From assembly GCA_019114135.1 (NCBI GenBank), contig DXGC01000086.1:1-64000 (forward strand): a stretch of 64,000 nucleotides of DNA, written 5' to 3'. A program made the translations under genes and the position numbers. The stretch is from Candidatus Corynebacterium avicola. Lineage in GTDB: Bacteria > Actinomycetota > Actinomycetes > Mycobacteriales > Mycobacteriaceae. Below the pieces are notes generated by a model, which saw nothing but the letters and a program-made list of their open reading frames with translations, did no database searches and had not been told where the DNA came from. Of the stretch, positions 1 through 64,000 are shown piece after piece. Positions within the stretch are counted from its first letter, which is position 1; the number at the start of each line of letters is the position of its first letter.

Positions 1-1013
<1,013 letters not shown>

Positions 1014-1033
1014 GCTCCTGCCTGATCCCGGAT

Positions 1034-1067
1034 ACGCCGCCGCTGTCACCGACAGCGGCGGCGTTAT
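1034..1067 (+). terminator. Intrinsic terminator after asd
   Basis: acgccgccgctgtc-acc-gacagcggcggcgt, perfect 14-bp stem. Confidence 0.75.
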
Positions 1068-1145
1068 CGTGTCCCGCACGGGCACGATGTCCTGTGAATC
1101 CGTAGTCTTGGGAAATAACTGTTACCTCAGCGGATCCGAAAGGGC

Positions 1146-1622
1146 ATGACCATGACGAAGACCATTCTCACCGGTGTTGACTCGAGTCAGACGGCGTTGG
1201 CTGCGGCCGAGAAGGCCGCCGAACTCGCGGCAAGCTACGGCGGTGTGCTGCACATCTGCTCGGCCTACAGCAAGGCCAGCGAGGATGCCCTCGAATCGGT
1301 CCGGTCCAGCACCGCGAGCCGGGTGGACGCGGAATCGCTGGACAAGCTGACCGCGGGATTGTCGAAGGCCTCGCAGGATGTCGCAGAGTCCGTGGCGGAC
1401 GTGCTGCGCGGATCGTACCCCGAGCTGACGATCGAGGTGAGTGCCGTCGGCGGAACTCCTGCAGACGTCCTGATCGACAAGGCCAAGGAGCTGGACGCGG
1501 ACGTCATCGTCGTGGGCAACAAGCATGTCCAGGGTATGTCCCGCATCCTCGGCAGCGTCGCCCGCAAGATCGCCTCCGAGGCTCCCTGCGACCTCTACAT
1601 CGCCCACACCACCCGGCGCTGA
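1146..1622 (+). CDS. Universal stress protein (UspA family)
   Basis: 158 aa; VDSSQTAL start, DVIVVGNKHVQGMSRILGSVARKIASEAPCDLYIAHTT nucleotide-binding tail. Confidence 0.9.
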   Translation: MTMTKTILTGVDSSQTALAAAEKAAELAASYGGVLHICSAYSKASEDALESVRSSTASRVDAESLDKLTAGLSKASQDVAESVADVLRGSYPELTIEVSAVGGTPADVLIDKAKELDADVIVVGNKHVQGMSRILGSVARKIASEAPCDLYIAHTTRR

Positions 1623-1756
1623 GGTTCCGTTCCCGGGGGTGTACCCCGGTGACTGGACGCCATATGTTGAGGTGTCTACCGTGTGGTACTTTGTGATCAC
1701 ACATCACATCACCGTGTGAAACTATCGAGACGGCCACGTCAGCCGAAAGGTGAACC

Positions 1757-2227
1757 ATGACAAAGACAATCGTGACCGGGGTGGATTCGAGCCAGACTGC
1801 GCTCAGGGCCGCCGAAAAGGCCGCGGAGCTCGCCGACAACTACGGCGGCACGCTGCACATCTGTACCGCATTCAGCACCAGCAGCACCGATGCGCTGAGT
1901 TCGATCCGAAGCCGCAGCAGTGGCCGGACCAGCTCCTCGGAGTACAAGAAACTCATCGCGGGGGTGTCTGCCGCTGCGGAACAGATCGCCGAGTCGGTCG
2001 CGGCCATCCTGCGGGAGGTGCACCCCGACCTGACGATCGAGGTCTCCTCGGTGCCGGGCAACCCGGCGGACGCTCTTCTGAAGAAGTCCCGCGAACTGGA
2101 CGCTGACCTCATCGTCGTGGGCAACAAGCGCGTCCAGGGCGTGTCCCGCATCCTCGGCAGCATCGCCCGCAAGGTCTCGGCCGAGGCTCCCTGCGACCTC
2201 TACATCGCCCACACCACCCAGCGCTGA
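1757..2227 (+). CDS. Universal stress protein (UspA family), tandem paralog
   Basis: 156 aa, closely similar to the preceding ORF, especially the C-terminus. Confidence 0.9.
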   Translation: MTKTIVTGVDSSQTALRAAEKAAELADNYGGTLHICTAFSTSSTDALSSIRSRSSGRTSSSEYKKLIAGVSAAAEQIAESVAAILREVHPDLTIEVSSVPGNPADALLKKSRELDADLIVVGNKRVQGVSRILGSIARKVSAEAPCDLYIAHTTQR

Positions 2228-2257
2228 GGTCGTTGAGAAGCTCCGGTGACGGGCCAG

Positions 2258-3271
2258 TCAGGCCTCAGGCAGGTCCGACCAGTGCTCACGCACCAGGTCG
2301 AGGACCAGGCGGGTGAACTCCGGGGTCAGCCCCGGTGTCCCGGACCGGACCATGGACAGACCCAGTTCGGTCGCGGTGTCCGCGGCCTCGTTGTCGAGGT
2401 CCCACATGACCTCCATGTGGTCGGTGAGGAAGCCCACCGGGCACAGGACGATACCGCGACGGTCGGGGACCGCCGCATCGGGACCGCTGGTCTCCTCGAG
2501 GTGGTCGCAGATGTCCGGCTCCAGCCACGGGATGTGCGGTGGGCCCGAGCGGGACTGCCACACGAGCTCGACGGCCGGATCCTCACCCTCTGCCGCGGCG
2601 AAGGAACTGCCGGCACGGATGGCCTCGGCGGCGGCACGGACCTGTGCGGAGTAGCTCTGACCGGTGTCCCCGGCAGACTCCTCGTCGGCGGAGACCGGGA
2701 TGGAGTGGGCGGTGAACAGCAGGCGGGCGTCGTCCTGCAGTTCCGTGGGCAGCTCGGCGCGGGCCTCGTCCACCAGACGGGCGAAGCCGGCGTGGAGTAG
2801 ATCCAGGGCGTGGAACGGAAGGATCTTCGTCATCGACGGCGGGGTGATCCCGGCGTCGCGGCAGGCCTGCAGAGCCCGCTCGATGTCCTCGCGGTACTGG
2901 ACGTCACCGGAGTAGCCGCCCCAGGCGGAGGTGGCGAGCACGACGACGTCGGTCACCCCGTCGGCGACCATCTGTCTGGTGGTGTCCTCGACATAGGGTT
3001 CCCAGTTGCGGTTGCCGAAGTAGACCGGCAGATCCTCGGCGGAGACGCCCCGGGCGGCGAGCTCGGTACGCAGGTTGTCGATGATCTCGAGGTTCTGGTC
3101 GTTGATCGGGCTCTTGCCACCGAAGCGGTAGTAGTGCTCGCCGACCTCGGCGAGACGCTCCCGGGGGATCCCCCGTCCACGGGTCACGTTCTCGAGGAAG
3201 GGGACGACGTCGTCCTCCTTCTCGGGGCCACCGAAAGACAGGACGAGCAGTGCTCTACCAGTTGAAGACAT
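2258..3271 (-). CDS. hemH: Ferrochelatase (coproporphyrin type)
   Basis: MSSTGRALLVLSFGGPEKEDDVVPFLENVTRGRGIP...; TAHSIP motif; start set at ATG 3271 inside the longer ORF. Confidence 0.92.
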   Translation of the reverse strand: MSSTGRALLVLSFGGPEKEDDVVPFLENVTRGRGIPRERLAEVGEHYYRFGGKSPINDQNLEIIDNLRTELAARGVSAEDLPVYFGNRNWEPYVEDTTRQMVADGVTDVVVLATSAWGGYSGDVQYREDIERALQACRDAGITPPSMTKILPFHALDLLHAGFARLVDEARAELPTELQDDARLLFTAHSIPVSADEESAGDTGQSYSAQVRAAAEAIRAGSSFAAAEGEDPAVELVWQSRSGPPHIPWLEPDICDHLEETSGPDAAVPDRRGIVLCPVGFLTDHMEVMWDLDNEAADTATELGLSMVRSGTPGLTPEFTRLVLDLVREHWSDLPEA

Positions 3272-3281
3272 GCAGCACAGT

Positions 3282-4007
3282 CTACCCCCAGCGCATGTCC
3301 GGGAAGGCCTCGTCCCCGGAGTCCGGGGTGCCGGGGGCACCATCACCAGCATCATCTGCAGCGCTGCCGTTCCCCGCGGCGAGCAGGTCCGCACGGGCAC
3401 GGGCGACGCGGGAGCGGATCGTCCCGACCCGTACACCGCAGATGTCCGCGGCCTCGGAGTAGGTGTGCCCCAGGATCTGGGTGAGGATCAACGCCTCACG
3501 ACGCTCCGGGGCCAGGTTGTCGAGCAGGGTGCGGGCGTCGACCAGTTCGGCCCAGGTCTGGCCACCGGTGGTGTCGGGGGAGACGGTGTCGCGGGCGGCG
3601 TCCTCCCATTGCTCGGTGGACTTGCGGGGCCGGGCCATGTCGTGGCGGACGCTGTCGACCCAGGTGTGCCGGGCCAGCGCGAGGATCCAGGTGCGTGCCG
3701 AGGACCTGGCGGCGAAGCGGGGGAGGGCCTTGATGACCCGCAGGTAGGTCTCCTGGGTGAGGTCGTCGGCCCGGTCGGTGTCGGCGAGGTGGGCGAGCAG
3801 ACGCCACACATCCCCGTGGGTCGCCTCGATGAAGTCGGTCAGCGCCTGGCGGTCACCGGACGCCGCACGCAGGGCGAGGTCGGTGACGGCCGCATCCCCC
3901 GGACGGGCGGCACCAGCGGTCCGTCCGCGCGACGGCACGCCCGACGAGTTGGCCCGGGCGGCAGTGCCGGGGTCGTCGTTCGAGGACGCGGAGAACGGGA
4001 AGCGCAC
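3282..4007 (-). CDS. sigC: ECF RNA polymerase sigma factor, SigC-like
   Basis: Sigma-70 region 2 (DDLTQETYLRVIKALPRF) and region 4 (REALILTQILGHTYSEAADICGVRVGTIRSRVARAR); synteny with C. glutamicum asd-sigC. Confidence 0.85.
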   Translation of the reverse strand: MRFPFSASSNDDPGTAARANSSGVPSRGRTAGAARPGDAAVTDLALRAASGDRQALTDFIEATHGDVWRLLAHLADTDRADDLTQETYLRVIKALPRFAARSSARTWILALARHTWVDSVRHDMARPRKSTEQWEDAARDTVSPDTTGGQTWAELVDARTLLDNLAPERREALILTQILGHTYSEAADICGVRVGTIRSRVARARADLLAAGNGSAADDAGDGAPGTPDSGDEAFPDMRWG

Positions 4008-4035
4008 ACTACAAATCTAGCACTGGTGGTTGCGT

Positions 4036-4452
4036 TCAGGAAGATTCCTTCGCCCGCTCACCGCCGGAGAGCGGCACCGTGTGGTCCCACAGCGTGGCGT
4101 GCAGCGCGCGACCCATGACGTAGGAGCCGGCGGCCTGCACGATCAGCAGCGCAAGCACCGCGGCAATGGCCCTGACCAGGTATCCCCAAACGAACCCCTC
4201 GGTGGCCCAGGAATTGACCAGGTCGGCCATCACCAGCAGGGGGATTCCCATGCCCAGGGCGGGGCCCATCATGTTGACCTGGCTCAGTGCGTCCGGCGCC
4301 AGGTACATGGCGACCGCGGAGACCAGGATGAAGATCGCACCGGTCAGTGCGAGGATTCCGGCGACGACCGCGCCGACCCAGCCGATGCTGTCGAAGTCCT
4401 GCAGCTCAGCGTCAGCGGCGAGGAGGGTGAGGGTGGAAGTGTCGGTGACCAT
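4036..4452 (-). CDS. mnhG: Na+/H+ antiporter subunit G
   Basis: 138 aa membrane protein with GAIFILVSAVAMYLAPDALSQVNMMGPALGMGIPLL; last gene of mrp operon. Confidence 0.85.
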   Translation of the reverse strand: MVTDTSTLTLLAADAELQDFDSIGWVGAVVAGILALTGAIFILVSAVAMYLAPDALSQVNMMGPALGMGIPLLVMADLVNSWATEGFVWGYLVRAIAAVLALLIVQAAGSYVMGRALHATLWDHTVPLSGGERAKESS

Positions 4453-4460
4453 GGTTTCTG

Positions 4461-4739
4461 CTACCTCCTGCCACGGGTGATGATGCGGGCGAATGCGATG
4501 GTGCTGATCGCACCACCGAGTCCGGCGATCAGGACGACGTCGTAGGTGATCGCGGTCCGGACGAACAGGCTGTAGACCAGGAACCCGGCGATGACGGTGA
4601 TGAAGATCATGTCAGCCAGGACGGCCCGTCGGGCGTCGTTACGTGTCGACACGGCACGCCAGAGCACGAGAGCCAAGGCGACGGCGACGATGGCGCCCGC
4701 CATTCCGGCGAAGATCCAGAGCAACTGGGTGGGGGTCAT
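4461..4739 (-). CDS. mnhF: Na+/H+ antiporter subunit F
   Basis: 92 aa, three predicted TM segments; operon position. Confidence 0.82.
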   Translation of the reverse strand: MTPTQLLWIFAGMAGAIVAVALALVLWRAVSTRNDARRAVLADMIFITVIAGFLVYSLFVRTAITYDVVLIAGLGGAISTIAFARIITRGRR

Positions 4740-5875
4740 TTCTTCCCGTCCTCCGTCGTGTCGGTGTCCTTCTTGGGTTTGTCGGACTTTTCAGCCTTCC
4801 CGGCCTTTTCCGACTTCCCGGTCTTGTCAGACTTGCCACCCTGCTTGCCCGTGCCGCTGAGGTTGAGGTTCGGGTGCGGCAGCCGCGACCGCACCTCCAA
4901 GGCGTTGACCAGGGAGGTGATCGGGGCGGTGCGGCGTCCGGAGGAGGACTTGCTGCTGGACGAACCGGTGGCCGGTGCCGAGGCATCGGAATCGGTGTCG
5001 TGCGCCAGCGCGGCGACCCCACCATCGGTCTCCGGGGCCACCCGGGCCGGGTCGATGCCCGTGGAGTCGTCGTCCTCCTCGTCCTCGTACTCGAGTGTGA
5101 GCGGCGGAGGGCTGAGCTCCTCCGCGAGCTTGCGGCGGCGGCGCTCCTCTTCCTCCTGCGCCCGACGGCGGCGCTCCTCGGCGGCCTTGCGGGCATGCTC
5201 CCGGGCGATCTTCTCCCGCTGCTCGCGGGAGAGGTCCCCGAGGTCGTTCTCGTCGAGGGCGTCCTCCTGCCGCATGATCGCGGCGACGAAGGCGGCGGCG
5301 TGCGGGGTGGAGTCGACCTTCTCGATGTCGAAGGTGCCGTCCTCGCTGGCACGTCCACCACGGTTGCCGCGGTAGCCACGGGGACCGGGGACACCGCGCT
5401 CCACGAGGTGCTCCACGTCGAACTCGATCTTCTTCTTCCGCACGGAGGGGACCAGTTTGGCCTCCATGTGCGCCAGTGAGTGCAGCAGCTCCTGCGGGTC
5501 GGCACCGTACATGGCGTGCACGGCCAGGAAACGCTGGACGCGGGTCAGGCCGTGGGTGCGGAACTCGGAGGTGGCGACGTCGGCGGCGTCCTGCAGGTTA
5601 CGCTTGCCGGCGGCGGCGTCCTCGTCGACCTCCTTGGGGCCGGTGACACCCAGGGCCAGGGTGCCGGGGGTGATGGTGATCGAGGCGATGAAGGCGGCGA
5701 TGTCCCGCTCACGGGTGAGCCGTAGCGGGTAGTAGACCATCACCGGTGCGATGTGGCGACCGGTGGTGAACGTATCGGACGCCATGATCAGCGATTCCTT
5801 GATGACCTGACCGATCAGCCAGACGCCGTAGGACACGACGTGCCATGAACTTCTGAGTGCGTATGTGAGCTTCAT
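4736..5875 (-). CDS. mnhE: Na+/H+ antiporter subunit E with long charged C-terminal extension
   Basis: N-terminal MrpE region (YYPLRLTRERDIAAFIASITITPGTLALGV), then about 250 aa of charged low-complexity sequence; 4-bp overlap with mnhF. Confidence 0.8.
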   Translation of the reverse strand: MKLTYALRSSWHVVSYGVWLIGQVIKESLIMASDTFTTGRHIAPVMVYYPLRLTRERDIAAFIASITITPGTLALGVTGPKEVDEDAAAGKRNLQDAADVATSEFRTHGLTRVQRFLAVHAMYGADPQELLHSLAHMEAKLVPSVRKKKIEFDVEHLVERGVPGPRGYRGNRGGRASEDGTFDIEKVDSTPHAAAFVAAIMRQEDALDENDLGDLSREQREKIAREHARKAAEERRRRAQEEEERRRRKLAEELSPPPLTLEYEDEEDDDSTGIDPARVAPETDGGVAALAHDTDSDASAPATGSSSSKSSSGRRTAPITSLVNALEVRSRLPHPNLNLSGTGKQGGKSDKTGKSEKAGKAEKSDKPKKDTDTTEDGKK

Positions 5876-7519
5876 CTACTGCTCCGCTCCGCTCGTCGAG
5901 TTGGCCAGACCGTACTCCTCGGACGGCAGGACGACTCCGATGCCGTCCTCCGGGTCTCCGAGGACGGCGTGGACGTAGGGGGTCGTGTCGGTGAGGGAGT
6001 TCGCCGCATCCTCGGTGATGTCGGTGATCGGACCGATGAACAGGAACATCCCCAGGCTGATCACCATCATCGCGGCACTGGGCAGGGTCAACGAACTGCT
6101 GACCGCGAGGCTGGGGTCCATGTCCTGCTTGTCCATCGGTTTGCCCCAGAAGCACTTGCGCCAGACGTGCAGCATGCTGAGCAGCGCACCTACCGAGGCG
6201 ACGATGATCGCGGCGACACCGACCCACACCGTGGGCCCGGCGTCGCGGACCATGGCGAAGATCAGCATGAGCTTGCCCCACAGTCCGGAGAACGGCGGGA
6301 AGCCGATGAGGGAGAGCGCCGCGGCGGCGAAGACCGTGGCGACCAGAGGGTCACGGCGCATCAGTCCGGACAGTCGGCGCAGGCGTCCGGTCCCGTAGGT
6401 CTCCTCGATGGCTCCTGCGGCCATGATCAGCGCACCAGCGGTGATCATGTGGTGCAGCATGTAGAAGATCGCGGCGGACAGCATCAGCTCGGCGTTGCCC
6501 GCCATGAAGGCCAGGCCGACAAGGATGAACGGGATGCCGTTGACCATCTGGTAGGCGATGACGCCTCGCAGGGTGGTCTCACCCAGTGCGGCGTAGCCAC
6601 CGATGAGCATGCCGATCACGGCGAAGACGAGGATCGTCACCGCCCAGCGCTGGTCTCCCTCGAAGATCGTCATGAAGACCCGCAGGATGGCGTACACGCC
6701 GACCTTGGTGTGCAGGCCGGAGAACAGGGCCATCACCGAAGGAGAGGTGGAGCCGTAGGCCCGGGGTAGCCAGGTGTGCACCGGTGCAGCACCGGCCTTG
6801 ACCGCCAGGGCGATCAGGACGATGCCCAGTGCGAGCCAGAGCTGCCACTGGGTGCCGTGGATGCCTTCGGCGAATCCACCGGCCTCGCCGGAGCCGCGCG
6901 GTCCGGCGGCCCCGGCGAGCGCGGCGATGTTGGTGGTGCCGACGACGGCGTAGACCAGGGCGACACCCGAGAGCAGGGTCAGCGAGGTGACCAGGTTGAC
7001 CAGGATGAAGGTGCGGCCGGCGGCCAGTCGTGCCCAGGTGCCGGACATGGCCAGCAGGCCGAAGGACGGCATCAGCATGACCTCGATGAACACGAAGAGG
7101 TTGAAGAGATCGGCGGTGAGGAAGGCACCCCACACACCGGTCAACAGCATCAGCGTCATCGATGGGTAGAACCGCGCGTGGGACTCACCGACGGACTCGG
7201 CGAACCAGGTGGCGGTCAGCGCGACGATCGAGGTGGTGACGATCATGACGGCGGAGAGCGTGTCCGCGGCCAGCGGGATCGACACACCGCCGACGAAGTC
7301 ACCGATGTTGTGGGCGACCACCGTGGTCTCGCCGCCACCGCTGACCTGCATCAGCAGGAGCACACCGGCGACGATGCCGAAGACCGGCACGGCCAGTCCC
7401 AGCAGTCGGCGGGCCAGGGTCCAGGGCAGGGCGGCGGCGAGGCCGGAGGCCACCAGCGGGACGGCGATGATCAGGGCGAGCAACGCACCGAGGGTGTCGG
7501 GGTCGTTGAGGAAGCTCAT
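5876..7519 (-). CDS. mnhD: Na+/H+ antiporter subunit D
   Basis: 547 aa NuoN/MrpD-type proton translocator; overlaps mnhC by one base. Confidence 0.92.
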   Translation of the reverse strand: MSFLNDPDTLGALLALIIAVPLVASGLAAALPWTLARRLLGLAVPVFGIVAGVLLLMQVSGGGETTVVAHNIGDFVGGVSIPLAADTLSAVMIVTTSIVALTATWFAESVGESHARFYPSMTLMLLTGVWGAFLTADLFNLFVFIEVMLMPSFGLLAMSGTWARLAAGRTFILVNLVTSLTLLSGVALVYAVVGTTNIAALAGAAGPRGSGEAGGFAEGIHGTQWQLWLALGIVLIALAVKAGAAPVHTWLPRAYGSTSPSVMALFSGLHTKVGVYAILRVFMTIFEGDQRWAVTILVFAVIGMLIGGYAALGETTLRGVIAYQMVNGIPFILVGLAFMAGNAELMLSAAIFYMLHHMITAGALIMAAGAIEETYGTGRLRRLSGLMRRDPLVATVFAAAALSLIGFPPFSGLWGKLMLIFAMVRDAGPTVWVGVAAIIVASVGALLSMLHVWRKCFWGKPMDKQDMDPSLAVSSSLTLPSAAMMVISLGMFLFIGPITDITEDAANSLTDTTPYVHAVLGDPEDGIGVVLPSEEYGLANSTSGAEQ

Positions 7520-7944
7520 CAGTAGTCCTCCTCTCGTTCACGCCGGCGCTGGGCCTGGGGTGAGTTCTCGTCGATGTGCTGTGCGGAGCGTCCCACGGTG
7601 TCGAGGGCGCGGAACTCACGGCGTGCGCGCTCGACGTCCTCGGCGGAGCGGGTGTCGTCGTCTCGTCCCAGGGCGGCCAGGGCAAGCATGACGGCCGTGG
7701 CAGCCATCGAGATCACGATGGCGGTCAGGACGAAGGCCTGGGGGAGCGGGTCGGCGGAGTCCGCCGCCGCGGTGCGGTCGGCCAGCGGGTCACCTCGCCA
7801 GGCGCCGATGCCGGCGGCCAGCAGGAGCAGGTTGACTCCGTGGCTCATCAGCGTGGTGCCGATGATCACGCGGACCATCCCGCGCTGCATCACCATGTAC
7901 ACACCTGCTGCGACCAGCAGGGCGATGATTGCCGCGATGATCAC
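7519..7944 (-). CDS. mnhC: Na+/H+ antiporter subunit C
   Basis: 141 aa NuoK-like: GMVRVIIGTTLMSHGVNLLLLAAG. Confidence 0.9.
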   Translation of the reverse strand: MIIAAIIALLVAAGVYMVMQRGMVRVIIGTTLMSHGVNLLLLAAGIGAWRGDPLADRTAAADSADPLPQAFVLTAIVISMAATAVMLALAALGRDDDTRSAEDVERARREFRALDTVGRSAQHIDENSPQAQRRREREEDY

Positions 7945-10900
7945 CGGTCCTCACCGTCCTTCCCTGACTTCTCTGCTGCGGGGGCGCCGACGGTTGTCTT
8001 CGGCTTTGTGTCTCCGGCCTTGGCGGTCGTGCCCATCTTCCCCATTTTCTCCACGGGGCTGGGTTTCAGCTTTTTCCCGGGGTCGGTGCCCGGCCGTTCT
8101 CGTCCGCCGAGGGTGTTGATGACGAGGACCACGGTGCCGATCACCGCCAGGTACACGCCGCCGTCGAAGAACAGCGAGGAGCTGAAGTGCTCACTGCCGA
8201 TGTAGAAGTGGATCGGCGCCAGGAAACTGCCCTCGGCGAAACCGGCCAGGCCGGTGACGATGGCCAGGACGATTCCTCCGCCGACGAGCTGGTAGCCCAG
8301 TTCCCGGCTGCCGATCTGACGGGCGGCGGGCTGCACCAGGTACCAGAACACCAGGCCGAGGGCGAGCATCAGGGCGGCGAGGAAGCCGCCGCCGGGGGCC
8401 TGGTGGCCGCGGTAGAAGGTCACCAGGGAGTAGATGATCAGCACACCCAGCATCGGCCAGATGATCTGCCGGCCCAGGATCGAGTTCAGGTGGGTGCTGC
8501 GCAGGTACTTCGAGTAGAACGGCGCGAGCTCCGGGACCTTGTGCACGTCGGGGAACTTGGTGGAGCCCTCCTTACGGAACAGCTCGGCGGTGGAGCCGGG
8601 GCCGTAACCGGGCACCGGCGACTTCGGCACCGAACTGACGATCGCGGCGATGACCAGACCGGCCATGCCGAGCACAGAGAGCTCTCCCAGGGTATCCAGT
8701 GCACGGAATTCCACGATGATCGTGGCCACGATGTTGTTGGCCCCGGAGACTTCCGTGGAATCGTTGATGTACCACTGGGCCAGCTCGGGACGGGGGTGGC
8801 GTCCGATGAGAAGCCAGACACCGACGAAGACGACCAGGCCGACCATGGCGGCGAGGGTGACCGCGAACTTCGTGCGGTTCTCGCCCTCCTTGAGGTACAG
8901 GCGCGGCTGGTGCCGGACGACCAGCATCATGAACACGGTGACGATGAACTCGACCATCAGGTTGGTCAGGGCGACGTCCGGGGCGCCGAGGGTCAGCATG
9001 ATCCAGGAGACGCCGACGCCGGCGACGCCGACGAGGATGACCGACCCCATCCGCGAACGGGTGGAGATGATCGCCATGGTGACCAGGAACATGATCAACA
9101 GACCAGGGATGTCGCTGATCTGGTCGATGCCGGATTCGCGCGGGGGTAGTTCGCCGATGAACTGCAGACCACCGGGGCCGAAGAAGGCGGCGATGGTCAG
9201 CACCAGGAGCATGGTGAAGATCCACACCAGGTGCCCGTTCGGGCTCAGGGTGTTGCCGAGGCGGCTGACCAGGCGGCCCCACCGGTTGGCCATGCGCAGG
9301 GTGAACGCGATGAGCTCGTTGCCGGTGAAGGGGAAGAGGCGGTGGTCCTCCAGCCAGTCGGCCATCGGCTGGCGACGGGTCAGCAACAGGCAGCCGAGGA
9401 TGACGACGGCGATGGTGATGAACAGAGGGATCCCGAAGCCGTGCCACAGTGCCAGGTGGGAGTGGGACTCGCCGACACCGGTGGAACCGACGGCGGCGTC
9501 GATCGGACCGTCGAAGAAGCCGAGGACCACGACCACCGGCAGGGACACCAGGCCGGGGAGGATCGCCGGGAGCCAGAAGGACGCCGGTGCCTCGGTGACC
9601 TCGCCGCCCTCGACGCGGGCGTCGTCCTCCGGGGCGGCGGAGCCGGTGTCGATGAAAGCGCCGAGCAGGTACTTCGCGGAGTACATGAAGGTGGCCAGGG
9701 CGCCGAGGCCGGCGGCGATGAGGAGGATGACCTCGGCCGGCGACGCCAGCGGGGACTCGGTGAAGGCCTCGAGCATGCCCTCCTTGGAGACGAAGCCGAG
9801 CAGCGGAGGAATGCCCGCCATGCTGGCGGCGGCGATCGCCGCACCGCCGAAGGTCCAGGGCATGCGGCGCCAGATGGAGCCGAGCTCACGGATGTCACGG
9901 GTGCCGGTCTGGTGGTCGACCACACCGATGATCATGAACAGCGAGGACTTGAACAGTGCGTGGGCGGCGGTGTGGACGATCGCGGCGGCGATGGCCAGCG
10001 GGGTGCCGATACCGATGGTCGCGACGATCCAGCCCAGCTGGGAGACCGTGGAGTAGGCGGTCAGTCGCTTCAGGTCGGTCTGCTGGAAGGCGAAGACCGC
10101 GGCCATCACGGCGGTGGCCATACCGACGATGATCAGCAGCAGGTTCCAGACCAGGGCGTCGGAGAAGATGCCGCTGAAGCGCAGCAGCAGGTAGATACCG
10201 GCCTTGACCACTGCCGCGGCGTGCAGGAAGGCGGAGACCGGGGTGGCCGCGGCCATGGCCTCCGGCAGCCAGACGTGGAACGGCAACTGGGCGGCCTTGG
10301 AGAAACCACCGATGGCGACGAGGATCGCGACGATGGCCGTCAGCGTGGAGTCCTGCGACCAGACGTCGCTGGCGAGGATCTCGGAGAGGTTCGTCGTCCC
10401 GGTGCTGGCCACCGCGATGCCGAGGGCGACCAGCAGGCTCAGCCCACCGGTGAAGGTGAGGATCAGGGTGCGCACCGCACCCGGCTCACCGGTGTGGCCG
10501 GCCCGTGCGATGAGGAAGAAGGACGCCAGGGAGACCAGCTCCCAGCCGATGAACAGCAGGGCGACGTCGTCGGCGAGGAAGAGCAGGACGACCGAGAACA
10601 TGAACGCCGTCATCAGCACGTAGAAGTTCATGATGTGCTCGCCACGGTGCAGGTAGCGGGCGGAGTAGGCGAACACCGCCGTGCCGATGACCAGTGCGAG
10701 CAGGGTGAAGAACAACCCCAGTGAGTCCATGCGCAGGGCGAACTCGATGTCCCCGCCACCAGGGACTATCCCCTCGAGCCAGGTCGCGGTGAAGGTCGCG
10801 TCCTGACCGTCGATGATGCTGCCGGCGCCGGTGAGGACGTAGCCGGCGAGGGCGGCGAACACTGCTGCCAGGATCCAGCCGGAGTCGCGGTCGAAGATCT

Positions 10901-10964
10901 TGACGAGGACCGGTGTCAGCAGAAGTGCGACCGCCAGCACGACGGGAATCACTATCAGGGTCAC
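7941..10964 (-). CDS. mnhA: Na+/H+ antiporter subunit A (fused A/B type)
   Basis: 1007 aa; NuoL-like N-terminus plus MnhB-like C-terminus; GTG start. Confidence 0.92.
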   Translation of the reverse strand: MTLIVIPVVLAVALLLTPVLVKIFDRDSGWILAAVFAALAGYVLTGAGSIIDGQDATFTATWLEGIVPGGGDIEFALRMDSLGLFFTLLALVIGTAVFAYSARYLHRGEHIMNFYVLMTAFMFSVVLLFLADDVALLFIGWELVSLASFFLIARAGHTGEPGAVRTLILTFTGGLSLLVALGIAVASTGTTNLSEILASDVWSQDSTLTAIVAILVAIGGFSKAAQLPFHVWLPEAMAAATPVSAFLHAAAVVKAGIYLLLRFSGIFSDALVWNLLLIIVGMATAVMAAVFAFQQTDLKRLTAYSTVSQLGWIVATIGIGTPLAIAAAIVHTAAHALFKSSLFMIIGVVDHQTGTRDIRELGSIWRRMPWTFGGAAIAAASMAGIPPLLGFVSKEGMLEAFTESPLASPAEVILLIAAGLGALATFMYSAKYLLGAFIDTGSAAPEDDARVEGGEVTEAPASFWLPAILPGLVSLPVVVVLGFFDGPIDAAVGSTGVGESHSHLALWHGFGIPLFITIAVVILGCLLLTRRQPMADWLEDHRLFPFTGNELIAFTLRMANRWGRLVSRLGNTLSPNGHLVWIFTMLLVLTIAAFFGPGGLQFIGELPPRESGIDQISDIPGLLIMFLVTMAIISTRSRMGSVILVGVAGVGVSWIMLTLGAPDVALTNLMVEFIVTVFMMLVVRHQPRLYLKEGENRTKFAVTLAAMVGLVVFVGVWLLIGRHPRPELAQWYINDSTEVSGANNIVATIIVEFRALDTLGELSVLGMAGLVIAAIVSSVPKSPVPGYGPGSTAELFRKEGSTKFPDVHKVPELAPFYSKYLRSTHLNSILGRQIIWPMLGVLIIYSLVTFYRGHQAPGGGFLAALMLALGLVFWYLVQPAARQIGSRELGYQLVGGGIVLAIVTGLAGFAEGSFLAPIHFYIGSEHFSSSLFFDGGVYLAVIGTVVLVINTLGGRERPGTDPGKKLKPSPVEKMGKMGTTAKAGDTKPKTTVGAPAAEKSGKDGEDR

Positions 10965-11222
10965 GGGAACACCAACACCTCACTTTTGTCCTGGAAAAGG
11001 GCCCTCGGAGAGGATATGGTGAATGTAATTCATACACCGACGACCTCATGCAACGTGTTCTACTTTATCAGGAGGAGTGGACACGGGGACGGGCCGGGTT
11101 GGTGCCATTGTGGTTCCAGTGACCAAGCCCGGCATTGCCCCGCGGGGTGTCGGGCTTCGGTCACGGTCCTGACCTCCTGTGGCCATTGCGACGGGGTCCG
11201 CACAGGATCACCTTCGGCGGGC

Positions 11223-11640
11223 ATGAGCGAAACCACCGGGAGCGACCGCACGCACGTCCAGCCACTGGAGCTTCCGGTGTTGGAATTCGGAACCTACAAA
11301 CTCAAGGGGGTCGAGGGGAGGAGTCCGTCGCCCGGGCCATCGGTCTCGGCCACCGGCTCATCGACTCCGCCTACAACTACGAGAATGAGAGGACGCTCTG
11401 CGTGCGGAGGAGGAGTCCTGCTACCGCAGCAATGTCGGCCCCATCGACCTCTACCTGATCCACTGGCCCAACCCGAAGCAGGGGAAGTACGTCGAGGCGT
11501 GGAAGGCACTGATCGAGGCCCGCGAGCGCGGACTCGTCAAGCACATCGGAGTCTGCAACGTCCTCCCCGAGCACCTCGAGACCCTCGAGAAGGAGACCGG
11601 GGACCTACCCGGTCATTGCGGGAGTCGACGGTGCGCCGGA
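11223..11640 (+). pseudogene. Decayed aldo/keto reductase
   Basis: AKR fragments in three successive frames: LELPVLEFGTYKLKG, then EESVARAIGLGHRLIDSAYNYENE, then YRSNVGPIDLYLIHWPNPKQGKYVEAWKALIEARERGLVKHIGVCNVLPEHLE; middle and C-terminal parts missing. Confidence 0.85.
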
Positions 11641-11749
11641 CATCGCCCCGGTCACACTACGGGGCACAGCAAGGCTGGGTGGGCCGATGGGCGGCATGCG
11701 GCAGACACATGTCCTGGCTACTAACCCGGGGCCGACCTCGTCGCGCAAC

Positions 11750-11792
11750 GAGAAAACCCTCCGGCCTGCTCAGCAGGTCGGAGGGTTTTCTC
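11750..11792. terminator. Bidirectional intrinsic terminator beside tRNA-Pro
   Basis: gagaaaaccctccg ... cggagggttttctc, 14-bp perfect stem. Confidence 0.8.
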
Positions 11793-11798
11793 TGGCTG

Positions 11799-11872
11799 TC
11801 GGGGTAGCGGGATTTGAACCCACGACCTCTTCGTCCCGAACGAAGCGCGCTGCCAAGCTGCGCCATACCCCG
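11799..11872 (-). tRNA. tRNA-Pro (anticodon CGG)
   Basis: Reverse strand folds to a cloverleaf: acceptor CGGGGTA/TACCCCG, anticodon arm CTTCG-TTCGGGA-CGAAG, T arm GTGGG-TTCAAAT-CCCGC. Confidence 0.95.
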
Positions 11873-11999
11873 GTCTGGAACGACACGTCCACCCTTGCGG
11901 GGTGCTGCCGTGTCGCAACAGATAAGGACTATAGACCGCCGGAGGCTCCCCTGGCAAAACACCAGCGCAGCGGCTTGAGTCACAGCCGGGCCAGCGGCC

Positions 12000-12983
12000 C
12001 TAGTCGGCCGGACGCTCCACGATGTGCAGCAGAGTGGCCGAGGGGCGGCAGAAGGTGCGGAAGGGGACGTACTTCGAGGTGCCCAGACCGTTGGTCACGT
12101 GCAGCCACATCCGCTCGGACCACCTGGACAGCCCGGACACACGTGCCCGGTCGATTCCGCAGTTCGTCACGATGGCGTAGCCACCGGGCAGGCAGAGCTG
12201 TCCGCCGTGGGTGTGGCCGGACATCATCAGCTGGTAACCGTCGGCGGCGAACTCGTCGAGGACCCGGGGCTCGGGGGAGTGGGCCAGACCGATGGACAGG
12301 TCGGCGTCGGGGTTCGGCGGCCCACCGAGGCTGTCGTAGTCGTCCCGGTCCAGGTGGGGGTCGTCCACCCCGCCGACGGCGAGGCGGAACTTGCCGACGG
12401 TGAAGTCGACGCGGCGGTGGGTGGCGTCCTCCCAGCCGTGCTCGATGAAGGCCGCGCGCATCCCCTTCCACGGCAGCTCGATGTCACTGGGCTTGTTGCG
12501 TTTGCCGATCAGGTAGTTGAACGGGTTGACCGGGTGCGGTGCGTAGTAGTCGTTGCTGCCGAAGATGAAGACTCCGGGACGTCGCATCAACGGGCCCAGG
12601 GCTTTGAGCACCGACGGGACGGCCTGTTCTTCGCCGAGGTTGTCGCCGGTGTTGACCACCAGGTCCGGCTGCAGCGCGTCGAGCGAGGCGACCCAGGACT
12701 GCTTGATCTTCTGGTGGGCCAGCATGTGCAGGTCGGAGACGTGCAGGATACGGAAGTCCTCCCGGTCCCGGTCGTCCAGGGTGCCGGGCTCCAGGACCGG
12801 GACGGTGACCTCGTGCAGCCGGAAGGCGCGGGTTTCGGCGAACCCGGCGGCGGCGACGCCCAGGCCCGCCACCCCGGCTGCGCCGACGGCGGTGGCGAGG
12901 GTGCGCAGCAGGCCGCCGGTACGGCCGGTCGCGGAGGACTGCGCGGATGGTTCTGCGTTGAGAGTGGTTGGGCGAGTGTTCAC
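12000..12983 (-). CDS. Metallophosphoesterase (calcineurin-like)
   Basis: HVSDLHML, NTGDNLG, GSNDYY, SGHTHGGQ motifs. Confidence 0.9.
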   Translation of the reverse strand: MNTRPTTLNAEPSAQSSATGRTGGLLRTLATAVGAAGVAGLGVAAAGFAETRAFRLHEVTVPVLEPGTLDDRDREDFRILHVSDLHMLAHQKIKQSWVASLDALQPDLVVNTGDNLGEEQAVPSVLKALGPLMRRPGVFIFGSNDYYAPHPVNPFNYLIGKRNKPSDIELPWKGMRAAFIEHGWEDATHRRVDFTVGKFRLAVGGVDDPHLDRDDYDSLGGPPNPDADLSIGLAHSPEPRVLDEFAADGYQLMMSGHTHGGQLCLPGGYAIVTNCGIDRARVSGLSRWSERMWLHVTNGLGTSKYVPFRTFCRPSATLLHIVERPAD

Positions 12984-13007
12984 CGTCGCCAGTGTACTGG
13001 TGCGGTC

Positions 13008-15218
13008 CTAGTCGAACTCGTCCAGTGACATGTCCCAGCCCTGACTGCCCTGGTCGGACTGGGGTGCGGAGTAGTCCTGCGCGCCCTGGTTGCCGCCCTG
13101 GTTGTTGGAGCTGCCGGCGTCGCTGCTCGTGGCCCGACGGTACTTCTCCGGATCTCCCCGGTCGTAGCCGCGGTCGTAGCGGGGCAGCCCGGATCCGCCG
13201 TAGTCGCCGACCATGCTGCTCATCGCGGAGAAGAACGCCCGGGCGGGCTCATTGCCGCCGAACAGGTTGCCGTCACCGCACTGGCGCAGCGGGGAGCTGC
13301 ACAGCGGGGAGGTCTGCGAGCCGTCGTTGAAGGCGTAGGTGGAGCCCGCCAGGCCCGGGGTGAAGCCGAGGAAGGCGGCCGACAGGCTGGTCTCGGTGGT
13401 TCCGGTCTTGGCGGAGACCGGTCCACGCCATCCGGCGGAGCTGGCCGCCGAGGCGGCGGTGCCGTTGGAGACGTCGCCACCCATGCCGTTGGCCAGGGCG
13501 TCGGCGACCTTACGGTCGATGGCCTGCTCGCAGTCCGGTGTGTCCAGCGCGACGTCCTCCCCGTTGTTGTCGGTGACCGACAGCACCGGCGAGGGCTCGC
13601 ACCAGCGGCCGTGGTCGGCCAGTGAGGCGGAGACGTTCGACAGCTCGATCGGGTTGACCTCCAGCGGGCCGAGGACGAAGGAGCCGAGGTTGGAGTCGGT
13701 GACGAAGTCGGCGATCGACTGGTCGCCGTCGTAGCTGCCTTCCTCGGCGTAGGAACGCAGGCCGAGCTTGACCGCGATCTCGGTCATCCGTTCGGTGCCG
13801 AGCTGCTCGGCAATCCGGACGAAGGGGGTGTTCGGACTGGTCGCCAAGGCCTCGCGCAGAGTCATCTGGCTCTTGTACTCGCCGGCGTTCCCCACGCAGT
13901 AACGGTTGGGCGGGCAGCCTTCAGCTCCGCCGGTGCCCATCCCCTCGACGTCGATCCGGCTGGGGACCTGCAGCATGGTGTCCAGGCCCATGCCCTCCTC
14001 CATGGCGGCCGCGGCGGCGAAGATCTTGAACACACTGCCCGCGCCGTTGCCCTCGGAGGAGTGGGTCACCGGCAGGACGGTCTGGCTGTGGTCGGAGTCG
14101 AGCCCGTAACGACGGGAGGACGCCATCGCCACGACCTCGTGTCCTTCGTCGGTGGGGGCGATGTAGTTGCTGGTGAGGGACACTCCACCGGCGGTCGGGT
14201 CCGCCTCGTTGCGGGTGGCCCTGACGGCGGCGTCCTGCGCATCCGGGTCCAGGGCGGTGCGGATGGTGTAGCCGCCGCGCGCGAGGGTCTCGGTGTCGAG
14301 GTCGTGGTTGGCGAGATAGGACAGGACGTAGTCGCAGTAGAATCCGGCGTTGCCTGCACCGATGCAGCCGTTGGGTTCGGAGTTCGGGGACTCCTCGATG
14401 CCGAGGGGCTCCTCGCCCAACCGGGCGCGCTCCTCCGGACCCAGGTCGCCCGTGTTGACCATGGCGTCCAGCACGGCCTCGCGTCGGTCCATCACACCGT
14501 CCGGGTTGGTGTACGGGTTCAGCAGCGAAGTCGACTGCACCATGCCGGCGAGCATGGCGGACTGCGACACGGAGAGCTCCGAGGCCGGGATGCCGAAGTA
14601 GGTCCGGGCCGCGGATTCGACGCCGTAAGCGCCGTTGCCGAAGGGGACGAGGTTCAGGTAGCGGGTGAGGATCTCGTCCTTGGAGTAGTTCTCCTCAAGG
14701 TTGATCGCCATCTTCATCTCACGCAGTTTGCGGGCGACGGAGGTCTCGGTCGCCGCGGCACGCTCCTCGTCGTCGGCGGCGTCGATGAGGAGCAGGTAGT
14801 TCTTGATGTACTGCTGGTCCAGGGTCGAGGCGCCCTGTTCCACACCGCCGCTGGAGAAGTTGGCGGCCAGGGCGCGCAGGGTGCCGCGGACGTCGACGCC
14901 GTCGTGCTCGTAGAAGCGACGGTCCTCGATGGCCACGATGGCCTGCTTCATGGGCTCGGCGATCTCGTCGGACTCCACCATGTAGCGGCGCTGGTCGTAC
15001 AGCCGGGCCATCACGTCACCGTTGCGGTCCGTGACGGTGGTGACCTGCGGCAACGACTGGTTCTCGTCGATGTCCGCCAGGTCGTCGTCGATGGTCTCCG
15101 AGCCTGCGGTCACCGCCACCCCGACGCCGCCGACCAGCGGGACGATGGCGACGGCCGTCAGCACGCCGACGACGAGGACGGCGAGCATGAGGTAGGCCGC
15201 GTTCTTGAGATAACTCAC
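13008..15218 (-). CDS. Bifunctional penicillin-binding protein, PonA2-like
   Basis: Glycosyltransferase motifs (AIEDRRFYEHDGVD, GASTLDQQYIKNYLL) and transpeptidase SAKTGTTE; GTG start at 15218 chosen (VSYLKNAAYLM). Confidence 0.9.
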   Translation of the reverse strand: MSYLKNAAYLMLAVLVVGVLTAVAIVPLVGGVGVAVTAGSETIDDDLADIDENQSLPQVTTVTDRNGDVMARLYDQRRYMVESDEIAEPMKQAIVAIEDRRFYEHDGVDVRGTLRALAANFSSGGVEQGASTLDQQYIKNYLLLIDAADDEERAAATETSVARKLREMKMAINLEENYSKDEILTRYLNLVPFGNGAYGVESAARTYFGIPASELSVSQSAMLAGMVQSTSLLNPYTNPDGVMDRREAVLDAMVNTGDLGPEERARLGEEPLGIEESPNSEPNGCIGAGNAGFYCDYVLSYLANHDLDTETLARGGYTIRTALDPDAQDAAVRATRNEADPTAGGVSLTSNYIAPTDEGHEVVAMASSRRYGLDSDHSQTVLPVTHSSEGNGAGSVFKIFAAAAAMEEGMGLDTMLQVPSRIDVEGMGTGGAEGCPPNRYCVGNAGEYKSQMTLREALATSPNTPFVRIAEQLGTERMTEIAVKLGLRSYAEEGSYDGDQSIADFVTDSNLGSFVLGPLEVNPIELSNVSASLADHGRWCEPSPVLSVTDNNGEDVALDTPDCEQAIDRKVADALANGMGGDVSNGTAASAASSAGWRGPVSAKTGTTETSLSAAFLGFTPGLAGSTYAFNDGSQTSPLCSSPLRQCGDGNLFGGNEPARAFFSAMSSMVGDYGGSGLPRYDRGYDRGDPEKYRRATSSDAGSSNNQGGNQGAQDYSAPQSDQGSQGWDMSLDEFD

Positions 15219-15774
15219 GAGGTAAACAGTATCCGATGGGCCCGACAGGATGAACCTCCTTGCGTTGCTGACCTGAAGAATCTGATGAACGTCGGTCACC
15301 GAACATCGGTCCTTGAGCGGCGTGACCGAGGGGGTGAGGGGCGGGGATGCTGCGGTCGGGTGGAGGTGAAAGTCATATGCTTTCGCCGACTGAATGTTAT
15401 TGGAGAGTTGTTGCGGGGGCGGCGGGAGATGGCGCTCAGTTGGTTCATGACAAGGAAGCACTTGTGAAGCACTTGCTTATAACCGTGTAATGACCTGCGA
15501 CTTAGGCGATCTTGCTGCGCGAATCCGGGAAAATGGTGTAGTGGAAGCGGGGGGAGGGGTGATTCATCCGGCAATGTCGCTCCGGAACGGAGAGCGGGGG
15601 GAGGGGTGAAAAAACGGTGATGTGGCACACACTTTTGCGAAACGTGTGCGATTCGACACTTCTAAATCTGTGTGAATAGACTTAGCCGCAGTTTCCGGTG
15701 ATCACTTCCGCTAGTTATCGCCACCGGGGTCCTGATTCATCCCAGGGCACCATCTCGACAGCGAAAAGGACATC

Positions 15775-16203
15775 ATGACCGCATCTCTCCGAACCCCAGC
15801 AGACATGACCGAGGTTTCGTCGTCCCGCAGCGCGGGCCGCGGCGCGGCCGCCAACGACGTCCGCAGTGGCAGTCAGGGCGTCCTCCATCGCACCGCCGGG
15901 CAGGTCACCACCCGTGAGTCCTTCAACAACCGCGGTGAGTGGATCACCCAGGCACACTGCCGCGACGTCGACCCCGAGGAGCTCTTCGTCAAGGGCGCCG
16001 CCCAGCGCAAGGCCGTGGCCATCTGCCGTCACTGCCCTGTCGTCCTGCAGTGCCGCGCCGATGCCCTGGACAACCGCGTCGAGTTCGGCGTGTGGGGCGG
16101 CATGACCGAGCGTCAGCGCCGTGCCCTGCTGCGTCAGCACCCGGAGATCGACAGCTGGGCGGACTTCTTCGCCGGTCAGCTCGAGGCTGCCCAGAGCGCC
16201 TGA
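15775..16203 (+). CDS. whcA: WhiB-family Fe-S regulator (WhcA/WhiB4-like)
   Basis: Cysteines in AHCRDVD, ICRHCPVVLQC; GVWGGMTERQRR motif; next to ponA2 as in Mtb/C. glutamicum. Confidence 0.88.
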   Translation: MTASLRTPADMTEVSSSRSAGRGAAANDVRSGSQGVLHRTAGQVTTRESFNNRGEWITQAHCRDVDPEELFVKGAAQRKAVAICRHCPVVLQCRADALDNRVEFGVWGGMTERQRRALLRQHPEIDSWADFFAGQLEAAQSA

Positions 16204-16230
16204 CACCCGGACGGCGCAGGCTCGGCAAGC

Positions 16231-16265
16231 AAACGCCTCCGACACCACTGGTGTCGGAGGCGTTT
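16231..16265. terminator. Intrinsic terminator after whiB gene
   Basis: aaacgcctccgacaccactggtgtcggaggcgttt, perfect palindrome. Confidence 0.85.
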
Positions 16266-16281
16266 CCCTATACTCGGCCCC

Positions 16282-16434
16282 ATGACTCAATGGGAATACG
16301 CCACCGTGCCACTTCTGACCCACGCCACCAAGCAGATCCTCGACGGCTGGGGTGAGGACGGATGGGAGCTCGTCTCCGTCCTCCCCGGCCCCACCGGCGA
16401 GCAGCACGTCGCCTACCTGAAGCGGGAGAAGTAG
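16282..16434 (+). CDS. Small protein (50 aa), DUF4177-like
   Basis: ATG...TAG: MTQWEYATVPLLTHATKQILDGWGEDGWELVSVLPGPTGEQHVAYLKREK; WEY...LN..G..GWELV pattern; 3 bp before the RidA gene. Not in the supplied ORF track. Confidence 0.8.
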   Translation: MTQWEYATVPLLTHATKQILDGWGEDGWELVSVLPGPTGEQHVAYLKREK

Positions 16435-16437
16435 CGC

Positions 16438-16896
16438 ATGACCAGCACCGTGACCGACCGTCTCGCCGAGCTCGGCCTCGAGCTTCCGCCCGTCGCCGCG
16501 CCGGTGGCGGCCTACGTCCCGGCCGTGCAGGCCGGCGAGTTCGTGTACACCTCCGGGCAGCTGCCCTTCGTCGACGGTGCGCTCCCGGCCACCGGTTCAG
16601 TCGACGACTCCACCGCCGAGGACGCCAAGGGCTACGCCCGCACCGCGACCCTCAACGCCCTGGCCGCCATCGACGCCCTCGTCGGCATCGACTCGGTCGT
16701 CCAGATCGTCAAGGTCGTCGGTTTCGTCGCCTCCGAGAAGGGCTTCGGAGGACAGCCCGGCGTCGTCAACGGTGCGTCCGAACTGCTCGGCGAGGTGTTC
16801 GGGGACGCCGGTGCCCACGCCCGCAGCGCCGTCGGCGTCGCTGAGCTGCCACTGGGCAGCCCGGTCGAGGTCGAGCTCATCGTGCGGGTGAAGTAA
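16438..16896 (+). CDS. RidA/YjgF family protein
   Basis: 152 aa; EFVYTSGQLPFVDG and VVKVVGFVASEKGF. Confidence 0.88.
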   Translation: MTSTVTDRLAELGLELPPVAAPVAAYVPAVQAGEFVYTSGQLPFVDGALPATGSVDDSTAEDAKGYARTATLNALAAIDALVGIDSVVQIVKVVGFVASEKGFGGQPGVVNGASELLGEVFGDAGAHARSAVGVAELPLGSPVEVELIVRVK

Positions 16897-17006
16897 CCGC
16901 ACGGTACTCACCTGCCGAGGTGATCAGATCGTCCCACCCCCGATAGGGGATCGGGGTGGTTCTCGCCGAGATGTAGGACCGCTGTTTCAGCAGTAGGATT
17001 GGCGAC

Positions 17007-17831
17007 ATGGAGCATCCCGCGTACAGCCAGTTGCGTCCCGTCGCCCCGTCTACCGGTGTGGTTCTGTGTGACAACCCCAGTTACCAGGCCCTCGAGGGCA
17101 CGAACTCCTGGGTCGTCCGCGCCCCGGGGGACTCCCGCAGTGTCATCATCGACCCGGGTCCGGAGACCGAGGGGCACCTCAACATCCTGAACGCCAAGGC
17201 CACCGCGGACGGCGGTGAGGTCGCGGCGATCCTGCTGACCCACCACCATCCCGACCACGCGGACGGTGCCCACCGTCTCCGGCAGCTCACCGGGGCCCCG
17301 GTCCGTGGTTTCGACAAGCGCTACTGCGCAGGCGCCGGCACCCTGGCCGCCGACGAGGTCATCTCCATCGAGGGACTGACCCCGACCATCGAGGTCGTGC
17401 ACACGCCGGGGCACACCGATGACTCGGTGTGTTTCTTCATCCACACCGACGGTGGCTCCACCGATGCCGATGTCGAGGGCATCGCCACCGGCGACACCAT
17501 CGCCGGCCGGCACACCACGATGATCTCGGAGACCACCGGTGACCTGGGGCAGTACCTGGAGACCTTGCGGCTGCTCGCCGATCGCGGGCAGGGCATCCGA
17601 CTGCTTCCCGGCCATGGTCCGGACCGTGAGGACACCGCCGAACTGGCGATGAAGTACCTGGAGCGCCGCGAGCACCGGCTGGTCCAGGTCACCGAGGCGC
17701 TCGAGACACTGGGCGACGATGCCACGGTGGGCCAGATCGTCGACGAGATCTACACCGACGTCGACCCGGTGCTGCGTGACGCCGCGAAGCAGTCGACCCG
17801 GGTGGCGTTGCGTCACCTGGGCAAGCTGTAG
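17007..17831 (+). CDS. MBL-fold metallohydrolase
   Basis: LLTHHHPDHADG zinc motif; HTPGHTDDSVCF; LPGHGPD. Confidence 0.92.
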   Translation: MEHPAYSQLRPVAPSTGVVLCDNPSYQALEGTNSWVVRAPGDSRSVIIDPGPETEGHLNILNAKATADGGEVAAILLTHHHPDHADGAHRLRQLTGAPVRGFDKRYCAGAGTLAADEVISIEGLTPTIEVVHTPGHTDDSVCFFIHTDGGSTDADVEGIATGDTIAGRHTTMISETTGDLGQYLETLRLLADRGQGIRLLPGHGPDREDTAELAMKYLERREHRLVQVTEALETLGDDATVGQIVDEIYTDVDPVLRDAAKQSTRVALRHLGKL

Positions 17832-17862
17832 GTGAGCCCTAGACACACTGAAGCGGACATGG

Positions 17863-17897
17863 TTCGGCCCCGACGGCTGGTCGCCGTCGGGGCCGAA
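17863..17897. terminator. Bidirectional intrinsic terminator between MBL hydrolase and MFS gene
   Basis: ttcggccccgacggc-tggtc-gccgtcggggccgaa then gtttttctt. Confidence 0.85.
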
Positions 17898-17906
17898 GTT
17901 TTTCTT

Positions 17907-19232
17907 CTAGCCTCCGCTGACCTCGCGGCGGTTGTAACCGTCGCTCGGGGTGGAGGGGGACAGGGTGATCGCCACGTTGGCGATCAGCGAGGCGCCCAGC
18001 GCGGTGAACGCCAGCGGAACGGGGTCCAGGTCGCCGCCGAGTCCGACGAGCGGGGCAACGACGCCGGCCAGGCCGAACTGCAGGAAGCCGAGGAAGGCCG
18101 AGGCCGAACCGGATGCCTGGGGGACGGCGTCCAGTGCGAGCGCCGTGGTGTTGCCCATGACCAGGCCGAGTGCGCCGACCATGATGAGCAGCGGGAGCAT
18201 CAGGCTCAGTGCGGGAGCGTCGACCAGGCACAGCACGCCGTAGAGTGCGGCGCCGAAGAGGTTGATGCCCAGGCCGGTGCGGGCCAGCGAGCGGACCCGG
18301 AATCGGGCGGTCAGCTTCGCCGATACAATGCTGACGACCATGAGAACCAGGGCGTTGGCGGCGAAGGCGATGCCGTACTGCACGGTGCCCAGCCCCATGT
18401 ACTTCTGGTACAGGAACGGTGAGGCGGAGATGTAGGCCATCATCGTGGCGAAACCGAAGGAGAACGCCAGGGTGTTGGTCAGGTAGTCGCGGGACAGCAG
18501 AGCACGCAGGCCGCCGGTTGCCCCGGTCGCGGTACCGGAACCGTTGTCGGACACGGCATCGGACGAATCATCAGAGGCGGGGGACTGACCGGTCTTCGCG
18601 GGGTGGGTCTCCGGGACGATGACCAGGACGCAGACGAGGGCGAGCAGGCCGAGGGCGGCGACGACCCAGAGCAGTCCGCGCCAGCCGATCGGATCAGCAA
18701 GGGTGCTGCCGACGAAGGGAGCGATGACAGGGGCGACCCCGCCGACGATCATCATCAGGCTCATCGCTGTGGCGGCGGCCTCGCCGCGGTAGCGGTCGGA
18801 GATCATGGCGCGGCCGATGACCATGCCGGCGGCCCCGGCCAGCCCCTGCACCAGTCGAAGTCCGATCAGGGTGGCGATGGACGGGGCCAGGGCGGTCGCG
18901 ACCGATGCCGCCAGGTAGACGACAGAACCGATGACCAGCGGGCCGCGGCGTCCCGCCTTGTCCGACCAGGGGCCGAAGAAGAGCTGGCCGACGGCGGTAC
19001 CGATGAGGAAGGCGGTCAACGACAGCTGCGCGCCGGACGCCGAGGTCGACAGGTCGTCGGAGATCTGCGGCATCGCCGGCAGGTACAGGTCCGTGGCGAA
19101 GGGCGCCACCGCGGCCAGCAGGCCGAGGGTGAGCAGGAGGGCCATCGGGATGGCGGGTGAGGATGTGGCGGAAGTGGACGGGGTGTCAGCCCCGGTGATC
19201 TGGTCCGGGGTGCTCTTCTGAGCGTTGGTCAT
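17907..19232 (-). CDS. MFS multidrug transporter (Bcr/CflA family)
   Basis: 12-TM; FFGPWSDKAGRRGPLVIGSVVYL, QGLAGAAGMVIGRAMISDRY. Confidence 0.88.
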   Translation of the reverse strand: MTNAQKSTPDQITGADTPSTSATSSPAIPMALLLTLGLLAAVAPFATDLYLPAMPQISDDLSTSASGAQLSLTAFLIGTAVGQLFFGPWSDKAGRRGPLVIGSVVYLAASVATALAPSIATLIGLRLVQGLAGAAGMVIGRAMISDRYRGEAAATAMSLMMIVGGVAPVIAPFVGSTLADPIGWRGLLWVVAALGLLALVCVLVIVPETHPAKTGQSPASDDSSDAVSDNGSGTATGATGGLRALLSRDYLTNTLAFSFGFATMMAYISASPFLYQKYMGLGTVQYGIAFAANALVLMVVSIVSAKLTARFRVRSLARTGLGINLFGAALYGVLCLVDAPALSLMLPLLIMVGALGLVMGNTTALALDAVPQASGSASAFLGFLQFGLAGVVAPLVGLGGDLDPVPLAFTALGASLIANVAITLSPSTPSDGYNRREVSGG

Positions 19233-19257
19233 GCATAAGCCTCTTTCTGTGCGAACT

Positions 19258-19277
19258 TTGCTATGCTAGCATAGCAA
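19258..19277. promoter_or_regulatory. Perfect 20-bp palindrome, candidate MarR operator
   Basis: ttgctatgctagcatagcaa in the marR/MFS intergenic region, ending 2 bp before the marR ATG. Confidence 0.75.
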
Positions 19278-19279
19278 TC

Positions 19280-19768
19280 ATGGAAAGAGTCAAGCAGGTC
19301 GCCTCACTCGCCGACACCGTCGTCCGTCTCGCCCGTCGGATCCAGGTTCTCGAGATGCCCGAGGGCGTGGTCTTCCTCAGCAATCTGGAGACCATCGTGA
19401 TGAACCGTATCGACGACGCCCCGGGTATCACCCCGAAACAACTCGCCAAGGAACTGAACCTCAAGAGCAGCAACACCAGTGCCGCACTCCGTCAGCTCGA
19501 GGCGAAAGGGCTGGCGGACCGTCGCCCGGACCCCTCCGACGGGCGTGGCGCCTGTATCTTCCCCACCCCTTTCGCCGAGGAGAACCTGCGCCGGGTCCAG
19601 GAGATCCTCGGTGCCACGTTGGACGAGGTGCTCACCAGTCCCCGGTCGTTCACCGACGACGGGGGAGCGCCGGTCTCCGACGAGGACCTCGCGACGACAC
19701 TCTCTGTCCTCTGTCTCCTTCATGACGGGGTGGGGTCGCTGCCAGAATCGCAAGAACCAGGCCTATGA
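19280..19768 (+). CDS. MarR-family transcriptional regulator
   Basis: 162 aa; wHTH PKQLAKELNLKSSNTSAALRQLEAKGLADRRPDPSDGR; divergent from MFS gene. Confidence 0.88.
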   Translation: MERVKQVASLADTVVRLARRIQVLEMPEGVVFLSNLETIVMNRIDDAPGITPKQLAKELNLKSSNTSAALRQLEAKGLADRRPDPSDGRGACIFPTPFAEENLRRVQEILGATLDEVLTSPRSFTDDGGAPVSDEDLATTLSVLCLLHDGVGSLPESQEPGL

Positions 19769-19818
19769 GTGCCAGCGGTGGTGGTGAGTCCACCCTTCGG
19801 GGCCGTCCAAGGCATGAG

Positions 19819-19858
19819 AAAACCCCACCTGCGCAACCGGGGAGGTGCAGGTGGGGTT
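19819..19858. terminator. Bidirectional terminator between marR and glxR
   Basis: aaccccacctgc ... gcaggtggggtt hairpin flanked by A and T runs. Confidence 0.75.
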
Positions 19859-19871
19859 GTCGCCGGGGGTT

Positions 19872-20555
19872 CTAGCGTGCGCGCTTGGCCAGACGCTCGG
19901 TGTCGGAGATCAGCACCGACTTTCCTTCGAGGCGGATCCAACCACGGTGCGCGAACTCGGCCAGCGCCTTGTTCACCGTCTCGCGTGACGCGCCGACCAG
20001 CTGGGCGATCTCCTCCTGGGTCAGGTCGTGGTGAACGCGCAGTGCGCCTCCTTCCTGGACACCGAAACGGTTCGCCAGCTGCAGCAGGGCCTTGGCCACA
20101 CGGCCCGGGACGTCGGTGAAGATCAGGTCCGCCAGGGCGTTGTTGGTGCGGCGCAGACGACGGGCCAGCACACGCAGCAGCTGCTCGGAGATCTCCGGGT
20201 GGTCCGAGATCCAGTCGTGGAGCATCTGCGAGTCCATGGCTGCCGCGCTCACCTCGGTGACGCACACCGCGGCGGAGGTGCGCGGTCCCGGATCGAAGAT
20301 GGACAGCTCTCCGAACATGTCCGACGGTCCCATGATCGTCAGCAGGTTCTCGCGGCCGTCCGGGGCGTGGCGGGCGAGCTTCACCTTGCCGTCGATGATG
20401 ATGAACAGTCGGTCACCGGGTTCGCCCTCGTCGAAGATGGTTGTCCCGCGGGGGAAGGTCACCGACTCAAGCTGCTCGATGAGCGCATTGACAGCCGTGG
20501 ACTCGACTCCCTGGAAAATTCCGGCGCGGGACAGGATCTCAGGTACTTCGCCCAT
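19872..20555 (-). CDS. glxR: CRP/FNR-type cAMP-responsive global regulator GlxR
   Basis: [17 protein letters not shown]...; [68 protein letters not shown]; start at ATG 20555. Confidence 0.95.
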
Positions 20556-20788
20556 TACTCGTCTGACTCCTGGTCTAGGTTTATCTCGATGCACGACTCC
20601 GCGCTGTCCGGCCGTGGTGTCCGGCCGAGGTCTACGGCAGACCGTGGCTGTCACGGTGACGGGTTCGTCACAATGGCATCGTTTAAAGGGTCACTGCACA
20701 CATTACAGCGTACGGACGTCGGAGCGGTGAAGTTGGTCGTGTTCCCGCGCGTTGCACCCGGTTTCGGGCGGCTAGACTATGTCCCATC

Positions 20789-21523
20789 ATGGTTGCCTCC
20801 CGCCTCACCGCCCCCGACGCGCGCCGTAGTCCGCACGCACCCGCCACCCCGCTGGCCCGTACCCGTCGCGCCCGTCGGATCAACCGGCTCCTCGCCGAGG
20901 AGTACCCCGACGCCCACTGCGAGCTCGACTTCACCAACCCGCTGGAGCTCATCGTCGCCACGGTGCTCTCGGCGCAGTGCACCGACAAGCGGGTCAACCA
21001 GGTGACCCCTGCGCTGTTCGCCGAGTTCCCGGACGCGGCGTCCTTCGCCGGTGCCGACCGCGAGCGGCTCGAGGAACTCATCCGACCGACCGGCTTCTTC
21101 CGGAACAAGGCCGCGAACCTCATCGGCCTCGGTGCCGCCCTGTGCGACCAGCACGGCGGTGAGGTGCCCGGCACGATGGCGGAGCTGGTGGCCCTGCCCG
21201 GTGTCGGACGCAAGACCGCCAATGTGGTGCTCGGCAACGCCTTCGGGGTGCCGGGGTTCCCGGTGGACACCCATGTCGGACGCCTCGTCCGACGGCTCGG
21301 CCTGACCACCGAGACCGACGCGGTCGTCGTTGAGCGCGAGATCACCGCGATGGTGGAGAAGAAGGAGTGGACGATGTTCTCCCACCGCCTGATCTTCCAC
21401 GGTCGGCAGGTCTGCACCTCGCGCTCCCCGAAATGCAACGTCTGCGTGCTGGCCACCCTGTGCCCGTCGCGTGCGGCCGGGGAGACAGCTGAGAATGGTG
21501 CGACAGCGGGGAGGGCGAAGTGA
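20789..21523 (+). CDS. nth: Endonuclease III
   Basis: HhH motif [31 protein letters not shown], 4Fe-4S cysteines near the C-terminus. Confidence 0.95.
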
Positions 21524-22257
21524 CGCAGGACGACCACCCGACGCGGGACGACAACCGCACCCGCACGATCCTGCTGGCCATCGCCCTGGTGGTCGGTCTG
21601 GGCGTCGCCCTGGTTCCCCTCGGTCTGTCGGTGCTCGGCGGCGACCCGCCGGAGCCCGAGGTGCCGCCGGCCGCATCCACCACGGGCGAGGAGATCCCGG
21701 ACGCCACGACGACTCCCGACCCGGCCGGGACGTCCTACAACGTCGGTGAGGGGCAGCGCATCGACTGCCCCACGCCGGAGGGGGACGCGCAGGCCGCGCC
21801 TTCGACGCTCTCGTCGGACGCCGAACTCGCCGACGTCACCCTGCCATGTCTGACCGACGGCGGGACACCTACTTCGGAGTCATCCATGTCGCTCGCGGAG
21901 CTGACCGCGGGGCGTCCCACCCTGATCAACGTGTGGGCCTGGTGGTGCGGCCCCTGCCGCGAGGAACTGCCGGTGCTGCAGGAGGTCGCCGAGAAGCACC
22001 CGGAGTGGAACATCATCGGCGTGCACGCCAACGAGCAGGGCCAGGCGGGCGTCGACCTGCTTGCCGACCTCGACGTCCGCTTCGCCAGCTTCCAGGACTC
22101 CTCGGGTGACCTGGCAGCGGCGGCGAATCTGCCGTCGGTGGTGCCGCTGTCGCTGGTGATGCGTCCCGACGGCACCCGCGAGGAACTGCATCCGGGCGAA
22201 CTGACCTCCGTCGATGAGGTGGAGGAACTGATGACACGTACTATGGACACCCCATGA
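21520..22257 (+). CDS. TlpA-like membrane-anchored thioredoxin
   Basis: N-terminal [25 protein letters not shown]; overlaps nth by 4 bp. Confidence 0.9.
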
Positions 22258-23210
22258 CTTCTGCATCTGAGCGTCCTGATCACCCTGATCAGACCGCATA
22301 CACACTGGACGACTGGCTCGAGGCCGGATCCGTCCAGCCTGCGCTGCCGGACGACCTGCCCGACTGGCTGGAGCCGTTGGTGACCGCTGCGCGTTCCGGG
22401 ACGGAGAAGACCGGCATTCTCGGCGACGCCGGACGCGACGTGCCCGAGACCGGGCCCGGCGGGGAGAAGCCCCGCTACTCCGCCGTGCTCGTGCTCTTCG
22501 GCGAGGCCGACGGCAAGGGTGAGGGTGAGCACGGCCCGAGCGTCCTGCTGACGCACCGGAACCCCAGGATGCGTACCCATTCCGGCCAGATCGCCTTCCC
22601 CGGCGGACGGCGCGAGTCCGTGGACAGCTCCCCGGTGGAGACCGCCTTGCGTGAGGCGGTCGAGGAGACCGCCTGCGACCCGGCGTCGGTTGTACCGGTC
22701 GCCCTGCTGCAGCCGCTGTACATCGACCGGACGAACCACGCGGTCATCCCGGTGATCGCCTGGTGGCGGACCCCGGGGTCGGTGCGGCCTGCCACCGAGG
22801 AGACCGACTGGGTGCGCCCGGTTCCGGTGGCCGACCTGGTGGAGCCGACGGTGCGCAGCAGGATCGGCTTCCTGAACTGGCATGGTCCTGCATTCGACAT
22901 CGACGGCTACCTGCTGTGGGGCTTCACCGGCGGCGTGGTGGACGCGGTGCTGAAACTGGGCGGCTGGGAGAAGCCCTGGGAGCAGCCCTGGCAGGACGGG
23001 GAGCCGGCCGACGTCGTCGACCTGTTCGCCGCCCTGGAGACCTCGCGTAACGGTGAGAACCTGGTGCCCGCTCTACTGGGGGAGGAACCCGGTACGGAGC
23101 CGGCGGGCGAACTGCAGAAGCGTCCCGGCAACCCAGGCAACCCAGGCAACCCAGGCAACACAGCCAACACAGGCAACCCAGCAAAAGCATCCAAGGAGGT
23201 GGACTGGTGA
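22254..23210 (+). CDS. NUDIX hydrolase (CoA pyrophosphatase-like) with Gly-Asn-Pro repeat tail
   Basis: GGRRESVDSSPVETALREAVEET NUDIX box; overlaps tlpA and the next ORF. Confidence 0.9.
   Translation: MTSASERPDHPDQTAYTLDDWLEAGSVQPALPDDLPDWLEPLVTAARSGTEKTGILGDAGRDVPETGPGGEKPRYSAVLVLFGEADGKGEGEHGPSVLLTHRNPRMRTHSGQIAFPGGRRESVDSSPVETALREAVEETACDPASVVPVALLQPLYIDRTNHAVIPVIAWWRTPGSVRPATEETDWVRPVPVADLVEPTVRSRIGFLNWHGPAFDIDGYLLWGFTGGVVDAVLKLGGWEKPWEQPWQDGEPADVVDLFAALETSRNGENLVPALLGEEPGTEPAGELQKRPGNPGNPGNPGNTANTGNPAKASKEVDW
23127..23181 (+). repeat. 9-bp in-frame tandem repeats in 3' end of NUDIX gene
   Basis: ggcaacccaggcaacccaggcaacccaggcaacacagccaacacaggcaacccagc. Confidence 0.85.
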
Positions 23211-24403
23211 GCGGTTCGGCGATCCTGGACATCGTCATCGTCGTCATCGCGCTGTTCGCCCTCGTCTCAGGATGGCGCCAGGGTGGGGCCTCGGCGTTCT
23301 TCTCGATGGTCGGTGTGCTGCTCGGCGGAATCGGGGGCCTTCGCCTCCTGCCGATGATCATGGAGCACGTCGACGGGGAGAACGCCCGGTTCGTCGTCGC
23401 GCTGCTGATCGTCGCCGGTGCGGTCCTCATCGGCTACACGATCGGTTCGATGATCGGAAACCGGCTGCGCGACACGATCCGCACCCGTGCGGTGATGCGC
23501 GCGGACTCCGCGGTCGGCGCGTTGGTGCAGGTCGTGACCACCCTGCTGGTGGTCTGGCTGGTGATCGTGCCGGTCGCCGGAAACAACTCCGGTGACCTTG
23601 GGCGGGCGGTGCGTGGCTCGTCGATCCTGTCCGCGGTCAGCAACATCGCACCGTCCTGGCTTGAGTCGCTGCCGTCGCAGACGGCGTCCTTCTTCGGTGA
23701 CTCCGGCTTCCCGGTCATCACCGACCCCTTCACCGACATCCCCGACACCGAGGTGGATGCCCCGGACAATGCGCTGACCAACACGGCCGCGGTCCAGCAG
23801 GCCCGGCCGTCCGTGGTCCGGGTCGTCGGTGAGGCCGAGCAGTGCAACCGGATCCTGCAGGGCACCGGCTTCGCCATCGACGATGATCTGGTGATGACCA
23901 ACGCCCACGTCGTCGCGGGCACCGGTAATGTGATGCTGGAGACCACCGAGGGGGAGGCGTCCGCGCAGGTCGTGTACTACAACCCGGAGGAGGACATCGC
24001 CCTGGTCCGCACCACCGACGGGACCACGCTGCCGCCCCTCAACTGGTCCGAGGCCCCGGGTGAGCACAACCAGGACGCCATCGTGATGGGCTTCCCGCTC
24101 GGTGGGGACTTCCAGGCCACACCGGCGCGTATCCGGGAGCAGTTCGTGGTCTCAGGTCCGGACATCTACGCCGCCACCCGGGTCGACCGTGAGGCCTACA
24201 CCCTGCGCGGCACCGTGGTGCAGGGCAACTCCGGCGGGCCGCTGATCGACACCGAGGGCAATGTCCTGGGTCTGATCTTCGGTGCCGCCGTGGGCGACTC
24301 GGAGACCGGCTACGCCCTGACGAAGGACGAGGTCCTGTCCCAGGTCGGTGACATGGACAGCCACCAGGCAGCGGTGGACACGGAGAAGTGCGTGGTCAAC
24401 TGA
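23207..24403 (+). CDS. marP: MarP-like membrane serine protease (CvpA plus trypsin domains)
   Basis: CvpA-type TM N-terminus; VMTNAHVV (His), EEDIALVR (Asp), GTVVQGNSGGPLID (Ser). Confidence 0.9.
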   Translation: MSGSAILDIVIVVIALFALVSGWRQGGASAFFSMVGVLLGGIGGLRLLPMIMEHVDGENARFVVALLIVAGAVLIGYTIGSMIGNRLRDTIRTRAVMRADSAVGALVQVVTTLLVVWLVIVPVAGNNSGDLGRAVRGSSILSAVSNIAPSWLESLPSQTASFFGDSGFPVITDPFTDIPDTEVDAPDNALTNTAAVQQARPSVVRVVGEAEQCNRILQGTGFAIDDDLVMTNAHVVAGTGNVMLETTEGEASAQVVYYNPEEDIALVRTTDGTTLPPLNWSEAPGEHNQDAIVMGFPLGGDFQATPARIREQFVVSGPDIYAATRVDREAYTLRGTVVQGNSGGPLIDTEGNVLGLIFGAAVGDSETGYALTKDEVLSQVGDMDSHQAAVDTEKCVVN

Positions 24404-24430
24404 CCGGTCGGCCAGAGGACTGCCGGGAGG

Positions 24431-25351
24431 TCAGTTGACCTGCTGACGGATCAGCGCGGCGACAGCCGGGGGATCCTCGATGTGGGGGAAGTGGCCGACG
24501 CCGTAGAGCAGCTCGGTACCGGAGCCGGCACCGCCGCGGGCGGCGGACCGTCGGGCGATCTTCGGCGTGTAGGCCGGGTCCATCGAACCATCGACGCACA
24601 GCGCCGGGGCATCGGTGCGCTTCGGGATGGTGCGGTTGAAGTCGCCACCCTCCGGGCGCAGCCGGCTGCGCAGCGTCCATCGACGGTACTCGCAGGAGAG
24701 GTGCGGGACCTTGTCGATCTGCATGCCCTCGCGGCGCAGTTCCTGGTGCTTCCGGCAGGTCTCGGTCTCCCGGAAGCCCGGGGCCACCTGGCGACGGAAG
24801 GAGTCGGCCACCGCGGCCGAACCATTCTTGCGCAGGGCACGTTCCGGAAGGCGGGGCAGCTGTGCGAAGAGGGAGTTGCGGATGCGCGGCCACTGCGACA
24901 CCGGGTTGGTGAGGATGTTGCGGGCCAGTGCCAGGGGATGTGCCGACGCCAGGGTGATGATCCCGGAGACCCGCTGGGGCTCGTGGGCGGCCATGGTCCA
25001 GGCCACCAGCCCACCTTCACCGTGTCCGACGACCAGGGCGTCGGTGTGCCCGAGGGCGCGGATGGTGCCGCACATGTCGGACGCGGCGGTGGTCAGGTCG
25101 TAGCCACGGGGCGTCTTGTCGGAGCGTCCGTAACCACGGAGGTCCACGGCGGCGAGGCGGACGGGGGAGCCGGCGTCGGCGCTGTCGCCGTCGCGGAACT
25201 CGGCCATCAGCTCGTCCCAGTCGAAGTGCCCGCCGGCGAAACCGTGGATCAGCAGGACCAGGGGTGCGTCAGACGGTCCCTGGACCTGTACATGCAGACG
25301 AATGCCCCGGGTGTGCACATACCTGTGCTCCGGGGCTGTCGGGGAGGTCAC
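24431..25351 (-). CDS. Alpha/beta hydrolase (epoxide-hydrolase-like, EphE position)
   Basis: LLIHGFAGGHFDWDELM, GHGEGGLVAW nucleophile elbow. Confidence 0.87.
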   Translation of the reverse strand: MTSPTAPEHRYVHTRGIRLHVQVQGPSDAPLVLLIHGFAGGHFDWDELMAEFRDGDSADAGSPVRLAAVDLRGYGRSDKTPRGYDLTTAASDMCGTIRALGHTDALVVGHGEGGLVAWTMAAHEPQRVSGIITLASAHPLALARNILTNPVSQWPRIRNSLFAQLPRLPERALRKNGSAAVADSFRRQVAPGFRETETCRKHQELRREGMQIDKVPHLSCEYRRWTLRSRLRPEGGDFNRTIPKRTDAPALCVDGSMDPAYTPKIARRSAARGGAGSGTELLYGVGHFPHIEDPPAVAALIRQQVN

Positions 25352-25377
25352 GTGAGTTGAGTACCCAGGTTCAGGAC

Positions 25378-25884
25378 CTAGGTGTACATCCCGTTGTCGT
25401 CCTCTTCAGCCTGCTTCTTGCCCGGGACAACGGACTTCAGCTGGCCGACGGAGTCGATCGTCGCCTGTGGTTTCTCCACGCCCTTGATGAACTTCACGCC
25501 GACAAGGGCCAGGATGGCCACGACGACGACCATGATCAGGAAGACGACGAGGAAGGCGACCCAGCGCGGCATCCAGTTGTCGAGGAGCTCAGCGAGGAAG
25601 AAGAAGAAGAAAAAGGAGCTGTAGGCCAGCACGACAGCAGCGGCGCCGAACAGGCCGACGGCCAGTCCGCCCTTCTTCGCGGACGAGGAGATCTCGGTCT
25701 TGGCCAGCTCCACCTCGGAGCGGACCAGGGTGGAGATCTGGGTGCTGGCGTCCTTCACCAGGTCGCCGATGCTGCCGCCGCGACCAGCCGCCTGGGCATC
25801 AACGTCCGACAGCGGGATCGAATTGACCTGCGGACTGAAGCTGTCCTTGTCGGTGAACATCCCGTTGGTGTCCTTGTCGCTCAC
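25378..25884 (-). CDS. Phage-holin-superfamily-like / DUF1469-type membrane protein
   Basis: IGDLVKDASTQISTLVRSEVELAKTEI then two TM segments; GTG start at 25884 with upstream AGGAGAG. Confidence 0.75.
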   Translation of the reverse strand: MSDKDTNGMFTDKDSFSPQVNSIPLSDVDAQAAGRGGSIGDLVKDASTQISTLVRSEVELAKTEISSSAKKGGLAVGLFGAAAVVLAYSSFFFFFFLAELLDNWMPRWVAFLVVFLIMVVVVAILALVGVKFIKGVEKPQATIDSVGQLKSVVPGKKQAEEDDNGMYT

Positions 25885-25973
25885 TACGCACTCTCCTGGT
25901 GAATGGTCATTCGGGGGTAAATCGTGGTTGTCTCCAGGCCATTGTGCCAGAGGTGTCCCCACATGGTGGGACT

Positions 25974-26825
25974 TTACCCGTCTTCACGTCCCTTGAGCCA
26001 CACGAGCAGTCCCGCGGCGAGTGTACCGACGAGGGCCGCGGTGCCTGCCCCGCGGGCGATGGCACCGGTGTGTTCGGGCAGGTTGAACAGTGGTTCGGTG
26101 CGTCCGAACTTCACGATCGGCCAGCTCTGGGCGGTTGCCTCACGGCGCAGTGCGCGGTCTGGATTCACCGCGGTGGGGTGTCCCACCGTGGTGAGCAGCG
26201 GCAGGTCGGTGGCGGAATCGGTGTAGGCGAAACTGGCGGAGAGGTCGTAGCCCTCCATGTCCGCGAGCCGCTGCAGTCCCTCGACTTTGGCGGGGCCCTT
26301 GCAGAAGAAGGGGACCTCGCCGTTGAAGTAGCCCTCGTCGTCGACGTCGAGTTCGGTGGCGATGAGGTGGTCGGCGCCGAGCTCGTCGGCGATGGGTTGG
26401 ACGAGGACCCGGGCGGAGGCGGTGATGATGGCGACCCGGTGGCCGGCCGCACGGTGGCGGTCGATGAGGTCGCGTGCCTCGGCGTAGATGAACGGGACGA
26501 TGACCTCGTGCAGGGCCTCATGGGCGACGGCGGCGAGGTCCGCCTCCTTGCGTCCCTTCACCATGCCGACCAGGGTGTCCCTGGTCGCGTTGAGGGACTG
26601 TTCGTCGTGGCCGCTGATCATGTAGTTGCCCAGCATGATGAGCATCCGCAGCATCTCACTGGTGGTGATCAGGCCGCGTTCGGCCAGGGGCTTGCGGTAG
26701 GCCATCGATGCGGACGTGTCGATGATCGTCTTGTCGAGGTCGAAGACGGCCAGGACGCACGACGGATCGACGCCGGGCTCGGTGATGATCTCGAGCGCGG
26801 GGATGTCTTCGCCGGTGTCGGTCAC
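25974..26825 (-). CDS. HAD-IB family phosphatase (SerB-like)
   Basis: AVFDLDKTIIDTS motif I; GHRVAIITASARVLVQPIA; YTDSATDLPLL. Confidence 0.9.
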   Translation of the reverse strand: MTDTGEDIPALEIITEPGVDPSCVLAVFDLDKTIIDTSASMAYRKPLAERGLITTSEMLRMLIMLGNYMISGHDEQSLNATRDTLVGMVKGRKEADLAAVAHEALHEVIVPFIYAEARDLIDRHRAAGHRVAIITASARVLVQPIADELGADHLIATELDVDDEGYFNGEVPFFCKGPAKVEGLQRLADMEGYDLSASFAYTDSATDLPLLTTVGHPTAVNPDRALRREATAQSWPIVKFGRTEPLFNLPEHTGAIARGAGTAALVGTLAAGLLVWLKGREDG

Positions 26826-27001
26826 AACTTCACCATACGTTCCAGTGGCCCCATGTGTTACAGAAACTGGTGACGGTTCAGGGTTGTGTCACCACGTTGT
26901 CCACAGTAGTCCCGAAACTCCACCGGAAGTTCTCCACACGAAATCACTGCTCCGTTGCGGCTTCTTTCCTACTGCTCCGCGCTGCTGCGATGCTGTGCGC
27001 C

Positions 27002-28081
27002 ATGAGGGGACTGAACAGACTTCCACGACTGCACCGGCCGGCACGGACCCGGGGAGCGGGGCACCACGCACCCACTCCTCGTCCGGTGGATTTGGTCATC
27101 GAGGACCCTGGCGTGGCGGACGAGGTCGGCCTCGCTGTGGCGGTCACCGGACGACGGTTGCTGGTCGCCGACTCCCCGGTGGGGGACGGGGCCGCGGAGG
27201 ACGGCCGGGCGTCGGCGCGGATCGTGGTGACCGACGGCGACGGCGGAGGTACCGGCGACGCTGGCAGCTCCGCAGACGGGGTGCACATCATCCGGGTGTC
27301 TGCCCATCATCGTGAAAACGCCCTGCAGATCCCGGAGCAGTCTGCGGACCTGGCGGCGCTGATCGGCTGTGCGGATCCCGTCGACATCTCGGTGTACGGC
27401 ATTGTCGGCGGTGCCGGGGCCAGTGTGTTCGCAGCAGCTCTCGCCGGAGCCGTCGCAGAGATGACCGACGGCGAGGCGGTGCTGGCCGACGCCGACGACC
27501 GGGCCTGGAAGGGTCACCACCGGCTGCTGCTCGGGATGGAGGGACAGTCACCCGGCAGGTCCGGCAGCGGGAGCGGGGACGATTCAGCGCAGAACTGGCG
27601 GGCTGCCCAGATGTGGGCCGGTGACGTGGCGGTGGTGGACGCGCCCACCGAGGAAGAGGGCACCGTCGACTGTCCCTTGCGTGAGGGTGCGGTGGGGGAG
27701 CTCGGCCTGTCGATCATCCGCGACCACGGCAGGGCGCCAGCCGCGCGACGTTCCGGGCCTTCGCACGACCCGGTGATGTGGAGTGGTCGTTACCGCCGCC
27801 ACCGCGTGATCGTCGTGCCGCAGACGGTGCCGGGAGTCCTGGCGGCGCGCCGGTCGTGCGGTGCCGACCCGGAGACCTGGGTGGTGCTGCGTGAACTGCC
27901 ACGCTCCGGGCTGACCTGGAACCAGACGTTGAGCCTGCTGGGGCGGGAACCCGACGTCACCTGGGAGGATGACCCTTTCCTCTCCGTCGACATCGACCGT
28001 GGTGACTTCCGGACCACCGGTCAGGCGGCCGGGACGGCGGGAAAGGCGGCCCGGGAACTGTGGGAGGCGATGGTTCGGTGA
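27002..28081 (+). CDS. ssd: CpaE/Ssd-like (septum-site determining) protein of the Tad locus
   Basis: Position upstream of cpaF as in Mtb Rv3660c; MinD-like DVAVVDAP..., degenerate P-loop; ATG 27002. Confidence 0.75.
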   Translation: MRGLNRLPRLHRPARTRGAGHHAPTPRPVDLVIEDPGVADEVGLAVAVTGRRLLVADSPVGDGAAEDGRASARIVVTDGDGGGTGDAGSSADGVHIIRVSAHHRENALQIPEQSADLAALIGCADPVDISVYGIVGGAGASVFAAALAGAVAEMTDGEAVLADADDRAWKGHHRLLLGMEGQSPGRSGSGSGDDSAQNWRAAQMWAGDVAVVDAPTEEEGTVDCPLREGAVGELGLSIIRDHGRAPAARRSGPSHDPVMWSGRYRRHRVIVVPQTVPGVLAARRSCGADPETWVVLRELPRSGLTWNQTLSLLGREPDVTWEDDPFLSVDIDRGDFRTTGQAAGTAGKAARELWEAMVR

Positions 28082-29229
28082 GCAGCTGGTGGCGTACGAA
28101 GACGGGGCAGGGCACAACGACGGTGGGAGCGGTGGCCGACGGCGATGCGCCGCTGATTGACCGGGTCCGCGATGAACTGGTCGACCGGGCGGTGGCACAC
28201 CCGACCGACGAGGACATCACCTCGGTGATCGAGCATCTCGACCTCGGCGGGGTGGAGGACGTCCGGGCCCTGAACCGTGAGTTCTCCGGACTCGGCGAAC
28301 TCGCCGTGCCACTGTGCGATCCGGAGGTCACCGACGTGATGCTCAACGGGCCCGGCGCGGTGTGGGTAGACCGTGGCCGGGGAGTGGAGCCGACGGATCT
28401 GCGGATCGGGGACGCCGAGGCGTGCCGGGAGATCGCCGTGCGGTTGGCGGCGTCCTGCGGGGTGCGTCTCGACGACGCCCACCCCTTCGCCGACGGCATC
28501 ATCACCGACCTGCCGACCGGGGTGGCGGCGGTGGGTGTGAGGGTGCATGCGGTACTGGACCCGCCGTCTGGTCGGGGGCCGTGCATCAGTCTGCGGGCGT
28601 TGTCTCCGGCACATCGTGACCTGCAGGTCCTGCAGGACGCCGGGATGTTCCCCGAGGAGGTCGCGCACCAGTTGCGTGACCTGGTCGCCGAGAATCGTTC
28701 CTTCCTCGTCAGTGGTGGCACCGGTACCGGCAAGACCACCCTGCTCTCGGCGTTGCTCGCCGAGGTCCCGCACGACCAACGGATCCTGCAGGTCGAGGAC
28801 ACCCCGGAGTTGTTCCCGGGGCATCCCCACGCGGTCAGCCTCCGGACCAGGGAGCCAGGCCCGGACGGCACCGGAGGAATCGACATGCGTGTGCTGGTCC
28901 GTCAGAGTCTGCGAATGCGACCGGACCGGATCATCGTCGGGGAGATCCGGGGTGCGGAGATCGCCGAGCTGCTGCTGGCGTTCAACACCGGACACGGCGG
29001 AAGTGCCGGGACCGTGCACGCCAACAGCCTCGCCGCCGTCCCCGGCCGGCTGGAGGCTCTCGGGGCACTGGCCGGGATGCCCGCGGAGACGGTCGCCCGT
29101 CAGGTCGGGGACGGAGTCGATGCCGTCGTCCACCTGGGCCGGGTCGGTGGGCGACGGTTCGTCCGGGAGGTCGGACGCCTGCTGTGCTCCGACGGCGCCA
29201 TGCGGATCGAACGGCAGTGGTCATGCTGA
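28078..29229 (+). CDS. cpaF: CpaF/TadA-type secretion ATPase
   Basis: Walker A GGTGTGKTTLLSALL, Walker B DRIIVGEIRGAE, GHGGSAGTVHANS; GTG start overlapping ssd. Confidence 0.92.
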   Translation: MSSWWRTKTGQGTTTVGAVADGDAPLIDRVRDELVDRAVAHPTDEDITSVIEHLDLGGVEDVRALNREFSGLGELAVPLCDPEVTDVMLNGPGAVWVDRGRGVEPTDLRIGDAEACREIAVRLAASCGVRLDDAHPFADGIITDLPTGVAAVGVRVHAVLDPPSGRGPCISLRALSPAHRDLQVLQDAGMFPEEVAHQLRDLVAENRSFLVSGGTGTGKTTLLSALLAEVPHDQRILQVEDTPELFPGHPHAVSLRTREPGPDGTGGIDMRVLVRQSLRMRPDRIIVGEIRGAEIAELLLAFNTGHGGSAGTVHANSLAAVPGRLEALGALAGMPAETVARQVGDGVDAVVHLGRVGGRRFVREVGRLLCSDGAMRIERQWSC

Positions 29230-30335
29230 CGCCGGTGGCACTGACCGGGGCCGCGGCGATGATCACGGTCACCAGCCGGCGGGTGATCATCGCGGCAGTG
29301 GATCTGTCGAACCGGGCTGTGCGGACACGGACGTTGCGGGAATTCACCGACGCCCTGTCGGTGGAGCTGGCGGTGGGTGCTCGCCCGGTGCGGGCCGCCG
29401 AGCATGCGTTGGAGGCACTCGCCGCGACGCCTGAAGCTCGGCGCCGCGCCGGGGCTGAACTGGTTGATTCGTTGAGCCGGGAGATCGGCCGGGCCCGGCT
29501 CGGAGGGGAGGTCGGCACCGGTGTAGAGAATCAGGCCGAGGTCGCTGAGGCGGCTGAGGTCGCTGAGGTCATGCGGTTGTGGTCGGTGGCGCAACGCCAT
29601 GGCCTGGCCCTGGGGCAGGTGATGCGTCGGCGGGTCGACGGTATCGAGGCCCAGCTGACCCACCTGGGACACACCTCCAGCGCGCTGGCCGGGGCCCGGC
29701 TCACCGAGATCATCCTGCTCCTGCTGCCGGTGGGGGCGTTGGGGATCGGCCAGTCGATGGGGCTGACCCCGGTCGGTTTCCTGGTGGGCAACGTGCTGGG
29801 GGTACTGGTCCTGCTCGCCGGGATCCTGCTGGCCTGCGCCGGGGTGCTGTGGGTGGAGTCCTTGACCGTGACGGTGCTGGGTGGGGTCGGCGGTCGCGCC
29901 GGACCACCGGAGTTGGCCGCCGCCGGTGTCCTCGACGTCTTCGCCGCAGCCCTCACCTCCGGAATGCCGGTGGTCGGGGCATGGCGGGTCGCCGTGGACG
30001 CCACGGCAGCGGGGGACGGGGGAGACAGCCCACTGGAGCGGGTCGCCGCGCTACTGGAGCTGGGCTCGGGGGCCCATGCATGGCGGCCCCTACTCGACGA
30101 CGGGTGCTTCGGCCCCGTCGCCCGCCGCGCCGCCGTCCAGGCCCGGAACGGTGCCCGGATGTCCGAGGAGATCCTCGGGATCGCCGACCGGTTGCGTCGT
30201 AGCGCCGGTGACCGCTCCAGGGCAGGTGCCGAGAGGGTTCTCGTCGCCGTCGCGGCCCCACTGACACTGTGCTTCCTTCCGGCGTTCGTGCTGGTGGGGC
30301 TGGTGCCGTTGGTGGTGGGGTTCGCCGGGGTGTGA
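29223..30335 (+). CDS. TadB/TadC-like type II secretion F protein, apparently single fused ORF
   Basis: Several TM segments and a T2SF-like repeat (FTDALSVELAVGARPVRAAEHAL; DVFAAALTSGMPVVGAWRVAV); overlaps cpaF. Confidence 0.82.
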   Translation: MLTPVALTGAAAMITVTSRRVIIAAVDLSNRAVRTRTLREFTDALSVELAVGARPVRAAEHALEALAATPEARRRAGAELVDSLSREIGRARLGGEVGTGVENQAEVAEAAEVAEVMRLWSVAQRHGLALGQVMRRRVDGIEAQLTHLGHTSSALAGARLTEIILLLLPVGALGIGQSMGLTPVGFLVGNVLGVLVLLAGILLACAGVLWVESLTVTVLGGVGGRAGPPELAAAGVLDVFAAALTSGMPVVGAWRVAVDATAAGDGGDSPLERVAALLELGSGAHAWRPLLDDGCFGPVARRAAVQARNGARMSEEILGIADRLRRSAGDRSRAGAERVLVAVAAPLTLCFLPAFVLVGLVPLVVGFAGV

Positions 30336-30388
30336 GTGTTGCACCACCACAGAGAAACAGAGAGACCTAGAGATCAGGAGAAAAGACC

Positions 30389-30658
30389 ATGAACGACACA
30401 ACAGTGAAAGACCCGACCACGCACGACGCGAATGTGGACGACGGAACCACGGAGGACGCCGCCGCGACCTCTGCTGCTCCGGCCACCGGGGTCGTCGACA
30501 CCGTCCTGCACGATGACCGGGGGATGTCGACCATCGAGTACGCCCTGGGATGTGTGGCAGCAGCCGCCCTCGGGGCGCTGCTCTACATGGTCGTCACCTC
30601 GGACGCGGTGGAGTCGGCGTTGACCTCCATCTTCCAGCGTGCCCTGGACACTGAGTAA
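30389..30658 (+). CDS. DUF4244 Flp-type pilin
   Basis: Class III-like cleavage region DDRG-MSTIEYALG followed by hydrophobic helix. Confidence 0.85.
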   Translation: MNDTTVKDPTTHDANVDDGTTEDAAATSAAPATGVVDTVLHDDRGMSTIEYALGCVAAAALGALLYMVVTSDAVESALTSIFQRALDTE

Positions 30659-30680
30659 CCCAGGTCGACGGGCAACAACC

Positions 30681-31049
30681 ATGCGGTCTCCGACGGTCGG
30701 CGACGACCGGGGATTCGTCACCGTGGAGGCTGCCCTGGTGTTCACCGCGATCACCGCGGTCGTCGGTGTGGTCATCACCGGGGTCATGACCCTGGCGACC
30801 TACCTGTCGGCCGTGGGGATGGCCCGCGACGCCGCCCGGGCAGCAGCCCTGGGCGACGGGGCGTCCGCCCAGACGGTCGTCGCTGCAGCCGACCCGGAGG
30901 CACAGGTCACCGTATCGGGGGCGGGGTCACGGCAAGGAACTTCAGGGCAGGACAATGACGCCACCGACCTGCTGACCGTCACCGTCGTCGTCCCCGGGCG
31001 ACTCTTCGACATCTCGGCCACGGCGGTGATCGTCAATGAACCCGACTGA
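30681..31049 (+). CDS. TadE-like pseudopilin
   Basis: DDRGFVTVEAALVFTAITAVVGVVITG N-terminus. Confidence 0.82.
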   Translation: MRSPTVGDDRGFVTVEAALVFTAITAVVGVVITGVMTLATYLSAVGMARDAARAAALGDGASAQTVVAAADPEAQVTVSGAGSRQGTSGQDNDATDLLTVTVVVPGRLFDISATAVIVNEPD

Positions 31050-31434
31050 GACCGACACCGGGAAGCACTCGCGCCGGAGACTCGGCGACGACGGTTCGGT
31101 GACGGTCATCGGAGCCGCGGTGATCCTGGGGATCATCGCCTGCTGCCTGCTCATCGTGCAGGTGACGGTGGCAGTGGTCGCCCAGCACCGTGCTGTCGCC
31201 GCGGCCGACCTGGTCGCGGTGTCGGCGGCGACCGTCCTGCTCACCGCCGGCGAACAGCAGGCCTGCTCGGTTGCTGCACAGGTTGCCAGCGGCAACGGGT
31301 CCGAGCTGGTGTCCTGTGGCACCGTCGACGGGACAGCCACCAACCACGGCACCCCCGGAGTGACCGGCATGGCCGTGAAGGTCAGGGTGGGGACACGGGA
31401 AGCCAGGGCGGCCGCCGGGCCGGCGGAGCGGTAG
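31036..31434 (+). CDS. TadE/Rv3654c-like secretion-locus protein
   Basis: LGDDGSVTVIGAAVILGIIACCLLIVQVTVAVVAQHRAVAAADLVAVSAA; overlaps previous ORF. Confidence 0.82.
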   Translation: MNPTETDTGKHSRRRLGDDGSVTVIGAAVILGIIACCLLIVQVTVAVVAQHRAVAAADLVAVSAATVLLTAGEQQACSVAAQVASGNGSELVSCGTVDGTATNHGTPGVTGMAVKVRVGTREARAAAGPAER

Positions 31435-31442
31435 TGGTGTTG

Positions 31443-32756
31443 TCAGGCGAAGATGCGTCGCAGGAACGGCTCCGAGTCGGCCGTCGACGCCCACACCGTC
31501 CCGGAGTGGTCCTGTGGGTACCAGTGGACCTCCACCTGCTCATTGGAGCCGGCGAACTGGTTGATCCACACCTCCGAGTTCATCGTCAGGCCAATAGGGC
31601 TGGGAACGTCCAGGTCGGTGTAGCCGTGGCCGAGGAACACCGGGCGGTCGTAGCCGTCGGTCGGGGTGGCCATGTAGTCACGCAGAGCACGTTCCAGGCC
31701 CGGCACGCTCGCCAGCGGACGGTTGAAGGCGGTGGCGATGTTCGTCGAGTTCAGTGCCTGCCGCAGTTCACGCAGGCACGAAGTCTCCGCGGCATCGGCG
31801 ATGCGTCGACCCTCCTCCGTCAGTGCGGCGTCGACGTCGATCTCGGGGTGGGCCTCACGGAAGCCCGCGATGCTGTACGCCAGGTAGGCGTTGATGCTGC
31901 CACCCAGGGGCACCGGCGGGAAGTTCGGCCCGGAGACCAGAGCCAGTTCCTCGATGTAGGCCGGGGCGCCGGTGGCGACGGCCCCGCGGTAGTCCAGGCC
32001 CGCGTCGGTGCTGCGTCCAGCCGCATCGTGGGCGACATGCAGTGCCGCTCCACCGCCCTGGGACTGGCCCACCACGGCCCACTTCGTCGACAGCTGGTCA
32101 GAGGTGGACTGCAGGTCCCCGGCGGCGACGACGGCGTCCACCACGCTGGTGGCGGTGGCCTTCCCGTTGAAGTAGCTCATCAGTCCTGGCGTCCCCAGAC
32201 CGGTGTAGTCCGGGGCGACGACGCCGTAGCCCCGGGACAACCAGTGGTTGAGGTAGTCGGCGTCGTTACGGTGTCCGGCCGAGGGGGTGCAGTCGTCGCC
32301 GATGCCGACGGTGCCGTGGGCCCAGGCGATGACCGGCCACCCCTCAGCCGGGGCCTCGCCCTTGGGCAGGTACACCGCCGAGGTCGCCCCGGCGATGTTC
32401 CCGTGCTGGTCGACGGTGGAGTACAGGAACCGCTGGTTCAGCGAGGCGTCCGGCATGTGCATCGGGGCGTCCAGTGGCACCTCCGTCATCGCCTTGCCCG
32501 CAGAGTCCGGCAGTGCGAGGTCGCCGGTCAGTGCGGAGGCCTCCCGGACATCGAGACCCGACCAGTTCGGCTCGGTCATGTTCGCCACCGGCTCCTTCAT
32601 GGGCGAGCCGGGGACGAGCGGCTGCGACGGACCCAATTGCCCGAACTGGGCCGAGGCCGCGGGGGCAGCGGCGACTGCGGTGACAGCGACCAGTGCTGTG
32701 GCAACCACGGTGCGAACGGTGCGGGCAGGACGATACGGGGAGAGGAAGGTCGGCAC
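31443..32756 (-). CDS. Secreted lipase-family protein (LIP family)
   Basis: Signal peptide; WAHGTVGIGDDCTPSAGHR; VVGQSQGGGAALHVA nucleophile elbow. Confidence 0.87.
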   Translation of the reverse strand: MPTFLSPYRPARTVRTVVATALVAVTAVAAAPAASAQFGQLGPSQPLVPGSPMKEPVANMTEPNWSGLDVREASALTGDLALPDSAGKAMTEVPLDAPMHMPDASLNQRFLYSTVDQHGNIAGATSAVYLPKGEAPAEGWPVIAWAHGTVGIGDDCTPSAGHRNDADYLNHWLSRGYGVVAPDYTGLGTPGLMSYFNGKATATSVVDAVVAAGDLQSTSDQLSTKWAVVGQSQGGGAALHVAHDAAGRSTDAGLDYRGAVATGAPAYIEELALVSGPNFPPVPLGGSINAYLAYSIAGFREAHPEIDVDAALTEEGRRIADAAETSCLRELRQALNSTNIATAFNRPLASVPGLERALRDYMATPTDGYDRPVFLGHGYTDLDVPSPIGLTMNSEVWINQFAGSNEQVEVHWYPQDHSGTVWASTADSEPFLRRIFA

Positions 32757-32832
32757 GGCAACTCCGGGAAACGTCGGTCGGATCCAGCGAAGATCCGGGA
32801 AAAGGTGACGCTAACTTTAGCTGCTGGCCGGG

Positions 32833-34161
32833 TCAGCGGAACAATGATTCGAGGAAGGGGGTGGAATCGGCCATCGACGCCAACATCGCCCCACTGTGGT
32901 CGGCGTTGTACCAGTGCACGTCCACCTGCGTGTTCGCCGAAGCATCACCGGTGAACTGCCGCAGCCACATCTCCGAGTTCAGTGCCAGTCCGACCGGGGT
33001 CGGCACATCCAGGTCCTGCAGTCCGTGGGCGAGGAACACCGGGCGGTCGTATCCACTGGTCGGGGTCGCCATGTAGTTCCGCAACGCCGGTTCCAGGCCC
33101 GGGACGTCGCGCAGGGGACGGGAGAAGGCGGACGCCATGTTCACCCCGTCCAGCGCCTCCTCGAGTGCCCCGTAGCAGGCGGTCTCCGCCATGTCGGCGA
33201 TGCGACGACCGGTCTCGGTCAACACGGAGTCCGCGTCGAGCTCCGGGTGTGCCTCACGGAAGCCCGCCAGGATGTAGGCGGAGTACACGTTCAGACCGGC
33301 AGGCAAGGCCACCGGAGGGAACGAGGGTGAACCAGCCAGGACCAGTTCCTCGATGTAGGCCGGTGCCCCGGTGGCGACCGCGCCCCGGTAGTCCAAGCCA
33401 ACCTCACGGCTGCGGGCGGTGGCCTCGTGGGCGACGTGCAGGGCCGCGCCACCTCCCTGGGACTGACCGATGACCGCCCACCTGTCCGACAGGTCCGGGC
33501 CCACCGAGTCCAGTTTCCCCGCCGCGGCCACCGAGTCGATGACGTTCGCCGCGGTCACCGACCCGTTGAGGTAGCTCATCAGTCCGGGTGTGCCGAGTCC
33601 GGCGTAGTCCGAGGCGACGATGGCGTAACCCTCGTCGAGCCAGTGGTTGAGGTAGCCGGTGTCGCGGGGGCTGCGGTTCTGTGCGGACGGGGTGCACTCG
33701 TCGCCGAGCCCGACTGTGCCGTGCGCCCAGGCCAGCACCGGCCAGCCGCCCTCGGGTGCCTCGCCCTTCGGAAGGAACACCGCGGCGGTGGACGCCACGA
33801 CGTCCCCGTGCTGGTCATTGGTGGAGTAGGCGAAGCGGTGCTGTTCGCCGGCACTGGTCAGTCCGAGACCGGGGTTCAACGGGACCTCACCGGCCGGGAC
33901 GCCCACCTCGTCGGACAGGGCAGCACCCACCCCGCCGGTGACATCGAGCCCCGACCAGTCCGGGGTGACCCGGTTCGGCCCCGGATCCTGCACCGGTTGT
34001 CCTGCGTCCAAGGGTGTTGCGTCGGCGGCGGAGACGGACGCCGAGACGGACGCGAAACCGACGACCAGCGCTGCGACACACAGCGCGGCGGTGGTCGTCA
34101 GCGGTCGTGAACGGGAGGGGCGGGACGAGTTGGAGACACGGGTGGGAAGGACGCGGGGCAC
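32833..34161 (-). CDS. Secreted lipase-family protein, tandem paralog
   Basis: Colinear with the upstream lipase (WAHGTVGLGDECTPSAQNR, VIGQSQGGGAALHVAHEA); GTG 34161 preceded by gaggagtcccca. Confidence 0.85.
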   Translation of the reverse strand: MPRVLPTRVSNSSRPSRSRPLTTTAALCVAALVVGFASVSASVSAADATPLDAGQPVQDPGPNRVTPDWSGLDVTGGVGAALSDEVGVPAGEVPLNPGLGLTSAGEQHRFAYSTNDQHGDVVASTAAVFLPKGEAPEGGWPVLAWAHGTVGLGDECTPSAQNRSPRDTGYLNHWLDEGYAIVASDYAGLGTPGLMSYLNGSVTAANVIDSVAAAGKLDSVGPDLSDRWAVIGQSQGGGAALHVAHEATARSREVGLDYRGAVATGAPAYIEELVLAGSPSFPPVALPAGLNVYSAYILAGFREAHPELDADSVLTETGRRIADMAETACYGALEEALDGVNMASAFSRPLRDVPGLEPALRNYMATPTSGYDRPVFLAHGLQDLDVPTPVGLALNSEMWLRQFTGDASANTQVDVHWYNADHSGAMLASMADSTPFLESLFR

Positions 34162-34207
34162 TGGGGACTCCTCGGAAACGAAGTGGTTTTCCCTACGATA
34201 CGTCCTG

Positions 34208-36628
34208 TCACTGCGCTGCTGTGTCGGCTGTGTCGGCTGCGTCGGCCAAAGCCCGCAGCAACACCGCCGCACCGTACTTGAACAGCGGGTCATTGCCGTT
34301 TCCGCACTTCGGCGACTGCACGCACGACGGGCAGCCCGACTCGCACCCGCAGTCCTCCACCACATCGGCGGTCATCGCCATCCACGCGGCGAAACGGTCG
34401 AACCCGGCCTCGGCGAAGCCGGCACCGCCGGCGTAGCCGTCGTAGACGTACACAGTGGGCAGCCCGGTGTCGGCGTGCAGCACCGTGGACACCCCACCGA
34501 TGTCCCAGCGGTCGCAGGTGGCCAGCAGCGGCAGCAGACCGATCGCCGCATGCTCGGCGGCATGCAGGGTGCCGGGCCACAGGGGCTCCTCGATTCCCAG
34601 GTCGAGCAGGACCTCCGGCTGCACGGTGTACGCCACCGCCCGGGTGCGCAGCCGTTGGGCTGGCACGTCCAGGGGCACGGTCTCAAGTACCTCCCCGTCC
34701 GACAGGCGACGCTGGTAGCCGGTGACCTGGTGGGAGACCTCGACGGAGACATCGGCGAGCCACACCCCGGAGTCCGTGTCGGGCGTCCCGCCGACCTGCA
34801 GGGTGCGGTGGACCTGCTCCACCCGGATATCGGTGGTCTCCTGCGGGCGCGTGGTCCACTCCGGGGTCTCCGGGTGCACCACCGCCACCGAGTCCTCCAG
34901 CGACAACTCGTCGACCACGAAACTCTCGCCCTGGTGCACGTACACCGCCCCGTCGTGCACGTCACCGACCGCGCGGGCGGCGTCGACGGTGCCCAGCACA
35001 CGTCCGGACTCGCCGTCGACGATCACGACCTCCTCGCCGGCACCACCGCGGATGTTGACCCGGCCGTGGACCTGCCCGGCGATCTCCAGGTCACAGAACA
35101 GCCCCCGCGGCCGACGTCGCAGTGAGCCCTCGGCGAGCAGGGCCTCGATCACCTGGTGGACCGGCCCTGGGTCGGAGTCGCTGAACCGTCTGACGTCCGC
35201 ACCGGTCAGCGGTGCCTCCGCCGCCGCACACAGCAGGTGGCCGGCCAGGATGTACGGGTTGGACGGGTTGAACACGCTGGCCTCGACCGGGGTGTCCAGC
35301 AAGGCGTCGGGATGGTGCACGAGGTAGGAGTCCAGCGGGTTGTCGGAGGCGACCATGACCACCAGGCAGCCCTGGCCGCGGCGTCCCGCGCGTCCCGCCT
35401 GCTGCCGGAAACTGGCGACCGTACCGGGGAAACCACAGGTCACCACGGCGTCCAGGCCGCCGACGTCGATGCCCAGTTCCAGGGCACTGGTGGCTGCCAG
35501 GCCCAGCAGGTCGCCGTTGTCCAGTCGGTGTTCCAGCTCGCGTCGGGCCTCCGGGGTGTAGCCCGCGCGGTAGGACGCGATGCGTGCGGCGTCGTCGGGA
35601 CGTCCGGCCGTGGCGAGGTCCTCGGCGCAGGCCAGGGAGGTGACCTCGGCGCCGCGCCGGGAACGAACGAAGGTCAGCGTGCGGGCACCCTCGCCGATCA
35701 GCCGGGCCATGATCCCGGCGGCCTCGGTGGTGGCGGCCCGGCGCACCGGGGCTCCGTGTTCGCCGACGCGTCCCTCGATGAACCCCGGCTCCCACAGGGC
35801 GACGGTGCGCTCACCCTGCGGTGAGCCGTCGGTGGTCACCGCAGTGACCTCACGTCCGGTGAGTCGGGCGGCGTGCCCGGCGGGGTCTGCGGTGGTCGCG
35901 CTGGCGAGGATGACGGTGGGACGGGCGCCGGCCTGCTCGGCCAGACGCAGTAGTCGGCGCAGCACCAGGGAGACGTGCGCGCCGAAGACGCCCCGGTAGA
36001 CATGGCATTCGTCGACCACGATGAACTGCAGGGTGCGCAGCAGCCGGGACCAGCGGGTGGACTGGCCGAGGATCGAGGCGTGCACCATGTCCGGGTTGGA
36101 GACGATGATCCGGGCCTCGTCGCGGATGGTGCGACGGGCCTCGGTGGGGGTGTCGCCGTCGTAGGCGGCGACCATCACGTGACGCAGTGCGGGCACCGCC
36201 GAACACAGCTGGGCGAGGGTGCCGAGCTGGTCCTGGGCCAGGGCCTTCGTGGGGGAGAGGTACAGGCAGGACGCGGTGCCACCTGCAGCTCCGGTGGCCC
36301 CGGCAGCGAGGTGGGAGAGGACGGGGAGCTGGTACCCCAGCGACTTGCCCGAGGCGGTGCCGGTGGACACCACCACGTCACGTCCGGCCCAGGCGTGCTC
36401 TGCGGTGGCGACCTGGTGGCTCCAGGGGCTGCTGATACCGGCGTCGACCAGATGGTCGCGCAGTGCGGGGTTCACCCAGTCCGGCCAGTCCACCGGTCGG
36501 GCGGGCCGGGCCGCTTCGGAACGCGAGTGGGTCAGCGGGGAGTCCTGCAGGGTATCGGAAGCGACCTGCGACGACACGTCAGCCGGGACGATGATGTCCA
36601 GAAGCTCGGCACCGTAGGAATCGCTCAT
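34208..36628 (-). CDS. DEAD/DEAH-box helicase with DUF1998 cysteine-rich C-terminus
   Basis: STGTASGKSLGYQLP, DECHVYRGVFG, RQQAGRAGRRGQG, DCGCESGCPSCVQSPKCGN; start at ATG 36628. Confidence 0.92.
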   Translation of the reverse strand: MSDSYGAELLDIIVPADVSSQVASDTLQDSPLTHSRSEAARPARPVDWPDWVNPALRDHLVDAGISSPWSHQVATAEHAWAGRDVVVSTGTASGKSLGYQLPVLSHLAAGATGAAGGTASCLYLSPTKALAQDQLGTLAQLCSAVPALRHVMVAAYDGDTPTEARRTIRDEARIIVSNPDMVHASILGQSTRWSRLLRTLQFIVVDECHVYRGVFGAHVSLVLRRLLRLAEQAGARPTVILASATTADPAGHAARLTGREVTAVTTDGSPQGERTVALWEPGFIEGRVGEHGAPVRRAATTEAAGIMARLIGEGARTLTFVRSRRGAEVTSLACAEDLATAGRPDDAARIASYRAGYTPEARRELEHRLDNGDLLGLAATSALELGIDVGGLDAVVTCGFPGTVASFRQQAGRAGRRGQGCLVVMVASDNPLDSYLVHHPDALLDTPVEASVFNPSNPYILAGHLLCAAAEAPLTGADVRRFSDSDPGPVHQVIEALLAEGSLRRRPRGLFCDLEIAGQVHGRVNIRGGAGEEVVIVDGESGRVLGTVDAARAVGDVHDGAVYVHQGESFVVDELSLEDSVAVVHPETPEWTTRPQETTDIRVEQVHRTLQVGGTPDTDSGVWLADVSVEVSHQVTGYQRRLSDGEVLETVPLDVPAQRLRTRAVAYTVQPEVLLDLGIEEPLWPGTLHAAEHAAIGLLPLLATCDRWDIGGVSTVLHADTGLPTVYVYDGYAGGAGFAEAGFDRFAAWMAMTADVVEDCGCESGCPSCVQSPKCGNGNDPLFKYGAAVLLRALADAADTADTAAQ

Positions 36629-36937
36629 GATGACGAGTTTAGAAAGATGCTGGTCCCCGCGGTGGAGGAGGGGGTCGATCGGATGGTTTTTCAGTGAATG
36701 CGGTGGTTCGTATGGTGTTTGTCTGGCGAACGTGGAACACTGGTGATCGGTCACAGTTTCTGTGCGTCGCTTTGCTCGCTGCTTTTTACGGTTTCACCCG
36801 CAGACAGTAGGTAAAACGTTCGCGGGAGTTGTTTGCATGCGAACGGACCAACCATCTGGTGGTCTCAGCATCGGCCCGGTGTTCCTGCGAAGAGTTGGCA
36901 GGGCACCGATCACCGAGAAAGTAAGTAAGGAAAGAAC

Positions 36938-37141
36938 ATGGCACAGGGAACCGTCAAGTGGTTCAACGCCGAAAAGGGCTACGGCTTCATCGCTCCGAAC
37001 GATGGCGGCGACGACGTCTTCGTCCACTACTCTGAGATCCAGGGCAACGGCTTCCGTACCCTCGAGGAGAACCAGCAGGTCGAGTTCGAGATCGGCGAGG
37101 GCGCCAAGGGCCCGCAGGCCCAGCAGGTCACCGCTCTCTAA
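36938..37141 (+). CDS. cspA: Cold shock protein
   Basis: [32 protein letters not shown]. Confidence 0.97.
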
Positions 37142-37232
37142 GACATCTGGGCCACTCCTGGAGGGGGCGTGTTCTCGAACACTCCCTGACAGAGGCACAG
37201 AACCAAGGTTCGTTCCGACGGACCTCGACGGC

Positions 37233-37267
37233 ACCGCCGTCACCGGAATTCATCCGGTGGCGGCGGT
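37233..37267 (+). terminator. Intrinsic terminator after cspA
   Basis: accgccgtcaccgga-attca-tccggtggcggcggt followed by tcctcgtttt. Confidence 0.75.
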
Positions 37268-37401
37268 TCCTCGTTTTCAGGGGGTCAGTGTCCCAGTGGG
37301 CTGCTATCCCGTCCTTTCACCTGGATGACCTGCGGGAAGTGCTTCGTTCGGATGTCCATTCTGCCGTTCAGACTTTCCCGCGCATTGTCTCGCGTGGTTG
37401 T

Positions 37402-37491
37402 GTCATCGGAGAATGCACAGCGTCATCGGACTGTGTCGCTCTGGTCGTGCAAGGTGACATTCTTCAATGACGATGTGCACAGTGCGATGAC
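37402..37491. repeat. 90-bp palindromic repeat element, copy 1
   Basis: gtcatcggagaatgcacagcgtcatcgg...atgacgatgtgcacagtgcgatgac; roughly 80 of 90 positions match copy 2, same orientation. Confidence 0.9.
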
Positions 37492-37610
37492 AGAGGATGG
37501 CCGGGAGCGCTGGTGTCAGCTGCTCCTGGTACAAGGGCTGCTGGACGGTGGACAGATGGCGGGGCACAGACCTGTGCTTCAAGAAGCGAGGTGACCGGAA
37601 GCGGTGCATC

Positions 37611-38804
37611 TCAACCGAGAGCTTCGCTGATGCGCTCCCGTAGCGCGATGACGGCATCGAGGTCGTTCAGATCTTCGGCGATGACTCGGATCACGTGGCC
37701 GCCATTGCGCTGCAGTGCGGCCAGCACCTTCGAATCATGGTCCCGTTGATGTCGGTGAAGGTGGTGGACGCCGTCGTAGAAAAGGTGGACGCCGGGCTCC
37801 TCCCACCCCAGGTCAGACACCGTCAGTAGTGAGCCGTCCTCCTTGAAAACCGGGATTTGGCTGCGCAGTCCGGACGCCAGGTCGCTGACCACCAGTCGGA
37901 GCAGGGATTCCGGCGGAGACTCGGCTCCGACATCGGTGAGGTCAATGATCTTGGCGGCGAGCCGGGCGTCGACGCCTCCAGGGACGCGAAGCGCCGCAGG
38001 ATTACCCGGTTCGACTCGTCCCAGTGCCTGGTGAAAACTGTCGGAGACCTGGACACACTTGATGAATTTCGGGGATAGCTCTGGCCGCAGAGAGGTGAGG
38101 TCAGGCGCGGCGCGTAATGCATCGTGGATTCCACCAGACTCCATGACCTGCCGAAACATGTGGGACAACGTCGTCCCCGTGGGTGCTACTCGAAGTCCCG
38201 GAATGTCTCCGTCCAGCGATCGGGCGGAGAGGACATGCGTTGGGTGGTGTCGGGTGGGGCAGACCTGGACATGGTCGGGAGCTGTGGCCGGGGAGGAACC
38301 GGGCGGCGCGAGAAACTCGAGCAGTTCCTCTTCGACGAAGTACGTCATTCCATACAGTGATGCAGCGCCGAAACCGGTGGCAATGCGGTGTGGATGACGG
38401 ATCAGGTGGGCGAGGGTGAGCATCGCTGCCGGAATGCGACGTGACCTCGTGTAACCGGTGTCGGTGGTAGCCGGAAGAAGGCTGTCGTTGTCGAGGTAGA
38501 CGCCATACTCGACGCGTGTGTAGTTGTCCCTGATCGTGGTGCGCGTGATCCCGTTGCGGATGAGTTCGCCTCTGGTCAGTGGACGATGGCCGGCAAGTGG
38601 ATTCCGTCGTTTCTTGTGCCGCCAGGAAATTCGGTTGCGGTACCAGTCGGTCGGAGTGCATTCCGGGGGCAGGCACAACGGACTCACCTGCAGTCCGGCT
38701 TGCGGCTGCCTTTGTTGGCGGATCGGTGGGTCGGCCGACGTGTTGCGCTCGGTTACTGCCGAATCTTCTGTGCCGCCTGGTGCTGGTATGCGTCGAGAGC
38801 CCAC
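37611..38804 (-). CDS. Orphan protein: AbiEi-antitoxin-like wHTH N-terminus, DUF559/VSR-like endonuclease-fold C-terminus
   Basis: LTRGELIRNGITRTTIRDNYTRVEYGVYL...RIPAAMLTLAHLIRHPHRIATGFGAASLYG; C-terminal DLGWEEPGVHLFYDGVHHLHRHQRDHDSKVLAALQRNGGHVIRVIAEDL. Confidence 0.65.
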   Translation of the reverse strand: MGSRRIPAPGGTEDSAVTERNTSADPPIRQQRQPQAGLQVSPLCLPPECTPTDWYRNRISWRHKKRRNPLAGHRPLTRGELIRNGITRTTIRDNYTRVEYGVYLDNDSLLPATTDTGYTRSRRIPAAMLTLAHLIRHPHRIATGFGAASLYGMTYFVEEELLEFLAPPGSSPATAPDHVQVCPTRHHPTHVLSARSLDGDIPGLRVAPTGTTLSHMFRQVMESGGIHDALRAAPDLTSLRPELSPKFIKCVQVSDSFHQALGRVEPGNPAALRVPGGVDARLAAKIIDLTDVGAESPPESLLRLVVSDLASGLRSQIPVFKEDGSLLTVSDLGWEEPGVHLFYDGVHHLHRHQRDHDSKVLAALQRNGGHVIRVIAEDLNDLDAVIALRERISEALG

Positions 38805-38879
38805 CCCGGCCCCACCTCCCCTGAGTCCTTGAGGTTATTCAACTACATGCGTGCGGTGTCCGGGGAGGAATACGTAAGA

Positions 38880-38969
38880 GTCATTGGAAAGTGCACAGCG
38901 TCATCGGACTTTGTCGCTCTGGTCGATCAATGCGACATTCTTCAATGACGCTGTGCACAGTGCGATGAC
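38880..38969. repeat. 90-bp palindromic repeat element, copy 2
   Basis: gtcattggaaagtgcacagcgtcatcggactttgtcgctctggtcgatcaatgcgacattcttcaatgacgctgtgcacagtgcgatgac; internal perfect 14-bp inverted repeat. Confidence 0.9.
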
Positions 38970-39039
38970 CCGGCAATGGGCATCGGTCAGGGGAGTCGGG
39001 GGATTGGGCCGGCACCCGATGTGTCCAGTCTATTCCGCT

Positions 39040-39420
39040 CTATTCTGCGTGCTCTTCGCGGTAGGAGACGACATCGTCCATGCTCTGCACAGTCCAGTCG
39101 AACAGGGCGTGGATCGGGGGAAGGGCCGAACGTCCCAGGTCCGTGAGGTCGTAGACCACGCGTGGCGGGATCTCGGGGAAGGCCGTCCGTGCCACAAGGC
39201 CGTCTGCGACCAGGGCGGTCAGGCGCTGGGCCAGGACGCGGTCGGAGATACCGTCGACGGCGGACCGCAGGTCACGGTTGCGCAGGGGGCCGTCCTCCAG
39301 GGCGAGCAGGATCAACATGTTCCACCGGTCGCCGACCTCTGCGAACAGGGTGCGACTCGGGCACGCGCGTGCGGCGGGGTTCCATGTAGGGCTGGTCGCT
39401 GGAGTGGTCATGGACATCAC
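39040..39420 (-). CDS. HxlR-family transcriptional regulator
   Basis: CPSRTLFAEVGDRWNMLILLALEDGPLRNRDLRSAVDGISDRVLAQRLTALVADGLV. Confidence 0.9.
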   Translation of the reverse strand: MMSMTTPATSPTWNPAARACPSRTLFAEVGDRWNMLILLALEDGPLRNRDLRSAVDGISDRVLAQRLTALVADGLVARTAFPEIPPRVVYDLTDLGRSALPPIHALFDWTVQSMDDVVSYREEHAE

Positions 39421-39551
39421 GTTAGCATCGGGCGCCGTTCATTGAAAGTTATTCTGAAAGCCACTTTACAAAGGGAAGTGACGTGGTTACGGTGGGTCTC
39501 GTACGGCAACGAAGCAAAGAAGAACCACACAGAACCTCCAGGAGGAACATC

Positions 39552-40193
39552 ATGAGCGCAATCACCATCTACGGCGCCACCGGTATGGTCGGCCAGGACA
39601 TCGCACGCCAGGCCGTCGAGCGCGGACACCAGGTCACCGGTGTCTCCCGCAGCGCCGAGCCGTCCAACGTGGTCGAGGGCGTCACCTACGTCACCGGTGA
39701 GGTCGGCGACGCCGCCGACGTCGTCGCCAAGGCGCAGGACGCCGACATCGTGGTCATCTCCGTGCCCGGTCCGCGCGACGGCAGCTCCGTCCAGCCGATC
39801 ATCGACGCCCACGCCGCCCTGGTCCCGACGCTCGCCGAGTCCCCGGTCGCCGCGAACACCCGCTTCTTCATCGTCGGTGGTGCAGGCGCAACCCTCACCG
39901 AGGACGGCACCATGCTGAAGGACACCCCCGACTTCCCGGAGGCCTACAAGGCCGAGGCGCAGTCCTTCGCCGAGATTCTCGACATCTACAAGGCCTCCCC
40001 GGAGAACCTCGACTGGGTCATGCTCGCCCCCGCCCCGGAGATCGGCCCGGGTGAGGCCGCCGCGTCCTACAACCTGGGTCTCGACAACCCCGCCGGCGGC
40101 TCCGTGACCACGGGGACCTTCGCCGTCTCCGCCCTCGACGAGCTCGAGAAGCCCGCACACCGTCGGCAGCGTTTCACCGTCGCCGACGCCTGA
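39552..40193 (+). CDS. NAD(P)-binding (NmrA/SDR-like) protein
   Basis: MSAITIYGATGMVGQDIARQAVERGHQVTGVSRS; divergent from hxlR; ATG 39552. Confidence 0.88.
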   Translation: MSAITIYGATGMVGQDIARQAVERGHQVTGVSRSAEPSNVVEGVTYVTGEVGDAADVVAKAQDADIVVISVPGPRDGSSVQPIIDAHAALVPTLAESPVAANTRFFIVGGAGATLTEDGTMLKDTPDFPEAYKAEAQSFAEILDIYKASPENLDWVMLAPAPEIGPGEAAASYNLGLDNPAGGSVTTGTFAVSALDELEKPAHRRQRFTVADA

Positions 40194-40380
40194 TTCCCTG
40201 GACGGGTACGACTCCCCCGTGGGGAAGGCTTTTCCACCTCATGTCCTCAGCGACGTGTAGGGTCTCACCTCGAACCCCTCTGCAGTCTGTGATCTCGGTG
40301 CCGGACACCGCATGATCCAGCGCCAGGCAGAGTGGAGGCCGGGAGACACCGGCATGAACGGGAAGGTGGGAGAAATCTCT

Positions 40381-43300
40381 ATGGCAGCGCAGGACACCGC
40401 GACCGGCGGTAAGAAACTCGTGATCGTCGAGTCCGCCACAAAGGCGAAGAAGATCCAGCGCTTCCTGGGCGACAACTACCTCGTCGACGCCTCCGTCGGC
40501 CACATCCGCGATCTCCCACGCGGCGCCGCCGACGTCCCCACCAAGTACAAGAAGGAGCCCTGGGCACGGCTCGGCGTCAACGTCGACGACGACTTCGAGC
40601 CGCTGTACGTGGTGAACCCGGACAAGAAGAAGAAGGTGTCCGAGCTCAAGGCCAAGCTCAAGCAGTCGGACGAGGTCTACCTCGCGACAGACCCCGACCG
40701 TGAGGGCGAGGCCATCGCCTGGCACCTGCTCGAGGTCCTCAAGCCCAAGGTGCCGGTGCGTCGCATGGTCTTCCACGAGATCACCGAGGCTGCGATCCGT
40801 GAGGCCGCGGACAACACCCGCGATCTCGACCACGACCTGGTCGACGCCCAGGAGACCCGCCGTGTCCTCGACCGTCTCTACGGTTACGAGGTGTCCCCGG
40901 TGCTGTGGAAGAAGGTCATGCCGCGCCTGTCGGCAGGACGCGTCCAGTCCGTAGCCACCCGCGTGATCGTCGAGCGTGAGCGCGAGCGCATGGACTTCGT
41001 CTCCGCCGAGTACTGGGACCTCACCGCCACCCTCGACGCCAGCGCTGCGGCGGCCTCGGCGTCCGGCAACGGGCAGGACGCATCAGCCAACCCGACGTCC
41101 TTCCAGGCGACCCTGTCGTCTGTCGACGGCCGACGCGTGGCCCAGGGCCGCGACTTCGGTGACGACGGAAAGATGAAGACCGGCAAGGCGCAGGCCAATG
41201 TCACCGTCATCGACAAGGCCGTCGCCGAGTCCCTGGCCGAGGGACTGACCGGCGCGTCGATGAGCGTCACCGCGGTGGAGGAGAAGCCCTACACCCGGCG
41301 TCCGTACCCGCCGTTCATGACCTCCACCCTGCAGCAGGAGGCCGGCCGGAAGCTGCACTACACCTCGGAGCGCACGATGCGTATCGCGCAGCGTCTCTAC
41401 GAGAACGGCCACATCACCTACATGCGTACCGACTCCACGACCCTGTCGAAGGCCGGCATCGACGCCGCCCGCCAGCAGGCCAGGGAGCTGTACGGACCGA
41501 CCTACGTGCACGATGCACCGCGGCAGTACAACCGCAAGGTGAAGAACAGCCAGGAGGCCCACGAGGCGATCCGTCCGGCCGGCGAGACCTTCGCCACCCC
41601 CGGCAAGCTCGCCGGGCAGCTCGACACCGAGGAGTTCAAGCTCTACGAGCTGATCTGGCAGCGCACCGTCGCCTCGCAGATGGCCGACGCCCGCGGTACC
41701 TCGATGAAGGTCACCGTCTCCGGCACCGCGACCACCGGTAACGAGGTCGACTTCCAGGCCACCGGACGCACGATCACCTTCCCGGGCTTCCTCAAGGCCT
41801 ACGTGGAGACCACGCAGACCGCCGACGGTCGCAACGTCGCCGACAACGCAGAGAAGGCACTGCCTGTGCTCGCCGAGGGCGACGGACTGACCGCCGAGCA
41901 GGTCACCGCCGACGGCCACTCCACCAACCCGCCGGCCCGCTTCACCGAGGCGTCCCTGGTCAAGACCATGGAGGAACTCGGCATCGGTCGTCCGTCGACC
42001 TATGCCTCGATCATCAACACCATCAAGGCCCGTGGCTACGTGGTCTCCCGTGGCTCCGCCCTGGTGCCCAGCTGGGTCGCCTTCGCCGTGGTGGGACTGA
42101 TGGAGCAGAGCTTCGGCTCGCTGGTGGACTACGAGTTCACCTCCTCGATGGAGGACGAGCTGGACGAGATCGCCCGCGGAGACCAGGACCGTTCCCAGTG
42201 GCTGCGTGGGTTCTACTTCGGTGACGAGAAGGCGTCCGACAACACCGCAGACTCCGTCGCGCGACTGGGCGGCCTCAAGCACCTGGTCGGCGACAACCTG
42301 GAGCAGATCGACGCCCGCAAGGTGAACTCCCTGCATCTCTTCGACGACGCCGACGGTATCCCCGTCATCGTCCGGGTCGGCCGCTACGGCCCCTACCTGG
42401 AGCGCACCAAGCCGGTGCCGGCCGGTTCCCCGGAGGGCACCGAGCCCGAGGTGCAGCGTGCGAACCTGCCGGAGTCGATGACCCCGGACGAGCTGAGCCT
42501 CGAGGTCGCCGAGAAGCTCTTCGCCACCCCGCAGGGCGGCCGCGAGGTCGGCGTGAACCCGGCCAACGGCCGGATGATCATGGCCCGTGAAGGACGCTAC
42601 GGTCCCTACGTCACCGAGAAGGTCAAGGACGACGAGGAGGCCCGGGTCACCGCCGAGGCGGAGAAGACCGTCGAGGCCGAGCGCGACGCCGATGACGCCG
42701 CCCGTGCCGAGGAGGGCAAGAAGCCGCTCAGCAGGGAGACCAAGACCGCGGAGAACCGTAAGGCCAAGCGGATCAAGGAGATCCTGGAGGAGACCCTCAA
42801 GCCGAAGACGGCGTCCCTGTTCGCCTCGATGGACCCGGCGACGGTGACCCTGGACGAGGCGCTGAAGCTGATGAGCCTGCCCCGTGAGGTCGGTGTCGAC
42901 CCCTCCGACGGTGAGATGATCACCGCCCAGAACGGCCGGTACGGTGCGTACCTGAAGAAGGGCAACGACTCCCGGTCGCTGGTGAACGAGGAACAGATCT
43001 TCACCGTCACGCTGGACGAGGCGCGCCGGATCTACGCCGAGCCGAAGCGTCGTGGCCGTGCGGCCGCGAGGCCGCCGCTGAAGCAGCTGGGCGACAACGA
43101 CGTCTCCGGCAAGCCCATGACGGTGAAGGAGGGGCGCTTCGGCGCCTACGTCACCGACGGGACGACGAACGCCTCGCTGCGTCGTGGTGACTCCCCGGAG
43201 ACCATGACCGACGCACGGGCGAATGAGCTGCTCAGTGAGCGTCGTGCCAAGGAGGCCGCCGACGGTGGCTCGGGTGGGACCAAGAAGTCGGCGAAGTCGG

Positions 43301-43410
43301 CCCGCAAGTCGCCGGCGAAGAAGTCGACCAAGAAGACCGCGAAGAAGACGACCAAGAAGGCCACGAAGTCGACCGCGAAGAAGGCCGCGGCGAAGAAGAC
43401 GGCGAAGTAG
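40381..43410 (+). CDS. topA: DNA topoisomerase I with Lys-rich tail
   Basis: LVIVESATKAKKIQRFLGDNY, ATDPDREGEAIAWHL, ITYMRTDSTTLS active-site Tyr; ATG 40381. Confidence 0.96.
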   Translation: MAAQDTATGGKKLVIVESATKAKKIQRFLGDNYLVDASVGHIRDLPRGAADVPTKYKKEPWARLGVNVDDDFEPLYVVNPDKKKKVSELKAKLKQSDEVYLATDPDREGEAIAWHLLEVLKPKVPVRRMVFHEITEAAIREAADNTRDLDHDLVDAQETRRVLDRLYGYEVSPVLWKKVMPRLSAGRVQSVATRVIVERERERMDFVSAEYWDLTATLDASAAAASASGNGQDASANPTSFQATLSSVDGRRVAQGRDFGDDGKMKTGKAQANVTVIDKAVAESLAEGLTGASMSVTAVEEKPYTRRPYPPFMTSTLQQEAGRKLHYTSERTMRIAQRLYENGHITYMRTDSTTLSKAGIDAARQQARELYGPTYVHDAPRQYNRKVKNSQEAHEAIRPAGETFATPGKLAGQLDTEEFKLYELIWQRTVASQMADARGTSMKVTVSGTATTGNEVDFQATGRTITFPGFLKAYVETTQTADGRNVADNAEKALPVLAEGDGLTAEQVTADGHSTNPPARFTEASLVKTMEELGIGRPSTYASIINTIKARGYVVSRGSALVPSWVAFAVVGLMEQSFGSLVDYEFTSSMEDELDEIARGDQDRSQWLRGFYFGDEKASDNTADSVARLGGLKHLVGDNLEQIDARKVNSLHLFDDADGIPVIVRVGRYGPYLERTKPVPAGSPEGTEPEVQRANLPESMTPDELSLEVAEKLFATPQGGREVGVNPANGRMIMAREGRYGPYVTEKVKDDEEARVTAEAEKTVEAERDADDAARAEEGKKPLSRETKTAENRKAKRIKEILEETLKPKTASLFASMDPATVTLDEALKLMSLPREVGVDPSDGEMITAQNGRYGAYLKKGNDSRSLVNEEQIFTVTLDEARRIYAEPKRRGRAAARPPLKQLGDNDVSGKPMTVKEGRFGAYVTDGTTNASLRRGDSPETMTDARANELLSERRAKEAADGGSGGTKKSAKSARKSPAKKSTKKTAKKTTKKATKSTAKKAAAKKTAK

Positions 43411-43443
43411 GTCGGGCCGCGGGGAGGCCGCCGGTGCGGATCC

Positions 43444-44970
43444 CTACCCGCGCTCGGCGAGCGTGGAGCGGATAGGCCGGGCCAGCTGGGTCATCGACTG
43501 CCGGCCCCGCAGCTCCACCGACTTCATCACGGTCCAGCGGGCCTGCTCGGCCTCGTTGGCCTGGCGTAGCGTCGCCGCATTGGTCAGCACCCGACCGGGG
43601 GTGTCCTTGGCCAGGTCGGTCAGGCGGGCCGCGGAGTTCACCGCGTCACCGATCACCGTGTACTCGAATCGGTCCTGGGCGCCGATGTGCCCGGCCACGA
43701 CCTCTCCCACGGCCACGCCGATGCCGGCCTGCAGCTCGTGGTCCTCCAGCTCCAGGTTCAGCTCCCGGGCTGCGGTCATGGCGTGCCCGGCGATGTCGTC
43801 CAGGGGGATCGGTGCACCGAAGACGGCCAGGGCGGCGTCGCCCTCGAACTTGTTGATCATGCCGCGGTTGCGGTGCACGACCTCCACCACGCGGTCGAAG
43901 AAGCTGTTCAGCGCGCTGACCACGTGCTGCGGCTCGCGGGAGACCGCGAAGCCGGTCGAGCCGATGACGTCGACGAAGAGCACGCCCACGAAGCGGTTCT
44001 CGCCACCGAGCTCCGGCTTCTCCTCGATCGCACGGCGGGCGACCTCGTCGCCGACGTAGCGTCCGAACAGCTTGCGCACCTGCTCGCGCTCCCGCAGGCC
44101 GGCCATCATCTCGTTGAAGCCGGCCTGCAGCACGCCGATCTCAGTGGCGTCGTAGATGCGCACCTGGGCCCGGGAATCACCGCGGCGGACCCGGTTCATC
44201 GCGTACTGGAGCTCACGGATCGGGTCGACCACCGTCATCGTGGTCAGCCGGGTGCCGGAGTAACCGGTGACCAGGGCCGTCAGACTCAACGCCAGCACAC
44301 CGGGCAGGATCTCACGGGCGTCCCCGGGGAAGAAGGCGGTGGCCTGCGCCAGCACCATCAACACCACGCCGATCACCGGGACCGCCGACGTCAGGATCCA
44401 CACCATGGTGATCTGCTTCGACAGCGGGGAGATGTGCTCCTGCGGTGCCGGGCTACGGTCCAGGGCACGGGCGGCCACGGGACGGACCAGTCGCTCGGCG
44501 ACCATGAAGGTCATCAGCACCACCATCGCACCGCCGAGTATCGCGGTCACGGCGACTGTCAACGCCCAGTCCGTGGAGACCTGGTAGGCGACGACGGTGA
44601 AGATCACCACGCCGATCGCCCACAGTCCTGCGCCCAACATCGCCTGCATGGTGGGGATGCGCAGCACCAGACTCCGGATCGCCACCGGGTCGGAGGCGCC
44701 CGGGTTGCGTTGCCAGCGCAACACCGGGGCGAAGAAGTACAAGGTCATCGAGATGCCCGCGACCAGCGCGACGATGAAGTAGAGGCCGTACAGGGAGGCG
44801 GTCCTGGTGTCGACGGACACCAGCTCGTGGGCCCCACCGAGGGGCACGAGGAAGCGCAGGAACGTGGCCAGGGCAAGCGCGCCGACGACGTTCACGATCA
44901 GGACGGACAGGGCGTACAGCGGCCACGTGGTGCCCCACGCCCACTTGATGTACTGACCCAGTTTCTCCAT
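43444..44970 (-). CDS. cyaB: Class III adenylate cyclase with TM and HAMP regions
   Basis: 6-TM N-terminus, HAMP, VGVLFVDVIGSTGFAVS, KFEGDAALAVFGAP; adjacent to topA as in C. glutamicum. Confidence 0.9.
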   Translation of the reverse strand: MEKLGQYIKWAWGTTWPLYALSVLIVNVVGALALATFLRFLVPLGGAHELVSVDTRTASLYGLYFIVALVAGISMTLYFFAPVLRWQRNPGASDPVAIRSLVLRIPTMQAMLGAGLWAIGVVIFTVVAYQVSTDWALTVAVTAILGGAMVVLMTFMVAERLVRPVAARALDRSPAPQEHISPLSKQITMVWILTSAVPVIGVVLMVLAQATAFFPGDAREILPGVLALSLTALVTGYSGTRLTTMTVVDPIRELQYAMNRVRRGDSRAQVRIYDATEIGVLQAGFNEMMAGLREREQVRKLFGRYVGDEVARRAIEEKPELGGENRFVGVLFVDVIGSTGFAVSREPQHVVSALNSFFDRVVEVVHRNRGMINKFEGDAALAVFGAPIPLDDIAGHAMTAARELNLELEDHELQAGIGVAVGEVVAGHIGAQDRFEYTVIGDAVNSAARLTDLAKDTPGRVLTNAATLRQANEAEQARWTVMKSVELRGRQSMTQLARPIRSTLAERG

Positions 44971-45027
44971 GCCCTACAGAGTAACCGAGGCCACGGACGC
45001 GATGTCCGGGTACTACACTTGCCGGGT

Positions 45028-46374
45028 GTGACTACCGCAGCGGGCAGCATCCCAGACAGCCGTGACGACGGGGACCGGGCAGGTACCGGAGCCACCGACG
45101 TCTTCGGCGCCAACGTCCTCAGCCCGCATGTGACCGCGCCTTTGCGCGCCGCGGTGGCGGCGGCGCGCAGCAGGGTCGCCGGGGGACGTTTCGCCGAGCC
45201 CTCGGCGACCGCCGACGGGGGACAGGACGCCGCGATGACCCACTCGTGGTTGTTCACCGGCCCGCCCGGTTCCGGACGCAGCGTCGCGGCGAAGGCCTTC
45301 GCCACCGCCCTGGTCTGTGACAACCCGGACGTCATCGGTTGCGGACGCTGCGACCAGTGCCGCTCGGCGGCGGCAGGGAGCCACCCGGACATCACCTGGG
45401 TGCACACCGACGGAGTGGTGATCCAGGTGGCCGAGGCCCGCGAGGTCATCCGTACTGCCGCGGCGATGCCGACCGTGGCCCCGTGGCGCATCGTGGTCTT
45501 CGAGGATGCCGACCGCTTCAACGACTCCAGTGCCAACTCCTTGCTGAAGAGCATCGAGGAGCCGCCGGAGCGCACCGTGTTCATCCTGTGCGCCCCCAGC
45601 ACCGACCCGCAGGACATCGCGGTGACCCTGCGCTCGCGCTGCCGGCACCTGTACGTCCCCACCCCCTCGAAGCAGGAGGTCGAGGCGGTGCTGCTCGCCG
45701 ACGAGAAGCTGGGACTGTCGTCGGACCAGGCGTCGTGGGCCGCGGACGTCTCCGGTGGACACATCGGTCGTGCCCGGCACCTTGCCTCGCAGGACACCGC
45801 CCGGCAGAAGCGGGCGACCGCCTTGCGGCTGCCGGGTTTGGTCTACGAGGGGGCCCGGGCGTACCAGTTCATCACCGAGCTGGTGAAGACGGCGACGGAG
45901 GAGGCCGCGGCATCGGTCGCCGACCGTGAGGCCAAGGAGGTCGCGGAACTGGAGAGCGCACTGGGTATGGGTGCCAGGGGACGCGGCGTGGCCAAGGCGC
46001 AGGTCGGCTCGGCCGGTCAGATCAAGGAGCTGGAGAAGGAGCAGAAGAACCGGCGCACCCGGTTGCTGCGGGACTCACTGGACCTGGCGCTGATCGACAT
46101 CGCCGGGTTGTACCGGGACGCGATGATGCTCGCCGCCTCCGCGGTCGACGAGACTGACGAGACTGCCGAGTCTGTGGCCCCGGTCGGTGGTTTCCTGCAC
46201 CCGGACCAGTCGAAGGTCTCCGGTGAGCTCGCCCGACGCAACAGTGCGGATTCGTTGGTGCGCTGCATCGACGCGGTGTCGGAATGCCGGACGACCCTCG
46301 GTTTCAACGTGAAGCCGGAGGTCGCGTTGACGGCGATGGTGGGCCGGTTGAAGGAGTGCTGCGGGCAGGCCTAG
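45028..46374 (+). CDS. holB: DNA polymerase III subunit delta'
   Basis: GPPGSGRSVAAKAFATALVC, CGRCDQCRSAAAGSHPD, DADRFNDSSANSLLKSIEEPP; GTG 45028 start. Confidence 0.92.
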   Translation: MTTAAGSIPDSRDDGDRAGTGATDVFGANVLSPHVTAPLRAAVAAARSRVAGGRFAEPSATADGGQDAAMTHSWLFTGPPGSGRSVAAKAFATALVCDNPDVIGCGRCDQCRSAAAGSHPDITWVHTDGVVIQVAEAREVIRTAAAMPTVAPWRIVVFEDADRFNDSSANSLLKSIEEPPERTVFILCAPSTDPQDIAVTLRSRCRHLYVPTPSKQEVEAVLLADEKLGLSSDQASWAADVSGGHIGRARHLASQDTARQKRATALRLPGLVYEGARAYQFITELVKTATEEAAASVADREAKEVAELESALGMGARGRGVAKAQVGSAGQIKELEKEQKNRRTRLLRDSLDLALIDIAGLYRDAMMLAASAVDETDETAESVAPVGGFLHPDQSKVSGELARRNSADSLVRCIDAVSECRTTLGFNVKPEVALTAMVGRLKECCGQA

Positions 46375-46421
46375 AGCGGGTTTGTTCACTTGCGCGCGGG
46401 TCCGCTAGGATATTCGCCTGT

Positions 46422-46494
46422 GCCGCTTTAGCTCAGTCGGCAGAGCGTTTCACTCGTAATGAAAAGGTCGCGAGTTCGATTCTCGCAAGCGGCT
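46422..46494 (+). tRNA. tRNA-Thr (anticodon CGT)
   Basis: gccgcttTAGCTCAGTCGGCAGAGCgTTTCA-CTCGTAA-TGAAAaggtcGCGAG-TTCGATT-CTCGCaagcggct cloverleaf. Confidence 0.97.
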
Positions 46495-46503
46495 CTGTGG
46501 AGA

Positions 46504-46540
46504 ACCCCCGGAACGACGACAGTCGCCCGGGGGTCTTTTC
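46504..46540 (+). terminator. Terminator after tRNA-Thr
   Basis: acccccgg ... ccgggggtctttt. Confidence 0.75.
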
Positions 46541-46602
46541 GTGTCCGGGGCGCCTGCTACTACTTGTTCAGGTACGGGAGACGGCAGAAAGGAGCACGCC
46601 AC

Positions 46603-47373
46603 ATGGTCATGGGGCCGACCCACGCGATGTCCGGGGCCGCGGCCGGGGCGGTGGTCGCGGTGGCCACCGCCGAGCTGACCTCGCAGCCGGTCACGGCCTC
46701 GGCAGCGGGTGTGCTCATCGGGGTGACTGCCGGTGCGGCGATCCTGCCGGACCTGGACCACCCCTCCGGCACGGCTGCCCGGGTCCTGGGGCCGGTCAGC
46801 CGGCTGCTGGCGGTGTTCGTCAACCGGGCCTCGGCGATGATCGCCGAGATCACCGGTGCGAAGGGACGCACCGTCGGCGGTCACCGTACCGCCACGCACA
46901 CCCTGCTGTTCGCTGTCTTCCTCGCCGCCGTGACGTGGACGGCGGTGAGTCTGGGCAGGCAGAACCTCACCCTGGCCATCTTCGCCTCGCTGGTGCTGCT
47001 GGCCCTGCATTCCCTGGCCCGACCGTGGGCAAGAACCTGGGGAGCAGTGGGGTCGGTCGTGGTCGCTGCCGGACTCACGCTGCTCATCGCCCGTGACATG
47101 CCGGAGATGTTGTCGGCACCGGTGGTGGCCACGGCGGTGGGCGTCGGGTGTGTGACCCACTGCGTGGGGGACGCGGTGACCCGCAGCGGGGTGCCGTTGT
47201 TCGCCCCACTGGTCCCGGTCGGCGGTGACCGCTGGGGGTCGGTGCACCTGCTGCCCGGCCCTTTGAGGATCAGGGCGTCCGGTCCCGGCGACAGCCTGGT
47301 CATGGTGGCCTGTATCGCGGCGCTGGTGTTCGTGCTGGTCCAGGGATGGAACCGGGGTCTGATCGTGGCGTGA
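46603..47373 (+). CDS. Membrane-bound metal-dependent hydrolase (YdjM/DUF457-like)
   Basis: GPTHAMSGAAAGAV, LPDLDHPSGT, GGHRTATHTLLF; RBS aaaggag upstream of ATG 46603. Confidence 0.85.
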   Translation: MVMGPTHAMSGAAAGAVVAVATAELTSQPVTASAAGVLIGVTAGAAILPDLDHPSGTAARVLGPVSRLLAVFVNRASAMIAEITGAKGRTVGGHRTATHTLLFAVFLAAVTWTAVSLGRQNLTLAIFASLVLLALHSLARPWARTWGAVGSVVVAAGLTLLIARDMPEMLSAPVVATAVGVGCVTHCVGDAVTRSGVPLFAPLVPVGGDRWGSVHLLPGPLRIRASGPGDSLVMVACIAALVFVLVQGWNRGLIVA

Positions 47374-47452
47374 CGGGTACGCTGGACACCAATTTCTTTC
47401 AGACTGATCCCGACTGATCCCCAGAGTCCGCTGATGCAGCAGGAGGTTCACC

Positions 47453-48019
47453 ATGTCATTGCCGAGCGCGCCCGCCGACCGTTTCCGCGAGGTCGCCGCA
47501 GGCTTCACCGCCCAGACCGAAAACGTCGACTGGGACGCGCAGACACCGTGCAGTGAATGGCAGGCCCGGAATCTGATCGGCCACCTCATCAGCTGGTTCG
47601 GTCCCGCCCTCGAGGACGTCGGGGTCGACATCGAACTCACTGCCGACCGGACGCAGGATCCGGGCGCGGCCTGGGCGGAGTTTGCCGCGCTGGTCCAGCA
47701 GACCCTCGACGACCCCGAGAAGTCCGAGGCACTGGTCACCCGTGGCCCCGTCCCCGGACAGTCACTGACCCGCAACGCCACCGCGTTCTTCATCCCCGAC
47801 GTCTTCATGCACACCTGGGACCTGGCCCGGTCCCAGGGGCGGGACGTGGAGCTGGACGAGGAATTCGCGGAGAAGAACCTGGCCGGGCTGCGGTCGTTGG
47901 GGGAGCAGCTGCAGGCCCGCGGGCAGTTCGGTCCGCCGATCGAGGCGCCGGCCGATGCGAGCGCCACCATCCGTCTCATGGCGTATGTGGGACGCGACCC
48001 GAAATTCGGGCTTAGCTAG
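47453..48019 (+). CDS. TIGR03086-type / mycothiol-dependent maleylpyruvate isomerase-like protein
   Basis: DWDAQTPCSEWQARNLIGHLISW, DVFMHTWDLARSQGRD. Confidence 0.82.
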   Translation: MSLPSAPADRFREVAAGFTAQTENVDWDAQTPCSEWQARNLIGHLISWFGPALEDVGVDIELTADRTQDPGAAWAEFAALVQQTLDDPEKSEALVTRGPVPGQSLTRNATAFFIPDVFMHTWDLARSQGRDVELDEEFAEKNLAGLRSLGEQLQARGQFGPPIEAPADASATIRLMAYVGRDPKFGLS

Positions 48020-48049
48020 AACTATGCGTTAGACCCCCACACACGAGAA

Positions 48050-48085
48050 AACCCCGTCGGGACCGGCAGCGGCCCGTACGGGGTT
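48050..48085 (+). terminator. Intrinsic terminator
   Basis: aaccccgt ... acggggtt hairpin. Confidence 0.65.
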
Positions 48086-48317
48086 GATCTCATGACCCGG
48101 TCGATGGGGACCGGGCGCCCGATTGATCTGGCGGTGAGGGCAGTGGCGATGGCATCGACAAGGACGGGACCGTCCTTTCGGATTCGGTGATCCGGACAGC
48201 ACGGTTACCTGGCTGGCACCCGTGAAGCTGCCTCACTGTGAACATCGCGAGCGGGCCAGAGGCGTTACGGGGTCGGAACAATCCCTAGCGGAAACGCACC
48301 GCGGGTCGACCACAGGG

Positions 48318-48704
48318 TCACTTCCGGGCGGGGACGACCTCGGTGCCGAAGGGGAAGCACGTCACCGGGATCATCTTGATGTTCGCCCAGGCCATCGGCA
48401 GCCCGATGATCGTCAGCGCCAGCGGGATCGACGTCAGCACGTGGCCGATCGCCAGCCACCAACCGGCGATGATGAACCAGATGACGTTGCCGATGCCGGC
48501 GGCGACACTGGTGCGCTCAGACTGCACGACATCGCGTCCGAACGGCCAGATCACGTATCCGGCGATGCGGAAGGACGCCAGACCGAAGGGGATGGTGACG
48601 ATGAGGATGCAGGCGAGGATTCCCGCCAGCGTGTAGGCGAGGAACAGCCAGAATCCGGAGAGTACCAGCCAGATGACGTTGAGGATCAGTCGCAGGAAAC
48701 TCAT
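48318..48704 (-). CDS. YccF domain protein
   Basis: NVIWLVLSGFWLFLAYTLAGILACILIVTIPFGLASFRIAGYVIWPFGRDV; two YccF repeats. Confidence 0.9.
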   Translation of the reverse strand: MSFLRLILNVIWLVLSGFWLFLAYTLAGILACILIVTIPFGLASFRIAGYVIWPFGRDVVQSERTSVAAGIGNVIWFIIAGWWLAIGHVLTSIPLALTIIGLPMAWANIKMIPVTCFPFGTEVVPARK

Positions 48705-50803
48705 GCGCCAGCCTTTTCAGCGCCGGCGCCCGGTCGGGTCTGCGCCAGAGGGACCATCTCGTCCTCGACGGTGAGCAGGGGAACCCCGGCGACGGAGTCC
48801 GGCACGGCGAAGGCGTCCACCAGGGTCTCCGACCACGGTCCCAGCGAGTCGACCAGGTCGTTCAGCGCGGCACGGGCAGCCTTGGTGCGGGTGCCGGTCA
48901 GCAGGTTCTGCTCCTGGAACCAGCCACTGTGGGTGTGGAGGATGTCCAGCACGTAGACGTCACGGATCTGCTCGAAGATCTTCTTCGACTCTCCGTCGGG
49001 CAGCGAGGCCTCGGCCTCCAGCAGGCTCTCCAGCACGATGCGGTCCACATGAGACCAGGCGCACTCCAGCAGGTGGTCCTGGGCCTTGTCGACCAGGGCG
49101 GCGGCGTCGGCGGTGTCCATCTTCCGGGCCGGACGGATCCGGCGGATCAGGGACATCAGCAGCCGGTCCTCACGCTCGGTGAGCAGCTCCACCTGGTAGG
49201 CGGGGTCGAACAGGGAGGTCTCCTCCTTGTCCGTGAAGGAGTCCACCAGGTTCTGGATCAGGGTGTCCGCGGCAGTACGCCGCTTGAGCAGGGTGCCGAA
49301 GTTGTCCAGTCCGAAACGCACCAGCTCGAAGGGCTTGAGGTCGCCGACCTCGCGGGAGAAACCGGTGAGCAGCTCCTTGGCGGCGAGCTGCGCCATGACC
49401 ACGTTGTCGCCCTCGAAGGTGGTGAACACGTCCGAGTCCGCCTTGAAGGTGGTCAGCAGGTTCTCGGTCATGTAGCCGGCGCCACCGCAGGCCTCGCGGC
49501 ACTCCTGGATGGTGCGGGTGGCGTGGGCGGTGTTGGCGGCCTTCAGCGCAGCGGCGTGGGCCTCCAGCTCGCGCTGGTCCCAGCGCTGCTCCTTGGTCAT
49601 GTCGGTGCGGTCGATGTCCGCGCTCTCCAGCTCGTGGATGCGGGACATGAGCTTGTTGGACGCCAGCTGCAGGGCGTAGCTCCTGGCGATCAGCGGGATC
49701 AGGCGCAGGCGGTGCTTGCGGTGCTCGATGAGCTTGTTCTCCGGCAGGCTGTCGTCCGGGGCGAACTGGCGACGCAGGTTGGCGTAGCGGGTGGCGATGG
49801 TCAGGCTGGTGCGGGCGGCGGCGCCGGCGGAGGCGCCGACGGTGATGCGGCCACGGATCAGCGCGCCGAGCATGGTGAAGAAACGGGCGCCGTCGGACTC
49901 GATGGGTGAGGAGTACTCGCCCTCCTCGGAGACATCGGCGAAGCGGTTGAGCAGGTTCTCCCGCGGCACACGGACGTCGTCGAAGGTGAAGGTGCCGTTG
50001 TCGACGCCCTTCAGGCCACCCTTGTAGCCGTGGTCGCCGATGCCGACACCGGGCTTCGCGGTGCCGTTCTCGTCGCGGACCTCCACGACGATGCAGTGCA
50101 CGCCGTGGGATTCGCCCAGGTTGCCCTCGGCGTCCGGGGTGAAGAGCTGGCAGAAGACCGCTGCCATGCGGGCGTGCTTGGCGGCGTTGCCGATGAACCA
50201 CTTCTCGGCCGAGGGGGTCGGGGAGTTGATGACGAACTCGTGGGTCTCGCGGTCGTAGACGGCGGTGGTCTCCAGGGCCTGCACGTCGGAGCCGTGGCCC
50301 CGCTCGGTCATGGCGAAGGAACCGAGGGTACGTAGCTCGATGATGTCCTTGATCAGCGGGATATGGCGCTCGGTACCGAGGTTCTCCACGGCACCGCCCC
50401 ACAGTCCCCACTGGACGCCGGCCTTGACCATCAGCGAGAGGTCGGCGCCGCCGACGGTCTCGATACCGGCCAGGGTGGCGCCGATGTCGCCGGTGCCGCC
50501 GTGGTCGGTGCGGAAGGCACCGCGGGGCGCTCCGGTGGCGAGGATGTCGTGCATCTGCGCCAGGGTTCGCTCGCGGGCCTCGTCGAGACCGAGGGTGTCG
50601 TCGGGACGCAGGTTCTTCTCTGCGATGACTTCCCGGGTGGCGTCCTTGACCTCGGCCCAACGGCCGTCGAGGACGTCCTGGAGTTCGGCGACAACGGCGG
50701 CGCGGAGAGCGTCATCTGCCTGCTTACGAAGGGTTTCGGGGCGATCTTTGCCGCGACGGGTGAGGCTGGCGGCGATCGCTGAGGTGTCGTCGGTGGTGGT
50801 CAT
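48701..50803 (-). CDS. Acyl-CoA dehydrogenase/oxidase family
   Basis: FAMTERGHGSDVQALETTAVYD, ECREACGGAGYM, KADSDVFTTFEGDN. Confidence 0.9.
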   Translation of the reverse strand: MTTTDDTSAIAASLTRRGKDRPETLRKQADDALRAAVVAELQDVLDGRWAEVKDATREVIAEKNLRPDDTLGLDEARERTLAQMHDILATGAPRGAFRTDHGGTGDIGATLAGIETVGGADLSLMVKAGVQWGLWGGAVENLGTERHIPLIKDIIELRTLGSFAMTERGHGSDVQALETTAVYDRETHEFVINSPTPSAEKWFIGNAAKHARMAAVFCQLFTPDAEGNLGESHGVHCIVVEVRDENGTAKPGVGIGDHGYKGGLKGVDNGTFTFDDVRVPRENLLNRFADVSEEGEYSSPIESDGARFFTMLGALIRGRITVGASAGAAARTSLTIATRYANLRRQFAPDDSLPENKLIEHRKHRLRLIPLIARSYALQLASNKLMSRIHELESADIDRTDMTKEQRWDQRELEAHAAALKAANTAHATRTIQECREACGGAGYMTENLLTTFKADSDVFTTFEGDNVVMAQLAAKELLTGFSREVGDLKPFELVRFGLDNFGTLLKRRTAADTLIQNLVDSFTDKEETSLFDPAYQVELLTEREDRLLMSLIRRIRPARKMDTADAAALVDKAQDHLLECAWSHVDRIVLESLLEAEASLPDGESKKIFEQIRDVYVLDILHTHSGWFQEQNLLTGTRTKAARAALNDLVDSLGPWSETLVDAFAVPDSVAGVPLLTVEDEMVPLAQTRPGAGAEKAGA

Positions 50804-50874
50804 GCCCCAATGTTACGTGGAGTTTGCGGCGGGGTGGATGTGTCACCGTGAGCATGAGGTCCTACCATAGATCC

Positions 50875-52116
50875 ATGGGTCAGATCACACAGAACTCTCG
50901 TGGCACCCGGGACGCCCGGGCATGGATGTTCGTCGTCTTTGCCGTTTTCACCGTCGCCTGGGGCGGAAATGAAGCAACCCCCATGCTGGTCTTCTACCGG
51001 CAGGAGGCCGTATTCAGCGATGTCTTCGTCGACTCGCTGCTCGTCTCCTACGCGGTGGGCATCGTGGCGGGCCTGCTGATCTGTGGCCCGCTGTCCGACC
51101 GGTACGGACGCAAGGCCGTCATGCTGCCGGCACCGGTCATCGCCCTGCTGGGCAGTGTGTTCATCGCCGTCGGCGAAACCACCGAGTCGATCATGTTCAT
51201 CGGACGCATCCTCGCCGGCCTGGCCGTGGGTATAGCCATGTCGGTCGGCGGTTCCTGGATCAAGGAGCTCTCCACCCCGGCGTTCGACCCGAAGGCGAAG
51301 CCGGCCTCCGGCGCCAAGCGCGCCACCATGTCGCTGACCGCCGGTTTCGGCCTGGGGGCGGGTCTGGCCGGTGTGCTGGCAGAGTGGGGTCCGATCCCCG
51401 GCCAGCTGCCGTACCTGGTGCACAGCCTGTTGTCGGTCATCGCCGTCGCCGGTCTGCTCACCGTCCCGGAGACCCGCCAGTCGGCGCACCTGAAGGTGAA
51501 GGGATCCTTCTGGTCCGATCTGCTGGTCCCCACGATCCGCCACCCACGTTTCCTCACCGTCGTCGCCCCGATCGCCCCCTGGGTGTTCGGTGCCGCAGGC
51601 GTGTCCTACGCGATCATGCCGCGCCTGGTCCAGGACCAGGTGGGTGCCCCGGTGGCGTTCTCCGCGATGCTCACGATGATCTGTCTGGCGTCCGGTTTCG
51701 CCATCCAGCAGGTCGGCCCGCAGATCAACACCGAGCACAACGCCCGTGGTCCGATCGTCGGGCTGCTCCTGGTGATCGTCGGCATGGCGATCGCGGCTGC
51801 CGCGGCCACGAATATCGCAGTGTGGAACACGATCATCGTCGCCATCGTGCTGGGTGCGGCCTACGGCCTCTGCCTGATCTCCGGGCTGACCGAGGTCCAG
51901 CGCATCGCCGGGCCGGATGACCTGGCCGGACTCACCGCCGCGTACTACACGCTGACCTACATCGGCTTCTTCTTCCCGATGATCCTCACCCGGGCGAACG
52001 ACTGGTTCAGCTACCCGGTGATGCTGGGCGCCGGCATCGTGGTCGCCGTGGTCTTCCTGGTCATCGTCGCGGCGTTCTCGCGGAAGAACCTGCCGGGGGA
52101 AGCCGCCGCGTCCTGA
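50875..52116 (+). CDS. MFS transporter
   Basis: SYAVGIVAGLLICGPLSDRYGRKAVMLPAPV; alternative in-frame start 50824. Confidence 0.88.
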   Translation: MGQITQNSRGTRDARAWMFVVFAVFTVAWGGNEATPMLVFYRQEAVFSDVFVDSLLVSYAVGIVAGLLICGPLSDRYGRKAVMLPAPVIALLGSVFIAVGETTESIMFIGRILAGLAVGIAMSVGGSWIKELSTPAFDPKAKPASGAKRATMSLTAGFGLGAGLAGVLAEWGPIPGQLPYLVHSLLSVIAVAGLLTVPETRQSAHLKVKGSFWSDLLVPTIRHPRFLTVVAPIAPWVFGAAGVSYAIMPRLVQDQVGAPVAFSAMLTMICLASGFAIQQVGPQINTEHNARGPIVGLLLVIVGMAIAAAAATNIAVWNTIIVAIVLGAAYGLCLISGLTEVQRIAGPDDLAGLTAAYYTLTYIGFFFPMILTRANDWFSYPVMLGAGIVVAVVFLVIVAAFSRKNLPGEAAAS

Positions 52117-53401
52117 CCGACGCCGTTCCAGACGTGTTGCCGGACGGAGCGTCCGGCAGCGCCACCAGGAACCCCAGGTGCACCGCCGCACCGACCAGCG
52201 GGGCCACACCCAGCGACAGCACCGCGCGGGTCTCCGGCGAGGCGTCGACGGCGAGCAGACCGACGGCGACGACCGTCGCCACCGCCCATCCGGCGAGGTA
52301 GAGGGTGTGGCGCTCGGCGGCGTGCGTGGCCGAGCCGGTGATCATCAGCACCGCGGTCGAGCCGGACGCCACGGTCAACGCCGCGAGCACGATGGGGGAG
52401 CTGACCAGGTCGGCGTCGAAGAACCACAGCATGATCGGCTCAGCCAGCCAGTAGGCCGCCACCCCGCCGACCGCGGCAACGCCGATGACCAGGCCACAGG
52501 GGGCGACACAGGCCCGCAGGATACGGTCACGTCGGGTGGCGAAGTGGACGATCAGTGCCGGCTGGAAGCGCTGCAGCGGCACCAGGACGGGTGCGCGGGT
52601 CAGGGTGACGGCGGTGATGACCGCAGCGAGGGCACCGGCGGCGACCTCGGGTCCGGAGGTGACGGTGATCAGCACGGGGAAACCGGTGATCAGTACGGCG
52701 TTGGCCCCGGAGGCCAGCATGGCCTTGATGGTGCGACGGATGAACTCCCCGGTGGGGACGTCCGCCAGTTCGCCCAGGAGGGAACGGGTGGCGGGGGAGA
52801 GCAGCAGCGTGCCGATCCAGGTGAAGGCGCCGAGCACGGTGACCACCAGGAAGGCCAGCAGGTGCCAGCCGAGGGCCCACGCGACAAGGGCGAGGACCAC
52901 GCGGACGGCGCTGTCGACGCTGATCAGCCAGGCGTAGGTGCCCCAGCGCGTGGTGGCGGAGAGCAGGCCGCAGACCGCGGCCTGGAATGTGTAGGACGCC
53001 AGACCGAAGGTGAGCAGGGCTACGCCCCAGCCGCGCAGTCCGGAGTCGGCGGGGATGACCTGGTCGGCCCACAGAGGCGCGGTTCCCAGGGCGAGCGCTG
53101 CAGTCACGGCGGCGAAACCGGCGGTGACCAGGAGAGGACGCGCTGTGGCGCGGTGAGGCCGGTCTTCAGCGGCGTCGGGCGGGGTGGTTGCGGTGACGCG
53201 CTGGGCGGCGACGGCGCGGGTGGTCTCCTGCAGCAGGCCGTCCAACAGGCCTGCGAGGGCGAAGAAGAGGCCCCAGAAGACGGTGAAGGCCTCATAGCCG
53301 ACGGTGTCCATCGCGCGCCCGGCGACGACGATGACGGCATAGCCGGCCACGGCGACGACGATGGTCGCCGCCGACAGGGCGCGGACGGCTCCGGTACCCA
53401 T
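52061..53401 (-). CDS. Polytopic membrane protein, possible oligosaccharide flippase-like
   Basis: 446 aa with many TM segments; convergent with the MFS gene, 56-bp overlap. Confidence 0.65.
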   Translation of the reverse strand: MGTGAVRALSAATIVVAVAGYAVIVVAGRAMDTVGYEAFTVFWGLFFALAGLLDGLLQETTRAVAAQRVTATTPPDAAEDRPHRATARPLLVTAGFAAVTAALALGTAPLWADQVIPADSGLRGWGVALLTFGLASYTFQAAVCGLLSATTRWGTYAWLISVDSAVRVVLALVAWALGWHLLAFLVVTVLGAFTWIGTLLLSPATRSLLGELADVPTGEFIRRTIKAMLASGANAVLITGFPVLITVTSGPEVAAGALAAVITAVTLTRAPVLVPLQRFQPALIVHFATRRDRILRACVAPCGLVIGVAAVGGVAAYWLAEPIMLWFFDADLVSSPIVLAALTVASGSTAVLMITGSATHAAERHTLYLAGWAVATVVAVGLLAVDASPETRAVLSLGVAPLVGAAVHLGFLVALPDAPSGNTSGTASVRTRRLPPAGSSARTPRR

Positions 53402-53496
53402 CAGCAGAACAACCCCCGCACCGGAAGGTTCCGGGCGGGGGGAGCGCTGGGAGTGACGACGAAAATCATCGACGTGGTCCAGGGATGAGGTGTGGG

Positions 53497-54867
53497 TTAC
53501 TCACCGCCCTCTGTGTCCTCTTCGTTCGCAGCGTCGGTGATGTCCTGGAGGGACGGCAGCGAGGAGACCGGGGTGGAACCGGCGTTGCCGGCGCCCGGGT
53601 TCTCCTTGAGGTAGGCGGCCTTGGCCTCGTCGACCTGCTTCTGCGCGGTGGCGCCCTGCCCCGGGAAGATGCCCTCGGAGATCACGGGCCAGGAGTCGAA
53701 CATGTCGTCCTGCCAGTAACCCCACTGGTGGGTACCGGTGTTGCGGAAGTTGTAGACCAGGTTGTTGGAGTCCTGGGTGATGCCGGCCTTGTCGGTCTCG
53801 GCCTTCATCAGGTGGGTGCACATCGCGGTCGCGCCCTCGATGACACCGCCCTCGGTGGCCGGGGTGATCGAGCCGATGAGGTTGCCGTTGAGGCGGTCAC
53901 CGGAGGGGACGTCGTGCTCACCCATCAGGCCGGAGCCGCTGGAGATGTAGACGTTCTTCTGGTCCTTCAGCTTGCCGGCGTTGATCATCGCATCGTTGCG
54001 CTTGGCGACCTCGCCGTTGGGGTCGCCCCACATCTGCTCGTAGCTGGCGGGCGCACGGTCCAGGACGATCTGGACGCTCGGCTCAAACTGACCGGAGGTG
54101 GCGGGGCAGCCGGAGTAGGAGCCGATGGAGTTGTAGAAACCCGGGTACTGCTGGCCGTAGACCAGGGCGGTCGAGGCGGTCATGGACATGCCGATCAGGG
54201 CGCGATTGGCGTCTTGAGCGCCGGGGTTTGCTGCACCGAGGTGCTCCTCCATGGGGCCGGGGAGCTCCTGGGTGAGGAAGGTCTCCCAGTTCTGCTTCGT
54301 GCCGTTGCCGTTGCCGTCCTTGTCCAGGTTGGCGTTCTCCTCCTGCCAGTCCGTGTAGTAGGAGAACGCGCCGGCCATCGGGATGACGACGTTGACGTTG
54401 CCGATCTGGTTGCCGTAGAAGTCGACCGCGTTGGTCTGCTTCAACCAGTTGGCGATACCCTCGCCGCCGTCGGCACCGTTGAGCAGGTAGACCGTGGGGG
54501 CGTTCTCTGCATCCTCCTTGGCGCGGATCGTGACGAAGGGGATGTCACGGTCCATCGAGGGGGAGTGGACCTTCAGCTCCTCCATGCGCGTGAAACGGTC
54601 GCCGCTGTCCTTGTAGACAAAGTCGCGCCAGCTCGCGTCGCCCTCGGGGACGTAGCCGTCACCCTCGGCGTCTGCGAGGGTCTTGAACGGCTCGGAGATC
54701 GTGGCCTCGCCAGCGGCAGGTGCCGTGTCGGTCTCATCGGCCGTTTGGGTGAGGTTCGCCGTCGGCTGGGCCACACCGGCGAGAGCAGGGGTCACGGAGA
54801 TGACGGAGAGCGGGAGGGCCGTGGCGATGGCCGCGGCCGCGACGCGGGTGATGGCGCGCTTGTTCAT
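53497..54867 (-). CDS. Secreted mycolyltransferase (antigen 85/Cmt family)
   Basis: Signal peptide MNKRAITRVAAAAIATALPLSVISVTPALA; PTVYLLNGADGGEGIANW, GMSMTASTALVYGQQYP, THQWGYWQDDM. Confidence 0.9.
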   Translation of the reverse strand: MNKRAITRVAAAAIATALPLSVISVTPALAGVAQPTANLTQTADETDTAPAAGEATISEPFKTLADAEGDGYVPEGDASWRDFVYKDSGDRFTRMEELKVHSPSMDRDIPFVTIRAKEDAENAPTVYLLNGADGGEGIANWLKQTNAVDFYGNQIGNVNVVIPMAGAFSYYTDWQEENANLDKDGNGNGTKQNWETFLTQELPGPMEEHLGAANPGAQDANRALIGMSMTASTALVYGQQYPGFYNSIGSYSGCPATSGQFEPSVQIVLDRAPASYEQMWGDPNGEVAKRNDAMINAGKLKDQKNVYISSGSGLMGEHDVPSGDRLNGNLIGSITPATEGGVIEGATAMCTHLMKAETDKAGITQDSNNLVYNFRNTGTHQWGYWQDDMFDSWPVISEGIFPGQGATAQKQVDEAKAAYLKENPGAGNAGSTPVSSLPSLQDITDAANEEDTEGGE

Positions 54868-55066
54868 GCAGGTCCTCAGGAATTGTCGGCGAACTCAACG
54901 ACGTCGGCGAAGGTTCGAGGGATCGGTCTCAACGGTCAGACCCAGACAGTGTAACTGCCAAAAGGGCTCCGCGTAAGGTGAGCCTCCAAATTCACCTCCC
55001 GGAAGAGGGGATCGTCGCCTATGATGTACCCGACCCTTCGTTTCGAGACCCCCAAGAGGAACAGCT

Positions 55067-55168
55067 GTGAATCTGTCTTTCATCGACCAGGCCATCGTCA
55101 ACACCAATGAGTTCCTCGGCGGGCTCCTGCACAACACCATGTCGGTGATCGCGGGTTTCATCGCCTAA
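55067..55168 (+). CDS. 33-aa hydrophobic peptide, PorA/PorH-like candidate
   Basis: GTG..TAA: MNLSFIDQAIVNTNEFLGGLLHNTMSVIAGFIA; aagagga RBS; -10-like tatgat near 55014-55019. Not in the ORF track. Confidence 0.6.
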   Translation: MNLSFIDQAIVNTNEFLGGLLHNTMSVIAGFIA

Positions 55169-55296
55169 CGGCACCTTCTGGGGCCGGCCCGCACCCCCTC
55201 CGGGGCACACCTCTCTGACCAGTGCTTTCGGACTGAAACATTGTGACACGTCCCCCGGGGCGGACGTGATGGCGAAAACGTCGTATCCTTGACAGC

Positions 55297-56721
55297 GTGG
55301 CTGAACATTATGACGTAGTAGTAATCGGTGCGGGCCCCGGCGGATACGTGTCCGCCATCCGTGCGGCACAGCTGGGCCTGAAGACCGCGGTAATCGAGAA
55401 GCAGTACTGGGGCGGCGTCTGTCTGAACGTCGGCTGCATCCCCTCCAAGGCGCTGATCCGTAATGCGGACATCGCACACATCCTCACCCACGACGCCAAG
55501 ACCTTCGGCATCTCCGGTGAGAACATCAGCATGGACTACACCACCGCCCACAAGCGGTCCCGCAAGGTGTCCTCGGGCATCGTCAAGGGTGTCCACTACC
55601 TGATGAAGAAGAACAAGATCACCGAGATCAACGGGTTCGGCTCTTTCACCGACGCCAACACCGTCGAGATCACCGACGGCGACGACGCCGGCAAGACCGT
55701 CACCTTCGACAACGCCATCATCGCCTCCGGCTCCGTGGTGAAGTCCCTGCCGGGTGTGGAGATCGGCGGCAACATCGTCTCCTTCGAGGAGCAGATCCTC
55801 GACGAGAACGCCCCGAAGTCCATGGTCGTCATCGGTGCCGGCGCAATCGGCATGGAGTTCGCCTACGTCCTGGCCAACTTCGGCGTCGACATCACCGTCG
55901 TCGAGTTCATGGACCGCGTCCTGCCCAACGAGGACAAGGACGTCTCCAAGGAGATCGCCAAGCAGTACAAGAAGCTCGGCGTGAACCTGAAGACGGGTCA
56001 CAAGACCACCGCCGTGCGCGACCTGGGTGGCGACAAGGGCGTCGAGGTGGACATCGAGTCCGCCGACGGCTCCAAGTCCGAGACCATCAAGGCCGACCGC
56101 GTCATGGTCTCCATCGGTTTCGCCCCGCGCGTCGAGGGCTTCGGCCTGGACAAGACCGGTGTCAAGCTCACCGAGCGCGGCGCCATCGACATCGACGAGC
56201 GCATGCGCACCAGCGTCCCGCACATCTACGCCATCGGTGACGTCACCGCGAAGCTGCAGCTCGCCCACGTCGCCGAGGCCCAGGGTGTCGTCGCCGCCGA
56301 GACCATCGCCGGTGCCGAGACCCAGGAGCTCGGCGACTACCAGAACATGCCGCGTGCCACCTTCTGCTCCCCGCAGGTCGCGTCCTTCGGTTACACCGAG
56401 GAGGCCGCCCGCAAGCAGGCCGAGGAGACCGGCCGCGAGATCAAGGTCGCGTCCTTCCCCTTCAGCGCCAACGGCAAGGCCATGGGCCTCAACGAGGGCG
56501 TCGGTTTTGCCAAGGTCATCGTCGACGCCGAGTACGGCGAGCTCATCGGTGGACACCTGGTCGGCCCGGACGTCTCCGAGCTACTGCCGGAGCTGACCCT
56601 GGCACAGCGCTTCGACCTCACCGCCGAGGAGATCGGACGCAACGTCCACACCCACCCGACCCTGTCGGAGGCCATCAAGGAGGCCGCCGAGGGCACCATG
56701 GGGCACATGATCAACCTGTAG
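55297..56721 (+). CDS. lpd: Dihydrolipoyl dehydrogenase
   Basis: [52 protein letters not shown] start. Confidence 0.96.
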
Positions 56722-56948
56722 TGCCCCGCGGACCGGTTGCCCCATCGCAGCCGGCGCAATCCATCACACCTCAACCGATTCCCGGACAGAGAGAACTGCA
56801 GGTCAGAGGCCTGCGGTCAGAAGTCCGGCAGCGGGGGAGGTGTGATGTTTGTTTTCAGCGGTCCTGACATGCTGAAGTCCGGTGTGTACAGGTACGATGT
56901 TCGCCACAGCGCCCACAAGAGCGCCCGCATCGGAGAGGTACACATGCC

Positions 56949-58103
56949 GTGAGTGATATGGCAGCAGACAAGCCCAGACGGCACGAGCCCCGGGTCAAGG
57001 TCATCGGGGTCATGGTCGACCCCGGCCTGCCCGAGAAGCGGGTGATCAAGGTCTTGGAGAAGCTCGGGATCCGTCCCGACGACTCCGACATCAGCGACGA
57101 CAAGCTCCGTGCGGCGAACCACCCCAGGGTTCAGTTCCGCACCGGCACCCTGCCCATGGGCCTCGACGGCAGTGTGCGTCTGGCGGACAGTGCCGCCGGT
57201 CTCATGGAGACCTACGGCTGGGACCGGATGGTCTACGTCACCGACCTGCCGCTGACCACGCGCCAGCCGGTGATCAGCCAGACCGTGAACCGCGGCAGGG
57301 CGGTGATGCTGTGCCTGCCGGCGTTCGGCGTCCTGCGGGCCCAGGAGGGCTTGCGCCAGGAGCTGAGCCGTCTACTCCGCGGCAAGAGTGCCGGCGCAGG
57401 CCGCAGTGAGGCCGTCGACGAGGCCGAGGACATCGAGGGCGGTGACTCCGATGCCGACACCACCCGGGTGATCGACGGCTTCGGACGCACCGTCCGGCTG
57501 TTGCTCGGCATGATCGCCGCCAACCAGCCCGCCCAGCTGTACCGGGTGCTCACCGGCTGCCTCGCCATCGCCATCGCCACCGGGGCCTACGGCATCTTCT
57601 ACGGCTCGATGTGGCAGATGTCCCACACGGTGTCGGTGTTGAGGATGTTCCTGATCAGTGTCTTCGCCGTCGGAGCGCTGACCTTCTGGCTGATCTACCA
57701 CAACGGTCTGTGGAACCGGTGGCCCAACCGCGAGCCGGACAGTGTGGAGAAATGGCGTGCCCGGATGGACAACCGGGCGACCCTCGGGACGGTGCTCGTG
57801 GCTGCGGTCATGATCTACACGACCGTCATCCTGGTGCTGTTGATCCTGTCCGTGGTCATCGTCGACACCACCTTCTTCCGGGCGCAGGTCCACGACGAAC
57901 CCTTCCCGTGGGGCTACGCCAAGCTGGCGTGGTTGACGGCCTCGCTGGGCACCTTCGCCGGTGCCATCGGCTCCAGCTTCGACAACGACGACGCGATCCG
58001 CGAGGCGACCTACAGCCGCCGCGAGCACGTCCGTCGTCAGATCGTGGGTCTGTACGAGGACAAGCCGCCGAGCCGCTTCATGGCGCGGCGGGGGCTGCGG
58101 TAG
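56949..58103 (+). CDS. Conserved actinobacterial membrane protein
   Basis: 384 aa; soluble N-terminus (VIGVMVDPGLPEKRVIKVLEKLGIRPDD) and about four TM segments. Confidence 0.8.
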   Translation: MSDMAADKPRRHEPRVKVIGVMVDPGLPEKRVIKVLEKLGIRPDDSDISDDKLRAANHPRVQFRTGTLPMGLDGSVRLADSAAGLMETYGWDRMVYVTDLPLTTRQPVISQTVNRGRAVMLCLPAFGVLRAQEGLRQELSRLLRGKSAGAGRSEAVDEAEDIEGGDSDADTTRVIDGFGRTVRLLLGMIAANQPAQLYRVLTGCLAIAIATGAYGIFYGSMWQMSHTVSVLRMFLISVFAVGALTFWLIYHNGLWNRWPNREPDSVEKWRARMDNRATLGTVLVAAVMIYTTVILVLLILSVVIVDTTFFRAQVHDEPFPWGYAKLAWLTASLGTFAGAIGSSFDNDDAIREATYSRREHVRRQIVGLYEDKPPSRFMARRGLR

Positions 58104-58305
58104 GACGGCTGGACTGTAGGGCGGCAGGACGCAGCGTCTCGTCGCATTGGCCTTACGTCCTCGGTGGCCGGGCTGCCACGGTCGGTCAGATTGGTGGGAT
58201 GGATCGTCGCTTTTTCTGGCGGATAGCAGCGATTCGTCCCACCATTCCGATGGTGAGGGAACGTGACGGACGGAGAGGAGGGGACCTGCGACCCGGGCAT
58301 GCACA

Positions 58306-58352
58306 AACCCGCCCGGGTCGGACAACCTTTCGGTGTCTGACCCGGGCGGGTT
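58306..58352. terminator. Strong bidirectional terminator downstream of aceA
   Basis: aacccgcccgggtc ... gacccgggcgggtt, 14-bp perfect stem. Confidence 0.85.
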
Positions 58353-58422
58353 CACGTGGCTGTGTGGTCGTGACGACCACGGGGCGGCTCCGGCGGACCG
58401 GAACCGGCGCAGTTCTAGTGGA

Positions 58423-59712
58423 CTAGAACTGGCTCTCCTCGGTGGAGCCCTTCAGGGAGGTGGTGGAGGAGTTGGGGTCCACGGTGGTGGCGATGCGGTC
58501 GAAGTAACCGGCACCGACCTCGCGCTGGTGCTTCACAGCGGTGAAGCCGCGCTTCTCGGCCTCGAACTCGCGGTTCTGCAGGTCGACGAAGGCGCTCATC
58601 TGGTTGCGGGCGTAGCCGTGGGCCAGATCGAACATGGAGTAGTTCAGGGCGTGGAAGCCAGCCAGGGTGATGAACTGGAACTTGAAGCCCATGGCGCCCA
58701 GCTCGTTCTGGAACTTGGCGATCTCGTCGTCGTCCAGGTGGGCGGACCACTTGAAGGACGGGGAGCAGTTGTAGGACAGCAGCTGGTCCGGGAACTCGGA
58801 GCGGACGCCCTCGGCGAACTTCTTGGCGAGCTCGAGGTCCGGGGTACCGGTCTCCATCCAGATCATGTCGGCGTACGGAGCGAAGGACTTCGCACGGGCG
58901 ATGCAGGGCTCGATGCCGTTCTTGACGTAGTAGTAGCCCTCAGCAGAACGCTCACCGGTCAGGAACTGGTGGTCGCGCTCGTCGACGTCGGAGGTCATCA
59001 GGGTGGCGGCCTCGGCGTCGGTGCGGGCGATGATCACGGACGGGGTGCCCGCGACATCGGAAGCCAGACGTGCGGAGTTCAGGGTACGGACGTGCTGCTG
59101 GGTGGGGATCAGCACCTTGCCACCGAGGTGGCCGCACTTCTTCTCGGAGGCCAGCTGGTCCTCCCAGTGGGTACCGGCGGCGCCGGCCTTGATCATGGCC
59201 TTCTGCAGCTCGTAGACGTTGAGGGCGCCACCGAAGCCGGCCTCACCGTCAGCGACGATCGGGACGAGCCAGTTGTCGACGGAGTCGTCGCCCTCGACGC
59301 GGGAGATCTCGTCGGCACGCAGCAGTGCGTTGTTGATGCGCTGGACGACGGAGGGGACGGAGTTCGCCGGGTACAGCGACTGGTCCGGGTAGGTGTGGCC
59401 GGAGAGGTTGGCGTCACCGGCGACCTGCCAACCGGAGAGGTAGACGGCCTTCAGGCCGGCGCGGACCTGCTGGACGGCCTGGTTACCGGTGAGGGCACCG
59501 AGGGCGTTGATGTAGCCGTCGCCCTCCTCGTTGACGGCGTTCCACAGGATCTCGGCACCGCGGCGTGCGAGGGTGTGCTCCTCGACGACGTTGCCCTGCA
59601 GCTCGGCGACCTGCTCAGCAGTGTAGTCGCGGGTGACGTTGTTCCAGCGCGGGTTCTCGTCCCAGTCCTTCTGGATCTCGGCGGCGGTACGGGCCTGTCC
59701 GATGTTCGACAT
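58423..59712 (-). CDS. aceA: Isocitrate lyase
   Basis: [42 protein letters not shown] start closely matches C. glutamicum AceA as I recall it. Confidence 0.97.
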
Positions 59713-60277
59713 GTAGTACTCAACTCCCTTTGAATTGGTGAGAGGGTGGCGGTAACTGCGCGTTATCCCGGTTAGCCCGCACATCACCTCGTGGCGACGG
59801 GTGGGACCCGGATCGGCTTCCTATGACAATACCGACGTAAAAGGGCACGTCAAAGGCTACGGGTGATCTGGGTTACGCCGGGGGTAGCGGGTACTCGAGC
59901 TTACATTACGTCTCTATATGTGGGACAAAACTTCCCAGAATGTGGTCAAATCTGCCCACTTGCAGGGCGTTCGAGAGAGGTCCGTCACGTAAGGGGACCC
60001 TCGCCGGCAGACTCGGGGGGTGTTCGGGTGGCCTGTTTTTCCATTCTCATGGGGGTGGCCGAACGTATGCTGAGCCATCTTCCACTCCCGCTGGTGACAT
60101 GGCTCACCTAGTCTGGTGGCAACAGAGTCGGGCCGCTCAGGCGTGCCCGGCCTACGTTCGACGGGTTGTCGCGACAGGATCCAACACCGTTCCGCAGTGT
60201 TGGAGAGTGTTGGAGATTGATCACGACAGCGTGTCGGTACTCCCGTCACACGAGCAATGACAATGAAGGAGCAGTCA

Positions 60278-62500
60278 ATGACGTCAGGTACCCAGCAGAC
60301 AGAGCGCGTCACCGCAGGAGGCCTCCAGGTCGCCTCGACCCTCTACGATTTCGTCTCCGGTACGGTTCTGCCGCGCATCGGCGTGGAGGGTGCCGACCAG
60401 GACAAGTTCTGGGAGGGCTTCGGCGCCATCGTCGCCAAGCACACCCCCCGCAACCGTGAGCTGCTCGCCAAGCGGGACGACCTGCAGGCCAAGCTGGACA
60501 CCTGGTACACCGAGAACCCCGGGGTCCAGGAGCCGGAGAAGTACACCTCCTTCCTCAAGGAGATCGGTTACCTCGTCGACCAGCCCGAGGACTTCGAGAT
60601 CCGCACGAAGAACGTGGACGCCGAGTTCGCCACCACCGCCGGCCCGCAGCTGGTCGTGCCGGTCCTCAACGCGCGCTTCGCGATCAACGCCGCGAACGCT
60701 CGCTGGGGTTCCCTCTACGACGCCCTCTACGGCACCGACGTGATCTCCGAGGAGAACGGCGCCGAGAAGGGCAAGGGCTACAACAAGGTCCGCGGTGACA
60801 AGGTCATCGCCTGGGGCCGTGACTTCCTCGACGAGGCTGTGCCGCTGGAGTCCGGCTCCCACGCCGACGTCGAGAAGTACGACATCTCCTCCGGTCAGCT
60901 TGCTGCTGTCATCGACGGCAACGAGGTCCACCTCCAGCAGCCCGAGGTCTTCATCGGCTACGCCGGTGAGAAGGACACCCCGACCGACATCGTCCTGAAG
61001 CACAACGGTCTGCACATCGACATCCAGATCGACCCGGAGTCCCCGATCGGGAGCACCGACAAGGCTGGCGTCAAGGACATCATCCTCGAGGCCGCCGTCA
61101 CCGCCATCATGGACTTCGAGGACTCCATCGCCGCGGTGGACGCCACCGACAAGGTCCTCGGCTACACCAACTGGCTCGGTCTGAACCAGGGCACGCTGAC
61201 CGAGGAGGTCTCGAAGGGTGGCAAGACCTTCACCCGCGAGCAGAACGACGACCGTTACTTCACCGCACGTGACGGCTCCGAGCTGCGCCTCCACGGTCGC
61301 TCCACCATGCTGTGCCGTAACGTCGGCCACCTGATGACCAACCCGGCCATCCTCGACGCCGAGGACAACGAGATCTTCGAGGGCATCATGGATGCCGTCA
61401 TCACCGCTGCCTGCGCGATCCCCGGCACGGAGCTGGACAACCCCCGCCGTAACTCCCGCGAGGGTTCGATCTACATCGTCAAGCCGAAGCAGCACGGCCC
61501 GGAGGAGTCCGCCTTCACCAACGAGCTGTTCGCGGACGTCGAGGACCTCCTCGGCCTGGAGCGCTTCACCCTCAAGGTCGGCCTGATGGACGAGGAGCGC
61601 CGCACCTCGGTCAACCTGGACGCCTGCATCGAGGCGATCGCGGACCGCGTGGCCTTCATCAACACCGGTTTCATGGACCGTACCGGCGACGAGATCCACA
61701 CCTCGCTGCTGGCCGGCCCGATGTTCCGCAAGCCGAAGCTGAAGGCCTCCCTGTTCATGGAGTCCTACGAGAACAACAACGTCGACGCCGGTCTGGTCCA
61801 CGGACTCTCCGGCAAGGCCCAGATCGGTAAGGGAATGTGGGCCAAGACTGAACTCCTCGCCGAGATGGTCGAGCAGAAGATCGGCCAGCCGCAGCAGGGT
61901 GCGTCCACCGCCTGGGTCCCGTCCCCGACCGGTGCCACCCTCCACGCGACCCACTACCACGCCGTCGACGTCTACGCCGTCCAGGAGAAGCTCCTCACCG
62001 AGGGTCGTCGCGACTCGATCCCGGGCATCCTCACCGTCCCGGTGGCCGCCGCGAAGGTCGGCGAAGGCGATGCGACCTGGACCCCGGAGCAGATCCAGGA
62101 GGAACTGGACGACAACTGCCAGTCCATCCTGGGTTACGTGGTGCGCTGGGTCGAGCAGGGTGTCGGCTGCTCCAAGGTGCCGGACATCCACGACATCGAC
62201 CTCATGGAGGACCGCGCCACCTGCCGCATCAACTCCCAGCTGCTGGCGAACTGGCTCAAGCACGGTGTCGTCACCGAAGAGCAGGTCATCGAGGCACTCC
62301 AGCGTATGGCCGCCGTCGTCGACCGTCAGAACGCCGGCGACGACGCCTACCGCGACATGGCTCCCGACTTCGAGAACTCGGTCGCCTGGAACGCCGCCCG
62401 TGACCTCATCCTGCTGGGCACCACCCAGCCCTCGGGTTACACCGAGCCGATCCTGCACGCGCGCCGCCTCGAGTTCAAGGAGAAGAACGGCATCGCCTGA
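60278..62500 (+). CDS. aceB: Malate synthase G
   Basis: [56 protein letters not shown] 60278 preceded by aaggag (alternative start 60257). Confidence 0.96.
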
Positions 62501-62531
62501 TAGGACCTGACAGGCTCCAGCCTCCGTTCCG

Positions 62532-62573
62532 CCGGCGGCCCCGGGATGTGCACCGCACGCCCGGGGCCGCCGG
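62532..62573. terminator. Terminator downstream of aceB
   Basis: ccggcggccccggg ... cccggggccgccgg, 14-bp perfect stem followed by T-rich repeat. Confidence 0.75.
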
Positions 62574-62612
62574 TGTTTCCGTGTTTCCGTGTTTCCGTGT
62601 TTCCGCGTTTCC
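62573..62612 (+). repeat. Octanucleotide microsatellite gtgtttcc, 4 perfect copies plus 1 variant
   Basis: gtgtttcc gtgtttcc gtgtttcc gtgtttcc gcgtttcc. Confidence 0.9.
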
Positions 62613-62763
62613 GGGGTCGTCTGTGACTTCCGTGACTTCTGCGTTGCCGCCCGTCTGCTCCGCCAGCGGAGGCACTGTATCGCGCCTACACTCGCAGGGG
62701 ACCGTACGTCCCCCCTGACCGTTACCGACCGCGGCCCGACGCGGCCCAAGGAGCCAGACGACG

Positions 62764-63504
62764 ATGACAGAGAGTCCTGACCTCACCGGCTACCAGGCGG
62801 TGCTCTTCGACCTCGACGGCGTGATCACCCCGACCGCCGACCTGCACCGCCAGGCATGGGCGGTGATGTTCACCGACTACCTCGACTCCCGCGGAGCGGA
62901 GCCGTACACCGAGCAGGACTACTACGACCACCTCGACGGACGTGCCCGGCTGGAGGGGATCGCCAGCCTGCTGGAGTCCCGTGGGATCAGCCTGCCGATG
63001 GACGGCCCGGACGGTGACGACCAGGACACCGTCACCAGTCTGGGGGAGCGGAAGAACAACGACTTCCTGCGCCTGCTCGACGAGGGCATCACCGCCTACC
63101 CCGGGTCCGTCGCCCTCCTCGACGCCCTGGCCGGCAGTCCCAACCCGCCGCGCGTCGCCATCGTCAGCTCCTCGAAGAACGCCCGGCAGGTGCTCGAGGC
63201 CGCCGGCCTGCTGGAGCGTTTCGAGCTGGTCGTCGACGGTCGGGTCGCCGCCGAGCACCAGCTGCCGGGCAAGCCCGCCCCGGACACCTACGCCTACGCC
63301 GCCACCCAGCTCGGCGTGGAGAACTCCGCGGCCGTCGTCGTCGAGGACGCCACCTCCGGCGTCGCCTCGGGACGTGCCGGAGCCTTCGGCCTCACCGTCG
63401 GTGTCGACCGCGGTGCCGGTCAGGACGCCCTGCTCGCCGCCGGTGCCGACGTGGTCGTCAGCGACCTCGAGGAGCTGGTCCGTGCTGACTGGGCGACCAC
63501 GTAG
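62764..63504 (+). CDS. pgmB: HAD hydrolase, beta-phosphoglucomutase-like
   Basis: AVLFDLDGVITPTADLH, IVSSSKNARQVLEAAGL, VEDATSGVASGRAGAFGL; precedes GH65 gene. Confidence 0.88.
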   Translation: MTESPDLTGYQAVLFDLDGVITPTADLHRQAWAVMFTDYLDSRGAEPYTEQDYYDHLDGRARLEGIASLLESRGISLPMDGPDGDDQDTVTSLGERKNNDFLRLLDEGITAYPGSVALLDALAGSPNPPRVAIVSSSKNARQVLEAAGLLERFELVVDGRVAAEHQLPGKPAPDTYAYAATQLGVENSAAVVVEDATSGVASGRAGAFGLTVGVDRGAGQDALLAAGADVVVSDLEELVRADWATT

Positions 63505-63579
63505 ACTCGCAGTCTCGAGCACACAGTTCTCACCCTTCACCCTTCACCCCATCTGAATCTCCAGGGAGCGTAATAGACG

Positions 63580-64000
63580 ATGAGCGGACACCACTCGGCA
63601 TTCGATGATTTCCTCGCGGCCCGTCGCCGGGTCGCCTCGGTGGTCAACAGGCCCATCGACCGGGTGTCCGGCAGCGCGTCCGACACGGTGTCCGGTTCCG
63701 TGCCCGAGGCGAACGTCCTCGGCGACATCGACAGCGACGGCCTGTTCCCCAGCGGATACCGCGCCGACCAGCACCACTACGATGCCGACCCGTTGGAGGG
63801 GCTCGACCGCGAGAACAACCCGGTCGACGAATGGGGCTGGTACGAGAAGCACCCCGACCGCAGCGACCTCGGCCTGTCCGAGACCCTCTTCGCACTGAGC
63901 AACGGCTACCTCGGCGTGCGCGGCAACCCGGCGGAGGGACGCGACTCCGAGGAGCACGGCACCTTCATCAACGGTGTCCACGAGACCTGGCCGATCTCGC
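63580..64000 (+). CDS. Glycoside hydrolase family 65 (disaccharide phosphorylase-like), 3' end outside window
   Basis: MSGHHSAFDDFLAARR...SETLFALSNGYLGVRGNPAEGRDSEEHGTFINGVHETWPIS; open to right edge. Confidence 0.85.
   Translation, partial: MSGHHSAFDDFLAARRRVASVVNRPIDRVSGSASDTVSGSVPEANVLGDIDSDGLFPSGYRADQHHYDADPLEGLDRENNPVDEWGWYEKHPDRSDLGLSETLFALSNGYLGVRGNPAEGRDSEEHGTFINGVHETWPIS

Follow-up and report, generated by a model that had tools for sequence, protein, structure and literature searches.

A gene of Candidatus Corynebacterium avicola, whose product has a putative DUF559/Vsr-like C-terminus, lies between two copies of a 90-bp palindrome, and homologous genes in other Corynebacterium genomes are bracketed by palindromes with sequences of their own. 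By sequence comparison, a cognate linkage of gene and palindromes is well supported. We propose, with a probability of about 0.55, that the bracketed protein has the palindromes as its cognate DNA sites and would form with them a two-part system that works like REPIN-RAYT with an unrelated nuclease; binding, cutting or spreading of the elements by the protein is what we infer.

The unit and its palindromic elements

The unit is located in the window, which is the whole stretch of 64,000 nucleotides that was analysed. Its features and neighbours are listed in Table 1; the neighbouring genes cspA and topA were named from their sequences.

Table 1. Features of the unit and its surroundings, in positions of the window. 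The half-sites are based on GTCAT invariance and the 20-bp register.
Feature	Position	Strand	Description
Whole unit, palindrome-gene-palindrome	37402..38969	.	1568 bp; between cspA and the HxlR-type regulator gene
Palindromic element 1	37402..37491	.	37-nt arm, 16-nt spacer, 37-nt arm
Element 1 half-site A	37402..37415	+	GTCATCGGAGAATG
Element 1 half-site B	37422..37435	+	
Element 1 half-site B'	37458..37471	-	inverted
Element 1 half-site A'	37478..37491	-	inverted
Palindromic element 2	38880..38969	.	layout as element 1; begins 76 bp upstream of the start codon of the gene
Element 2 half-site A	38880..38893	+	GTCATTGGAAAGTG
Element 2 half-site B	38900..38913	+	
Element 2 half-site B'	38936..38949	-	inverted
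Element 2 half-site A'	38956..38969	-	inverted
Bracketed gene	37611..38804	-	397 aa; putative DUF559/Vsr-like C-terminus, fast-evolving N-terminal and middle part
cspA intrinsic-terminator-like hairpin and T-rich tract	37234..37278	+	read from sequence; the unit is downstream of the terminator
DEAD-type helicase gene with MrfA zinc-binding domain	34208-36754	-	neighbour
cspA	36939-37142		neighbour of the unit
HxlR-type regulator gene	39040-39420	-	neighbour; followed by topA

The two elements have 90 nt each, stand in direct orientation and are 90% identical in an ungapped alignment, in agreement with the first-pass annotation, which had described two direct copies of ~90 bp with about 90% identity. 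It had also found them almost completely self-complementary, and indeed the folding of either strand is far stronger than that of 200 dinucleotide-shuffled sequences (z -3.9 to -7.3). As it had noted, there is no third copy within the 64-kb window; at least seven more are found elsewhere in the genome. A search of this genome detected copies on several contigs with 74-90% identity, so the elements are not a lone pair.

The C. avicola genome has at least nine copies, two of them on contig C50 and the others on C56, C112, C87, C81, C15, C23 and C71. As the assembly comprises 128 contigs at draft level (94% complete, 2.6% contaminated), all copy counts are lower bounds and the copy on C112 could come from a related strain. 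Candidatus C. faecigallinarum has at least six copies, and the degenerate-pattern scan alone gave five contig stretches there. When one genome for each of ~85,000 species was scanned with the exact degenerate pattern, the only matches outside the C. avicola genome were those in C. faecigallinarum. Diverged elements were detected in four more Corynebacterium genomes with a covariance model, and the plasmid, phage and viral collections gave no match to the elements. Five copies are found at orthologous places in both species, namely the two gene flanks, near gcvP, at permease/PhzF and at PLP-enzyme/GntR, and the orthologous pair on the gcvP side is almost identical. The solo sites are mostly 3' of genes, convergent pairs included, and not at promoters. 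Furthermore, C. avicola has two copies of the gcvP-side intergenic region together with ABC-transporter genes and related palindromes (L004 on C112 and L006 on C81), which is to be explained by a duplication or by DNA from a related strain in the draft.

All 15 copies of the two species are exactly 90 bp long and align without gaps. An arm consists of two direct half-sites, GTCATYGNANNNTG, with their starts 20 bp apart; the second half-site is followed by TCG and then by a 16-bp spacer of low information. The opposite arm is the mirror image, which gives four half-sites per element, and GTCAT is invariant in 60 out of 60 half-sites. Comparing orthologous elements, with the gcvP pair excluded, 147 out of the 152 half-site positions are identical, against 36 out of 64 spacer positions and about 50-65% of the immediate flanks; choosing the half-site positions from this very alignment favours the contrast, but the difference is still large. 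Judged from this alignment, the constraint is on the half-sites and not on the spacer or the flanks. Within one genome, the two elements flanking the gene agree more closely with each other (81/90 positions in C. avicola and 73/90 in C. faecigallinarum) than they do with their orthologues in the other species (68/90 and 70/90), which hints at homogenisation of the elements within genomes. Within a genome, all solo copies differ from one another, and a recent burst is therefore not indicated.

The first-pass annotation had listed a structured RNA pair among its options and had described the structure as largely kept under sequence drift; neither was borne out. In the 15 copies 85.4% of the cells pair, compared to 86.6% after shuffling, and the covariation score of 0.091 against 0.103 for the shuffled copies gives no excess either. 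The variable columns 8, 10-12, 28 and 30-32 of the 15-copy alignment are often unpaired; seemingly compensatory changes are visible by eye in single copies, but by count there is no excess of them. Moreover, the elements have no match in Rfam and there is no T-rich tract at them. Pairing without covariation can be explained by repeats of one motif, as protein-binding half-sites would give, and a DNA-binding platform seems a better description of the 90-bp palindrome than an RNA fold. The pair counts without covariation excess and the missing Rfam match led us to reject a structured RNA.

The bracketed gene and its homologues

DUF559 belongs together with Vsr-like and PD-(D/E)XK-type nucleases, and to our knowledge DUF559 proteins are widespread and have no known function. 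The window protein has no direct match in Pfam, NCBIfam or PADLOC. Its description as DUF559-like in the first-pass annotation holds for the family, as full-length homologues match DUF559 (Pfam: PF04480, gathering score 20.6) with scores of 25.3 (L117), 22.1 (L095) and 21.8 (L090), but the window protein itself remains unmatched. The residues E299, D331, Y343-D344-G345, H348, D357 and R373 are invariant in 25 family members, and we regard the C-terminus of the window protein as a putative DUF559/Vsr-like, nuclease-like domain. Among the close homologues the C-terminal part has the highest conservation (0.67), compared to 0.42 for the N-terminal and 0.44 for the middle part. Low conservation would be expected of these two parts if a changing DNA specificity resided in them, which we infer. 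Fold prediction from two sequences gave an unusable model with a mean pLDDT of 31. Compared to its neighbours, the gene has a much higher rate of evolution.

Homologues with 45-54% identity were found by protein search in several genomes that also carry diverged elements. Within the genus Corynebacterium, 71 out of the 242 genomes have a homologue at E 1e-10, and a search of 299 genomes of the order, from 76 genera, brought no further genome to E 1e-20. Reading the DNA around the genes revealed homologues bracketed by palindromes of ~82-94 bp and of different sequence. The link between the element and this type of gene is stronger than initially stated, with palindromes specific to each gene. 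We took the local alignment score of the left and right flank as flank similarity, with a cut-off of 50; among 353 control intervals of comparable size, 0.85% reach this score. The cut-off is reached by 8 out of 13 close homologues, including the window gene, and by 12 out of 40 distant ones; a matched flank pair is undetected in the other 5 close and 28 distant homologues. In these five close homologues one palindrome or more was read next to the gene or, in G146 (L078), a palindrome pair that encloses a stretch with two gene fragments. A separate dyad-only test is weak, as 8.5% of the control windows reach its cut-off.

The arms tested, from 17 elements of ten genes, have their best self-match at a shift of 20 bp (21 bp in one paralogue); 10 out of 14 matches at a 20-bp shift are reached by 1.5% of random 90-mers. 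Depending on the gene, the half-sites are GTCATCGG, GCCATCCGG, GGCAGAGG, CCTTCA, GCCCTGGG or GTCCGCGGG, and the 20-bp geometry is common to all of them. Half-sites of one gene have a similarity of ~0.75-0.95, those of different genes mostly 0.3-0.6. Protein and motif are modestly correlated (Mantel r 0.35, p 0.023, n 10), a correlation which is confounded by ancestry.

C. avicola has a paralogue (C31:34778) with its own motif, of which two copies flank the gene, three further full copies are on C76, C56 and C45, and three are interrupted; no copies of this motif were found in C. faecigallinarum. One solo copy in G127 has the motif of one of the two genes of this genome, and for the other gene only the flanking pair and no full solo copy was found. 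A solo copy in G160 resembles the motif beside its C4 gene. As far as motif comparison goes, solo copies match the motif of the local gene in at least two genomes.

Three second-family palindromes at the ends of contigs C31, C38 and C41 (L134:1501-1669, L135:1-190 and L136:1-190) have one intact arm, which is followed by other DNA with an IS-like end. L135 and L136 have 130 out of 130 bases in common there, with no plasmid match. From these sequences it seems that an insertion sequence entered the spacer of several second-family palindromes; ISPpu9 has been reported inserted in REPs (PMC8450116).

Besides these palindromes, there are near-identical flanking hairpins, made of GCAGCAACCCCGGAGG and its complement, at the distant homologues L117, L119 and L128 of three genomes (G003, G030 and G094), which make up another, better conserved type of bracket. 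A branch of DUF559-type paralogues, with as many as seven in one genome, is found in G149 and G234 (L102-L112); they have mainly the C-terminal domain in common and are mostly without detectable bracketing repeats.

Presence, absence and turnover at chromosomal loci

An element between rpsI and glmM is present in C. faecigallinarum and absent from C. avicola, and one between a DUF3073-like gene and purM is present in C. avicola and absent from C. faecigallinarum (gene names as read from the sequences). Five further relatives have no unit at cspA, with a gap of 140-297 bp between cspA and the HxlR-type gene; in a sixth relative (G024) the interval consists of 1176 bp of other sequence. The junctions of these empty sites are imprecise because the intergenic flanks are too diverged, and none of the empty sites is base-precise. 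Reading the flanks by eye revealed no target-site duplication. In the three inspected cases (cspA, rpsI and DUF3073) the element is positioned downstream of the host gene's own terminator.

By eye, the cspA-HxlR intervals of G160 (L195) and G024 (L199) contain an apparent degenerate or half palindrome of the GGCATCCC type, downstream of the cspA terminator. As two relatives thus seem to have palindrome remains of another motif here, elements may have landed at this spot repeatedly.

Several genes of the family occupy a common set of few chromosomal places. At the leuS locus of three species, LeuS is 85-86% identical and the bracketed gene 43-56%, and the palindrome motif has changed between the species, being unrelated by eye. 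At the cspA place the adjoining DNA has an identity of 89-92%, compared to 73-79% for the protein. We also considered that solo copies could be scars of lost units, like solo LTRs. There are no convincing gene remnants beside the solo copies (one weak match, E 0.09, at L086), which speaks against such scars, and the scan reported no second element near them; this candidate was rejected.

Known systems and competing explanations

REPIN-RAYT systems have short palindromes of inverted half-units with a variable spacer, which are dispersed between genes and bracket a gene with its motif (PMC3116915, PMC3733652). Likewise, the system found here has dispersed intergenic copies with the gene's own motif and a partner gene bracketed by its repeats. 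The gene, however, is DUF559/Vsr-like, whereas RAYT is a HUH tyrosine transposase (Y1_Tnp); there is no Pfam match to Y1_Tnp in the gene or ten homologues, and several of them match DUF559 instead. Further differences are the missing GTAG tag in the consensus, which has invariant GTCAT ends, the two direct half-sites 20 bp apart in each arm and the restriction of the system to Corynebacterium as far as found. Copy numbers are far below those of classical REPs. Because enzyme and tag differ, the gene-palindrome system is not a REPIN-RAYT member, but is comparable in layout.

TIRtrons (TIRYT) also have a gene flanked by palindromic repeats, which form small repeat families (PMC3733652), but they use tyrosine transposases. 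The CGTC-tagged REPs are palindromes of 20-40 bp without a known partner enzyme, compared to 90 bp here, and the paper describing them mentions neither Corynebacterium nor Actinobacteria (PMC3733652). The C-terminal E, D, YDG.H, D and R positions are common to the window protein, DUF559 (PF04480) and nuclease-like proteins of the MTES_1575 type; unlike these, the proteins described here come with bracketing palindromes and with a long N-terminal and middle part that evolves fast. MITEs are similarly short, non-coding inverted-repeat elements with terminal inverted repeats and presence/absence polymorphism, but the elements here have no target-site duplication, a strict geometry of four half-sites and a bracketed partner gene. 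Nothing relevant was found in the open-access literature searched on DUF559 linked to palindromic repeats, or on DUF559 with a transposase and flanked. We rate this kind of gene-palindrome system as new relative to the known kinds tested here, because enzyme, element design and host group differ from REPIN-RAYT and because for each of REP, MITE and structured RNA a defining feature is missing. From the first-pass suggestion of a MITE/REP-like mobile unit, the REP-like part is retained (dispersed copies, presence/absence and gene-specific brackets), and the plain MITE is not, because no target-site duplication is visible. Its interpretation is partly supported, with the best fit given by sites of REP type that are cognate to the product of the ORF.

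If the palindromes are the cognate sites of the protein, its N-terminal and middle part would bind the half-sites, probably as a multimer of four, and the DUF559-type nuclease would act on the bound or hairpin DNA. Copies would then be spread or homogenised via a nick or break and copy repair, and the upstream element probably autoregulates the gene as well. The gene would mostly stay at few chromosomal loci, and the dispersed population would consist of the short non-coding copies. The role of the protein may thus be to spread the elements, to homogenise them by cutting and repair, or merely to bind them. Slightly short of even odds, in our estimation, is the wider claim of an undescribed partnership, in which DUF559/Vsr-like nucleases of Corynebacterium, and perhaps of other actinobacteria, would recognise palindromes of their own with four half-sites and propagate or homogenise them, with the recognition sequence and the protein diverging rapidly together on a fixed 20-bp geometry.

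Alternatively, the palindromes could be operators of an autoregulator or global regulator, with the solo elements as its regulon or as chromosome-organising sites under host selection and a secondary role for the nuclease-like domain. The conserved half-sites at orthologous solo sites with drifting spacers and flanks, the element 76 bp upstream of the gene and the invariant geometry, which fits tetramer binding, agree with this, but we regard it as rather unlikely, given solo sites mostly 3' of genes, convergent pairs among them, instead of at promoters, and a second element downstream of the gene. Moreover, the nuclease part is the most conserved one (0.67 against 0.42), and a regulon would resist the wholesale change of motif between species. 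A lower probability is given to a hypervariable cassette of defence or homing type, whose nuclease would be in an arms race, with the palindromes as control or recognition sites and the solo copies as by-products of recombination. The gene's fast evolution relative to its neighbours, its nuclease-like C-terminus and fixed loci with changing content would be explained in this way; PADLOC and known defence families gave no match, though, and the solo copies have no gene remnants beside them and are maintained instead of decaying.

It is improbable that the 90-mers are ordinary MITEs of an unrelated insertion sequence, which came to lie beside the gene by chance or at a hot spot. Inverted repeats, dispersed copies and presence/absence between species would all be typical, but matched brackets, each with the motif of its gene, are found at many homologous genes, no target-site duplication is seen, and limited searches of genome, phage, plasmid and viral collections gave no autonomous relative. 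The least probable explanation, to which we give very little weight, is a structured RNA or a bidirectional terminator hairpin: the strong predicted folding and the intergenic position, often downstream of genes, stand against the missing covariation, T-rich tract and Rfam match, and against the separate terminators upstream of the elements in the cspA, rpsI and DUF3073 cases.

If the proposed cognate system is real, it would be an independently evolved second counterpart to REPIN-RAYT and a non-HUH route to REP-like repeats. One branch of DUF559 would be tied to a defined predicted DNA substrate, and since each gene comes with its own predicted site, its function would be directly testable. 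The orthologue series, in which the recognition sequence changes on a fixed geometry, would be useful for learning a new DNA-recognition code.
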